This document shows, piece after piece, positions 1 through 64,000 of a stretch of DNA of 64,000 bases. A program made the position numbers and the translations under genes. Numbering within the stretch: position 1 is the first letter of the stretch; each line of letters begins with the position of its first letter. Below the pieces are notes generated by a model. That model did not search any database. It was not told where the DNA came from and worked only from the letters and a program-made list of their open reading frames with translations. This DNA is from Thermothielavioides terrestris NRRL 8126 (Eukaryota > Ascomycota > Sordariomycetes > Sordariales > Chaetomiaceae), in the NCBI RefSeq assembly GCF_000226115.1, contig NC_016458.1, positions 5,676,001-5,740,000 of the forward strand, given 5' to 3'.

Positions 1-1212
1 TGGCAGACATGGAAGGTCAACCCACTCAAGTTTGAGGAGCGGGATCTCAACACGGCGCGGACGTGGCTCATGAAGAACCCCGATTACCGGTATGAGGTTT
101 TGACGGACGACAATGACTTGCGCTACGTCGAATGGCATTTCGGTCCCGATGGCTTCAACCGGCCCGACATCGTCAACTTCTACCGGGACGTGAAGGCTGC
201 CATTGTCAAGGCCGATCTCCTGCGGTATCTGATCATGTATGCCGAAGGCGGCCTGTACGCCGATATCGACGTCGAGGCCTTGAAGCCGCTGTCGAAGTTC
301 ATTCCGGAAAGGTACAACGAGAAGGACATCGACATGGTGATCGGCGTGGAGATCGACGAGCCCGATTGGAAGGACCACCCCATTCTCGGCCCGAAGTCGC
401 GATCATTCTGCCAATGGACCTTCATGTGCAAGCCGCGGCTCCCTGTAATGATGAGGCTTATCGAGAAGATCATGTCGTGGCTCAACGGTGTCGCGAAGGA
501 GCAAGGGGTTTCGCTTGGCGAGGTCAACCTGGATTTCGACCAGATCATCAGCGGCACGGGACCGTCGGCGTTCACCGAGGCCATCCTGGCGGAAATGGAG
601 CTGCGGAAGGAGGATCCTAACATGAAGATCGACTGGGATTTGTTCCACGACATGCAGGAGTCGAAGGTGGTGGGCCGGGTGCTCGTCCTGACCGTCGAGG
701 CTTTCGCTGCTGGTCAGGGACACTCTGACTCGGGCAACCACCAAGCCAGAGCCGCCCTGGTTAGGCATCACTACCACGCGTCGAACTGGCCGAGCCGGCA
801 CCCGCGCTTCAGCCACCCGGCGTATGGCGAGGTTGAGAAGTGCAACTGGAACGACGAATGCGTCAAGAAGTGGGACAAGGACGTTGAGGAATTCTCCAAG
901 CTGTCCGACGAAGAGAAGAACAGGATCATCGAAGAGAAGAGGAAGGAACGTGAGGAGGCTGAGGCGAAGCAAAAAGCGGAGGAAGAGAAGAGGAAGAAGG
1001 AGCAGGAAGAAGCCGAGAGAAAAAAGAAGGAGGAGGAGGAAGCTAACCGGAAGAAGAAGGAGGCAGAGGAAGAGAGTCGAAAGAAGCAGGAATCCGAGGA
1101 GGCTTCCAAACAAAAGATCAAGGAGCTGGCCGACAACGGCAAGCAGGAAGGCGCGGAGAAGAAGCCGGAGAAGAAGCCGGAGAAGAAAACTGGGTGGTTG
1201 CACTTCCCATGA
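1..1212 (+). CDS. GT32 family glycosyltransferase (5' partial)
   Basis: The frame is open from base 1 and begins WQTWK, the typical opening of the Och1/capsule-type GT32 sugar-transferase fold, so the true start lies left of the window. At visible residues about 85-95 stands GGLYADIDVE, the DXD motif that binds the nucleotide-sugar with a metal ion. Such enzymes act in the Golgi on glycoproteins or glycolipids. The catalytic domain ends near residue 300. It is followed by about 95 residues of almost pure Lys/Glu runs (KEQEEAERKKKEEEE type), probably a long charged helix or coiled coil, and the protein ends HFP at 1210-1212. The tail is not part of the catalytic family. Sugar specificity cannot be told. 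The family call is strong; the N-terminus and any signal anchor are not visible. Confidence 0.85.
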   Translation, partial: WQTWKVNPLKFEERDLNTARTWLMKNPDYRYEVLTDDNDLRYVEWHFGPDGFNRPDIVNFYRDVKAAIVKADLLRYLIMYAEGGLYADIDVEALKPLSKFIPERYNEKDIDMVIGVEIDEPDWKDHPILGPKSRSFCQWTFMCKPRLPVMMRLIEKIMSWLNGVAKEQGVSLGEVNLDFDQIISGTGPSAFTEAILAEMELRKEDPNMKIDWDLFHDMQESKVVGRVLVLTVEAFAAGQGHSDSGNHQARAALVRHHYHASNWPSRHPRFSHPAYGEVEKCNWNDECVKKWDKDVEEFSKLSDEEKNRIIEEKRKEREEAEAKQKAEEEKRKKEQEEAERKKKEEEEANRKKKEAEEESRKKQESEEASKQKIKELADNGKQEGAEKKPEKKPEKKTGWLHFP

Positions 1213-3081
1213 TGGTCTTTTGTCTTCAGCATCTTCGGGAGCTGGCGGGGGGTTTGCATTTGGAGCTGTCTTGGGGTCCGGGGTCCGGGGTCCGGGGGTC
1301 CGGGGGTTTTGCTAATGAGAGACGTCATTGCTCCGGCGGGCCCGGCGACATGCCGCCCGACGGCCGTGCAAAGCCATGGCGGTGACGCGGATCGAGCCCG
1401 ACGCTCCTCCGTCTCCAAAGAGGTGCGGGGGCGAAGGGTGGTCAACGGCCGCCGCGCACACGGAACTGACCAACGTCAGGGTGAGATGCATACTTCCCTT
1501 TTGTATGTCTATATATCCGGCATTGCTTTGACCAAGCCCGGGCACTGGCTTCACTTCTGTCGGCGTTGCGGGACGGAGCCGGGGGGAACTCGCGTTGAAC
1601 CGTGGCTGTTCCCACGCTCGAGTGGACATGGCATTAGATAAGTCTAATTAATAAAATACCCATTTTTGAAGGCCGGTTTCCACCACCAGCGCGCTGCCGG
1701 TCGAGTCGACGATGCGGGACGGGGTGTGAACCCCTTGACGAGCCGGAGACCGGAGGTTTGCCGCCAGTTGGGCAACCAGGAAGTTGTGCCGGGCGAGGAA
1801 AAGGAGATTTGAGCACACTCTGTCCTTCCGCTGCGCCGGTCTTGCAGATGGCGGGAGTGAGATGGGATTGCTTTGTCTGGAGTATCGCTGGAAGCCAGGA
1901 GAACTGAGGGGTTTGTGAGTGAGGGGGGGCAGGCAACACAAAGTGCGAGTTGGAGGAGGCGGACAACACCGAGAAGCAGCAGCGGCAACGATTCCAGCAC
2001 ACCGAGTTTCCGTTGCGCCTTCCCTGGCGGGGACCGGAAGTTGAATCGGGCCCCGCCGAAACGGCAGCCGGACTGCGCGGTGACAACATCGTACGTTGCA
2101 GGACGTTCCTGCCGCTTCAGTGCTGCCGTTATGGTGTCACTTGCCTGGGACAAATCGCAATGCATGTTCCCTACCGCGAAGCTGTCCTTCCTTCTTGTCT
2201 CGGACAGTCCTGTGCTCCAAATTTTGAGCATTCACTGCATTTCTCTGTTAGGTAAGCCAGTGGTGGTTCGCACGCTTGCTTTATCTCGAGACTGAGGGCC
2301 GCCGCCGATCATGTCAACCACAGCCAGCCGCGAAGAACCCCGCAGATGTTCAATTCTCTCCTTCGATATCTCATTCTCCCTGGCCACCAACACATGCTCG
2401 TTCTCAAAACCAAGGTATGCACCATGCAGGTGGGCTTGAAGGCGAAGCATGAGCACAAGCTCGAAGCTGCCCCCTGCGCAATTCCAGCTAGTTTGAGGTC
2501 GGTCTGAGGAACGCGGTTCAAGGACCTCAGGCAACCTGGCTAATTCTGCAGAAGCCAGCATGGCATCGCATGGGCCAACGGCCCGTGATCGCTTCTGGTC
2601 TCGATGTCGTCCCCACGGCTTGCCGGCGCCCATTTTCTGGGGCCGAGCACCATCCCATCCATCGGATGCGGGTGCGCAGGAGCCTGATGCGCAATCTCAA
2701 ACACAAATTGCCGGTTCGCCCACCATACAGACTCGAGTGTATGCCAGCGCAGAGCCACGACGGCCGCATGAGTCTGTATGATCGCCCACGAGCCGAACAC
2801 ACTTCTCGTCATGCCCAATTTTCGTCTTCACACCCGCATCGCCCGTCCATGGTTCGTCATGGGACATCATATAAACCTCAGCGACGCAACGTCGACGGGG
2901 AAGTCCATCCCTTCTCTCCACGCTGGCTTCACTCACTCTGTTCCGACCGACCGGTTCGATCGTCCTTCATTTCCGCCGCTCCTTTCCTTGTATACGGCCT
3001 GCCGTATCGATAGTTCTTTCTAATAGTGTCTAATTCCACCACAACCGCTTGGACGGCATTCGTTTCTTTCACAACACCACC
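1213..3081. other. Intergenic region without a supported gene
   Basis: It opens with a short GGGGTCC-type tandem (about 1273-1307). Several open frames of 60-195 codons overlap on both strands without family resemblance or splice structure. One minus-strand stretch at about 1648-1800 reads protein-like and is reported as a finding. The last few hundred bases are presumably the promoter of the small secreted protein gene. Confidence 0.5.
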
Positions 3082-3671
3082 ATGCAAACCAAGTCCTTCA
3101 TCGTCATCGCCCTTGCGACCTTGAGCCAGGCCCGTTTCGGCCAGGAGGGTGCTGTTCAAGACAAGATCCAGGCGCTCAGCAACTTTGGTGCACCGGGCGC
3201 CGCTGCCACCCTTGCTGGCAAGACGCCTGGTGTGCTCCTGGCTGGTGCTAACGCGTGCGCAAAGGTCCGTAGCCAAGTGGCATCCTCCAGTCAACGCTGT
3301 GTCACCGTCCTGAGTTGCCTGTACTGACAGTCGGCTCCTCTTCGGTTCAGCTTCAACTTGCGGACGAGATTGTGTCTACGCTAGGCACCGACCCGGCGGT
3401 CATTGCTGGCGCTGCAGCCCTTGTGGCTGCCGAAAAGAACTTCAACCCCTTCGCCCAGTCAATTCCCACCATCTGCAGCGACGCATCCCTTCCCGCCACG
3501 CCGGAGCTCCGGGGAATCATCCCTTTGGTCGACCCTGCCGTCGGCGGGGCTGACATTCAGAACGCCAACTCTGCCAAGTCTCTACAGACGCCGTTTAGCA
3601 GCGATGGCCTGAGCGTGGCCGACATCTCGAAGGCACAAGGGTTTGACAACTTCACTGCTCAGGCGGCTTGA
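3082..3671 (+). CDS. Small secreted protein, unknown function
   Basis: Two exons, 3082-3264 and 3351-3671, give 167 residues. The start at 3082 was chosen because it opens a signal peptide (MQTKSFIVIALATLSQA); an upstream in-frame ATG at 3049 would add 11 polar residues and spoil it. The intron (3265-3350) begins GTCCGT, a poor donor, and ends TTCAG; splicing joins CAK to LQLADEI in frame. The mature protein is Ala/Asn-rich with few cysteines and no recognised domain, so it is not a typical cysteine-rich effector. It is followed by 300 bases of 3' region and the convergent old yellow enzyme gene. I do not recognise the family. Secretion is inferred from the leader only. Confidence 0.65.
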
Positions 3672-3975
3672 AGGCGAATGGATGCTGGAGAACGGACGAC
3701 GGGACCGGCATTTTCTCGCCGTTGCTGGAGCATACTTGTGCATGATGGAACGTCAATCCATTGACTGCTCTTACCAGTATCCGTACAATATTGACTACTT
3801 ACTGGTAGAGTTCGGGGGAGAATGCTAGTCGTAAATGAACATACGGTACGAGAAAATGTCGAAGAACCCATGACCCGTGAGCATAAACAGTGATTCTGGC
3901 AGGCCTTGATGTATTACTCTATCTTGGTAAAAGGTTTCATCGCCAAAAAGGAAAAACTCGAACAGAACTCTAACC

Positions 3976-5097
3976 CTAATTCAAGGCCTGCACCCCGTGC
4001 AATGCCTCGAACTCCTTGCTGAACGGCTGATCGATGTACCCGACCGGCGACTTAGGCGTGTAGAACGTGTCCCTGTCGTACTGGTTTAACTCGATACCCT
4101 CCTTGAGCCTGAACGGCAGATCGGGCGTCGAGATGAAGTAGCGCCCAAACGTCGCGACCACGTCCTTGTCCTTGAACTCCTTGTCCACCAGATACATAGC
4201 CGACTCCCTGGTGAGGCCGCCAGCGATGAGTACCGGCCCGTCCCACGACCTAAGCGCAAAATCCAAGCTCTCGTCGTTCTCCCCATTGCCCGGGATGCGC
4301 GTCTGCACGAGATGCAGATACGCCAGCCCGAAGCCGTTGATCTTCCGGATCACATCCTCGAACTGCGGCACCGGGTCCTTCATGCACATCCCCTGGAACC
4401 TGCCGTACGGGCTGAGCCGGATGGCCGTCCTCTCGGCGCCGACGGCCTCCACCACCGCCTTGACGACCTCGACGGCAAACCGCGACCGGTTCTCCACGCT
4501 GCCGCCGTACTCATCCGTCCGCTGGTTGGACACGTCCTGGATGAACTGATCGATCAGGTACCCGTTGGCGCCGTGGATCTCGACGCCATCGAAGCCGGCC
4601 TCGATGGCGTTCTTCGCCGCGGCCGCGTAGTCGCGCACGCGCTGCTGGATCTCCTCGACCGTCATCGGCTCCGGCACGGGCGCGCCCTCCTCCATGGGCA
4701 GCGCGCTGGGCGCCTTGAGCCGGAAGCCGTCCTTGGCCAGCTCGTCCGGGTGCGCCGTGCGGCCCAGCGACCACAGCTGCAGGAAGATGTAGCTGCCGCG
4801 CGCGTGCACGGCGTCGGTCACGCGCCGCCACGCCGCCACCTGCGCTGCGTTGTAGATGCCCGGCACGTTGGCGTAGCCGCCCGCCGCGGGCGCCACGAAG
4901 GTCGCCTCCGTCACCAGCAGCGTGCCCGGCACCGACGCGCGCTGCCCGTAGTAGTTGGCCACGAGTGGCACCAGCGGCACGTGCTCGTCCGACGCCCGGT
5001 AGCGCGTGAGCGGCGCCATGGCGACGCGGTGGGCGAGGGTGATCTTGGGGGTGAGCTTGAGGGGTTGGAAAAGACGGCTCTCGGCGGTGATGGTCAT
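3976..5097 (-). CDS. Old yellow enzyme, NADH:flavin oxidoreductase
   Basis: A single-exon 373-residue protein of normal family length. It is an FMN-binding TIM barrel of the OYE/NADPH dehydrogenase family, which reduces activated alkenes such as alpha,beta-unsaturated carbonyls. Visible hallmarks are APLTRYRA near residue 28, HGANGYL at 175-181 (the His/Asn pair that binds the substrate carbonyl, plus the Tyr), and NQRTDEYGG at about 191-199. The start MTITAESRLFQPLKL fits the usual family N-terminus, with no targeting signal. OYEs in ascomycetes serve in oxidative-stress defence or in secondary-metabolite clusters; no cluster partners stand beside it here, so a general detoxifying role is the simpler inference. 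Confidence 0.93.
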   Translation of the reverse strand: MTITAESRLFQPLKLTPKITLAHRVAMAPLTRYRASDEHVPLVPLVANYYGQRASVPGTLLVTEATFVAPAAGGYANVPGIYNAAQVAAWRRVTDAVHARGSYIFLQLWSLGRTAHPDELAKDGFRLKAPSALPMEEGAPVPEPMTVEEIQQRVRDYAAAAKNAIEAGFDGVEIHGANGYLIDQFIQDVSNQRTDEYGGSVENRSRFAVEVVKAVVEAVGAERTAIRLSPYGRFQGMCMKDPVPQFEDVIRKINGFGLAYLHLVQTRIPGNGENDESLDFALRSWDGPVLIAGGLTRESAMYLVDKEFKDKDVVATFGRYFISTPDLPFRLKEGIELNQYDRDTFYTPKSPVGYIDQPFSKEFEALHGVQALN

Positions 5098-7509
5098 TTT
5101 GGCGGCTGCTCGCTGTGCTATTATCGAAGTGTGGCGGGGCGTGCCTCGGATGAGAGAGAGGCAGAGTGGCTTAGAAGGGGGTCGGAGTATTTTGAAATGC
5201 CAGTCGAAGCGTGTGAGAGAGAACCGGGTTGCAAAGTGGTTGCAAGGTTGAGCAGGTGCTGAGATGCTTTATGGCGGGTGGTGAACCTAGTTCGCCGCCA
5301 TCTATATATCGTTGAGTCTGTGCTGTATATGTGTGAAACTGGTGGAGTGGAGGTGTGGTATGTAATCAAGGGTTGGAAAACTCCACCATCGATCACGATT
5401 TATAAGCCTCTGGCCCATCTTGGCTGAGCAATGTTGCAAAGCCCCACATCGGGAGCGGGCGGCTAGTGTGATGCGTATGTAGTGTAATGTGCATCATAAC
5501 CCTTGGCTGCATATCCTTACACACACACACATGAGACCAAGTACGATGGTCCTCGAGCTGCAAGCGGGAGGAAGGCTGAGACACCAGATGAGTAATGCCA
5601 GTAAGATCCCTGCACATCTGTGTGCTACACCGGAGTTGTGACCGGATATACGACCTCACTTGGTGTGAAGTGTAGCGTGCTGGGCCACATCGCTCATGGA
5701 TTACGATGTGCTTGGTAATACCAATTCCGAGCAGCTCGGAAATGTGTCCATCAGATTCCGGCGGTCGTCACCACCAGCGAGACTACCCGGCGAGATATCG
5801 CATGGGTTTGCGAGTACGGACAGATTTCTCTTCCGAGTCCCGCTCCCCACTGCCTCGATGGCACGAAGTATGAGACAAATGTCAGTCTGCCAGATATGAA
5901 CACATGGGACGGCAAGGACGACGCTCGGGCATCCATGACGCTTGACGCTACAGCCTGACTTTGCTTTGTTCATGTTTAGCTCCCCCCCTCCTAGACAGCT
6001 ATCCCTATAGATAGGTGCCCATCCTTCTTCTCCCATTTCACGATTATTGGGAGATCAGACGACGTGTAGTAACTTGCATCCGTCATTAGCGAAGGCTTCA
6101 GGGCCGGATGAAGCAATGAGCTGGAGAACTACAATTGCTCCCCCCCTGGACCGATTCGAGTGCAGGACTCAGCATCTGCCAAAATTGCGATTTGTTTCCT
6201 GAGGGTGTAGTCATCAGTTTGACCACCTACCTGAGCTGGCCCTGAGTCGCCTTCAGGGCCTTGCTGGGGTAGGAGCCGCCTACATTGAAGACAACCCCTG
6301 GCTCATCCCTGATCCATCTCACTCATGATCTGGTCACCACAGGGTAAAGGCCAGCCCAATTGGACTCTATTGCTAGGAAGCGGCAAATTTTGAGAGATAA
6401 GCACAATAAAAATACCGCAAACTAACCAGAGAGAGTGAGGATCAATGATGTGGTGTCCTAGGAATATCACCAGTACTTGTCGAATGTCTTCTTGATGTTC
6501 CTGCTCACTTTATTGGGGAATCGTATGTAACCGACTGAGTCCCTTTATCCTCAACTGCCATGGAAGGTTTATGTTCCGTCTTAATGACCTTTCCTCCTTG
6601 GTATTGTGGCATCAATTCTGAAGAACAGACTGACTGAAGAAGGAATGAGGCGGACAAGCAACCCCTGTATACTCCATTTTGCATAGAAACCCTTCAATGA
6701 GACCGTCTCCGCAGGGCGATGACTTCTTGGCTATGATTCCAAAGGAGAGGACATGTAGCTCCCACAATGTGCAAGTGTTTCATTGACGGCTGATGCCTGC
6801 AAACAGGCCAAGTGGCACCCTGACTCTCATGCCACCCACTTGCTCAGCAAGCATGGAGACCTGATCAGGGAAGCAATTGAAGAGCTCTGTAAATCTGGCC
6901 CCAAGTAATTCCTTCACTTTGGTATCCACACTTCGTTCTCTGAGCTGGAGACTCAAAATCCGGGTAGAGCGTACGAAGCTGCGCTGCAGGAGTGGCGAGA
7001 CCGTCCCAGGTTACAACCTGGAAGCCACCCAAGGAAGAGCCCCGTGTCATCGACACTATACAAAGCACGTAAATGTTTAAAGGGGTTTTCTCTCGTTCTC
7101 AGACAGCTGCAAGTGGTACTAAGACGCAACATTTATTGTCCATTTGCCAGTCGGATGGTGGATGCATGAAAGCACCTTCTGCTCGAGAACACGGGCGTCC
7201 TGTCTCTGGCCCATGAACCAATGAATCAGGGAAGAAGTAAGGAGCCGTGTGCCTGTTTAAATCATCCCCAATAAAGTCAGGGCAGGCAGCACTTCGTCCT
7301 GGCGCGCCCTGAGACTTCGGACGGAAACCACAAGCGCGTTCCAAAGCCCTAGTGCACATTTTAAGCACCTGGCTTCTGCTATTTTGTTTTTGAAACTTTT
7401 CTCTCCTTTCAACGCAGAGTCTGCACCAGAATCGTGAGTGACGACCGTCCTTCCCACCACGTTTTGGATGTTTGCTAACTCTCAAGCCCACATCCAAGAC
7501 CTCACCGCA
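5098..7509. other. Long intergenic region, no gene seen
   Basis: About 2.4 kb. The first few hundred bases are the likely promoter of the old yellow enzyme and contain a short AC tract near 5519-5533. From about 6040 to 6870 no open frame exceeds 60 codons on either strand. A small hairpin (GGCCCTGA, 7-base loop, TTCAGGGCC) lies near 6238-6261. The 3' end should hold the promoter of the zinc-knuckle gene. Confidence 0.5.
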
Positions 7510-9403
7510 ATGGAGGACGACGTTGCGGCCAGATCCAGTAAGCACTTATACATGAACCCCGGTCCGGCGGAGTGCGCAAGCGGAGCTGACCCCGGACCCG
7601 CCTTCACAGCTGGGGGCGCCGAGCGGCCCAAGACCGCCCTCGACATCCTCGCCGCCGTTGCGGCCGCCGCCGCCCGGCAGCCCCGCGGGACCCGGGCGGC
7701 GAACCGCTGCTGCGCTCGGCACCATGCCGAGCAGAAGAACCCGCCTGAGGGCTTAGCCCTCAGTTCTAAATTTTCTTTAAACAAAAGCGAGGACCTCGTC
7801 GTTCTGGGAACTCGCATCGCCGCCAGCGAGACCAACGAGTCCCAGCTTTCGGAGTAAGTCGCTCACCCACTTTCTGCGTCCTCAAAATTCCAACTCGATG
7901 ACCTTTTTCGAGTTGTTTGCTAACTTGGAATAATTTTTTTATTTCCTCCAGAATGGCGACGAAAAAGACCACGGCGGCGGCCGACCATCTGCCTCTGGCG
8001 ACCAACAACAACGCCGGCAACGGCAGCGGCGACCGCGAGGTCGCCAACAAGATCACCAGCGGGCAGACAAAGCCCAAGGATGCCGCCGGCCAGACCGGCA
8101 AGAAGAAGAAGTCGGCCGAGAAGCCGACTACTCCTGCGGGTGGAGGCCCGACCGCCTCCTCCGCCGACGACGACAAGTGGTAAGTCCTCGCGCAAATAAG
8201 CATCTACTGCCTCCTCATATCGTATCTGCCGTCATGCGTCGGCGATTAATGCTCTCATTCGCAAAAATGTCAACTGACCATCTTCCCATCGTCTCACAGG
8301 GCTGAGATCCGGAAGCTTCTGGGGACGGAGGAGGCCATCCTCCAGCTGAACAAGGACCGGGAGCTCAAGGCGATGCTGCTGGAAACCCTGCAGCCAGAGA
8401 AAGAGTTCGGCCCCATTTGTGCCAACCCGAACTGCGGCGAGTTCGGTCACACTCTGGCCGTGTGCCCTCGTCCGACCAACATGGCCGATGGCGACATGTG
8501 CGGGTGCTTCTTCTGCAACGTGGTGGACCACGATGCAGATGAATGGTGAGTGGCACCGATTGAGATTCCGTGTTGAGAGTCGTCACCGACGATACTGACT
8601 GAACTGTCTCCAGCCCGATGATGGAATGGGTGACGCCGTCGACTCTGGTCACCCACCTGATTACCAACCGTGCCGGCATGCCGCCCTGGAACACCCGGAT
8701 CGATTGGGTGAGGCTCGCCATCGACAACTGGGACCTTGTCTGTTTCGCCCTCCTCCCTCTGACCCGCGCCTACGTCAAGAGGGAGTACATCCCCAAGAAG
8801 CGGTGGGAGGAAGTCAACGGCCTGTCGGGCATCACCGACCCGCTCTTCGCGAACGCCGACCGCAGGCTTCTCAAGCAGCTCGCCAACCCGGACCGGACGA
8901 AGACCCGGGCTCGTCCTCTGATGGAAGCGACTCAGACCATGTGCTACTGCGCGGACCAGTGCGGCGGGTACGCCGTCTTCCAGAACAAATCCCTCGCAAA
9001 GTACATCCCCAACATGCGCGTCGATGTCAAGACCCACCAGCAGCTGCTCGCCGAGCGCGCGCGCGAGGTGGCCGAGTGCGAGCGCTTGCTCGAGAAGAAG
9101 ATGCCCAAGAAAGCAGACAAGAGCCGCAAGAAGGGCCGGCGCGCCTTGAAGAAGGAGGCCGCCGCAGCCGCCGCAGCCGCTGAAGAGGCAGAAAAGGCAG
9201 AAGCTTCCTCCTCCAAGGGCAAGGAACCCGCCGCTGCTGGTCCCAGCAAGGCGGAGGATAATACCACGGTACCGGCCAGCACCACCGTCACGCTCGACGA
9301 TGACGATGACGAGCCGGATGTTCCCCTCTCGGATCGCCTGATGGATTTGGGAGACCAGATCAGCGATCTCCTCGATAATCTGCGCAATATCGTGCGGTCC
9401 TAA
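7510..9403 (+). CDS. Zinc-knuckle (CCHC) protein, four exons
   Basis: Exons 7510-7853, 7952-8179, 8300-8545 and 8614-9403 give 535 residues; all introns have strong donors (GTAAGT, GTAAGT, GTGAGT) and the frame is continuous across every junction. Two knuckles follow each other: a variant C-X4-C-X4-H-X4-C at residues 231-246 and a classic C-X2-C-X4-H-X4-C at 260-273. The last zinc-ligand Cys (codon TGC) is created by joining exons 3 and 4. The N-terminal half is low-complexity with Lys-rich patches; the C-terminus has a KKGRRALKK basic block, an Ala/Glu run and an acidic DDDDDEPD segment. CCHC knuckles usually bind single-stranded RNA or DNA. The precise role is unknown. A start at 7468 or 7438 would also be in frame; 7510 has the better ATG context (CCGCAATGG). 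Confidence 0.75.
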
Positions 9404-10147
9404 CTAGAGAGGCCATCTTCTCCTTCTCGGCACATGCCATCGCGCCCGTGCTTGTCAATAACTCGCACCAAACATCTTTCGGCGCACTGAATTCTACTTC
9501 TCCTTTTTCGACCTCGAATCGCATCTCTGCTCTCGACTGGGCACGTCGTCATCCCCTTCGGGCCTCGGCGCGTCATGATCCCAGATACAGCATCTTGCGA
9601 GATCGGTCGGGCGAATTCTTTCTCAGCTTTGCCTCTAGCACCTCTCCACTCTCAGCGGCCACATCGCGATGTCTGCTTCTTCCAGCACATCGCATCTTTT
9701 CTTTGAACGATCAGGCGTTCAGGCCTCTTTCAGGAGCGGCTAGGCACTCAGGAAATGTTTTTCGGCGTTTGGGAGGGTTTTCTCCATGTCAGGTTAGATA
9801 CCCAGCCACGGTTGGCACTCAGATCGGATTCCCATGAGCCACGTTTTACGGATGACTCGGAGTTTGGGATGGGAGCTTGCTTTTCGTTCCTCTTCATATG
9901 TAGAGTACACGCACATACCATGGCCGATTGGCCCGCAGATGAATGCCTGATTTCTTCTCAATACGCTTGCCCCGTGGTGAAGACGGCGGGACATGAGACC
10001 AGTCGTGCCTTTGCCCAACATCCAAAGCTCTATCCGAACAAATGCCCAAAATGACGACCTGTTCTACAGACCGGGATGACGAAAGCTAACGCCGGCAGCA
10101 TCTAAACACACGAAGTCCCAACCCAAAAAACCCCAAAGCGAGTATTG
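9404..10147. other. Convergent 3' intergenic region
   Basis: Lies between the stop codons of the zinc-knuckle gene (+) and the mannosyltransferase gene (-). It presumably holds both 3' untranslated regions. No supported gene, repeat or RNA was seen. Confidence 0.5.
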
Positions 10148-11679
10148 CTACAGATGCTTCCACCCGTTATGTACCAGAACCTGCATCTCATCCACCGCAC
10201 AAAACGTCCCCCTTTCCTCCCTCCCTTCCCCAGCCTGAACCCACCTCCTCACCCGCCCCTTCACCTCCCTCTCCTCAAACCAGGGCGTGGTAAACCACCT
10301 AGCGAGCCGATTCTTCCACAAGCCCAGATAAATTTCGGTCAGCGAGAGCCAACTTTTCCTCCCCCTCCCCCTGCCCCTGCTGCTGCTGCCGCTGCCGCCG
10401 CTGCTGCTCCGCATCCCCGTCCCTTCCCCCTCCCCTATCCCTTCCCCATCCGGATGGACCCTGTCGTAGGCGGCGCGCGAGTAGCCGACGCGCACGGCCG
10501 GGTTGAGGAACACGCCGCGGGAGCGCGAGGCCGGGTTGTCGGCGTGGATCAGGCAGCACTCGGAGGCCTCGAGGTGGGCGGCGGCCAGCGAGTCGGGCAG
10601 GCCGCGGAAGCGGAGGCCGCGCAGGCCCGTGAAGGTCGAGGCCGGCATGGCGACTGGCGGGGGCCTTGTTAGTGGGCTTGGTCTACACTGTAAAACGGTG
10701 GTGTGGAGGGTGGGGGGAGGAGAAGAAGGTGGGAAGGGAGAAAATGGGCGGGGGGAGGTGAGTGTCAGACATACCGATGCCGTTCCAACAGCTGGTGACC
10801 GGGACCGGTTGGCCGCTGACCATGGCGTTTCGGGATGCGGATGCTCGGAAGTAGGGCCAGGTTTGGGAGGCGTGCACGTGGCCGTGTGCGTCGCGGAGGG
10901 CGAACGTGTCGTAAAAGAGCGGTGGCTTGCTGAAGTCCAGGGAGCAGGCGGCGGCGTAGTGGCCCTTGTTGGTTTTGAGCAAGGCGATGACGTCGGAGAC
11001 CTTGGGATTGGTCAGTGTGGAACAGCCATGTAAACGTGGACTGGTTGGAGAGGGGTCTACACACGGAAAAGACGACATCGCCCAGGAAGAGAACATAGTC
11101 GAAGGTGGTGCCGTTCTCGGCAAGTTCCAGCAGCGGCTGCAGCGAGAGGTTTCGCAGATTAGAGAGATAAGGTATCCTCCTCAGAGCCTTCCTCCCGTCG
11201 GGAATGGTGATCCATCCCTCTTCGCCGTCGCTTGGCGGCTTGCTGATCAGATCCGCATGGGTCGCATCGTCCAACACGATTTTCTTGCCGACACCGGTTT
11301 TCTCAAGCTCTCGGTCGAGCTCGCGCAGGGCATCCTTCGAGTTATCCCAACTGCCGCTTTCGTAGACGCTGACGAAGGTGTTCTCGGGACCGAGGGCCTT
11401 GACCAAGTCGACCACGCCCTGGTTCCAATCCGACCGGAGGATCTTCTCGTTGTTCCAGTGCAGACTCGCGATATAGACCCGGATGGGCTCACGGAGCACA
11501 GCCTGTGCTTTGGATTCTTGTTCGGCGCGCGCGATGCGGTAGTAGCTGAGATGGGCTTCGATAATGTTCCAGACGAAGAAGGCGAGGGCGAGCTTCTGGA
11601 GGGTCGATCGCGAGAGCAGCGAGCGCAGGATCCGCGGCCGGCGCACCGCCAATTTCGGCTTCATCGTTCGGTGCGCCAT
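10148..11679 (-). CDS. CMT1/CAP59-type alpha-1,3-mannosyltransferase
   Basis: Three exons on the minus strand, 11679-11065, 11000-10775 and 10653-10148, encode 448 residues. Residues about 25-45 form a signal anchor (LALAFFVWNIIEAHLSYY), followed by a lumenal domain like cryptococcal mannosyltransferase 1 (family of Cap59/Cmt1): IRVYIASLHWNNE, NTFVSVYESGSWDNS, FDYVLFLGDVVFS, then GHYAAACSLDFS, SCWNGIVAM and HLEASECCLIHADNP. Introns of 64 and 121 bases split the domain at conserved blocks; splicing restores DVVFSVSDVIALL and CWNGIVAM. A Gly/Ser/Arg-rich stretch of about 35 residues interrupts the C-terminal part between YDRVHPDG and WLSLTEIYLG. It probably adds mannose to glycans in the Golgi. 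An in-frame ATG at 11817 could add 46 residues. Confidence 0.85.
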
Positions 11680-12478
11680 CGCCGGATAGTCAAGGGACCT
11701 CGGGATATGAGACTCGGCTGGTGCGGCCGCAAGGAGCCATGGCCGGAACCGCGAATGGCTCCCAGAGACTGGCGTTGGCAGCTCGTGTGAGGTTGCGGAA
11801 TGGGTGGGCCCAGCCATCGCGCTAACGCGCAGCTGAGGAAATGAGGCTGCAGTTAGTGGGGCACGCGCTGTCTCAGCCCTATCGGGCTCTGTACCTCCGT
11901 ACAGTTGGAGAGAAGTATTCCGTGAGCTTGTAAGCTTGGCTGGCGACGCCAGGATTCGAAAAGCCGTGAATATTCCAGGTGCGGAGAGCAACCGAAGAAT
12001 GATCGAAGGGCAAAGTTAGGCATATCTGTTTACAATACTTCTGCAGCCCCATGTGAACTCTCTCGGGGCTTAATGCCGTATTTACCGTTGCCATCATTCC
12101 GTGATATCGAAGGCTTGAAAGCCCGCAGCTCGCCAGCCCCGGCCGCCCGCCTCCACCGCAGACTTGACGTGCATCATAAGTCAGGTGCACCAAGCCGCAT
12201 CTCTCCCAGCAATGCATCCACTCTATCTCATCGGATTCGACCTCCCTCTGGTGTGGTTTCGCCTTAAGATCGGGTACACCCGGGAGCCTGTTTCCAGGGT
12301 TAAGGTACGCGATCGAACTACCTACCAGTTGAATCAAGATGAATGGTGGTGTCCAAGATGGTCTCCCAGCCTCCCTCCGCCGCTCCAACACAAACTCAAC
12401 GCTATCCTCGTGACCCACCACGTCCGCAGGCAGCACGCACTTGTACTTGCTGCTCCTTTAAAACGCTCAAAATGTCCT
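11680..12478. other. Intergenic / promoter region
   Basis: Contains the presumed promoter and leader of the mannosyltransferase gene. Nothing else could be supported; short open frames here show no family resemblance. Confidence 0.45.
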
Positions 12479-13111
12479 TTAACGACCAGCACACTCGTTC
12501 AGGTCCTCGGGCGTCAGCCATACGCCGTCGTCCGTCAGCGACCTGGCCACAGACATAGGCGCCTCGTACATAACCACTAGGGCCTGTTGGATGCTCTGCT
12601 TAACTTCCTCCACCCGGAAGCCGGCACCAGGCTCGCGGCACTAGCACCGGTCCCGGCGCCGGCGCTGACGCAGCGCACGGCGTAGGCGATGGGGTCGGCC
12701 CCGGACTGGTCAGAGTTGAAGCAGGCTACTGTCCCTCTGCTTCAGCGCCTCGCGCTCCGCTGAGGCTTGCGCTTGCAGAATGCGACACCGGAGGGCCAGG
12801 TTGCGGGAGGGGATCCGTACATAGGTTCTCAGGCCGCGAAGTTGTGCTGTCTGAGGATTGTGCCGGCCCGCTCCTCCCCAACCAGCAGCAGCGACAGCAG
12901 CACGACCCCGTCGTCGCCGCCGTCGTCGAAGTGTCGAGCATTGACGACTTCTAGGGGCCCGGAGCCGGCGTGGTGGTACTGGCGACGGTGCGGCGCAGCG
13001 CGAGCCACGAGATTGGCTTCCTGCGCCACCGGCCGCGGGCGGTGTCAGCGTCGCGTTGACGCGGGCGCTGGCGGGTGTTGGGGCGGTGATGGGCGATCGG
13101 GAGACGCTCAC
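12479..13111 (-). pseudogene. Multiply frameshifted protein-coding relic
   Basis: Protein-like blocks follow one another on the minus strand in changing frames with no intron-sized gaps: PISWLALRRTVAST (frame a), EVVNARHFDDGGDDGVVLL then GEERAGTILRQ (frame b), VRIPSRNLALRCRILQAQ through REALKQRDSSLL (frame c), FNSDQSGADPIAYAVRCV (frame b), and FRVEEVKQSIQQALVVMYE through GVWLTPEDLNECAGR, ending in TAA at 12481-12479 (frame c). At least four shifts would be needed to read it through. That pattern fits an old gene copy decaying by small insertions and deletions rather than by C-to-T mutation. The family is not recognised. An intact copy elsewhere in the genome is expected but cannot be seen here. 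The 5' limit is uncertain and may reach about 13265. Confidence 0.6.
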
Positions 13112-13789
13112 CCGGGCGAGAGGGGCGGAGGAAAGGGGGTGGGTGGATGAGGTTAGTGGAAAGGTTGCCGATGGTGGATGTTGGGTGGAGGTCGGATATA
13201 CCCCGTAGGTAAGCTAGAGAGGGGGGGTCTCGTGGGTTTGAGGGGATTACAGACCAGAGCTTCATGTGCTGAATTCTTTGGTAACTTACATCATTGTCCG
13301 TTTCAATTGCCTCCCTGATCTAACCGACGTGACAAGTTCACGAACGATTCGGCTTAATCTACCGAAGCGCCGCTGAAACTTAGTTTCGAGCGTTGCATTT
13401 TGCCAATGCAAGAGGCTTGTGTGTGGTGCCCGCAGCTGGCGTTTGTTTACCACTGTCCCAGATCCCTGGGGCCGCACTGTGACATCATCGGCTGCAAGCA
13501 CTTCTGGTGGCAGATCGCCTGCGCCAATGCCGGATAGGTAGCGCCCAATCATTAGGCGCAGGCCCCTGCTTGCAGAAGGCCTGGAACCCATCCTCAAGTG
13601 GGGGCGCACAAAGGGCCCTCCCGGTCTCGGGACCCTGCGACCGACTGTTTGTTGACTGCTCCATAACTCGCTGCTCACTCGCTCTTGTCACCAAAAAACA
13701 CACTCTTCTTCGTAAACATCTTAGCTGTGCGATTTCTACGCCTTCAATTGCAAGCGAACAGTGAACAGGAGCCAGTATCAGCAAAGACA
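13112..13789. other. Intergenic / promoter region
   Basis: Lies between the relic and the HD-domain gene. It should hold the promoter of the latter; nothing else could be supported. Confidence 0.45.
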
Positions 13790-14721
13790 ATGTCGCCCAG
13801 CTCGCAGACAAACGGCGGTCCCCATGATGTCGTGACCGGTGCGTTGGAGCCTGCGCACCGCTGCGCGCCAGTTCGTACTGACTGACTGCTTTTAGACGTC
13901 GGGATAGTGCCGAACCCAAACCCGACGATTGACGGCGAGTGGACGGTCGAGAAGGTTCTCGAGACGATCCCCACAGGGAAACCCGCCGAGGGCACGAGCT
14001 CGCCGGTCGGCTACTTCCATCTCCTCGAGCGCCTCAAGACCACGAAGCGGGAGGGCTGGCGGCGGCTTGGGATTGACCGGTATATCCATTTGGTCCGTTG
14101 ATGGCCTTTCCCGCGGGCGCTGACAGATTCCGGGCCCGCCGTAGGGGCGAGTCGATCTCCGACCACATGTACCGAATGTCCATTATGAGCATGTTCGCGC
14201 CGCCGTCGCTGGCCGCCAGGATAGACATGGCCAAGTGCATGAAGATGTGCCTGATCCACGACATGGCCGAGTCGCTCGTCGGCGACATCACACCGGTGGA
14301 TGGCGTCGCGAAGCCCGAAAAGAGCAGGCGCGAGGCCGCGACAATGGACTACCTCACGCAGGGCCTCCTCGGCGGGGTCGACGGCGGCCGGGTCGGCGCC
14401 GAAATCCGCGCCATCTGGCAGGAATACGAGGACTCGGAGACGCTCGAAAGCCTCTTCGTGCACGACATCGACAAGATGGAGCTCCTGCTGCAGATGGTCG
14501 AGTACGAGAAGCGCGGCAAGGGAAAGCTGGATCTGGGCGAGTTTGCCTACATCAAGACCAAGATCGTGCTGGACGAGGTGAAGGCTTGGGCCGAGGAGCT
14601 GATGAACGAGAGGGAGCAGTTCTGGGCGGGGCAGGCGCATATCAAGGGCGACGCCGGTGTTGACGGCGGCATCACGGCCGACAAGAAGGCGATGCAGGAT
14701 GCGTACTACAGCAAGGAGTAG
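13790..14721 (+). CDS. HD-domain 5'-deoxynucleotidase (HDDC2/YGK1-like)
   Basis: Three exons, 13790-13838, 13896-14079 and 14145-14721, give 269 residues. The HD metal-site residues are all present: His85 in SDHMYRM, His116-Asp117 in LIHDMAES, and Asp185/Asp187 in VHDIDKMELLLQ. Members of this family (yeast YGK1, human HDDC2) dephosphorylate deoxynucleoside 5'-monophosphates in the cytosol and so help balance nucleotide pools. The VGDITPVDG segment is also a family signature. Introns are short (57 and 65 bases) with donors GTGCGT and GTATAT; splicing at 14144/14145 restores R-GESISDH. The N-terminus before DGEWTVEKVLE is Ser/Asn/Pro-rich and poorly conserved. Confidence in family is high; substrate is inferred. 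Confidence 0.92.
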
Positions 14722-15119
14722 GCACGGCTCTTGTACATTCGGGGTTCATGGTTTGTACAAATTGCGTCGCGGGGCGTAGTGGAGGGTCCCGGAGAGACGC
14801 ATCACTGGGTCGGCGCTTGCATGGAAGTATCATGACTATACCGCGGGGGTTTAGAGGGTTCACAGGCGATAGCGATATCATCCATCATACCCACGGGAAT
14901 GCAAACCGACGATAACGAGCATGTCTTCCGTATCCGTACTTCCGTCCAGACGGTTGCGCAGGGTTCCAATTCAACAGGCTGCGGCTGTTGCATTGGGATT
15001 GTTGGGGGCTGGGTGGATCCCCGCATGTCCTATGGATGCAAATAAATTTCCAAGGGCTGGTTGGCTGTTCGCGCCAGAAAAATCAACCGAACTTTGCCTT
15101 TGCTGTAGCAACCGTAACG
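14722..15119. other. 3' intergenic region
   Basis: Holds the 3' region of the HD-domain gene. It ends in the left copy (ACCGTAACG, 15111-15119) of the target-site duplication of the adjacent MITE. Confidence 0.5.
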
Positions 15120-15572
15120 CGACTTCTTTAAAATGACAACCCCCTTTTTTTTAGAATGACAACCCCGATGGGCGGCCCGTGCGTCCACCACCAAAATCTT
15201 GCACCGCGCATCACCAATGGCCTGGCTAAGACGTTGCAAAGCTCAATGTAGCCTCTTATCGATAAGGCAGCACCACGTGACTTGCAGGCTGCACTACATA
15301 GGTAGGCGGTCAAGACAGGCAGTATTCCAGGCTTATGTACCTTACCGTGCTGTGCAAGGCTGATTCTACTGCATCTTTAAGCTTTTCAGCTAGTTCCGCG
15401 TTTTCCACTAAATCTGCATCCTCCCGGCTCTTCAACAACGTCAGGAACATCGTCGATTTGCAGCGATTCTTGTGGCGATTGACATGCGCTACAAAACTTG
15501 GTGGGAGACGCACGGGCCGCCCATCGGGGTTGTCATTCTAAAAAAAAGGGGGTTGTCATTTTAAAGAAGTCG
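15120..15572. mobile_element. MULE-like MITE with 66-base inverted ends
   Basis: The sequence 15120-15185 is repeated exactly, inverted, at 15507-15572 (66 bases, including an identical run of 8 T/A). The match continues imperfectly for about 8 more bases. The element starts CGACTTCTTTAAAATGAC and is flanked on both sides by ACCGTAACG (15111-15119 and 15573-15581), a 9-base target-site duplication. Long terminal inverted repeats with a 9-base duplication point to the Mutator (MULE) superfamily; an 8-base hAT duplication plus one chance base is the alternative. At 453 bases with no transposase it must be non-autonomous. The perfect ends and duplication suggest recent insertion and escape from RIP. 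Confidence 0.88.
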
Positions 15573-16309
15573 ACCGTAACGGTACCCAGTTTGACTCCTG
15601 GTCGTGGTGACGAGGCTAGCTGATGTTGACTTACCGCTAAACCGTTAAACCCCGGCCCATCCAGCACTTCGTCTCCACACCGGGAGGCTGGCGCTTGGAC
15701 AAAGCGGACGTCAACCTTCCACCATTGCATCCCGCCGTCTGAACCCGGCTGAAGAGCTGTTTGGGTTGGCGGATCGAGGTCGGAAGCAACCCCGCTTCGG
15801 GGAAAAAAGACTTTTGTGTGTGCAGTCATCAACACTGCGACCGATTACCTCCGGAGCTCTTGCGGCTGTGACGATTTGCAGGAGGAGGGTAGCAACTTGG
15901 AGGTAGGTGGTGCCACGCGCCGATACAAGCCGCCCGAGCCAGACTCGCACTGGCTCTGGTTGGTTGCGCAAGCAGGCAGCGAGTGTTGCTGCACCTCGAA
16001 ACCCCGTCCGACACCCCGTCCGACACCCCGTCCGACACCCCGCCCCGCGATCACGCGCCTCTGGCGCATCCGGATCCAGCCTCGGAACCTGTGGAGCGCA
16101 AAGAGAGAAAGAGGCACGGTTGCGATATCATACACTCCACCACGGGAAGGGTGCTGCTCCAGATATTCTCGGACCGATAACTCGGCATACCGAGCACTTA
16201 GTCAAAACCCGCTACGAAGATCCCGTTGTGATCCGGCCCCGGCGGACACGCAGCCGTGTACAAGCCTGCTCTGCGCTCGGCAGGTCGGTCATCGAAACCC
16301 AACCCCATC
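15573..16309. other. Intergenic / promoter region
   Basis: Begins with the right copy of the 9-base target duplication. A 12-base tandem (CCCCGTCCGACA, three copies plus a partial) lies at 16002-16042. The rest is the likely promoter and leader of the next gene. Confidence 0.5.
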
Positions 16310-17995
16310 ATGTCCTTCACAACACAGTTTCAGGCCCGCGGGGCGTTCGACCTCGACTCCTCGACGAGACCCGGGCAACCACTGCACGCCGATGTCTTCC
16401 GTCCGCCTCCGTCGCCATCCACATCGAGCTATAACCTCGCCAAGTCAACCGGCAGTCTCTTTTCGGATATCTCCATGTCGACGGCGCAGCCCACTGGCAC
16501 GGCAAAGCGGAAACGGACGACGACCAGAGAGTCGACCCCCATGGACTGGCACATGAGTATGGAGGGTGCACACGACGGTCGGGAAGAAGAGCGCTCTCGG
16601 GAGTTCAGGTATACGCTGGCGGGGCAAATCAGCACCACACCGGCAAGCGCGGCAGCTGGTGCAGAAAACGGTCTGTTGGACGACAGCGTCTACTCCGACG
16701 TCGATTACAGGAGAGCCCTGGGTCCCAAGGCGGACCCCCCTGCCGAAGGCTCGTATACCCAACAGCCCGCGAAGGTCGCGGCGACCGCGTCCAGTTTTGC
16801 AGGATGGACCTTGCTTAGCCTGCAGACAATAGGGGACATGGTGGGAAAGGTGTGGGAATTCTGCAAGACCGGCGCAGTTTTCAAGGGCTTCCGAGGGGGA
16901 GGCGGCCAAGCGTACGATGCCAACGGGTCAACGGTTACCGAGACGACGGGGGAGTCATGGGCCCCGGAGTCCGATCCGCCGCTCCATCCTCCAGGAGACT
17001 ACCCGATTACAGACCAAGAAGCGCCGGCCTACACCGCCCAGCAAGCGCAGACGCCGTACTCTCCCGACTTGTACGATGCCAGCTCGCCCGACTCGACGCC
17101 ACAACCTGCGGCCAAGCGTCGGCAGGTCAGTGCCAATAACGACGAGTTAAGGAACTGGGTTGTGGTGGACGAGCCTAGCAACCAACAACCGAAAACCTTT
17201 GCTGCCGAGGTCAAGGCGGCTGCTGCTGCCAGGCCCAGCGGCTTGGCCAGACCCCGGTCGGGCTACTACTCGCAAACGTCCGCTAGCAGCCATCGGCGCA
17301 TCTCGGTGCCGTCGCAGCGGTTCACGGGTGGCGTCTCGGCGTCCCGGCCGTCGTTGCGCATCTCCCACGCTGGCTCGCCCAGCCTCACACCCCGCGAACC
17401 AGCCAGCTTCGCTTCCCCGCGCTCCTCGCCCGTTTCCCATCCATCGCCCAGCCGCATCCCGGTGCCGGTGCAGCCTTCAGCGCAATACACTCACAACCAG
17501 AACCTCTTCGCCATCCCCGGCACAACAACAACATCAACAACATCCGGCCTTAGAACCTCCGCCTCCCGCCACCCAGCAGGCCGCCCAAGCCACGGCCTCT
17601 CAACCCGCCGACCCATCTCCCCCTCGAAGCTGCACCACCGCCGGAACCAGAGCACCGCCTCGTCCTCCTCCACCGCCGCCGCAACCGCCGCAGCCACCAC
17701 CTCCTCCTCCTCCTCGTCCTCGTTCGCCCCCACCCACGCGCGCAGGAAAAGCGCGCTGGCCGCCGCCGCCGCCAGCCCGCGGCTGGACGCCGAGGCGCGG
17801 CAGCTGGCGAAGCAGCGGCTGGCGGCGGAGCGGGACGCCGACGCGCGCGTCGACGCCTTCAACGCCCGCCTGCTGAGCATGATCCGGCAGGGGCGGGAGG
17901 CGCTTGGGACGAAGGTCGAGGTTGAGATGGTGGATGAGTTTGGCGCCGCCGGTGGTGGTGGTGGTTTTGGTGGCGGGTGGGAGGATGATGATTGA
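16310..17995 (+). CDS. Conserved disordered fungal protein, unknown role
   Basis: A single exon of 561 residues. The ATG at 16310 (CATCATGTCC) starts MSFTTQFQARGAFDLDSS; an upstream in-frame ATG at 16256 is less likely. Most of the chain is Ser/Pro/Thr-rich and probably disordered. One ordered-looking segment, about residues 165-200 (WTLLSLQTIGDMVGKVWEFC, then FKGFRGGGG), stands out as hydrophobic and probably conserved. A KRKR cluster near residue 65 could be a nuclear signal. The C-terminal part has Ala/Ser runs and then a predicted helix rich in Arg/Glu/Ala, ending in a Gly-rich tail and EDDD. No catalytic domain is seen. I do not recognise its function. Confidence 0.75.
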   Translation: MSFTTQFQARGAFDLDSSTRPGQPLHADVFRPPPSPSTSSYNLAKSTGSLFSDISMSTAQPTGTAKRKRTTTRESTPMDWHMSMEGAHDGREEERSREFRYTLAGQISTTPASAAAGAENGLLDDSVYSDVDYRRALGPKADPPAEGSYTQQPAKVAATASSFAGWTLLSLQTIGDMVGKVWEFCKTGAVFKGFRGGGGQAYDANGSTVTETTGESWAPESDPPLHPPGDYPITDQEAPAYTAQQAQTPYSPDLYDASSPDSTPQPAAKRRQVSANNDELRNWVVVDEPSNQQPKTFAAEVKAAAAARPSGLARPRSGYYSQTSASSHRRISVPSQRFTGGVSASRPSLRISHAGSPSLTPREPASFASPRSSPVSHPSPSRIPVPVQPSAQYTHNQNLFAIPGTTTTSTTSGLRTSASRHPAGRPSHGLSTRRPISPSKLHHRRNQSTASSSSTAAATAAATTSSSSSSSFAPTHARRKSALAAAAASPRLDAEARQLAKQRLAAERDADARVDAFNARLLSMIRQGREALGTKVEVEMVDEFGAAGGGGGFGGGWEDDD

Positions 17996-18547
17996 CTGAT
18001 TGATTGATTGATGGCACTTACTTGCGTGCCTGGACATGGGGCGGGGAAGGCGGGAGTTGGCATTGCGTTTGTGAGACTAAGGGAGAAGGACTGAGTGGAA
18101 AGAGGGAGATCTGCCTCAAAATGTGGTTATATGACTGGGTCTCATTGGGTGTTTGTTAGCTTGTTGGTGTTGGGGGTTCGGTAACTGCATCGGTTGGTTC
18201 CATCAAATGGAGTTACGAAGGTCAGGGCGGCCGGAAACGACATGGAAGCGGAAGCAGACTTCATTCCCAGCATTGGGACTGCTGGATGGCATAGTGTCTT
18301 GTACGAGACTTTCCTTGTCACGACCCGCTGTTTGTCTTTACTCATGAGTCAGCAATGAAAAAAATTATGAACCATGGTCGATGGCCGTTCTTCATACGCC
18401 TGTCAGAAATTCCGTGACATGTCTATTGCCAACGCCACAGGGCTTTCTGCGCTGGGACACTGCCAGCGCTTGGGGTATCACTTGAGCGCCAATGTGGTCC
18501 GGTCCCAAATCCTATACTCCATCAATTTGTGTTGTCTGTTGGCTGTT
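17996..18547. other. Convergent 3' intergenic region
   Basis: Begins with a four-copy TTGA/TGAT microsatellite (about 17993-18012). It lies between two convergent genes and presumably holds both 3' ends. No gene seen. Confidence 0.5.
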
Positions 18548-20689
18548 TTACATCTCTCTTGGTCTGCCGCTCCGCGGAGGATTCCGCTCCCGCGGGTCGC
18601 CGAAGATGCTCCGGTACTGGGACTCCCTCTCGGGCTCCGGCTCCGGCTCCGGCTCCGGCTCTGGCTCCGGCTCCACCTTATCCGGCGGTGTGACCACTGT
18701 CGGGAGTTCGGCAGTGGGCGCGGTGATCGTCGCCATTTGGTGCCCAGCCTCATCACCTGGTCCCTGTGCTCCTTCCTCCCCTTCGCCTTCAGCCTTTTTC
18801 CGCCTCTGTCTGTTCTTACTCTTGCCCTCCTCCGGCTCCGGAGGCTTCTCAAACCCCAAGCACTTCCAGCACCGACGGCCTACGAACGGCCGTTCGGTGC
18901 TCCCGCACTCGCGGCAGTGGACGCCGCACAGGAACCGGTCGCACCCGCGGACCCGGCAGGTCGGGTGCCACCCGCAGTCCTGACCCAGGTGCGCGCCACC
19001 GCACCGGCAAGTCTTGAACCGGCACTCGCGGCCGCTGTGCCCGCGCAGGCCGCACATGCAGCAGCGCGCGCGGCAGGTCATGGCGTTGCGGTGCTGGAAG
19101 CTGCCCGGCGGGGCCGGGTTGCCGCACGCGCGGCGGCAGGGAATGCCGCACTCGGCGGCGGTGTGGAAGGTCGGGAACGGCACGCACTTGCACCGGTTGT
19201 GCCGCGCGACGGGGCAGTCGGGGGCGTAGTGCGGGTTCTGCGAGAGACCCGGCCGCGGTTTTCGACTGGGCGTGTACAGGGTGAAACTGGCATCCTGCGG
19301 ATATAGGGGGGCGCCAGGCGGCATCGAGGCCGTCGGGCTGGGCCCGCCGCAGTGACCGCAAGGAGACAGGCACATGTTCGTGCGGTGGTCTCGGGAACTG
19401 CAGTTCTCACATCGGGGTGGCCGCTGGGGGTTCCGGTCGCAGGACGGCGCCTCGCACGAGGCCCCCAGGTTGGTGTGCCAGTCAAACATGGCTTTGATGT
19501 GCGTCCGGCTGAGGCTGCGTCTCCGTGATCGCCGGTCCAGATGCGATAGCGTTATCCGCGGGTACAGGAACCACAATCTCGGCCAGTGCGGCACCGAGTG
19601 CCGGCCAGGAAATACGCCAATGGCAAAGCTTCCGGCTTGGGGCTCACTTGCGCATCTCCTCCGCGGCCGTCCCCGGCTGGCGTCTTGAGGACTGCTATTG
19701 GGCCAATCCCGGCCACGCGGACTGCCTTCGTCTCTTCCGACAGCCCAGATGTTGGCGCGGTTTCGGCCCCACCCGGCATCTTGACACAAGTCCAGTAAGT
19801 ACACAGTGGGCAAGAACAAGCGTTGTACGAGTTCGCCGGGGCCAATGGGACGTTCGGCTTCGGCGAGAGCGTGTATCATGTGGCTCGTGGCGGAGCTGAA
19901 CTCGGGCCACCGTGGCAAGGGAATGTTGAACGTGTGCTGAGTGAAGGTCCAATGTAAGATGTCTAGTCCTCGCCTCGCCCCATCCACACTCGAGAACGAC
20001 AGGTCGGCAGTCTGGCGCAGGGTGGCCAGGCAGGAACAGCCGTCATACAGGGGCAACCGGGCTTGCACCTCGACGGCTTCGCGAAGCCGGGACAAGTGAG
20101 CTATGTGCCGCTCATTCCACTCCATGCCTTCATGTCCTGGTTGGAGTTTTACAAGTTCCCTGAGCCAGATATGTAGGGATCTCCGACTGCCAGCATATAG
20201 AGCGGTCCTAGCGCGGGTGCTGAGGGGGCCATTCGGCATCCGAGGGGTCCCGGCGCGAGTTATCCATAGCCTCGTGGCCGCTGCGGCAGTCTCAAAGTAG
20301 TGGAGCATCACAAGGTCCAGGACGCGCTCGCCGAGGGTGACGGGCTTGAGCGGGCCGATTCCGCCAGGCGAGTGTTCCGAGGGGTCATTGAAAAGCATTC
20401 TTTGGACCACCTCGAGATCGCTCGCCACAGGCTCGCCGACACCATGGGGGAGACGACGGCGAGGCATACTGGCTGAAAATTCCTCCTGGAAAGTCATGCA
20501 GCTGTCGAAAACGGCGGGATTCAGGGGCGAAGAAGAAGGACTCATGAAGGCGGCCATGAGACGGTGAACCATGATATCTCGGGCTGTGACTCGGCGGTGG
20601 TCGTAGCGGCAGAACGGCAGATGGGGAATATCCAGCGGGTAGCGGCGAGGCTCGCGATGGCCCTCGGCCGCGCCGGCGTGATCTGCCAT
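18548..20689 (-). CDS. Large cysteine-rich zinc-knuckle protein
   Basis: An uninterrupted 713-residue frame. The first 300 residues look globular and helical (for example LGERVLDLVMLHYFETAAAA and HIWLRELVKLQ), without a known domain. Residues 410-615 hold about 35 cysteines, including two canonical C-X2-C-X4-H-X4-C knuckles at 427-440 and 543-556 and further CxC/CxxC pairs, so a multi-zinc nucleic-acid-binding array is likely. A basic stretch (KSKNRQRRKK) and a (Glu-Pro)n repeat near residues 672-688, coded by GGCTCC hexamers on the plus strand, follow. The Arg/Ser-rich segment at residues 305-395 looks less natural and another frame is also open there, so a small undetected intron is possible. 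It resembles the zinc-knuckle gene at 7.5 kb in motif only. Confidence 0.75.
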   Translation of the reverse strand: MADHAGAAEGHREPRRYPLDIPHLPFCRYDHRRVTARDIMVHRLMAAFMSPSSSPLNPAVFDSCMTFQEEFSASMPRRRLPHGVGEPVASDLEVVQRMLFNDPSEHSPGGIGPLKPVTLGERVLDLVMLHYFETAAAATRLWITRAGTPRMPNGPLSTRARTALYAGSRRSLHIWLRELVKLQPGHEGMEWNERHIAHLSRLREAVEVQARLPLYDGCSCLATLRQTADLSFSSVDGARRGLDILHWTFTQHTFNIPLPRWPEFSSATSHMIHALAEAERPIGPGELVQRLFLPTVYLLDLCQDAGWGRNRANIWAVGRDEGSPRGRDWPNSSPQDASRGRPRRRCASEPQAGSFAIGVFPGRHSVPHWPRLWFLYPRITLSHLDRRSRRRSLSRTHIKAMFDWHTNLGASCEAPSCDRNPQRPPRCENCSSRDHRTNMCLSPCGHCGGPSPTASMPPGAPLYPQDASFTLYTPSRKPRPGLSQNPHYAPDCPVARHNRCKCVPFPTFHTAAECGIPCRRACGNPAPPGSFQHRNAMTCRARCCMCGLRGHSGRECRFKTCRCGGAHLGQDCGWHPTCRVRGCDRFLCGVHCRECGSTERPFVGRRCWKCLGFEKPPEPEEGKSKNRQRRKKAEGEGEEGAQGPGDEAGHQMATITAPTAELPTVVTPPDKVEPEPEPEPEPEPEPERESQYRSIFGDPRERNPPRSGRPREM

Positions 20690-21725
20690 GTCGTGCGCTT
20701 CATCGGAGTCGCGGTCGACGCTGCGGGTCTCAAAACATGACGAGTATGGAATACCTCTACCAAGTACGGAATACTCCGCACTGGAAGGTTTCCACTCCGT
20801 GGGGTTGTTCCTCGGGCTCCGTGAACCAAAGCGACCCTGTCAGCCTCGTGGGGAAGACGTGCAGGAATTAGAGCGGATTTTGTGAATGTTGTGCCGATAA
20901 GAAGATCGCGATATTTTAGACCGAACTGATGAATGCAGAAAGAAGGATAATAAGTACGTTCCTACGTTGCTGGTTGTGTCAAGGCAGAGAGGTATTGAGA
21001 AAAGTCTCGGCCTCGTTCAGGCTAAGTCAGGCAGTGGACCCACTGGAGCTTTAACTTTGTGGCCTGTGCACATTGGCAACACCTTGGCAACAGCCCAGCC
21101 CCTCCCCCACAACCTGGAGCCCAGTCAACCTTCAACCTTCCACTTGCCCACTCCAACCCGCGTGCGTTCTGCAGTAACATCGTGTGTCAAGAGCAAGCAA
21201 CTCGGCCCGGGAATCTTCTTCCAGAAGCTTAAGAAGCCCGACAATGGTTGCAGGATAGTTGGCAACTACCATTACTGTTAGTGGGTGTCCGCATGTGTGC
21301 CCTTTCGTCCCCAGGAGCACGAGAGCCCACAAGTCTCGTCAAGATGGGGAGTGTCACTCGTGAACGGAGTATATAGCCTGCCCATGCACATAACATACAC
21401 AGTTGACTTCATAACATCCAGGGTAGATGTAACGAGAGAGATTGGGTGCCTAGATGACTGCTGAGGCGAGCCTTTCACGACCCAAAGATCACAACGGTCT
21501 CAAGAGATTGGCTTTATCAGCGAACCCAGGCTGCCGCAACCCCAGAGATACCGAAGTGGGCCACTCGCCGCACGGAATCGCAGCTTCCTCTTGCGTCAAC
21601 CGTGCGACCTCCCAAAACTGGCAGCGAACCCATGCTTAGCGCTGCAAAATCCTCACCTCCTCGCTCGGAGGGAACACGGTCGAGCTCCATCGCGGATGGG
21701 ATCTTGATCGGAACTAAAAGGCCAA
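20690..21725. other. Divergent promoter region
   Basis: About 1 kb between the divergent zinc-knuckle gene (-) and permease gene (+). It must hold both promoters. No gene or repeat seen. Confidence 0.5.
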
Positions 21726-23650
21726 ATGGCCCCCTCCTCCCAAGGCACCGCCGGGCTTTCTGAAGCTGAAGATCAGACCGCCCTCCCCACCCCCCAATCG
21801 CCCGCCATGACCGCTGCCGACGACATCAACGAAGCCGACCTCGAGGCGGCCTTTTCAACCACGGCATCCACCCACGCCATCCTCAAGCCTCCGGCCAAAA
21901 CCAGCACCACCGCCATCCCCACCATCCACCCCAACCCCAATTCCTCACCCAACCCCGAAAATGGCCCCGAAGAAGAAAACACCGACCTCCCCACCTCGCT
22001 CGAGTCCCGCGCGCTGCACCGCGGCCTGGCCCAGCGCCACCTCTCCATGCTGGGCATCGCCGGCTCCATCGGCACGGGGCTGTTCCTGGGGCTGGGCGGC
22101 GCGGTGCAGGACGGGGGGCCGCTGGGCGCGCTGCTCGGCTACGCCGTCATCAGCCTGGTCGTCTGCGCCGTGCAGTTCGCCCTCGGCGAGGTCGCCGCGC
22201 TCATGCCCGTCACCGGCTCCTTCGTGCGCCACGCCGAGACCCTCGTCGACCCGGCTTGGGGCTTCGCCGTCGGCTGGAATTTGGTGTACGGGAACTTGCT
22301 GAGCATCCCGAGCGAGGCGACCGCCGTCGTGGTGCTCGTGAGGTTCTGGTGGGAGGATGTGCAGGCCGCCTGGGTGCTCGTGGTGTTTATAGTCTTGACG
22401 GTCGGGGTGGGCATGGCGTTTGTGCGGGTGTTTGGGGAGGTCGAGTTCGTGTTTGCGGCGGTCAAGATTGCCTTGGTGGTGTTTTTGATCCTGCTGGGCC
22501 TGGTGATCAACCTTGGCGGGGTGCCCGGCACGGAGAGGATCGGGTTTCGGTACTGGCGGGACCCGGGACCGTTTGTCGAGTACATCGCAACGGGGAGGTG
22601 GGGGGAGTTTCTGGGCTTCTGGGCGGTCATGACGGGGGCCGTGTTCTCGTTCGCGGGCGTCGAATCGCTGGCCATGGCGGCGGCGGAGACGCAGAACCCG
22701 CGCGAGGCGATCCCCCGAGCCTGCAAGCGCGTCTTTGCGCGCGTCGTCATCTTCTATTTGCTGGCCGTGCTGGTGGTCGGCATGCTCGTCCCGAGCAACG
22801 ACCCGCGGCTGGACGGGTCCGGCAGCTCGGTGGCGCAGAGTCCGTTCGTCATTGCCGCTTCGCAGGCGGGGATATCCGCCATCCCGTCCGTGGTCAACGC
22901 CGTCGTCATCACCTCGGCGTGGTCGGCGTCCAATCAGGCTCTGCTGGCCGGCACGCGAGTGCTGTACGGGCTGGCGCTTAAGGGGCAGGCCCCCAAGATC
23001 TTTCTGAGGACGACGAGCTGGGGCACGCCATATGTGTGTGTCCTGCTGTTTACCGCGTTCATGTTTCTGAGCTTCATGAGCCTCTCGGAGGCCGCCATCA
23101 CGGTGTTCTGGTGGCTGGTGTCGCTGACGGCCGCCGGAGTGCTCGTCTCGTGGTCGTCGATCCTGCTGAACCATATTCGGTTGCTGCAGGCGATGAAACG
23201 GCAAGGGCTTGACGTCAGCAGGCTGCCGTGGCATAACGGATGGACCAGTGAGTGGCTCTTGGGACTCAGACCCTTTCGAGCAGGGTTTAACTAACCTATA
23301 CCAGAATACTCGTCCTGGGCTGGATTTTGCATGTGCATCATCATTCTCCTGACCAGCGGCTTCAGCGTGTTTACCACAGGCAACTGGGACGCAGCGACGT
23401 TTGTCTCGGCATACCTGTAAGCCCCCGTTTCCAGGTCCCAATTTTAGGCCCCAGCTAACGCCGTGCTAGGGACATTCCCATCATGATTACAGCGTACCTA
23501 TTCTGGAAGTTCTTCCGCAAGACCAAGATCGTGTCTCTGGACAAGATCCCGCTAGAGGAGGCCTTGGCACGGGCAGAGGAATACTACCCAGAGCCGGCCG
23601 AGAGCAAAAAGAGAGGTTGGATACGGGCGATAAGCTGGATATGGGATTGA
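21726..23650 (+). CDS. Amino-acid permease (APC superfamily, YAT type)
   Basis: Three exons, 21726-23247, 23305-23416 and 23470-23650, give 604 residues. A Pro/Thr-rich cytosolic N-terminus of about 95 residues precedes the family opening LHRGLAQRHLSMLGIAGSIG followed by TGLFLGLGG, the first transmembrane helix of fungal amino-acid permeases. About 12 hydrophobic helices follow; ETQNPREAIPRAC and WSASNQALLAGTRVLYGLA are typical inner blocks. Splicing joins W-T-K-YSSWAGF and AY-L-DIPIMIT, and the protein ends SWIWD. It acts at the plasma membrane in proton-coupled amino-acid uptake; the substrate cannot be read from sequence. It runs tail to tail into the cyanamide hydratase gene, 89 bases away. 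Confidence 0.93.
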
Positions 23651-23739
23651 TAGAACTTATTACCTATATTAGAATCCGCCGCAAAGAGACACGGCAGATT
23701 TACAACTCCAACTCCCTCCCCCATCCCAACCGCTTCCAC

Positions 23740-24578
23740 TCAGTCATCCTCCCCCTCGCCCATCAACAGATTCCCCTCCACCGCATTGGCAAACACCTCC
23801 CCCGACGCCCCTCCCAGATGCGTCGAGTGCGCCCACGGCTTGAGCCTCACCTCCTCCCTCACCGTCGCCGCAAAGCACCGCCCCCACCCGTCCCGCGGAA
23901 ATGCCCGGTTCACGTCCGCCCTCGTCGCCTCGTGCACCAGGTACGGCCGCGCGCCGACGTTGTCGTACACGGTCGCCAGCTGGATCAGCTGGCCCAGCAG
24001 CGTGATGGTGCCCTGCGCGCCCAGGTCCTGGTGCCGGATGATGGCCTCGCACACGGCCTCCGCCTGCGCGGCGGGGGCGCCGTGCTCCGGCGAGGAGAGC
24101 AGGTGTAGCGCCGTGATGGCGCCGTGGAACTCGAAGGAGAGCAGCGTCGAGCGCAGGTGGTGCGGCGCCGTGCCGATGTCGTGCAGCAGCGCTGTCAGGG
24201 CGAGCGTGGAGGGCGAGAGCGTCTCTGCGTGCGAGGGGAATTGCGTCGTGAGGATTGCCGTTGCTGGGTTGGATGGGTGGTGTTAGGTTGGTTCGGGAAC
24301 TTTGGGGAAGGGGGGTAGGAGCATGGAAACGGGTGGTTTATTCATTTACCCCAGTAGAAGACGCGCATCGAGTGGTTGTACGTCTGCGGAGGGAGGTTCT
24401 CCCGGGCGTACTGTTGGACTTTGGCTACGATGGGGTCGTCGGAAGGGAAGTGGATGTCTTTGGCGAGGAGCGGGCTCGGCTTGTGCAGGTAGGGTCGGCC
24501 TTTGAAAATGGAGTTGGCGTCGGCGGGCACGGCGGTCCACCCGTGCTCGGCGATGGCATCCGTGGCATGAGAGGCCAT
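23740..24578 (-). CDS. Cyanamide hydratase-like HD-domain protein
   Basis: Two minus-strand exons, 24578-24350 and 24263-23740, give 250 residues. Metal-site residues are visible: His69 in YNHSMRVFYWG, His104-Asp105 in LLHDIGT, and later His in IIRHQDLG. The family includes fungal cyanamide hydratase, which adds water to cyanamide to make urea, and related proteins of unsure substrate. The intron (86 bases, donor GTAAAT, branch CTAAC) joins YWG to ATAILTTQF. The C-terminal block FPRDGWGRCFAATVREEV fits the family. If active, it would give urea as a nitrogen source; pairing with the convergent permease suggests but does not prove joint use. Family sure, reaction inferred. Confidence 0.88.
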
Positions 24579-26199
24579 GTTTGGTCACAGTCAAAGGTGA
24601 TTCTTCTTGGTTCGTCAATAGGATTTGGTTGTCCAGAGAGCCCGTACGCAAAATCTGGCTTCCGGATTGCGACGGATACTAACAGCTTTGAAAAATGGTC
24701 CTCTAAATACTGCAATTCGACTTTGAGTCATCTCTCTGTATTTCTAAGCTGGTTACGGTCTGTCCATAGAATGACGCCCAAGTTCGTCATGCTGACACTT
24801 GGCTTACTAAAGCCGTCCCCTATTCATCACTCTGCAGCAATTGTAGCCGGAGCCGTCCAATTTAGTGGCTTTAGAGCACTTCCGATGGGTTTCAGGTGAT
24901 GAGATTGAGAGACACAAATTGGCCTGGCAGAATCAATCTTTTCCTCGATGTGAAGCTGTTCTGGTGATGTTGCGCGATCCTTTGCCGAGCATCGAATTGG
25001 TCCAGTGTTTCCAGGTTGGGCAATGCTCGAGTCTGTTGGAGACCGCAATGCCACACATCAAGTTGGGGGCGGGGCTCGGTTCGTGACGGTCAAAGACTGG
25101 AAGACTGGCATCGGAGCGCCATCGGAATGGCAAAGGGCCAAAGGCCTGGTCGGGGTATTTGAGTCACCTTGCCGTGTGTAGTCGGAGGTCAGAAAGTGGG
25201 CCGACGAACCTGCTCACTCTCCTCCCTCTAATCAAGCTTCCTCGATGTTCTCATCCCCGTTGTCAACCCAGTTTGCATCGTTGCTCTGCCGGGCAGCTTG
25301 AATCCAGGTGTATGGGCTAATGTTTAGGTTTCAGGGTCATTTTCCTTCGGTTTCCAGCTCTTGGGCGGAATCGATGTTAACTACAGAATACGTGACCTTG
25401 ATCCCTCGACGGTTTGGCATCCAGCCAGGATTCCTCGTTTCCCACTCGATGTTCATCATTTTTCCTGCTGCCGTGACATTGCGGGCTGCTGTGAACTAGG
25501 TTCCCAGATTCAGATTACGCGAGACGATACGGGCCTTCTCGAAAGTGGAAGTAGAGATCAGGGCAGCGCTCGATCTTGGCGTGCAGTCCGTAACTACCTA
25601 GGTAGTTATTTGCAGATCGCTGTGGCGCATGTAAGCCTCAATCTTCCGTTGTGGATGGAGGCCAAGAAGAAGCACTACCTACGACATTAACGACTAGAGG
25701 TTATCCATCTTGGGGTGCGTTAGCTTGAGCTTGCCACAAATACGGATCACTGCAGTATGCAGTGTGCAAGTGATAGGTGAGCCAAAATAACCTTAAGCGA
25801 CTACCCCGAGTTCTGTGAGCTTGAGGTGGGTAGCCGAGGCTTCCGCCCTCACTCCCCGTGCATCGTGGCATTGACCGTCGTACCAGAGAGCTCATTTAGA
25901 CCGCTCATTGTTACACTATGTGTACCTTAATTTTAACCCCCTACTGCCAAGCACCACATGCCGCCCTTGGTGGACACCGCCCGACGTTGGCCCTTCATAG
26001 GTACCTATTTGGGAAGGTTGGAAAGGAGATTCAATGCAGCCAAGTGTCTCAGAGCGTCAGCTGCTTCCATTGGTGGGGAGATCCCTGGTCCGCCGAGTGG
26101 CGTATAAACTCCAGCCCTCTCGCGCTCCACGACGACTTGTCGAATCGCCTAAGTTTCCAAGGTCAAAGTTCTCACGGGTTGTCCGTTGTACCATCCGAG
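24579..26199. other. Long divergent intergenic region
   Basis: About 1.6 kb between cyanamide hydratase (-) and chitosanase (+). It contains a 16-base perfect palindrome (AACTACCTAGGTAGTT) near 25598-25613. Otherwise no gene or repeat is supported; it should hold both promoters. Confidence 0.5.
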
Positions 26200-27610
26200 A
26201 TGCGCAACCGCGTCCTCCTGCAGGCCCTACTAGGTGCCGCTGCCGTATCCGCCCGCGAAGTGCCCGCCACTATCCGGAGCTTCTACAACTCACTCGGGGC
26301 CGCAGGGAGCTGCTGTAACAAGCTAGCGACGGGCTTCTACGCCTCCGACGATGGCCCGGACAGTATGTGAATCAAACCCAGCGCCCGCACCCGGAAAACC
26401 CCCTCTCCCTCCCGGAGCTAACACGCCCGTCCCAGCCTTCTCCTACTGCGGCGACCACCTGAGCGACTACAACGTGGTCTATATCCAGGGCGTGGGCGGC
26501 GCGCTCGCAGATATGGACGTCGACTGCGACGGGGCGCAGCGCGCGGGCAGCGACGACGGGCGGTGCAACAGCAGCACCGACACGCAGGGCGAGACGGCGT
26601 TCCGGTCGACGGTGGCGGGCTACGGGAGGGGCATCGCCGACCTCGACCCGTTCGTGCACCCGTACGTCGTGTTCGGTAACGAAGGGTCCAAGCCGGGCTG
26701 GAAGACGTTCGATCCGCGCGCGTACGGCGTCGAGCCGTTGTCGGTCGTGGCGGTGGTCTGCGGTGACCAGTTGGTATGCGTCTTTCTCCCCCCTCCTCCT
26801 CCCTCCCCGGGGTTTGTCCGTCCTCTTCAATGGCCTCTTGTCGCTGGATCTTAAAGAGGTCCCGCCAAGACTAATTTCGGCCAATTGTCGGCAATGTTTT
26901 TACAGCGTCAGTACCCCGCCAAGACCGCCAAGGGGTTTGCACTATCGCCACGGGTTAGCCACGGGTTAGTTCGCCGGGGGTGCGGGGGGCGGCGCCAGCC
27001 CCCCGCTAGTTAGGGTAAGGGTTATGGTTAGGGTGAGGGTCAAGGTTAGGGTGCGGGTTAACTTCGTTTTCTTTTTTTTTCAATTTGGTTGAGGTTTTAC
27101 GAAGTTGCTGCTACGAGTCTTTGCAATTCTTCGTTGTTGATGTTGCTCGAAGTCGTGGCGACCCCGCTCCCTCGCGGCAATTTGTAAATACTTGTAAGCG
27201 GCAGGTTCCGAAATTAGTCTTGGCGGGACCTCTTTAAGAATAACCCTCTTGTCGTGTAAGTATGTCTCTAACATGCTACGATCGAAAACGAAAATCAGCT
27301 CTATGCCATCTGGGGCGACACCAACGGGGACGACGGCGCCAAGCCAATGGTAGGCGAGGCATCGATCGCCCTGGCGACGGCGTGCTTCGGTTCGTCCATG
27401 AGCGGCAACAATGGCCACGACGCCACCGACGTGCTGTACCTGGCCTTCGCCGGGTCAGAGGCCGTGCCGGGCGCCGACGGCGCCGCATGGGACGTGGGCT
27501 CGTTTGAGGAGTTCGAGGCGTCCATCGCCGCGCTGGGAGACAGGCTTGTGCAGCGGGTCGGCGGCCGCGCGGTGTCTGTCTCGGCAGCCAGGTCACGGGT
27601 GTCATCATGA
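26200..27610 (+). CDS. Secreted fungal chitosanase (GH75)
   Basis: Three exons, 26200-26362, 26436-26773 and 27299-27610, give 270 residues. A signal peptide (MRNRVLLQALLGAAAVSA) leads into the GH75 fold: IRSFYNSLGAAGSCCNKLAT, FYASDDGPDTFSYCGDH, MDVDCDG, HPYVVFGNEGSKPGW, FDPRAYGVEPLSVVAVVCGD, LYAIWGDTNGDDG, MVGEASIALATACFG, LYLAFAGSEAVPGADG. The enzyme cuts chitosan (deacetylated chitin) outside the cell, for feeding or wall remodelling. Intron 1 is ordinary (73 bases). Intron 2 is 525 bases because it contains a complete 387-base MITE; without it the intron would be about 138 bases. Both splice sites (GTATGC and TCAG) remain intact and the frame is continuous, so the gene is probably still expressed. 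Confidence 0.92.
26851..27237. mobile_element. TTAA-flanked MITE, copy 1 (inside intron)
   Basis: A 387-base element with perfect 30-base inverted ends (26851-26880 and 27208-27237), reading TTAAAGAGGTCCCGCCAAGA at the outer edge. Both copies in the window have TTAA at each end with different bases outside, so a TTAA target duplication as made by piggyBac transposases is the simplest reading; a TA duplication (Tc1/mariner) cannot be excluded because TTAA contains TA. Inside are degenerate telomere-like TTAGGG units (about 27008-27061), a GC palindrome (GGGGGGCGGCGCCAGCCCCC, near 26984) and an AACTTCGT/ACGAAGTT inverted pair. There is no transposase. Confidence 0.88.
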
Positions 27611-28545
27611 TGATCATGGTTGTGATGGTGCTGGTGCTGCTGCGAGGTGACTCTCTCCGCTGAACTGCACTAGTGTATCTGTGCGCCAAAGCGGCGTGCG
27701 TTGGACGTCTAATTGGTTTGTGCTGACGTGCATTGGCAACGTTGCTGAGAAGGCGATGGGTCCGGGGCGTTTTGGCTCCGGGATGGTGCTACAACTCTAC
27801 GTTGGAAATATGTCAGTGAGATGATGAGAGACAATTTGAAGTAGATACTCACAGGCATTTCCTCAAACTGGTGTCGTTGTAATCTCTCTCCTCGCAACAG
27901 ATGCGCTTTGAAAAGTAGGAACGCTGCTACGCGCTGTTCTCCAAAAAGCTCAGAGTGCAGTTGTTCAACTACCTGGGGTTCATGAGGAACGGTGATCCCA
28001 TACACGTTGCACCTGCCCGGGAGGGCGATTCAGACGAGCCACCCCGCGAAGGCGGGTGGGCAGGCAGGAGCCTTGGCTAACGCTAGGCTCGCATGCCCTC
28101 CTGAATGAAGGGGAGGGAAGCGGCTAACATGGGTGGTGGCTGGCACGCCGCCAAAGGTGCCCTACAATTAGAGTCGATGTATGGATTGTACGAGGGGGAG
28201 CTCCTCTTTTTGTCTGTATTCAGCTCGTAACAGCATATCCATTCACATATGCCGCAGTCATCTCACTGCGTGGCCCCACACCGGACGTTAAGCGCGAACA
28301 ACAACAACAACAACAAAGCACAACGCGACAGCAATAGTGAGGTCCATGTCCACAAAGCTAGATTCGCCACTGGGCCATGTATGTACCTAAATCCTCGGGC
28401 AAGGTTATCTTGCTTCCGATCCCCTCCCTTGCCCTCCTTAGATGATGATAGGTCCCGGATTGCGCTCCATCGCTTCCGTTCCCCGGCCTCCGTGGATTTC
28501 CCTAGCCCGACATCCTCCTACTCCAGCATATCCCTTGGGCTATGC
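27611..28545. other. Convergent 3' intergenic region
   Basis: Lies between chitosanase (+) and the small secreted peptide (-). A short AAC repeat occurs at about 28299-28316. No gene supported. Confidence 0.45.
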
Positions 28546-28914
28546 TTACGCGCACCAGCAGACGCCGTGGCAGCTATCCATGAAGTTGTTGTGGAAGCCG
28601 GTGGCGTCGCAGTAGGCACCGGCATTGGCGGCAGTGCACAGGTCGTAGAGGGCGGCCGACTTGCACTGGGGCGAGCCCCAGTTGGCCGCCGTCGAGAGGG
28701 TTCCCGGCTTCTGGCCGCCGTTGGTGGTGTTATCGGTCTCGCTATCGGCCACAGGCGCAGCGAGCGTCTGCGAGAGGAACAGCAGAGCGCCGGTGGCGAG
28801 AACGGCAAAGACCTGGCGCGATAGTTAGCATTCTTCTTCCTGGATCAAAACAAGACCGTGCCGTGGCTAAATAGAAAGAGGAGGAGGAGATGCCATGCTG
28901 AGACATGCCTTCAT
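28546..28914 (-). CDS. Small secreted cysteine-rich peptide, GC-AG intron
   Basis: The proposed model has a 6-base first exon (28914-28909, ATGAAG), a 96-base intron starting GCATGT and ending GCGCCAG after a CTAAC branch point, and a second exon 28812-28546, giving 90 residues. It reads MKVFAVLATGALLFLSQTLA, a textbook signal peptide, then a mature part of about 70 residues. Six cysteines lie near the C-terminus in the pattern C-X8-C-X8-C-X12-C-X3-C-X-C, ending CWCA. No ATG exists in frame in exon 2, so the GC donor is needed unless an unseen exon is used. Such peptides may be effectors, antimicrobials or signals; I do not assign one. Confidence 0.65.
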
Positions 28915-29612
28915 GTTGTCTGGAAGTGGGGAGTTATGCAGATCGCAGTGAGGGGTTGTGCAGATCGATTGAGGTCAGAGCTGTCGATCCTGGAATGGGC
29001 GATCGATGGTCGCTGTTCTTGGCTTTGTTTGGGAAAACTGAATGGGCGATCGATGGTCGTGGTTGTGGATGTGGTTTGTGAAAGTGAATTGGCGATTGGA
29101 GTTGTGTGTGCGATGGTCGCTTGTACTGCGTAGAATTTATAGAATGGAAGCAGGAAGGAGCAGCAGTTGGCAGGTGGCAGTGGTCAGTTGGTCGCTTTCG
29201 CTGCTCGATTCAATGGCCTTAACTGCAGGCACTTTCTCGCACAAAGGAATGCAAGGGGGAAATGGAACCTAGGTTGGCGTCTTCGTCTGATGACGCGCAT
29301 GCAAGTTATTAACGAGCGCGGTGAATGGGAGGGTCGCGACCCAAGCTCACTAGGGGAAACCGGGGAAGGAGCCAGAAATGGGATGAGAAAGGATCGCTCC
29401 TCGGAGGCTCGGGGGCGCAATGCTCAACCAGGGAAAGGGCGTGGGGATTCGGAGCGAGGGGAGGAAAGAACGAGCCCAGTGTCCCGGGACGTGGCTACTG
29501 TGGTACTAACTATGTCGTCCGGCCGATGCAGTGGAATGCAACGTGGAAATATGAGTTCCGTCGGGAATGACGGAGAAGTGTGGGTAACCTGGACACCGGG
29601 AATGGGTAGACG
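28915..29612. other. Promoter-side intergenic region
   Basis: The upstream region of the small secreted peptide gene. It contains several GCGATCGATGGTCG-like repeats between about 28990 and 29060. No gene supported. Confidence 0.45.
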
Positions 29613-29977
29613 TTAAAGAGGTCCCGCCAAGACTAATTTCGGCCAATTGTCGGCAATGTTTTTACAACGTTTTTACACAACCCCGATCGCCAAGGCGTTT
29701 GCTCTATCGCCAAGGGTTAGTTTGCCAAGGGCACGGGGGGCGGCGCCAGCCCCCCGCTGGTTAGGATTCTAGTTAAGGTTAGGGTGCGGGTCAAGGTTAG
29801 GGTGCGGGTTAACTTCGTTTTCTTTTCTTTCGATTTGGTTGAGGTTTTGCGAAGTTGTTGCTACGAGTCTTTGCGATTCTTCGTTGTCGATGTTGCTCGA
29901 AGTCGTCGTGGCCTTGGCGATTTGTAAATACTTGTAAGCGGTAGGTTCCGAAATTAGTCTTGGCGGGACCTCTTTAA
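29613..29977. mobile_element. TTAA-flanked MITE, copy 2
   Basis: A 365-base second copy of the element found in the chitosanase intron. It has the same perfect 30-base inverted ends (29613-29642 and 29948-29977), TTAA at both edges, the same GC palindrome and a reduced set of TTAGGG-like units (about 29777-29811). The two copies differ by small deletions and scattered substitutions in the middle while the ends are identical, as expected when a transposase recognises the ends. It lies in a gene-poor stretch and disturbs no recognisable gene. Confidence 0.88.
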
Positions 29978-32900
29978 CGACGACCCGGGAATGAGGGGCC
30001 GGGGTGAATTGGGGAACTGGGGTTCAAATGCGAGAGTTCCCGGCAATGATCTGCAAAAGGAGCAATAACAACACGCACGATGGAGAAGTTAACTAGTGTA
30101 AAAGGGGAAGCTCCGGACGGCCTTCGCCCAGGAGGCGGTTACACTGTCTGCTCGAGAAGGCCAAGCAGCAGAGGAGGACTTGAACAATCAAGTCGAGATC
30201 CAGAACATGCAATTACGCTTGGGACAATCACGATGCCCCCTACCTACCAAGCTATGTCCCATCCCAAGCTGGCTGCACTTCTGGTTTTAGAACGGCCTCG
30301 GTCTCTCTCCGGCGGGCTGAGCATGACACCTCCGGAAGCAAGAAACCAGAAATCAGCCGTGCAGGGTGTCATACTCCGTTCCCAATTTATCGAGCCCACG
30401 CGAAAAACTGATATGGCAGGCTGTAAGAGTCCAGGATCAGAGCCGGTTCCACCAATGAATTGCGGAACTCCGCAGCGTGGTTTCCTTCTCCGGTAGGCAC
30501 CTGTACACTAGTGAGTGGATAAAATTCATAGACTGCTGCCAGACACATGCCAAGGTACAGTAAGGAACACAGCTGGCCAGAGGAATCTCAAGCGGTTATC
30601 AGCTGCTTGCTGCCGGCATAACGGTTGCGTCGCCCCAACCTATGATGTGCCGGCCCGGAATTTGGACCACACAGGCACCTTCCGCGCGGCCGCCCAATAA
30701 CCGTTTCAAGTATAAAGTGGGAGGCCATTTATCCACATTCCACCCGCGGAACTCTAAACGAGCTCTCGTCCGGACTGCAATGCACACGTTGCTTCCCCGG
30801 CACCTCCCGGAACGTGCTTGGGTTCAAGGTCTTGGCTCTTTTCCTCTGGCATCCACAAGAAAGCCGCCATCCTGCCTCGGTTGCCGCGAAATTGATGGCC
30901 TCGCTGGTCATTCTGGGCTCTTGTTTGCCTCGAGCGAGCCAACGGGAGCACGACACCTTTTCTACCTATTCTTGCATGGAAACCAGGAAGCTAGTCATCC
31001 ATACCACTCGTCAGCCCTGCCCTCCAATTTTGTATATTAATTTAATTAACCTGGTCTCCGGACCTGCACATTTGCTGTCCCTTACAGCGAGCCGTCTCAG
31101 TCGAACTCGGCATTCTGTAGTGCCAACCGCCCTCCTGCTGCCGCTCTATTTATTCAATGCGCAGCATACGTGCAGAACCTCCTCCGACTCACATCAGCGA
31201 GCTTTTCAACTGAGAACGCGATGCTGTGGTCACGCCGCCCTACCAATTATCACCAGCGAGCCTACCGCTAAATGGCTTCCGACACCGTGCATAGGTGCTC
31301 ACCTGCAGCCGGGGGCACAAACGCAGTCATTCGCTTCTGGGTCTTTGTCGACAGCGGGTGCATGCCGCGGCTTCCACCGAGGGTTAATCAACGTTTAGCT
31401 GTACCGAGACGCACCCAGAGCTCATTCTTGCCATGGACCGCATCTCGCCCATACTATACAGCACACTGTTCACTAGGAGGGCATGATAGTGGAACTGGTA
31501 ATCTGGGGCCCAGACACATCCCGACCGCATTCACGATATGAGGGCGATGGATTGGGCGTGAGAACTATGAGCCAACAGCTAGTGAATACCGTCGTAACTC
31601 CACTGTAATGAACAGTCAGATCATCCTAGGTAGCCACGCCTACTGTTAGGTAATTGCGGCCGCCAACACCATGACCTTGCTAATCAACCTCCTACGGTCC
31701 GTCTGCGATGGAAACGGGTTGTCTTCCGACTAGACTTGATGGTCCTGTGTCCGCCGGGACAGAGACTGCCCAACACATGCAGCATCCGTTTTTTCGTGTT
31801 GAGGGTTGTGCGGGCCCTGACATATATTGTTCGAGACGGTGCTTGCGTATTGCACTGGTCCTCGACCCGACGTATACCCTCCAAGAACTCGGATAGCCCG
31901 GCCACTGAAGTTGAGGCATCCAGGTAACTAACTAACAGAGTCCTCCGTGTTTGCTTCATCTCTGGTCTCAAAGCGGAAGATGTCGAGCCGTGATCCATCA
32001 TTGTAAGGTCTAAACTAGTGTCGAGTCCATGTTAAGCCTGAGCCAGGCTGAGCGGTCGAGTCTCTTCATGTCGATCCAGGCCGCCCGCGAAAAGGGAAAC
32101 GCGCCCAATTGAGATCTACTTGCTGCGGGCCCAACACGGTCAACAGCCCAGGTGACCGTGGAGGAAGTCAGATGAGCCCCATGAGAGCGGAGGTAGGCAA
32201 CCCAGGTGACCACGCGAGGAAATCAGATGAGCCTCGTGAGAGCGGAAGCAGCGGCGGTGGATGAATCTGATCTGATGACGACTGAACAAAGAAGAAACGA
32301 ACACGCCAACGCTTGCAACTGGGGCTCAAGCCGGTGCCATCAAGTCACGCCCTCAGTTCACGCTCTCGTGACTCGTCCCCATCATCCGAAGTAGGTTGTT
32401 GGCAATACAACACGAGGCATGAACAACATACCTTCATCGGTATGCATGGCTACACAATTACACGGAAACAACTCCCTAGGTTTGATTCTCGGATGGATGG
32501 GACTCCCGTTAACCCATGGAAAAAGCGAACGCCAGGCCCGCCGCAGCCCCCCAGAAAAGAAGAACCGCCGCGGGCCCCGAGCTGGTAAAGACCGCAAAAA
32601 CTCCGCTGACTCACTCACCCATGCCTCTGACTGCTACACAACACTCATATTCGTCAAGGTGAAGTGCATGTGAGTAGGGTATCAACACACCATGGATCGC
32701 CCCAAGCCTCGGCATATATCTCGGTGTGGGCAAAGCAAACAACAAACCATGCTGTATCACCAAATCCCTTTCCCAATAATTACGTACATACAAACATGGA
32801 TATTCTACCTCACCATCCAGCGGGCACGGCCGTGCTACAACACCGCAGCTGTGCTCCGCTGACCAACCCATTCTAATCGTGATCCGTGGCAATGGCACAG

Positions 32901-33050
32901 GCCAGGCTACCAACAAAGAGACCCCTCATCCGGTAGATACCCAACTCCCACCCAGCACCCATCCCCCTCGGCTTCTCGCTCTCTGTTTACGTGGGTCGCG
33001 TGCTAGCTTACGGCCGTTTCCCAAACCAACTCCACTCACGCCACTCGGCC
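29978..33050. other. Gene-poor region of 3 kb
   Basis: Scattered open frames (the largest 194 codons at 30814-31398) have atypical composition and no family resemblance. An imperfect tandem duplication of about 52 bases, spaced 54, lies at 32147-32251. The last bases are the 3' region of the NUP170 gene. I see no RNA gene. Confidence 0.5.
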
Positions 33051-36000
33051 TCACCGGAACACGCTGCCCCCAATCAGGCCCTCGCCGCCCAGGATCCCAT
33101 CCACGCTCCGCTTCAACCCCTTAATGATCCTCCTCAGCTCCAGCAGCTCCTCCGCCTCCGCCGAACTTGCCGCCGCCGCCCTGGCGGCACCACCACCAGC
33201 AGCAGCGCCCGCCGCAGCGGTGGACGGGGTAATCTGCACGAGCGCTTCATCCGCCCTCGCCAACAGCTCGCTGACCCACGCGCCGATGAACCCCTCGCTG
33301 CCGGCGCCGCCGGCGCCACCACCAACACCACCACCACCAGCGCCAGCAGCACCGACCTTCCCACCGGCGACGGCGCCGGCGGCGCGGCGCTCGACCTCCC
33401 TGACCCAGGCCTCGACGGCGGCGGCGATCCACTGCACGACCGCCTTCCGCCGCCGGCCGGTGAAGGGGGCCTCCTGGGCGTCGAGGACGTTCTCGAGCAC
33501 CTGGACGACCAGGGCGTGGGGCACGCCGAGGCCGAGGAACAGGCGGACGGGCCAGCAGGGGTCGGCGCCGACGGACTCGTCCTGGGCGCGGTTGACGGCG
33601 AAGCGGCAGACCTCGGGCAGGAGGGCGTCGACGGGGAAGACGAGGCTGTCGAGCGACGTGCGGTGGGCGATGAGCTGGATCTGCTGCGACACGGACTCGT
33701 ACGGCAGCGGCGGCTCGCCCGTCAGCGGCGGCGCGCCCTCGGGCAGGGGCTGGCCGGTCCGGGCGAGGCGCCAGTGTTCTTGGCGCTGCTCGGTCTCGAA
33801 GGCCGTCTGCTCGATCAGGCGCTGCCAGGTGTCCATGATGACGCGCGGGTTGTGGTAGTCGGCCGCGTGGTAGATGAGGAGGCAGAGGTCGAAGTAGCCT
33901 GCTTGGTCGGCGTACTCATTGTAGAGCTGGGGAGTGGTCCGAGTTAGTTGAGGGGCTGTAAAGAGGAGTGCCAAGTTAAAAACCATGCCGGTTGGTGCTC
34001 ACCTCGGTAACGCTTTTCACGGGTCCATCCAGCGCTTCTTCGATATCGGGCAGCTTCTCTGGGGAGATACGGGGATCCGCCCTCAGCCGCTCGAGCAAGT
34101 CGTCTTGAATGTGCGCAATCTCGAGCAGCTCCGTAACCTCGTGGTTGAGCAGCTGTTGCTGCTGACGGCTGACGCCGATGGTGTTAACACTGGCGTTGCC
34201 CTTGGCGCGGCTGAGCAGCGTGATGCGGTCCTTGATGCCAATGTTCAGGTCCGACTTTGCCAGGGTCGCCTGAACCTGGGCGGCCTCAAAGAAGCGGCTG
34301 CGGTGTGTGTAGAATCGGCAGAGCAGCTCGGCATGTTGGTAGTTAGTCTCTGCCAGCCGCTGCAGATATGTGACGACATGGGGCGAATCGATGGAAAGGA
34401 GACGGTCGGTCCAGTTCTTCTCGATGTACCATTCATAGAGGTCGGAGTGGAACACCTCGTCGCTCGAGTCGTTGACTACCGAGTAGGCCTCCATCCGCTT
34501 CGTTGCCGCGAGGGTTGGCCGACCGTCGACCATCTCCGGCTCGCCGGCAAACGCAACCTCGAGCTTGTCCAGGACTTCATGGATCAGGGTGTAGCAAACC
34601 TTGCGCTCGGCGAACGCCTTCTGGCGGGCATCGTTCGCCGGTTTGCCATCATTGACCCACGATAGCGCGGTGTTCCCCCGGTCCTTCTGCTGCGCGACCG
34701 CCAGACACAGCTGGATTGCACCAGCGTAGTATTTGAGCTCGACATATTGCTCAACGGCGCTCCGGAGGTTAGCCGGAGAAAGACCACCGGCGACCTGCTC
34801 GAACAAGCGCAAGCTCTCGGCCAGGAGGGTGCGAAGCATGTTGGGATTGTGGACCTGCTCGCTAGCGCGCTGCAGCTGCTCCTGGGCCTTGAAGGTGACG
34901 ACGTCGTCAGGGGAGCAAAAGCTTCCGCATCGCCGCCTCAGAGCGTCCGCGACGGTCTCGACGTTGGCGCCGCTGGCAATGTTGCGGTTAACGATCGCCT
35001 TGACCAGCACCTTGGCAAGCTCTTTTCCGGGGGTCTGCGAGAAGAGCTGCTCGTACGTCAGGTCCCGGAGCTGCTGCTGGGACCCCGGGTCGAGGCGGGC
35101 GTAGATGTCCGAGACCCGCTCGTCGAACAGCATCAGGACGAACGAGATGCCTTCGGAGACGCTCTCCATCAGTTTCCGTAGCGCGTGCAGAGCCTGATGC
35201 TCCTTCTGGTTGGCAATCTCATCTTGCCTGCTGAAAAGACGTTCTGACGGGCCGGCGAGCCCCTGGATCGTGCTCTTGTTCGTTTCTAGGAAATTCCGCA
35301 ACCTCTCGACGTTCTCTTGGATCGCGACAAGCTTCGCAGTGGGGATGGTTGAGGAGACGGCCAGGGAGCCCTTCGAAGCATCTGTCTTCGTCGTGACAAC
35401 CTTCGATTTCCACAGCATCCTGATCAGGCGAGTGAGGTACAGGGCTAGGGCGTCGTGACGCGAGGACAACTGCACGACCTCGGAAACGGCCTGCTTCCCG
35501 TCCAACTCGGCGAGCCTCGGTTGACCGCCGTACTCCACAAAAGCCATGCGTGCCAGGTTTTCGGTCTTGTGGTCCGCCGCCCTGCCAGCGCCGGTCCGCA
35601 AGTCGCTACCGTGGCCGCAAGCCACAGCCAGGGCGGCCGATATTGTCTCGACGCGGCCGTACTGGGCGATGAACTGGCGCACGTGTTTCTCGAGGTCTTC
35701 CTCGCCCGAACAAGTCCTCAGAGCATCAGCGAAAATATCAACAAGTCTCCTCCGGCGAACCACGTGGACTCCAGTGTTAGTGAGCACCGCGAACTCCCCC
35801 GGAGCTTTGTCGAACTGGACGGCAAGCTCGTTGCCGAAGCCCAGAGGTTGATTCGCTGCAGAGAAAGGGGCGGTCGTCAAGCCGACCTCGAGTATCCGGT
35901 TGCCAGTCGGCAAGTCGATCCACGTCCCCTGCTCGAAGTATTTCAGAGTCGACGTGAGCGTGGTGGATTTGATCTTGCCCGTGTCCGGGGCAGACACGAA

Positions 36001-37541
36001 GAGGGCATCCTCGCTGGCTTGCTTGCGGACGACGTCGAAGAAATAGCCGGGCGCGAACCGCACACCAAACCCACTGGGGTCGAGGGCTCGCGAGGTCTTA
36101 TCCACCGGCGGTTCGCTTCCCTGGTCTGTCGAGGCTCTGCTGCGGGAGGAGGTCAGTTCCTTGGGCGGAAACTTGACGAATTGGAGCTGCATGCTCTGCG
36201 GCGCGAGACTTGTGGAGCCCCCTAGGGTGTACGAAGCAGAGCTGGTGGCGCTGAGGAAGAGGCGGCAGCCAGTGTTTGTGAGAGCCATCAGGTGCAGCTT
36301 CGAGGCTTCGGTGGCGGGGATGGGGCTTAAGGAGACGATGTTCGTCTGGTCGGTAAAGAGCGGCGATCGGTCGGCCATGTGGGCGAAATCGCGCAGACAG
36401 CTTGTCTTGTCTTTCTCGATCACCCTGATAAGCTTCTCGGGCGACTCCATGTGATACGTCCGGATGGTCGAGCGGTTGGAGAGCGAATATAACAGATTCC
36501 GGGTGTCGTCAACGACAAGGCCAATCAGCCACTCCTGTTGCCGCTGGCCGAATGGCAGCACGGGAACGACCGACGACCACCCCGGGTGCGTGTGGTTGAT
36601 CTTGCTGCACCTGCTCGAGAACCACCTCTCTTCCTGTTGGTAGAAAAGCTCGTGGATGTCCGTGTCCGTCGAGCCGCCGAGAAAGATGCGACCTGTTGCG
36701 GTGCCGACGATGTAACTGACGTCGCTTCCTCCCCGATGGACCGACATCTTGGTCTGGTACAGCGTGACCGTCTTCGAACCGGAGGGCGTGGGAGCAGCAG
36801 AGACGCCGAGCAGGATGATTTCGGTGGTGGTCGCCACAACCAATATGTGGGTAATCGAGCTGACGAACACGCCTGGCTTGGGGGGCACAAGAGCGACGGC
36901 GGTGATGGTGTGGGTGGCTTCCTCGTAGCCGATGAGCTCGGGGTCAGGATGTGTGTAGTCCCACAGGAAGAGCGAGTTGTCGATCGAAGCCCAGGCGTAG
37001 TTGATGCTCGCAAACAAGCCGATCCTTGTTGAGACGGCGCTCTGGTTCAGTCGCTCAAACACCTGGTCGGGGATCTGATACATCGACACCTTGTGAAAGG
37101 GTGCCCACGGAGAATCGGGAAACTGGAGGTTGTAGTCGGAAGACGCGCCGGCTGTGAACGAGGTGAGTTGTCAGTCTCAGGCTCCGTACGCGCTACGAGA
37201 ACGACGAAGACCTGTGTACGAAGTCGGGACATACGTCTGCAATAGGAATCCAAGTCGGGGTAGCTCTCGTCGAGCTGCAGCGTCTGGTTGACGACCTGGG
37301 CGGCCTTCGCAACCGGCGGCAGTTCTTCGCGGGCCTGTGAAGGGGCAATCATGCCGGGAGGAGCGTCTGGCTGGCCCGAGCCAAGAGTGCTCACAACCGG
37401 CCCTGATGCGCTGACCATTGTGCGCGGGGCCCCAGCACCCGCTGCCTCCTCGAAGAGTCGGCGCCTGACTGTATTTGGGCCCGGCGCAGGTGTGTTGACG
37501 AAGGCGCCGGGAATCGGGCGCATCGGCGTGGCTGGGTTCAT
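33051..37541 (-). CDS. NUP170: Nucleoporin Nup170/Nup155
   Basis: Three minus-strand exons, 37541-37235, 37151-34003 and 33926-33051, give 1443 residues, usual for this inner-ring scaffold nucleoporin. A short unstructured N-terminus is followed by the beta-propeller opening MYQIPDQVFERLNQSAVSTR and then INYAWASIDNSLFLWDY, diagnostic of the Nup155/157/170 family. A long alpha-solenoid makes up the rest (for example LYEWYIEKNWTDRLLSIDSP). Nup170 binds the pore membrane and Nup53/Nup192 partners to build the inner ring. Introns are 83 and 76 bases; splicing restores the frame at CR-P-GASSDYN and at TE-LYNEYADQAGYFDL. A Gly/Ala-rich insert lies near the C-terminus. An ATG-less extension upstream of 37541 is open but has no ATG. 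Confidence 0.95.
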
Positions 37542-38320
37542 GGCGGCGGATCTCGGGGGGCTCCGTTGAGCTTGAGGCGCAACCACGGACGGAGAGGGGG
37601 GCGCTTGAGACCGCAGCGGGAGGTTGAAGCTATTTCAGCGCCGGGGCGCGCTCGCAATTGCTTGGACGAGAGCTCCTCCCCGCCGTTTGTGCCGGCGCCG
37701 ACTACCTGCAGGTCGCGTGCTACGGCAGTTGCACCATCAAAGCGACCCCAGAACCAAGCTGGCAAGCTACCAATGCTGTTGCAAAGGCAACAGGAAGATG
37801 ATGGTGTCGGGAATGTGGGGACTTGGTGCAGCAATGGCGAGAGGGAAACCGGGCTCACAAGAGGCTGGCCATCAACAATTTTTGGAGCTGGACGATTTGT
37901 TAGCGAGCATTTGCTGGGCGCTGACGCGTGGGACGCGCTGGGGTTGGATGCTCAATTGCAGTAGTGAATGGCAGGGTGAGCTAAACCGTATCGGGCAAGT
38001 GGACTAGCGGACACCGGTCCAATCAGCCCCGGCTGTTACTTATTCTTTTGCCCAGAGCTCCTATTCACGGGAGCGCATGAATTGATGATTGATGCTCAGT
38101 GATGAGAGGCATTGAATGGGCTCTCTGTGGCAAGGGAAGAATGGCGCATTATCAATACAATTTCAGTTTTTCTCTAAGCAGTTATTCTCGAACGACCAAA
38201 AATTAACGACCTTATTGTCCTGGTTGCGGTTTGCCACAAACCGCAGGTCCCTAAAGTATGGGCTACATTCGTTTGCCGTACCATGAATGGGCCCCGCCCC
38301 TCAAACACATGATTGCGAGC
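37542..38320. other. Intergenic region
   Basis: The promoter of NUP170 (its first about 300 bases) and the 3' region of IFA38. Nothing else supported. Confidence 0.5.
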
Positions 38321-39418
38321 TCACTGCTTCTTGGCCTCTCTCGCCGCCTTCCGCAGCGCCCGGTTGCGGATGTCAACGTGCATCCTCTTGTTGTACCAGA
38401 TGGTGAAGGCGCTCGCGACGCCCACGGTGTTCTCAACCACCCACTTGAAGATGGCGTGGCTCCACCACGGCGTGTACGTGTTGGCGAAGCTCTCGGTGCT
38501 GCTAAGGCCGACCTTCCCCAGGGCGGAGCGGACAAACTGCGCTGGGTTTGGGATGAGCAGGCTGGTGCGGCGGACCTTGCTCATGGCAGTCGTGACCAGG
38601 TAGCTGACGACGAGGTGGACATCGACGCCTTGAGGCTTGAGCTCCGACGCAAGCGCGCTGCTCCAGTGCTGCAGGAAGGCCTTGCTGCCGCTGTAGGTGG
38701 CGAGGTACGGCGTGGGCATGACGCCGGCGAACGAGCCCATGGTCAAGATGAGGCCCTTCTTGCGCTTCGCCAGGATCGGCGCGACGACCTGCGTCGTCTT
38801 CAGCGTGCCAAGGCAGTTGATGGTGACGATATTCTGAAGCTCGTCGCGCGCCGTCTCGAGGAACGGCACGGGGATGCTGTGGGACTGTCCGACATTGTTG
38901 ATCAGAATGCCCACGTCCAAGCCCGAGATCAGCTCGGCGAGGCGTTCGTAGTCGGCATCGTCGTCCCGAGAGTAGTCCATGGCAAGCGTCTTAGCTTGAA
39001 AGCCAGTCCATCTCAGCGTCAACTCGCGGGCGAGTTTGTCGAGTTTCGATTGCGTGCGGGAGACGAGGACCAGGTTGAAGCCCTTGGCGGCCAGCTGCGA
39101 TGCGAACTCCTTGCCTAGACCGTCCGATGCGCCCGTGACGACGGCCCAGGTTCCCTTCTTGCCATACTTGCGGAGCTGTCGATAGAACCATTGTCAGCAC
39201 TGCAAGCTATGACTTCCTTAGGAAAAACAGGGCGTAGTTACATTGGTGCCGCTAAGGATGAAGCAGTTCAACAAGAGTTGGAGAAAGGAGAGGGCTCCTC
39301 GCGCGAGGTAGAGGGCGCCAACGGCGGCCAGACCCCATTGGGCTTGCTGCGGGACGGAGTTCCAATAGCCGAGGACCTTATCGATGGGGTCCTGGAAGTA
39401 GGTGAGGTTGAATGCCAT
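38321..39418 (-). CDS. IFA38: Very-long-chain 3-oxoacyl-CoA reductase (KAR)
   Basis: Two exons, 39418-39242 and 39175-38321, give 343 residues. The protein has an N-terminal hydrophobic anchor (about residues 28-55), then the NADPH-binding SDR fold: [10 protein letters not shown] at 71-80, INNVG near 151, catalytic Ser207, and Tyr220/Lys224 in YSGSKAF. It carries out the first reduction in each cycle of very-long-chain fatty-acid elongation at the ER, serving sphingolipid synthesis. The C-terminus is basic ([10 protein letters not shown]) but is not a strict KKXX retrieval signal. The 66-base intron has donor GTAACT and joins SGTN to [10 protein letters not shown]. It is divergent from ERG28, sharing 378 bases of promoter. 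Confidence 0.94.
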
Positions 39419-39796
39419 TTTGCCGCTGCAGTCAAGCCTTTCTCGGGGCAGGCAATGCGTCTGGGGTGTCAGGATAATGGGTGAAGTTCCCCAAGTTTTT
39501 GCGACCCGCAGCTGAGCCCCTGGCCGCTTGCTGTGGAGTGTTTGCTGGAGCTTTGGCCAATTTGCTGCTGCACTGCTGCGCTGCCACGCCAAGACACAGG
39601 CTCTGACAGGGGCCCAATCATGCAGCCGAGTGAGCTCGGCTCTTGCCTGGCGCGCGAGCGCGCGCGAGCATGAGTGAACTTTCGTGGACGGTGAACCAGG
39701 AACGACCAGTTCTGACTTCCCCCGACGGTCTGCGACCAGATTTTTCGACGGCAGCGGCACTTGTCTCGCTCACCCCATCTCGCCGTTGCCACAACA
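39419..39796. promoter_or_regulatory. Shared divergent promoter IFA38 / ERG28
   Basis: The 378 bases between two divergent start codons must contain both promoters. A GC-rich GCGCGCGAGCGCGCGCGAGC stretch lies near 39650-39669. No named site is claimed. Confidence 0.6.
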
Positions 39797-40381
39797 ATGG
39801 ACAAACTACAGGCATTCCTCCCTTCTGCGGAGAAGGGCTACCTGCCCTACTACCTGTTTTTCGTACGTCGCTGGGGCGGAATCCGCGACCAGTTCACCGC
39901 ATCCTAACCATGCCTCGCCTTGCAGATCTCCATCGTGTCCATGGGCAACTCCCTCCAGAACTACGCCACACTGCACTACACGCGGCGCATCTACAACGGG
40001 CGCTTCGTGCCCAACCACTCGCTCCCCCCGGCGACCGAGCGGTACGACCCGGAAGACAGCACCAGCATCCTCAAGCCGGCCTCGTCGACGGGCAAGGACG
40101 CGGAGAAGGCCAAGGACCAGGTGACGCCGCTCGCCGCCCGCCTCTTTGGCACCTACACCTTCGTGGTCGGCATCATCCGCCTCTATGCCTGCTACCAGCT
40201 CGAGAACCCGGGCATGTACCAGCTGGCCATCTGGACGCACGTCATTGCCGCGGTGCACTTCACCTCCGAGATGCTGGTGCTGAAAACGATCAACTTCTCC
40301 GGGCCGCAGACGTTCCCCTTCTTGGCTGCGTACGGCGGCACCGCCTGGATGCTGTTGCAGTACAACCACTATGTGCAATAA
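39797..40381 (+). CDS. ERG28: Ergosterol biosynthesis scaffold Erg28
   Basis: Exons 39797-39862 and 39926-40381 give 173 residues. Erg28 is a small ER membrane protein that tethers the C-4 demethylation enzymes (Erg25, Erg26, Erg27) to each other. The start ACAACAATGG is a good context. The family core is clear: LPYYLFFISIVSMGNSLQNY and TRRIYNGRFV, then ARLFGTYTFVVGIIRLYACY, HFTSEMLVL and a final hydrophobic helix ending YNHYVQ. Four membrane segments are expected. A Lys/Glu/Ser-rich loop at about residues 62-82 (SSTGKDAEKAKDQV) is longer than in yeast. The single intron (63 bases, donor GTACGT) falls inside the first helix. Confidence 0.95.
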
Positions 40382-40531
40382 GGAGGCAGTTCTGGAGGGG
40401 CGGTTGCGGGAGGCGGGAGTAGTTTCTCTGTTCTGCGTTGTGCCAGGGCTAATAATGCTAATGCTGACACCCACGGCCTATTTATGCTCATACCGTGACT
40501 GTGAAAATAGAGTGCCCTCCGCCGGCCGCGC

Positions 40532-41892
<1,361 letters not shown>

Positions 41893-42676
41893 CTTCGTGA
41901 TCGCCAGACGCGACAGAGTCTCACGAAAGAAGTGCGCGAATTGTTGGGAAGGAGAAGTCCGCGCGAATAACCCAGGTCTCACTGGTAACCTCCAACGACG
42001 GTCAAAGGGTGTGGGCGAAGAGGATGTGGGGTTATTGGGCGGACTCGTTCGGCATTGCTCAATAAGGTAGGTAAAATGGATATTTTACATCATTGGCGGT
42101 GCAAACTTCCGTTCTCAGTCTTGAAATCAGGCCGAAACTCCTTACAATCCACCACAAGCTAAGTGCCCAGTTTGAAACAATCCTGTGCCGCCTGGAGGGG
42201 TGCACAAGTACTGTGTACAGACAGGTTGCATTCCTTGGAGGGGCAGACTAGCTGCCGGACCTAACCGGGCCTCCGGGGTGGGCGGAAGGGTTAGGGTTAT
42301 AATACAGCTCAAACCACCCCCGCACCGTCCCACCCCGATGTCAGCCTCAATCCTTGAGCTGCTTGGTTAGCCGGCAAAACCTCGGCATATTTAGGGGCGG
42401 AGATCGCCTTGTGGTTGCCGCGGGTTGACTTCCGGCTGCTGCCGCAGTCACGCCCATCAACCAGCCAACGATTCCATCAATTCCCTGGACAGCCATCAGG
42501 GAAATCCATCGAAATACGCGTCGCACTCACTTTCACGTCCTCCGCGCAACCGCAGAAGCCCTTTATTGGCATTTGCGCGTGTTTTTCGCATCGATCCAAA
42601 CACTCTTGGGCTGCTTGACGTACCCCTGTCTGCGTCACCGGCGCTTCTCCGCCAGCGCTGAGCTGCGACCAGCAGG
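41893..42676. other. Divergent promoter region GAL7 / ADA2
   Basis: About 0.8 kb between divergent start codons. It contains one telomere-like GGGTTAGGGTTA motif near 42287-42298, a type of site sometimes bound by Myb/Tbf1-like proteins, and several AT-rich tracts. Nothing else seen. Confidence 0.5.
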
Positions 42677-44412
42677 ATGGGCGTTATTCGGAAGAAAATT
42701 GCTGCAAGAGGCGGAGAGGGTGGCGTGAAATACGTTTGTGATGTTTGCTCGGCGGATATTACTTCCACCGTAAGTAATGACTCTGTGGCCAACCTCTTTC
42801 CCGACGGCAGAGCTCCCTTGCCGGCCAGCTCTACTCGCGAATGTCGTCGCGCATGTCGTCGCGCATGTCGCATGCCCGGAGTGTTCGGTGTGGGGCGATT
42901 TCTTCCGATCGCGCGACCTGCAGCTAACAGTTCTCCGCCCGACAGGTCCGCATCAGATGCGCCCACAGCGCCTGCAACGAGTACGACCTTTGCGTGCAAT
43001 GTTTCGCCAACGGCCGTTCCAGCAACGCGCACCAGCCGGCGACGCATCCCTACCGGGTCATTGAGCAGAACTCGTTCCCCATCTTCGACCGAGAATGGGG
43101 CGCCGACGAGGAGCTTCTCCTTCTGGAAGGCGCAGAGATCTATGGCCTGGGATCATGGGCAGACATTGCCGATCACATCGGCGGGTACCGGCACAAGGAC
43201 GAGGTCCGCGACCATTACCTAAAAGTCTACATTGAATCGCCAAACTTTCCGCTCCCGAAGCGATGCAGCCCGCACGATATGGAACTGGCAAACGAGATTT
43301 CAAGAGAAGAATTCCAGGCCCGCAAGAAGCGCAGGATTGAGGAACGGAGAGAAGCTGCCAAGAATGCTCCTGCGCTACAGCCGAAGACCAAACCGACTGC
43401 CAGCGTACCGTCCTGCCACGAGATTGGAGGGTACATGCCTGGGCGTCTGGAGTTCGAGGTGGAATACGCCAATGACGCGGAAGAATCCGTGCAACTTATG
43501 CAGTTTGATCCGGGTGACGGCATCAACCCACGCACCGGCGAGCTGGAGCCCGAGATGGAGCTCAAGCTCACCGTGATGGAGATCTACAACTGCAGGTTGA
43601 CACAGCGGGTTGAGCGAAAGAAGGTGATGTTTGAGCACAACCTGCTGGATTATAGGGAGAACAGCAAGGCCGAAAAGAAGCGGTCGAAGGAGGAGCGCGA
43701 TCTTCTCCTTAAGGCAAAGCCTTTCGCGCGCATGATGAACCGGGTCGACTTCGAGCAGTTCTGTCAGGGCCTTATCGATGAGCTCAACCTCCGACAAGCG
43801 ATTGCACAGCTGCAGGAATGGCGCAGTCTCAGGATTGGCGACCTCCGAAGCGGCGAGAAGTACGAGCAGGAGAAGGCGGCGCGCATTCAGAAGTCCATAC
43901 CTTTGGGATCTATGGATCGCGAAAGATTGGCTGCCACGCAGCGGAACAAGCAGCCACCGCCTCCAGAGCCCCCAAGTGGTGCCGCCCTCCTGGTCGCCCC
44001 AGAGCTCCCGATTCGCTCCGCGGCGACAAACGGCGAAGGACCGAACGGCATCAAGACCGAGGCCAACGGGGGCCACGTTGACGGTGGAAGCGTTGTCGTC
44101 GTGAACGGCGCAGCTTCCTCACGACAGCGATACATTCCGCCGCCAATTCCCGGCGTGCAACCCATGCAGCTCACTCAAGACAATGCACCGGACCTCCATC
44201 TTCTTACATCGGACGAGATTAAACTTTGCGAAACGCTTCGCATCCAGCCGAAGCCGTATCTGATGATCAAGGAACAGATCCTCAAGGAGGCCGTGAAGGG
44301 CAACGGGAGTCTCAAGAAGAAACAAGCCAAAGAGATCTGCCGCTTGGACTCGCAGAAGGGTGGGAGAATTTTTGATTTTATGGTCAATGCTGGTTGGGTG
44401 GTGAAAGCTTGA
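42677..44412 (+). CDS. ADA2: SAGA/ADA transcriptional adaptor Ada2
   Basis: Exons 42677-42769 and 42946-44412 give 519 residues. Domains in order: ZZ zinc finger ([29 protein letters not shown], residues about 19-65), SANT/Myb ([20 protein letters not shown], then WADIADHIG, about 75-125), a middle region of Ada2 type, and a C-terminal SWIRM domain ([20 protein letters not shown] to [13 protein letters not shown], about 430-519). Ada2 holds Gcn5 and tunes its histone acetylation in SAGA and ADA complexes in the nucleus. The 176-base intron interrupts the ZZ finger (ITST|VRIRCAH) with donor GTAAGT. A Pro/Asn-rich linker separates the core from SWIRM. Confidence 0.96.
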
Positions 44413-44989
44413 TTCGGGGACAGCAGCTGTGTCCACTTTGGCGGGATCTCTCCATGGCGGAAGTTGGGATGCTTCCTTTTTTACGGGCGTTGGGGTTGGC
44501 GGGGCGTGATACCACACAGCGATGGAAATTAGTCTTGCATGATTTATGATTACATAGCTTTGCAATGGCAATTTTGCACATGGCCTTTGGCAACAAGACA
44601 ATGTTGATGGGAGAATGGTGAGATGTCTCGGTGTTTTGGTAATTCAGGGGCTAAATCAACACAAGGGCCGGGCAACCCAAGGCTGGAACCCCAATTCCCC
44701 CTCCCCCTCCTGGGAGCCCTGCCGGCGCAATCACGCACACACACGCCGGGGAAATGTGCTCATTGGCCATGCGCATGTAAGTCGAGCCCCTCCTGCCCTG
44801 GGCGTGAGCATTTAAGGCAGTTTTCGTTTTCCCCCCTTTCCCTTCTTTCTCCTCGTTACTAGGAGCCCTCCATCAAGCATATGTGTGGCCTTGCGGAATC
44901 GCCTACGGCCTTCTTGCTTGCCTCTATCACATTATAGATTTCTCACTGCCAGTACTTGTTCTTCCGTCAACCCCCTACTTGCCCGCACC
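44413..44989. other. Intergenic / promoter region
   Basis: The 3' region of ADA2 and promoter of the SDR gene, with pyrimidine-rich stretches just before the latter's start. Nothing else supported. Confidence 0.5.
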
Positions 44990-46266
44990 ATGTCGGGCAA
45001 CACGGTCTACCTCATCACGGGCGCGAATAGGGGTAAGCGACGGTTTCCAGCCTGTTCCGATTTCTTTTGGGCATTACGCTTTCCTCCTTTATTCTGCCAT
45101 GAACCAAATCTTGCTGTCCATTTTCACCCCTTTTCTTTCTACTTCCCCTTTCCCATTTCCCTATCAACCTCATTGCCACCAATGATCCAGCTCTTTTCCA
45201 CCCGCACATCCCAAGCATCTGAAGCGGAACTCTCACTTACCACCCGCCGGCTCCCAAGGTCTCGGCCTCGCAATGACCACCCTCCTCCTCGCCCGCCCGC
45301 ACACCACCGTCATCGCAACCAGCCGCAAACCCGCCGACAGCCTGACCGCCCTCTCGACCGCCAGAAGCAGCAGTAGCAGCACCATCCACCCCACCAGCAG
45401 GCTAATCCCCCTCCTGCTCGACGAAGCCGACGACGCCATCTCCTCCGCCACGCTCCCCGCCCGCCTGGCCGCCGCCACAACCGCCGCCGCTGCCGGCGGC
45501 AGCAGCAGCAGCGGCCCCCCCCTGCGCCTGGACGTGGTCATCGCCAACGCAGGCTCGTCCGCCGCCTTCCGCGACGTGCTGGGCACCGACCCGGGCGCGG
45601 ACATGGTGCGGGATTTCGAGGTCAACGCGGTCGGGCCGGCGAAGCTTTTCCGCGCGGTCTGGCCGCTTCTGGAGCGCGCTTCAGCGGCGGGCACAGCAGA
45701 GGGGCAGGGGGAGGGGGAGGGGCATAATAAGCAGGCTGGTAAGGAGGAGGGGAAGGAGGTGGGAGGGGTGGGGAAGTTCGTGCTCGTGTCCAGCTCTCTG
45801 GGCAGTATCGGCCTGCTGGACCAAGAGAGCCTGCCTGGGGTGGCGTACGGGATGAGCAAGGCGGCGGCGAACTGGTGGGCGAAGAAGGTGAGTGTGGAGT
45901 TTAGGGGAAGGTTGGTGGTTGGGGTTTTGCATCCCGGGTAGGTGGTTATCCCATCGTCTTCTTCGTTCCTTCGACTGGTTCTTGTTTTTCCGCTTCGTGT
46001 AAACTGACGGGGGCTGTGCTGTGGACAGGTGGGTGCAGACCGAGCTTGGACAGGCGCTCGCGGATGCGGTTGGGTTCAAGGAGCCGCCCATGACTCTGGA
46101 GCAGAGTGCAAAAGGGATGATCCAACAGGTATGGTGCTTGTTGTTCCTGGGTGAGGGAGGCTTGCTTGGCTAATCATGTATCTGCTGCTCTGGGCAGATT
46201 GACAACCTGACCCCTGAAAAGTCCGGGCAGTTTCTGCAGTACAACGGCGACCAGCTCCCATGGTAG
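44990..46266 (+). CDS. Short-chain dehydrogenase/reductase (Nor-1-like)
   Basis: Four exons, 44990-45032, 45259-45937, 46029-46128 and 46198-46266, give 296 residues. SDR hallmarks are the cofactor motif TGANRGLGL (split by intron 1 after the Arg), VIANAGSS, LVSSSLGS, and the catalytic YGMSKAAANWW; then VLHPGWVQTELG, which follows the Tyr/Lys block in this group. It resembles the fungal group that includes norsolorinic-acid ketoreductase-like enzymes; the true substrate is unknown. The first intron is unusually long (226 bases). Two low-complexity inserts, Ala/Gly/Ser (about residues 80-95) and Glu/Gly/Lys (about 155-175), are not part of the SDR core. No polyketide synthase stands near, so a secondary-metabolism role is not supported. 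Confidence 0.9.
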
Positions 46267-48402
46267 TTGAAGGAATTCCTACGGCTGCGACGAGTCATGG
46301 TTTCCCTCGTTTCGTTTCGGATATCCATGGATTTTACGGTGTTGAGGGAGTGAGGATTGTTTTGGATTTGCGCCGCCGGCATCCAAACCACAGTTACAAG
46401 ATGGTTGCAACCGTTGCTGCGCTGTTTGTCTGCACCCGCAGGGCGAAATGGGTCTGGGCAGTGCTATATGATCCTCGGATACGACTCCAGGGGTGGAAGA
46501 ATCAAAGTCATGGGACTTAAAACAAGACGAGGGTTGGAAACACCTCAAACGGAGCACACTCAACGGGGAGTCCTCCGCGAGCGATTCGAACTTCCGCAAT
46601 GATCTTGCTTTAGTCAGGGACCACGGAGGCATGTACCTTGAACCCTAACAGAATCATGTGCACGCCCCCGCAAAAGCTGATGCTTGCCTCGTCGAGCAGC
46701 CCCCTGGCGCCACTTGCGACATGCTGCGACCCAGTCCAGACCCTGATCTGGCGATAATCAACCCTAGCTCGCAGATCAACCAGCCACGATGCGCAGCGCA
46801 GTTTAGCCGGGCGCGTTGTTGCCGATCCGGGTCTCTGGGGAAGGCCGTTCTGGCGCCCGGTGCCAGAACAAACATTGGTTCGATGCGGCCACGCGCTGCG
46901 CCAGGAAGCTGCAGCAGTTGCCGTACTTTGATAGTACTGCAGAACGCTAACCTAAGGTATCGCGGGGCTCCTCGGCAGCTTGTAGGAGCTTGTGCCGGCC
47001 TTCTGGTTCAAAGGTCAAAGATGGGTACAGGTGTGTTAACGTTACATGATTCGGGCCGCTGGCGGCCTCAGGGTCCGATCTTGACTGTCGCAAGCTCAAG
47101 CTTTGCCCGCCTACCAAACAGGGCGATCGGCACACCCCTCTGTTGTGGCAATTGACATCACCTGTGTTCCGCGGCTGGTGGTCCAAGATTTGAGGTAGGT
47201 TGGTGGCAGCGCAACGCTGCGCTTTGTGGCACTGCATTCTCGTGCGAATGGGTCAAGGGATGCCAAGTTCAGGTCCGTGTGAAACATCAAGCCGCGCAAT
47301 CGGCAACAGGGCTGGATTGGGGCGGGCAGATCATTGTTCGTTCCACTTTTTGAGGCCGGTGGTGACGTGGGTGGGACAGAAGCTGTCCCGGTTAACGTTT
47401 CAAAGCGGCGCCAGCGGCGAGGAGGACCCGCTCTCCCCAGCAGCCAGCCGCCACAGGTCAGGGATCCCCACACTCCCTTCCCGTTACCCGGCCAGAAGCT
47501 TGTGGCGCAATTCCCCCCCACCACGGACTCCTGGCCATGGGACCCTTGCCGCCGCTCAAGCATGCCGCAGAGGTACCAGATCGCGCAGGTCTTCCCAGCC
47601 AGCGATTTTTCCTTCTTTTTCACCCGTGTATGTACACTACGGTCTGCAGTTGATCATGGCTTCGTCTTTGTGACTCTACTACGCTACTTGACAGGTTTGC
47701 GCCATGTCATTCTTCCGCATTTAGTTTTTTTCCACGGCAGATTGCCCATCGTTGTTCGGCTCCGCAGGTCGCGGTGGCGGGACCTCCAATCTGGCCATCG
47801 CACACAGCAACCATCCTGGAACATCCTCGGCGCCGACAGGGGCCAAGTTCAACAAGTACAGAAACACACACTCGATCCGCTCGTAGTTACAGCTGACGTC
47901 TCCGGCTCATGTGCGAGTCCTACGCTCTGGACGACTTTTCTTCACCTCCTTACTCGCGTCCCCGGTCGTCTCGCCCTTACACTACGGCCGCGGAAAACTC
48001 GGGACTAACCAGACGCTTTTTCATCCCAAAGCCGGTGAATTCGGCCAAAGTCTCGCAACCCACGGACCTCTTCTTCAGTTCTCCAGTCCTCCACGTCGTG
48101 TGTCTCAGGCTACAGCTCGGCTCCTCCACCTGCCGCATCTTTGTCTCCGCAGCCTGTGGAGAAGAAGAGGCGACCTAGACCAAACCTTGTTGCTAGTCTA
48201 GTCTCCTGCCCAACTCAGCCGCAGTGCAACGACCAAAAACCGCAGTTCATGCCGCCGCCGACGCCCTCCGCAGCGTTGACGCCGATACCACGACGACCTC
48301 TCCAGGAAATATCCATTGAGCCGACCGCCGCTCACCGAACCCGCTACCCAAGAATACAACAACGCTGACGGCAGAGTCGTCGAGTCAGCTCCCGGCGCAG
48401 CC
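46267..48402. other. Long intergenic / promoter region
   Basis: About 2.1 kb upstream of the magnesium-transporter gene. Open frames here overlap on both strands and lack family resemblance. A GATTCGAACTTCC string at about 46573-46585 recalls a tRNA B-box on the minus strand but no tRNA fold can be drawn. Confidence 0.5.
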
Positions 48403-50666
48403 ATGGACAGCGCCGCGCAGGCCGTCGGCCATGTCCACGGCTTATACGCCCGCGCCGCCGCAGACAGGCCGGCCGCGTTCAAAGCGATCGGCATTGGGCT
48501 GGCCGTCGGCTCCGGAGTGTTCATCGGGACATCGTTTGTCCTCAAAAAGGTTGGGCTGCTCAAGGCGAATGAGAAATACAACGAGGTGGCGGGCGAGGGG
48601 TATGGCTACCTCAAAAACGCCTACTGGTGGGCCGGCATGACCCTCATGATCTTGGGCGAGGGGCTCAACTTCGCCGCCTACGCCTTCACAGACGCCATCC
48701 TGGTCACGCCCCTCGGCGCGCTCTCCGTCGTCATCACGACTATCCTGTCTGCCATCTTCCTGAAGGAGCGGCTCAGCATGGTCGGCAAGGTCGCTTGTTT
48801 CCTGTGCATCGTCGGATCTGTTGTCATCGTCATGAATGCGCCCCAGGAGTCGTCGGTCGCAACCATCCAGGAGATGCAAGATTTCGTCATCCACCCCGGC
48901 TTCTTGGCCTACGCCGGCGTGATCCTCGTGGGCGCTGCTGTTGTGGCAATCTGGCTGGGGCCCAAGTATGGGAACAAGAATATGCTGGTCTACATCTCCA
49001 TCTGCAGCTGGGTGGGCGGGCTTAGTGTTGTCGCTACTCAGGGGTTGGGTGCCGCCATCGTTGCGCAGGCGGGCGGCACTCCGCAGTTCAATCAGTGGTT
49101 CCTCTACGTTTTGTTGGTGTTCGTCATCGGGACGCTCCTGACAGAAATCATTTACTTGAACGTGAGGTATTCCATGTCCATTATTTCCAATCCCGTGTTT
49201 GCTGACGGCCCCTACAGAAAGCCCTCAACATATTCAATGCCGCGTTGGTTACTCCTACGTACTATGTCTACTTTACGAGCACCACCATCATCACCTCGGC
49301 CGTCCTATTCCGGGGGTTCAAAGGGACCCCGACGTCCATCGTTACCGTGGTAAACGGCTTCCTGACTATTTGCGCCGGCGTCGTACTCCTGCAGCTGTCC
49401 AAGTCCGCCAAGGACGTGCCCGACACCGCGCTTTTCACCGGGGACTTGGACCAGATTCACACCATTGCCGAACAGCCACAGTCTGAAACGGAACCAAAGG
49501 CCGATGCCATTCGGGGCGCGGCGGCAATCGTTAGGAGACTCTCCTCTGCCAGACAGAAGATGGAGCTCGAAGAATTTAAGCGACTACAGGAGGAAAAGCG
49601 ACAGGAGAGCCTCGCGCCGGTTAGCGAGGACGGTGCGCCCATCTACGAGTGGGATGGGATCAGGCGGCGACGAACTATGACCGTCAGCACCCGCAGGTCC
49701 ATGACATCCCCGGCGCCCACCCAATTCGCGCCGCCCACGCCGCACCCCCCTCTGGGGTGGTCGCACTTCCCGACCCCGGAAGAGCTTGGCGAGGCTAACA
49801 GGCCACTCTCGCCGGCGCTCTCCAGCATCGTCGGCACCATCCGCACCAGAGCGCGCAGCGTGCTGCTGCCTGGGCATCCCGACTTTCGCAAGACCGCCGA
49901 GCCGCCCAAGGTGCAAAGCCCGATGCACCCGGTCCAGCTCACGTCGATAGCAGTGGCCGGGTCAAAACCCGGGGAGATCGAAGAGTACAGCCTGCCAGGC
50001 ACCAGCGTCGGCGAGGACAGCTCACGGTCCGCGCGGCGGGTGCAATTCGGGCCCGACTCCCGCAATGTGTCTGATGACAACCAGTCAGCCATGTCTTACG
50101 CACCGCTAACCCCGCCATCTCACTCCGCCCGCCGCCAGTTTTCCTTCCATTCCATGTTCCGACGCCACCAATCCCACGCCCACGGCGACGGCAGCGGCAG
50201 CGGCGGCAGCGGGCACGACGACGCCGACCACCAGCACCACCACCACCACCCGCTGTTCGCGCGAGGGGCCCGGCAGGGGATCTCGCCGCGCGGCTACTCG
50301 AGCCCGCAGATCCGCGGCGCCACCGAGGAGGAGACGCTGGGGCTCGTGAAGGGCGACTCCAACACGTCCCAGTCGATGCCCGCGCTGGCGCAGTACGACG
50401 ACAGCGACGAGGACGACTACACCGCCGAGTACTTCGACGACAAGCAGGCCCGATACGGGCACAGCATCACCAGGGGGTACGCCGCCAACCCGAGTCCGCC
50501 GCGCAGGAGGGGCAGCGACGAGAAGGGATCCAGTGAGGCGCCGGTCGACGATCATGAGACGTACCTCCAGCGGCTGAGGGATCGGCGGCGGAGTGGTGGC
50601 GGCGGCGATGATGGCGGTAGGACGCCGCCGGCGGGTGGTGGTGGGCGGATGGCAGGGTTCATCTGA
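48403..50666 (+). CDS. NIPA-type magnesium transporter with long tail
   Basis: Exons 48403-49161 and 49218-50666 give 735 residues. The first 320 residues form the NIPA (DUF803) membrane domain of about nine helices: IGIGLAVGSGVFIGTSFVLK, WWAGMTLMILGEGLNFAAYA, FTDAILVTPLGALSVVITTI, SAIFLKERLSMVGKVACFLC. Splicing joins IIYLN to KALNIFNAALVTPTYYVYF. NIPA proteins move Mg2+ across plasma or endosomal membranes. The remaining 400 residues are a cytosolic, Ser/Pro/Arg-rich tail with a His-rich patch (HDDADHQHHHHHP), acidic DSDEDDY and a Gly-rich end; it is far longer than in animal NIPAs. The start at 48403 (AGCCATGGAC) is the first in-frame ATG; the extra upstream frame has none. Confidence 0.92.
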
Positions 50667-52185
50667 TTTCTACGGTCTCATTTGCTTTTTGGGTATATTA
50701 CTGTTTATGCTTGGGAAGAGCCTAGGCACGACACACGGACGATGAATGAATACAGCATGACGACGACAGGAAGGGGGGTACTTCATGAATCAGCACCACC
50801 ACACTCCGTTTTGGTTATCCTCTACCGGCTGCACCTTTTGAATGGGCATGCACCTCGGGCAGCTTTCCATGTTGCTTTCTGGCTCTTTCGGGTTGGTTCT
50901 GCATGGGATCAGGGAGGATAGACTGGGCCGGTTTGGCATGGCATGACAAGACAGGTCGTGGCACGGTGTGTGGCTTGAGGCATCCTGCATGATTCGATCA
51001 TTGTATACTACTACTAGCACTGGTGGGTCGGTTGGCATACACGGCAATGGAGAGTTGGGTGCTTGTGGTTTGCTGGTCACGGTGGCTGTGTGGAGAACTG
51101 TTGGCTTTGTTCTGTGACGATGCTGCTCTTGTGCTCAACGCTTGCCGTAGACTGGTTGTTACTGGATGGCCGCGAGGGCGTTCTCAGCGACAGTCTCGGT
51201 GGTGTGGTATCTGATCGGTGGATAGGGTTACAAGTTCATGGGTTAGCATCTATACGGCGATTCGGACATGGGCCAGGCGCTCTCGTGGTAGAAGTCAAGC
51301 GACAATATGATCTTGCCACTGTCCTGCCTATGTTTCGGCTGATTGTCACGACTGCCACCTCGAATTCTCTGCGGACTGCCAGCACTCACGTTGCACAACG
51401 GAGGAGAGACAAATTGCTTCGATTATACCATGTCTTGTTTGTGAATTATGCCTTATCACCAGACCACCCATCGACTTCGGTCTCCCGTTCTGTTCCTCTC
51501 CTCATCTCCCTCTCTTGCGCATCGTCGTCCAAATGGGCCACTCCGCTCCACCAAGCTTAAGCTACATAGCAACTCCACATAATCACCAACCGTCTCGCTT
51601 CGGCTCTCTGCGCATATCTCGATTTGCCAAGGCCGCGTAATTCTGAGACGGCCTGTCGCGGACCCGGTGACCGAAGCTGGAGGACCTGAGGCAAGTCCTC
51701 ACACACATTCCAGTTTAGCCTGTTCCTCAAGACTGGGCAAAATAGCAGAGAAGAACTATGGCCACTTCACGCTTGACAAGGAAGGGCCGAGTAACGGAAC
51801 ACTGCCGGCAGTTGCCCTAGCATCATGCGTGGCATGTGGGACAGACATCGGTAGTATAGACGCACAGCCGGACCGGACCGGCCCATGAGTGGTGTTTCGG
51901 CACTTTCCAGGACCTTGATTTGGGGCGGCGATATCCCACCCGGCCACAATCTCCTCTGCCGCCTGGGCAATGACCTCTACCCCCGGGCACGCCAAAGGCG
52001 TGTCGTGTTTCATGACCGTCTTTGCATGTTATCCAGCACGCTCTTCATGTCGCTCATCGCCCGCTGCTCTGACTAGTGACTGAGCTTCACTTGCGTTCTC
52101 GCCTGCCTTGCTCTCAGGGTGCACATCCGGAGGGAGAGGGTACGAAAGGGACTCTCCTGATCCCTTTCTGAACAGCCTATCCAAA
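50667..52185. other. Intergenic region
   Basis: About 1.5 kb between two plus-strand genes. Open frames up to 165 codons show no family resemblance. It should hold the promoter of the Ras-like gene. Confidence 0.45.
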
Positions 52186-53502
52186 ATGGCGCGTCGCGGT
52201 GATGAACCGACGGTTCGGATCTTGATGCTCGGAGCGGCCGGGGTAGGCAAGAACTGCCTCGAATCGAGGGTAAGGGCCACGGAACATCGATATGGGCTCT
52301 GGGCGTCGGACTCTAATAGCTAGACAGTTCACCACCATGACATATCCGCCCGTGTACAACCCGGCCTTGACGCTCAACAGTAGGCGCTACCTCACACTCT
52401 CACGGCACCAGCACACTCGGCCCGAGGGGTCTACTCAACTGCTTCGAACCTCGAAAAGTCTTGACGGCTTTGGGAACAACGTCGGAGCTGGAGGGACAAG
52501 CTACTCCCCAGGCCTCTCAGGGGCTTCTCCTACTTCGGCACCCGAACAACAACACAGACACAAGACCACACCAAACCAGGAAATACCGCACCGGCCGTCT
52601 TCTCCAAACAGAGAAACGGAATCCGGCGCCGGCGAGACGTATCTCGTCGAACTGATCAACGACCCCTCTCTTCAGGACCCCAAGCACCGAGCGCGGGTGC
52701 TTGCAAAAGGCGAGTACGACGCAATCCTGCTCGTCTACGACATCGGCAACCGCGAGTCCTTCGATGCGATTTCCAGCCTGCACAGCGAGATTCCCCGGCG
52801 AAAATCTCCGCGGAAGAACCCGCCTGGCGCGGTCCGCCGTTCGCGGAGCAGCATCTTCGGGAACGGCGCGATATCAGGCACGGCAAACCGACGAGGAGAC
52901 GGCCGGACTGTCGTCGCGTTGGTGGGGAACAAGAGCGATCTCGACGATGAGCCGGACAGCCCCTGTCCCGCAACAGACACAGATCCTCCAGCGGGGGACA
53001 CGGAAGAGGACGGCCTCATGCGCTCAATCCCCGAGAAAGTCGCCGCCGCCGCCGCCGACGACGAGGAGGCTCGTCCGCTTTTGAATCCCGCCGATAACAT
53101 CTCACTCCCACAACTCGACAGCCGCAGCCCGCGCTCGGCGCTCCTCCCCTCGCCATCGCGGTCCGAGCACCTGCCCTCTTCCTCCTCTGGCGCAGGGGAT
53201 TCGCCAGCAGCGGCGCAGCAGTCTCCGTCCTTTCTCCCGGACAGACACATAACCATCGCAGCGCTCACCCCGCGCCGCCGGCTACCTCACCAGCCTGCTC
53301 ACCAGGAGCCGCTTCTTCCTGACGACCGAGCGCAGCGACGACAGGTCTCCCGCGCCGAGGGCCTCGCCCTCGCGCGGGCGCTGCACGCCAGCACGCCGTT
53401 TGTTGAGGCTAGCGCGCGGACGGGCGCCAATGTGGAGGCGGCGTTTGAGGCAGTCGTGCGGGCCGTGGTGGAGGGGCGAGGGGAGCAGGAACAGGGGAAG
53501 GA

Positions 53503-53549
<47 letters not shown>

Positions 53550-53881
53550 GGGAGGGGCAGAGCACGGGGAGGGAAGAGCAGCCCGGTCGTGGGATGATGG
53601 AGGTTTTGGGGGGTGCAGATGAGAGTGGGGGTGGGAAGAAGAGGAAGGGGCGGTTGCGGAAGGGGAGGAGGCGAGGGAGTGAACATCAATCAGAGGCGAT
53701 AGGGGCGGTCGGAGACGGGGCTGGTGGCCGGAAGAAGTACAACGAGATTGAGGAATCGCCGTTGGAAGAGGGCACCGAAGCTCCGGTAGGGCAAAGGCAG
53801 CGGCGGGAGAGCGTGCTGAGGCGGCTCGCCGATGTGTTCAGGATGTGGACGGCGGTTGCGCTGGCGGACAGTGGCTTGTGA
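52186..53881 (+). CDS. Divergent Ras-like small GTPase, atypical
   Basis: Exons 52186-52269 and 52328-53881 give 545 residues. A P-loop (GAAGVGKN, residues 16-23), a Ras-like core (YDAILLVYDIGNRESFDAIS, about 158-177), the base-binding NKSD at 229-232 and an SAR motif at 390-392 place it in the Ras superfamily. It is highly unusual: the P-loop Ser/Thr is Asn, the switch I Thr is Ala (YNPALTL), and no DTAGQ switch II motif is present (ELINDPSL stands there). A disordered insert of about 150 residues separates NKSD from SAR. The C-terminus has (QERA)n repeats, a basic KKRKGRLRKGRRR block and no CAAX lipidation box. It may bind but hardly hydrolyse GTP. The 58-base intron joins CLESR to FTTMTYPP. 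Confidence 0.8.
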
Positions 53882-54140
53882 AAGGCCCTAAAAAGGGAGT
53901 GAGTGAGATGGTAGATGTGTCTGGCAAAATCTCCTTCTGCAACCGATGGAACAAATGCTCGTCGTCTCATCATTTCGTTCCGTCATGTACAGGTACAAGG
54001 AAGCCCGAGGCTAGGGAAATGGAAGCAGAAAATCGTTGAAACCCATTGAACGCCGCGCTATGCAACCCGCCCCGGCCAGGCCCTGAATCCGGACTTTTGA
54101 ATCCCGAAGCGGTATCCAAAAGCGGCCGGAAGAGGCGCGT

Positions 54141-55092
54141 CTACCAGTCAGCCGCCCAGCCGTTCTCCGCCAGAAACTCCTCGCAAGCCTGCTTGAGGTC
54201 GAGGTTGGGTCGAAGGTCGCTTATGTACAGTGGGTCCCTGGTGAGCGGGTCCAGGGGCTGACGGCGCAGGTGCTCCACGATGGAGGCACGCTCGTATGAC
54301 TTGCCGGTTTTCGTCTGCCGGCAGGTTAGGACACAGCCAGCACAATGGCTCTGACATGGAAACTCACAATGACAGGATCGACCATGACGCAGAAGCTGAT
54401 GTCGTCGATGGCCCAGTCGGGAACCTGCCGCCGCTTTTCCCTGGCCGGTCTCGCCTTTTCGAACACGTCGCGCACCAGGTCGATCTTCGCCCTCCACTCG
54501 TCCTCGATCTCCCTCCTGCTGCCCTCGTCCAGGCCCGCGGCTTCCCGCACAGCCTCGTCACGCCCCCTTTCGAGCAGCCCGATCACCTCCATCTCCAGCT
54601 CGGACGTCTCGCGTATCCTGCGCTTCTCCATGTCGTCCCAGCGCTCCTTCTTACACTTCAGCACATGGGTCGTGACAGTTCCCAAGCTCTTGTCGAGCGT
54701 CTTCAGGCACAGCTCGTGCGCCTTGAGCGCGTGCGTGAGCGCCTCGTCGTAGGCGCGCAGGGCGAGGTGGGCTTGAGAGAGCGAGTAGTGCGCCTTCATG
54801 CTGTCAGGCGCCAGCTTGAGGCACTCGGTGCAGTCGGCGATGGCGTTGTCCCACTGGGACAACTTTAGGCGGGCCATGGCGCGGTTCGTGTAGAGTGCCG
54901 GGTTGTGGGGGTCGACAATCAGGCTGCACGGCCGGTTAGCTCTCGCATGGATCAGCGTTTGTTGGGGGAATCCATGGATCCATGGACCATTGGAGCATAC
55001 GCCTGCGAATAGAGAGCCTCGGCCATGACGAAGTCGCCCGCCTGGAAACGGCGGTTGCCCTCGTCTTTGAGCTGCAGAGATTTTGCCATCAT
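54141..55092 (-). CDS. CHIP-like TPR/U-box ubiquitin ligase
   Basis: Three minus-strand exons, 55092-55001, 54923-54368 and 54314-54141, give 273 residues. Three TPR repeats occupy about residues 3-110 (LKDEGNRRFQAGDFVMAEAL, PALYTNRAMARLKLSQWDNA, AHYSLSQAHLALRAYDEALT). A charged helical linker leads to a C-terminal U-box (DISFCVMVDPVITKTGKSYE, then LDPLTRDPL, about 197-260). This is the architecture of CHIP/STUB1, which binds Hsp70/Hsp90 tails through the TPRs and ubiquitinates their clients. Budding yeast has no such protein; filamentous fungi do. Introns are 77 and 53 bases. The start may be 55092 or the next codon, 55089 (MMAKS). Confidence 0.93.
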
Positions 55093-56338
55093 GAAAAACG
55101 TCGCAGCATGGTCCTTCCGGCGGACTTCCGAGGCTGGTTGCAGAGAACAGGATCCGAACGAACGTGCACTGCCTTGGGCGGGCAACCTGGGAGCTGTTTT
55201 CGATTATTTGGAAACGGGCGGCCGTGGCTGTATTGCGCACAGCGCAGCGCTGCGTCAGGGCAGACTGTCACGACACTGCCGGTACCTCAGGTCTACCTGT
55301 TAGCAGGGAAAAGGTTGCCTTCGGCAAGTACTTCCAGGTTGGCAAAGAGGAGCTCAGGTGGGCGGCTGTGTGATAAGGTTGCCGGAGTTCGGCGGCAGCT
55401 TCAGCGGGACAACCGGGCAGCTTTAGTGGGGCTCAGGTTGCCCTGAAGATCACCCCGCGGTAGCCGTTACACACCGAGAAGTGTATTTTAGTTGGCCAAG
55501 GTGGGGCATCAATTGGGCCCCGATTTGTCAAAACCGGGAAGATTCCAGAAGCCGGGCCAGCCAGGGCGCTGTGCTTTGATTCACTTGAAGGGACCGAACT
55601 GCGCCCATTCACCATCATGTTAACTTAAGTTGCATTTCAGTTCCGGTCCACGTCACGGCTGAGTGCTGCTGACGGTTTCAAAGGCAATAGACTCTTACTC
55701 CCAAAGCATTCACAGGCAGTGTATATGCACCAATCTCTTTGTTGTGTGTCTCATGGCGTGTTGACCAGTGAGGTCAGGTGTTCGCTTAGTTATCTGCACC
55801 CTGAGGCCGTGTCGTGCGACATCCTGACACAGCCTCGCAGGCTCCAATGGATGGGCTGAACTCCACGAACCGTCGCCTGGCTGGGCGGCTGTCCCAGGCC
55901 GCTAACGATGATGCATCATCACTCACACTACGGAATACATACACAGAACTTTCAGTTCCATTCCAATTTCTTGTTTCATTCGGGCGGTTGCTGCGACGAT
56001 GACGCTCGTCCAGGACCCCAAGAACCTTCCGTTGGCAGCGAAGTGTTTGGCTTGACTGGAGGCAGGGAAGCCACCAAATTGCGTGGCTCGCTCGGCAGGC
56101 CAACTCACGCTCCAGGCACCAGGCTCTCTAAAAGCGGGGAATGCGGTAGGCTTCCAACCTAGCGAGCTCCACGGCACCTGTTGAAAAGAGGGCAACACAG
56201 CAGCGCCTGTTGAGGCGCAGCGGGAGGCAGAGAGTGACATGTCTCCTCTACCAAAGCTCGACAGCAAGAGACAGACATCCATCTGAACCGAAACAAGGTG
56301 GACGCACCCGGCCCTGGCGTTTGAACTACTCCAGGATA
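55093..56338. other. Divergent intergenic region
   Basis: About 1.2 kb holding the promoters of the CHIP-like gene (-) and the next plus-strand gene. No gene or repeat supported. Confidence 0.5.
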
Positions 56339-57436
56339 ATGGCCAGCCAAACCATCGACACCAGGTCCTTCGCGCTCAGCGCAGACCTCCAGCTCTCATC
56401 GCCGTTCTTCACCCTCCTCCCGGCCGAGATACGCAATCTCATTTATCTTGAGTTTTGGAACCTCTCCGCTCGCCGAAAGCACATCATTCGCAATGAAAAT
56501 CCGGAAATGTCAGTCTCGGGGGCTAAAACGAAGCTGTGGTCGCATGTCGGCTGCATTGCAGATCCTCGCGCCGAGGATGTCCGGTTTGAGAAGTTTGCTA
56601 CGGAGACAGACCCGGCCGAAAAGCGGGTTTGGAAGAAGAGGTTGCAGAGCGAATGGTGCTTTCACTGGGCCTGTGAAGAGCGTCATTCCCAGCCGCCCTC
56701 CGAGAGCGGGATTGCTTCTGGAGTCCAGGGTGACCCTGAGGGAGCCAGGTCCAACCTCATGGATGTCCTGTTGACTTGTAAGCGGATGTGAGTGGTAGCA
56801 ACCCCTGACTCAATCTGGCGACCGTGTTCATCGCGGAGCAGGTACATGGAATGTCTCCCATCTCTCTACGGCAACACCACCTTCATCTTCACCGACACGG
56901 GCACCGCGGGGGCCTTCCTCGAGCTTTACAGCCAGGACATGGAGCGGTATCCACTCCGCTCGCTGGAACTGTGCATCCGCGCGACCAACATCATGACCGA
57001 GATCTACTACCCGTCGGCCGGGCCCGGCGGCGACGAGGGGCCGCCGGCCGTCTTCGCCGGCAGGGCCCGGCCCGGCCTGTCCATGAGCAACAACCCGTGG
57101 CAGCGGGTGTGCGACCAGTTGGCGCAGCTCCGCAACCTTCATGAACTGCGGGTCTGGTTCGACTCGCGCGACCTGCGGCCCTGGCACAAGCGCGTCAGCG
57201 AGACGCGCTTCTTCGGGAAGCTCTTCGACGTGCGTGTGCCGGACAAGCGCCGCTTCGTGCTCGGCCTGCCAGAGCTCCCTGCCCGGCGCGGGCCGGACAC
57301 TCATGTGCTGGAGGGCCAGTACCTGGAGGGGGAGCGGCTCGAGGATGCACCGTTCACGGTGGAGAGGGGTCCCCGCCCGAATAACTGGCGGATTCATCTT
57401 CGGAGCATCATCAGTGCCGGCGCACTTGCTGGTTGA
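56339..57436 (+). CDS. LPAEIRN-motif fungal protein (DUF7730-like)
   Basis: Exons 56339-56787 and 56842-57436 give 347 residues. The N-terminal FFTLLPAEIRNLIYLEFW is the hallmark of a very large fungal family related to F-box-like proteins and DUF7730; a second block, LMDVLLTCKRMYMECLPSLY with GNTTFIFTDT, also fits. A solenoid-like middle and CDQLAQLRNLHELRVWFDSR follow. F-box-like members may recruit targets to ubiquitin ligases, but for this group no function is established. The 54-base intron (donor GTGAGT) joins CKRM to YMECLPS in frame. Nothing in the context points to a specific role. Confidence 0.85.
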
Positions 57437-58220
57437 TCGTAAATGTACCCAGGTTGTCGACACGCCAGGGGCAAAGAAGATGTTGTCCATAGCAGCAGAC
57501 AAGCCATCAGCACTCGTTTCATGACCTGCACAGTTTCCCAACGCACTAAGACACATCTCGTCTCTAGCAGCCTGGTTCTATTTAGCGGCCATCCCTCCGT
57601 CATCGACCATGTCTCACTTGGGCTGCTCTCAACAGTCCATTGCATCATTACCCAGCAAATCGACTGCATTCCAGTCACAACACACAATGAGTATATTTAT
57701 CCGCACGCAAGTGCTGGACCGAAGAAAATAAATGCCGGACAAGCCAGTCCCAGCGCCACATCTTGTCCCCCCAAACAAGAAACGAGATCTTCCACCTCCT
57801 CAATGTATGTACGAAGGGAATACCGCAAAGTAGCCAGCGGTACAGCCAGTTCAACCAGCCGACGGCCGCGAGCGGCTCGAAGCTCTGAAGAAAGGCGCGT
57901 ATCCATCCCTCCCCGCCACGACACACGAGACACGGCGAATCCGCCCATCGCCGCCGCGTCCCCCAGTCCAGCCCGATATTCAAGAACCATCCGTCGTTCG
58001 CCCCGGGACCCCGCCCATTACACCACCGCCACTCCTAAACGCCATCCTTGCTACAGGGAGAAAAGAAGGCAACACACGAGACAACACACAAACCACTTCC
58101 ACATGGCATCAGCACCAGCACTTTATTTTCGACCCCACCTCCCCTCCCTTCCCCCCTTACACCGGACACTAACCGCGCCACCCAGACCCCAGCCCTATCG
58201 AATTAATATTATCATCATCC
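57437..58220. other. Convergent 3' intergenic region
   Basis: Lies between two convergent genes and contains their 3' ends. One plus-strand frame of 350 codons crosses it (57443-58495) but is Arg/Pro/His-rich and runs into the antisense of the SH3 gene; it is not accepted. Confidence 0.5.
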
Positions 58221-59799
58221 TCAATAAGCCTGCCCCGGCGCAGGGCCCACGTTCCCGCCCTGATAACCCCCCGGGCCGCCGGAACTCGGACCGGGACTCG
58301 GACCCCTTCTCCCGCCGCCGTTCGGGCTCCGCGGCCGTCCATAGCCGCCGCGCGGCCCGGCGCCGGCCTGCTGCTGCTGCTGCGGTGGGGCGCGGGGCTT
58401 CACGGGGCGGGTGGAGAGGCAGGTGCGCGGGACGACGCCTTGCTCGGAGCGGTCGAGGCGGATGCAGAGGGCCTGGGAAGAATTGGGATCGTTAGTTGGG
58501 TTTTTTTGTGGAGGGATGATCTGGAGTGCGGGGGTTGCAGGGGGAAAAAAAAAAAAAAAAAGGCAGACATACCCAGCCGTCATCGTACTCGTGGAGGAGA
58601 CGGACGAGCTGGCCGGCGCGCAGCTCCATTTCGTCGTCCAAGGTCGGCTTGAAGTCGAGCTGGACCCGGTGGACGGTCGAGTGGGCGGGGCCGCCGGCCG
58701 CGGCGATGGCGGCCGCGCTGGCGGAGGGCCCCGGCGACTGGCCCGGGGCCATGGAGTGCATCGAGTACTCGGTGCCGGCGGGGCTGGGAGGCACGGCGTA
58801 CAACGGCGACGGCGGCTTGGTCAGGTCAAGCGGCTTGGGGGCGTCCTTGCGCATGGAGGTTTTGCGCGTCAGACTAGAGGCCGCGGGCCCGCTGCTCGAG
58901 GCGACACCGATCTGGTGCTGCTCGTCGTCGTCGTCGCCGCCGATTGGAGAGACCGGCTCGGGCGGTGCGTTGGTCGTGGTGGCGCGGCCGACGCCGCCCA
59001 GATCGAAGGAGCCCATGGAGCTGATGGGGCTGACGGGTTCGTCGGGGATGCGCTGGTTATCGTGGAAGGGGTTGGCGGTCGGGTACAGGCTTCCGCTTGT
59101 GCCCGGCCGGTTGTTGTCGAGGTTGGGGCTGGCCATGGTCGAGCGGACTGTCGGGCGCTCCCAGGCGCTGCCTCCCGTCGGACGGTTCAGCTGTGAGGTT
59201 GTGGTGCTGGAGACCGGGTTCAGCGTCAAGTCGATGCCGCGGCTGGCTCTCCTCTCCGCCTGAGACTGAGAGTTGAAGTTGGGGAAAAACTGCGTGACGG
59301 GCCGTAGGCTGAGCCGCGGCGCTTTGTTTGGCGCCGGTCGGATGGCGGCGCTGTCGGCGAACGGGCCGTTGATCTTCTCGTCATCCTCGATCTGCTGTCT
59401 GCGCCTCTCGAGCTTCCTCTTCCGGGCGCTGAAGACCAAGTACAGCAACACGAAGAGCACCAGGAGACCCGCCAGCGCACCAATCACGATACCGGCCTTC
59501 GCCGTTCCGCTCAGCTCCCCGCTGTCGCTCTCGCCTTCGCTCGGCTCCGAAGTGGCCGTAGGTCGCACTGCTGTGCTTGTTGGCGTCTCCGTTGAAGTCT
59601 GGAGGGTTGTCGTCGTCGATCTCGTCGATAATGTCGGGGCGAGCGCAAGCGAGGTGAACGTCATGGAGCTCGTCATGGTGGGGACGACCTCAGGCGGATA
59701 AATCGTCGACGTGGTATCCCTCTTGGCCACAACTATCCTCGGCGAGTTGCCCGTGGACCTTTCGCCCACCAGCAGCCCTTCGACTTCCCTCGCCGCCAT
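58221..59799 (-). CDS. Single-pass membrane protein with C-terminal SH3
   Basis: Exons 59799-58573 and 58472-58221 give 492 residues. Residues about 40-98 are Ser/Thr-rich (likely O-glycosylated and outside), 102-123 form one membrane helix (AGIVIGALAGLLVLFVLLYL), followed by a basic stop (ARKRKLERRRQQ), a long disordered cytosolic part, and an SH3 domain (VHRVQLDFKPTLDDEMELRA, RLLHEYDDGWALCIRLDRSE, GVVPRTCL, about 375-435), then a Pro/Gly/Gln tail. The order S/T-rich ectodomain, one helix, SH3 is that of yeast Fus1, so a cell-surface or polarity signalling role is inferred. The intron splits the SH3 domain after DDGW and carries a 17-base poly-T tract 10 bases after its donor. An in-frame ATG at 59898 is possible. 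Confidence 0.88.
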
Positions 59800-60850
59800 G
59801 GTCGGTTGTGTTGGGTGCGCCGGAGCGCACTCTCTGCTGTTCGGCGATTCTTTGCTCTGTCGATAATGGAATCCCAGATCCCCAGTTTTCCCGGGCATCT
59901 ACTCGCAAAAGAGCGCTAATAATCTCCTGCGTCCCGAAAGCATCTAGATCCGAAGGCGCGTCGCGGGGGCGAGGAGAGCCAAATCTGTGAGAGAAAGGAG
60001 AACAAAGAATGGATGGCGGCTGCGGTGCGCGCGCGGATAAAGGAACTCGAATCCGTTTGAGGAAAGGAAGGAATGGATAGTTGGTTATTGCGAAAGGAAG
60101 GCAACAGGCGAGATCTCCAGTCTCAGCTAACCATCATCGGAGCGAAACGCTCACGAACACCCGGAGAAGACGGTCTCTGAGTGTCTGCCGTCTCTCTGCA
60201 AGAGCAGGTGAGGGGAGGTGCCGACACGAGAGGGCGGAGGCACCGCAACGACCTGCTGAAGGGGAGTGTTGGCGCTAACGAAGTGCAGAACTCTGTGTCC
60301 CCTGCGCTCTGCAGATTCGGCAAAAACGTGGGCAGGGCAGCAGAGGTGCACAAGCAAACCCAGGGGTCAGGGATCTGCGCGCGAGATGTGCGCGGGCTGT
60401 GTGCCGCTCATCGTTTTCTGCTGGCTGAAGAAGGCAGGCAGCTAACGTTACCTTGAATTAGCTGCTTTCCGACGGATGCTGTGCCGTCGGCGAAGCGGTT
60501 GTTGCCACTCAAACCTAGTTATTTCCGCTTCGTTGGTCCGTTGCCACCATTCGTGTCCCCTGGGGGCCAACAGATAACTACCTTACACTATAAGTATTCT
60601 GGATCAATTCAATCGAACCATGGGCACCTCTGGAGCGGTCATTAACTACGGAGGTTTGATCAACAAACTCTCCGAAAACCCAAATCACCTAACCAATTTG
60701 CAACAATCCACCTACCAACCCCGCCCCCGCCCCAAAATTTTCTCTAGCCGGCACAGAAAACAAATTCCCTCCACCTACTAGCCACCTTGCCCTATTTTCT
60801 TCCTACGCTGCCAAGCCCTCTAGCCGACAGAGCGATTTAGCTGTACGCTT
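59800..60850. other. Promoter region and transition to AT-rich DNA
   Basis: The upstream region of the SH3 protein gene, then from about 60,590 a pyrimidine-rich transition. No gene supported. Confidence 0.5.
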
Positions 60851-61940
60851 CCTAGCCTCAATTGAGTTCAATCGAATTTAATTATAAATGTCTAATATTA
60901 ATTCTCTACTATTAGAAGTTTCTAAGCGTAGGTTACTAATAGTTTTTATAGTTGCTTATTATCTCCCTTTATTGCCTTTGAGTCATTGTCTATTAGAATA
61001 TTTAACCTCGATCAACTATTACTATAGCGTCTTAGCTTAGCGACTTTACGTTTTCTAGTATACTCCTTACCTTAACGTAGATCGAGTGTAAGAACTATAA
61101 AATGGCCTTAAAGCTTATAATATAGATTGTAAATAAGCTATATTAGTCTAAGTAGAACAACGTCTAGGCGCTATTAAAGTAGTATTAGGTAGAGGATCCT
61201 AAATTATTAGCGATTTCGTAGAACTGTTTTCTAATTTATTTCTAGGATATTAAATATCTTTTTATTATTAGAAAATACTTTAAAGACAAAGAAGAAGTCG
61301 AATATAAGTAAGACTTATACTAACCTAAGTATACCTTTATAATAGCGATATTCATTTTTCTTAACTATTATAATCTAATTGTTAATTGCTAGTAATATAG
61401 CAAAGATTAAGGCCTATAACTTATTTATATCTATTATCTACTACTTATCGAGTATAGTAAAAACTTATATATCAACTACTTTTATTCTAGCTATAACCTT
61501 AAATACTTGTTTATCAAAAGTAGGTTTCCTTTATATTTTATAGCTCTAGAGCAATACTAACTAGACAATAGAGACGAAGGAGCTTAAGGAGCAATAAGAG
61601 TATAAGAAGACTAGTAATTCCTAGCTATTTATATTTACTATAGCTATAATAGCGACGTTAGTCTAATATAAGATATAGAAGAAGATTTTAAAAAAGACTA
61701 TTAAAGTATATATAATAAAGGTTATATCGAGCTAAGTAACGATATTAATAAACAATGATAATAAGCTAAAGGACGATATTATAGACAAGGAGCTAGAATC
61801 GATCCTCTAAAGACAGATATATTAGATATAGGGATATAAGCTTAGATTTAAGACAGAGACAATAGATTAAAGTAATAGATATATAATTGTCGAAGGGTCA
61901 TCTTAATACTAATATAATATACTTTAGATATTAACAATAA

Positions 61941-62340
61941 CTATTAATAACCTCTAACAACTATCCCTACCCTCCAATGACTATCGACCCCCTAAGATGA
62001 CTATCTCTACCCTAAGATAAGTATCTCTACCCTATAATAACTATTGACCCCCTACAATAACTGTCCCTACCTTGCAATAACCCTCTCTACTCTATAATAA
62101 CTATTGACCCCCTATAATAACTATCCCTACCCTATAATAACTCTCTCTACCCTATAATAACTGTCGACCCTCTACAATAACTGTCCCTACCCTACGATAA
62201 CCCTCCCTACTCTATGAGAACCCTCCCTACTCTACGATAACTGTCTCTACCCTATAATAACCCTCCCTACCCTACGATAACCCTCCCTACTCTACAAGCA
62301 CCCTCCCTACTCTACGATCACCCTCTTTACTCTACGACGC
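61941..62340. repeat. 20-base minisatellite, grouped in 60-base sets
   Basis: About 20 tandem copies of a 20-base unit, for example CTATCCCTACCCTATAATAA. Between 61981 and 62220 three unit types alternate in order (one with GACCCCCTA, one with TCCCTACC, one with CTCTCTAC), making four 60-base higher-order sets. The units keep far more C than the flanking RIP-like DNA. Confidence 0.9.
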
Positions 62341-62560
62341 CTACCCCTACTACATAGCACTTAGCAACACCCTATAACGCCTACCCCTATCGTATAGTAC
62401 CTAGCGACACCCTACGACACCTACCCCTACTGTATAGCACCTAGCAACACCCTACGACGCCTACCTCTACTATATAGCACCTAGCGATACCCTACGACGC
62501 CTACCTCTACTATATAGCATCTAGCAACACTCTACGACATCTACCTCTACTACGTAATAA
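62341..62560. repeat. 40-base minisatellite continuing the array
   Basis: Directly after the 20-base array come five copies of a 40-base unit (form CTACCCCTACTGTATAGCAC followed by CTAGCAACACCCTACGACGC) and a partial sixth ending near 62560. Units differ mainly by C/T and A/G changes. The first half of each unit recalls the 20-base unit, so this array probably arose as its diverged dimer. Confidence 0.88.
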
Positions 62561-62652
62561 CTGCTAAAAGCCTCTAATAATAGGTATATACCTAGAATAC
62601 CTAGGCAATATATAGGTATACCTATATATACTTAAGAACTTTATAGACTAAA

Positions 62653-62686
62653 TGTAATCGAGGCTAATTATATATAATCGAGTTTA
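62653..62686. repeat. LTR-like end motif, inverted copy at 63948-63979
   Basis: The 32 bases from 62655 (TAATCGAGGCTAATTATATA...) match the reverse complement of 63948-63979 at 23 of 32 positions, and 8 of the 9 differences are transitions, as RIP would cause. The plus copy is preceded by TG and followed about 80 bases on by a CTATATAAG TATA-like box, as in a long terminal repeat. Element type is not determined. Confidence 0.4.
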
Positions 62687-64000
62687 CTAAAGGTAGGACA
62701 AGGCAGAGTTATATTTATCTAATAACATTTTCAACCCTATATAAGTTTAGAATATAAATCCTAAACCCTATATATATTCTTCTTTAGCATTGTAAATATC
62801 TTTTTTATTATACTCTATTTCCTTTGTTTACTAATATATTATACTAATTTAATAAAGCGTCTTTAGATTGACCTTAAGCCCTATAAAGATTTTATCTTTT
62901 AGTAATATCAAGCTAGGCTTACTTATACCTAGATCTTTTTAAATCTTTCCTCTAAATATAGGGTTTAAGTTAGTTCAAGTATATTCTACCTCTCCCTAAA
63001 ATGTTAGAGCGTTGCTACTCGCTAGCAATGTACTAGGGATTCTAACGCCTTCTAAGAAATCATTGAAGATAAGTTCTTTATTGTCGATTCCTCTAATAAC
63101 TAGATCCTCTAACATTGTTAATCCTTTAGTTTTATAGTTTTAAAAGCGGGTTTAGTTAAAATTTATAGAGCACTTAGGATTTTCTAATATTAAACTAAGG
63201 ATCAAATAGCTCTTTAAGAATTGGAGTTCCTTAAGTAGATTGAGCAAAATCCAACTTTAGCTATTTTAATCCCTTAGCTTAGTCGTCGTAGTCTATAGAA
63301 GTTCGTCTAGTAGACTATAAAGCTTAATATTCCAATGTAAAGACTTTATCTCCTTTCTTAGGAACTTTATCCTAAGTATATCTTTAAACGACTATAGAGG
63401 ATGTAGCTACGTTGTAAAGGATTTATATTGCCTAGTCCAAACTATATTTAGAGTGTCGATAGCTATTATAAGTTGGTGGACTTTAGGATTAAGATCTATA
63501 TAGGCATCGACATCTATTTACAGTTTATTCTATAATACTATATTAGGATTTCTATACTTACTAAACGCTCTATTTTCCTTTAATATCTTTAGGTTGTTAA
63601 GGAGCTTAATTTTATTCTAATAATAATTTAGTTAAACTAAGGAGTTGAGACGTTGATAATAGCAGCTACTTATATTTAACTTTCTTTAGATATAAAGGAC
63701 TATCGTCGACTTAAACTAAAGAGGAATAAAGATAAAGGCATTAGATAGTATATACCTAGGGGAAGAGGTAAAGCAGATTTCCCTATTCTTCTAGGAGAGG
63801 TAGATATCTCCTAACTTCCTAAACGACCCTTCTTATTCAAAGATTACTATACCTTTAGAAAGAGCACTAAGAACTAGCGGATTAAGTTATAGTAGAACTA
63901 GCTTTATAAAAGTCGTTTAGGTTTCTAGTAAGTAAGTTACTATAATTTAAACTTAATCGTATATAATTAAGTCCAATTATATTTAGTTATACTAGCTAAT

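Follow-up and report, generated by a model that had tools for sequence, protein, structure and literature searches.

The window analysed here is a stretch of 64,000 nucleotides (C2:5676001-5740000) from the 36.9 Mb genome of Thermothielavioides terrestris, which is assembled in six contigs. It carries, on the forward strand, a gene for a GH75 chitosanase. Exon 1 starts with an ATG at 26200 (26200..26362) and is followed by a 73-nt intron, GTATGT..CAG (26363..26435), and by exon 2 (26436..26773). Intron 2, a GT..AG intron of 525 nt (26774..27298), precedes exon 3 (27299..27610), which includes the stop codon and codes for W172, D174 and E187. Removal of both introns gives an open reading frame for a 270-aa protein with a complete GH75 domain (PF07335, with a score of 244.7 bits where the cut-off is 27, E 7.1e-73 and profile positions 1-165 of 165 covered), in agreement with the original prediction that intron 2 is 525 bases long and that its splice signals and the reading frame are intact. 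The spliced model is identical at 270 of 270 residues to the public T. terrestris protein P0001 (a cluster of three sequences), which may be a computed annotation.

The junction of exons 2 and 3 separates two leucines. The segment around it can be aligned with eight homologues, one of which has one additional residue there. W172, D174 and E187 are invariant across the nine aligned sequences, and an Asp/Glu pair of this kind is used in GH75 catalysis. The chitosanase stops at 270 aa; all eight aligned homologues extend further, into a tail rich in cysteine (most with a C.W.GHC-like motif), and a search of 27300-29700 with the tail of one of them gave only chance matches of 5-6 residues. A PDB sequence search with the chitosanase returned nothing at E <= 0.001. 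Rfam models matched nothing in the window at gathering thresholds and nothing in 26700-27400 at E <= 1, and a tRNA scan of the window with bacterial settings found none.

A whole MITE is present in intron 2, as had been proposed, but with a different extent. In place of a 387-bp element with TTAA edges, the flanks of other copies and the target duplication define a MULE-type element of subfamily A that is 403 bp long (26843..27245, forward strand). It lies between two exact copies of an 8-bp target site duplication, CTCTTGTC, at 26835..26842 and 27246..27253 on the forward strand. The terminal inverted repeats (TIRs) are each 38 bp in length, the left at 26843..26880 on the forward strand and the right at 27208..27245 on the reverse strand. 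Two of their six outer bases match and the inner 32 are perfect (26849-26880 and 27208-27239), so the perfect inverted terminal repeat that had been reported was recovered at 32 nt. The TTAA lies inside the TIR, eight bases from each end of the element. Subtraction of the element and one copy of the duplication leaves a 114-nt GT..AG intron. Within the MITE there is a telomere-like tract of eight degenerate TTAGGG hexamers (27010..27061, forward strand). Exact TTAGGG occurs three times in this copy and twice in the B copy of the window; when the A copy was shuffled 2000 times without further constraint, it occurred 0.2 times on average and three times at most.

Splice signals and folding of intron 2

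The donor of the host intron at 26774, a branch-point-like CTAAC at 27268 and the acceptor CAG ending at 27298 (the latter two at 27268..27298, forward strand) all lie outside the insertion. Removal of the entire 525 nt by the spliceosome would therefore still be expected. The original prediction drew attention to an extra GTAAGT that might alter splicing. The motif exists (27256..27261, forward strand), but it is host intron sequence outside the duplication and was not carried in by the element. As a donor it would define an intron of 43 nt, and the branch-like CTAAC would lie just 12 nt from it.

The element carries splice-like signals of its own. A branch-point-like CTAAT at 26871 is followed by an acceptor-like TTTTTACAG that ends at 26905 (26871..26905, forward strand), and donor-like sites are found at 27184 (GTAAAT) and 27194 (GTAAGC). 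Use of the 26905 acceptor is predicted to remove a 132-nt intron and give a product of 202 aa, and retention of intron 2 a product of 193 aa; both would be without exon 3 and its invariant D174 and E187.

Intron 2 is predicted to form a strong foldback, as had been anticipated. The minimum free energy (MFE) is -199.6 kcal/mol, compared with -171.0 (sd 6.25) for 100 shuffles (z -4.58), none of which was as low; the calculation treats isolated RNA and ignores proteins and co-transcriptional splicing. In the predicted fold 31 of the 32 pairs of the TIR stem have pairing probabilities of 0.98-1.0, the outermost pair being at 0.80. The CTAAT of the element is paired at 1.00 and its acceptor-like site at 0.97-0.98; for the host signals the values are 0.41 (donor) and 0.49 (CTAAC). 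When 20 nt of exon are included on each side, the host acceptor and the donor region are paired with each other in the MFE structure.

These signals raise the possibility that the element changes the output of the gene, the 26905 acceptor being used often or the long intron being kept, with a truncated enzyme and lower expression as the outcome. The donor-like sites at 27184 and 27194 have lower pairing probabilities (0.81 and 0.49), so the element could even become an exon. Plant intronic MITEs, as presented in the available part of a review (PMC12595863), also lie in introns where splicing could change and provide a precedent in the form of MITE-linked alternative splicing; the hosts there are plants, whereas in T. 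terrestris an effect on splicing is only potential. Set against such a change, the branch-point-like and acceptor-like signals of the element are predicted to be paired (0.97-1.00), and the public protein is the normally spliced form, albeit possibly from a computed model. Had the empty 114-nt intron been retained, the product would also have been truncated, at a predicted 191 aa, and the gene was thus already dependent on splicing at this position. We consider an altered gene output unlikely.

Our preferred model is that the element was inserted recently into an intron of about 114 nt by a transposase supplied in trans, with duplication of 8 bp of target. In the pre-mRNA the 32-bp foldback would then join the ends of the element, which may bring the host donor and branch point closer together and bury the CTAAT and the TTTTTACAG acceptor-like site of the element. 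The likely cost would be that a small fraction of transcripts is mis-spliced or keeps the intron and so contains an early stop codon; nothing points to a regulatory benefit. The identity of the spliced model with the public protein, possibly itself a computed annotation, makes it plausible that the gene tolerates the MITE insertion, as had been suggested.

A stronger version of this idea is that the MITE is splicing-neutral through its own TIRs. The 32-bp stem would shorten the effective intron and mask the branch-point-like and acceptor-like sites, leaving an intronic copy nearly invisible to the spliceosome. In the folding model the masking is incomplete, since the donor-like sites of the element are less paired and the host acceptor pairs with the donor region in the MFE structure. 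We regard neutrality of this kind as unlikely and put it forward as speculation. If true, TIR self-masking in RNA would help MITEs to survive in a second way, in addition to their shortness in the face of repeat-induced point mutation (RIP).

The MITE family and its Mutator-like relatives

A genome-wide search for the TIR with up to three mismatches gave 532 forward and 525 reverse matches (1057 in all), and the backward control gave none in either direction. At two TIRs per copy this corresponds to an estimated family size of roughly 500. The window holds four occurrences of the 26-base TIR core, belonging to two element copies, against none in shuffles. The second of these copies, of subfamily B, is 381 bp long (29605..29985, forward strand) and has an 8-bp duplication, CGGGAATG, exact on both sides. 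A similarity search of the genome, in which 40 of 493 candidates were scored, found at least 42 matches that span the full query, with identities of 89-100%. A search of titles and abstract openings, with subscription papers mostly outside its coverage, found no description of this family in T. terrestris, and the accessible portion of PMC12258605 contains nothing on it.

We compared 54 distinct copies, obtained from 57 TIR pairs by removal of three duplicates of overlapping loci. They are not a random sample. The sources were the 30 copies with the highest similarity to the query, copies neighbouring these, the window itself and hand-picked loci on C1, the last chosen partly for a TIR seemingly without a partner; badly mutated TIRs could not enter the set. 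With up to one mismatch allowed, 37 copies have an 8-bp duplication (exact in 30), nine have a 9-bp duplication and eight have neither. When left and right flanks were paired at random, 8-bp duplications appeared in 0.79 of the 54 on average and in five at most. Four of the eight copies without a duplication lie in an apparently RIP-mutated array, one has a right end that is a base short, one is nested, with three C/T changes between its repeats, and the remaining two fall in none of these groups. Natural empty sites are provided by two nested insertions, L032 and L038, in which family members lie inside other members: after subtraction of the element and one 8-bp repeat, the sequences align without interruption across the junction to a copy that has no insertion, with two gaps in 245 positions and one gap in 274. 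With full lengths of 381-413 bp, non-coding sequence, TIRs and an 8- or 9-bp duplication in 46 of the 54 copies, these elements are MITEs. In the 37 8-bp duplications G is at position 8 in 22 and G or C at position 1 in 31; these are raw counts, without a comparison with base composition.

Among 31 aligned A copies, which were taken from the most similar ones and so describe the youngest burst rather than the whole family, nine have no substitution relative to the majority; the copy in the chitosanase intron has three. The spread of the MITE thus appears to have been recent, and the few substitutions together with the exact duplication point to a recent insertion in intron 2.

The left and right ends of the elements tend to vary in concert between subfamilies (L001-L038 and L048), both being TCTTAA, CGTTAA, GGTTAT or GGCTAA; the GGTTAT and GGCTAA types are represented by one copy each. 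There are counter-examples in L038, whose outer element has CTAA at its left end but TTAA at its right, and in a long element, the second described below (CCTTAA versus TCTTAA). Relatives of about 392 bp are found at L037:1186-1578, L039:891-1282 and L041:208-599, and one of their ends is shared with a long element for 42 bp. Between L039 and L041 the copies do not differ (100% identity).

Two long elements on C1 have the same TIR. The first is 6026 bp in length and lies between two copies of GTCCAAGA, the second is 5964 bp and lies between two copies of CAAACTGG; these are their own 8-bp duplications. The two are colinear, at about 84% over the first 5.4 kb. The terminal 28-36 bp are common to the MITEs and to both long elements, positions 1-36 of subfamily A matching one end of the second at 94% and positions 346-381 of subfamily B one end of the first at 100%. 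The ends alone are shared. Comparison of the MITE interior with the interiors of the two long elements gave no match and so lends no support to an origin by internal deletion from them.

The MULE transposase model PF10551 identifies 17 loci in the genome, each with at least four stop codons in the matched domain. The interiors of the long elements align at 82-90% over about 2.5-2.9 kb with nine of these loci, which look wrecked by RIP and of which four exceed the family cut-off, and over 1.1 kb with a tenth; the other seven do not align with them. The domain was detected in loci aligned to the two long elements and not in the elements themselves. No TIR was found when the 17 MULE loci were searched to about 1.5 kb from the domain in either direction. 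The equivalent place in the long elements is more than 1.5 kb from either end, so the TIR-less loci carry little weight either way.

MULEs are recognized by target duplications of 8-10 bp, and typically have long TIRs of more than 100 bp, according to the available text of PMC5225508. The duplications found here, of 8 bp in 37/54 and of 9 bp in 9/54, fall within that range. The TIRs are shared with transposase-domain elements indirectly, through the 6-kb elements that align with PF10551 loci. A TIR of 38 bp is a departure from a feature that is typical of MULEs, not exclusive to them. On the basis of the duplication length, the shared ends and the MULE domain in relatives of the long elements, we assign the element in the chitosanase intron to the Mutator-like MITEs. 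It is very probable, in our view, that a non-autonomous MULE MITE of 403 bp, using a transposase in trans, was inserted recently into an existing intron of about 114 nt in the GH75 chitosanase gene and duplicated 8 bp of target.

The family can be compared with Muta1 of Aedes aegypti, a member of the MULE superfamily, as described in the accessible sections of PMC5225508. Both combine 8-bp and 9-bp duplications, and both have many short derivatives with the ends of a few long elements. Muta1 differs in having TIRs of 145 bp with subterminal repeats, against 38 bp in the T. terrestris MITE, and in an excess of 9-bp over 8-bp duplications (39 to 21), where in T. terrestris the 8-bp class prevails by 37 to 9. 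Muta1 is mobile in yeast, whereas all 17 MULE domains found in T. terrestris, a fungal host, carry stop codons.

We next weigh a hAT-type MITE. Elements of the hAT class make 8-bp duplications too, and it is this length that prevails among the 54 copies. The genome has five broken hAT dimerisation domains (L051-L055), each with at least one in-frame stop. A hAT origin is nevertheless very improbable, in that 9-bp duplications occur as well and it is with MULE loci that the long elements between these TIRs align. A RIP-tolerant search also found no TIR in the five hAT loci (about 3.2 kb each, about 1.5 kb per side), a weak argument given that the MULE loci are likewise without one.

The position of the copies relative to coding sequence was assessed with a codon score trained on nine long open reading frames of the window, which are not proven genes; the score can miss short exons. 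It was applied to the 44 of 54 copies that have 250 bp or more of flanking sequence to the left and to the right, the other ten having too little. The chitosanase copy is the sole one of the 44 with a strong same-strand coding signal on both sides (41.8 and 37.2). As background, 99% of 400 random 400-mers scored below 10.7, and eight other copies exceed 10.7 on one side only. By this measure the sampled copies lie mainly outside coding sequence, and one intron in 44 is unremarkable as a rate.

That the element itself made the intron, as an introner, is scarcely credible. The intron is indeed mostly repeat with inverted ends, and introners with inverted and direct repeats are known, for example from Amoebophrya, where the hairpin is thought to join the exon borders (PMC7789003, available part). 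In T. terrestris, however, the splice sites belong to the host: the donor, branch-point-like site and acceptor are all outside the element and its duplication, the element supplies no splice site of intron 2, and a 114-nt GT..AG host intron remains without it. A coding signal on both sides was seen for none of the other 43 scored copies.

A piggyBac-like MITE of 387 bp has a TTAA target duplication at the edge of the element and a TTAA does adjoin the perfect arms on both sides, but the comparison of flanks and the nested insertions rule this class out, for in other copies a further eight bases are conserved outside the TTAA (left and right respectively, GCTGGATCTTAA and TTAAGAATAACC for subfamily A and GGTRGACGTTAA and TTAACGACGACC for subfamily B) before similarity ends and the 8- or 9-bp duplications follow, and the TTAA itself is replaced by CTAA in one copy and by TTAT in another. 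The corrected ends matter, as the TTAA reading would send annotators to the wrong transposon superfamily.

The Mutator-like MITE in intron 2 is a real and well-preserved insertion, ordinary in kind. It is a clean example of a transposon that entered an intron of a fungal enzyme gene and is flanked by an exact duplication of its target.

Base composition, RIP and element size

The two long elements have GC contents of 0.365 and 0.393, TpA/ApT ratios of 1.92 and 2.10 and substrate indices of 0.36 and 0.52; for reference, bases 1-60000 of the window give 0.59 for TpA/ApT and 1.22 for the substrate index. The base pattern of the long elements is that of RIP, which we infer to have acted on them. 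Solitary copies differ in composition. The GC content is 0.537 for the 31 A copies and 0.47-0.54 for 16 of the 17 B copies outside the array on C1, the remaining one, a nested copy, being at 0.45; it is 0.31-0.39 for the four copies within the array. The TpA/ApT ratio overlaps between the groups (1.20-1.86 for copies outside the array, 1.71-1.82 for those in it), whereas the substrate index separates them (0.50-0.85 outside, 0.38-0.45 within). These contrasts are drawn from copies chosen by intact TIRs or by similarity, so RIP-wrecked solitary copies are under-counted.

On C1, about 2.4 kb of sequence between two TIRs was considered as an autonomous element and rejected, as it is really an array of apparently RIP-mutated MITEs with no open reading frame of at least 60 aa inside. 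The array of family members at L031:1061-3460 has a GC content of 0.35 and strong RIP indices, unlike the solitary copies sampled.

Among the A copies 107 of 129 differences are C-to-T or G-to-A, 46 in a CpA/TpG context and 44 in a CpG context. With the two contexts nearly equal, loss of methylated cytosine is as likely an explanation as light RIP. In Neurospora RIP requires repeats of roughly 400 bp, and of 1 kb where the copies are unlinked, as given in the available parts of PMC5555474 and PMC2780460. The escape of MITEs from RIP by shortness has already been proposed for Zymoseptoria (PMC9970103, in the portion available), and the contrast between size and RIP seen here is a new example and no new principle. 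The MITEs of Zymoseptoria tritici described there are also short, less affected by RIP and present in near-identical bursts; they are another family in another fungus, and for T. terrestris RIP is deduced from sequence among copies chosen by their ends or by similarity. What T. terrestris offers is a natural contrast within one family, between 6-kb elements and a MITE array that look destroyed by RIP and the solitary copies of about 400 bp that were sampled. At the end of the window, 60001-64000 is AT-rich, with a GC content of 0.39 and then 0.34, a TpA/ApT ratio of 1.53 and a substrate index of 0.57, and resembles RIP-wrecked repeats.
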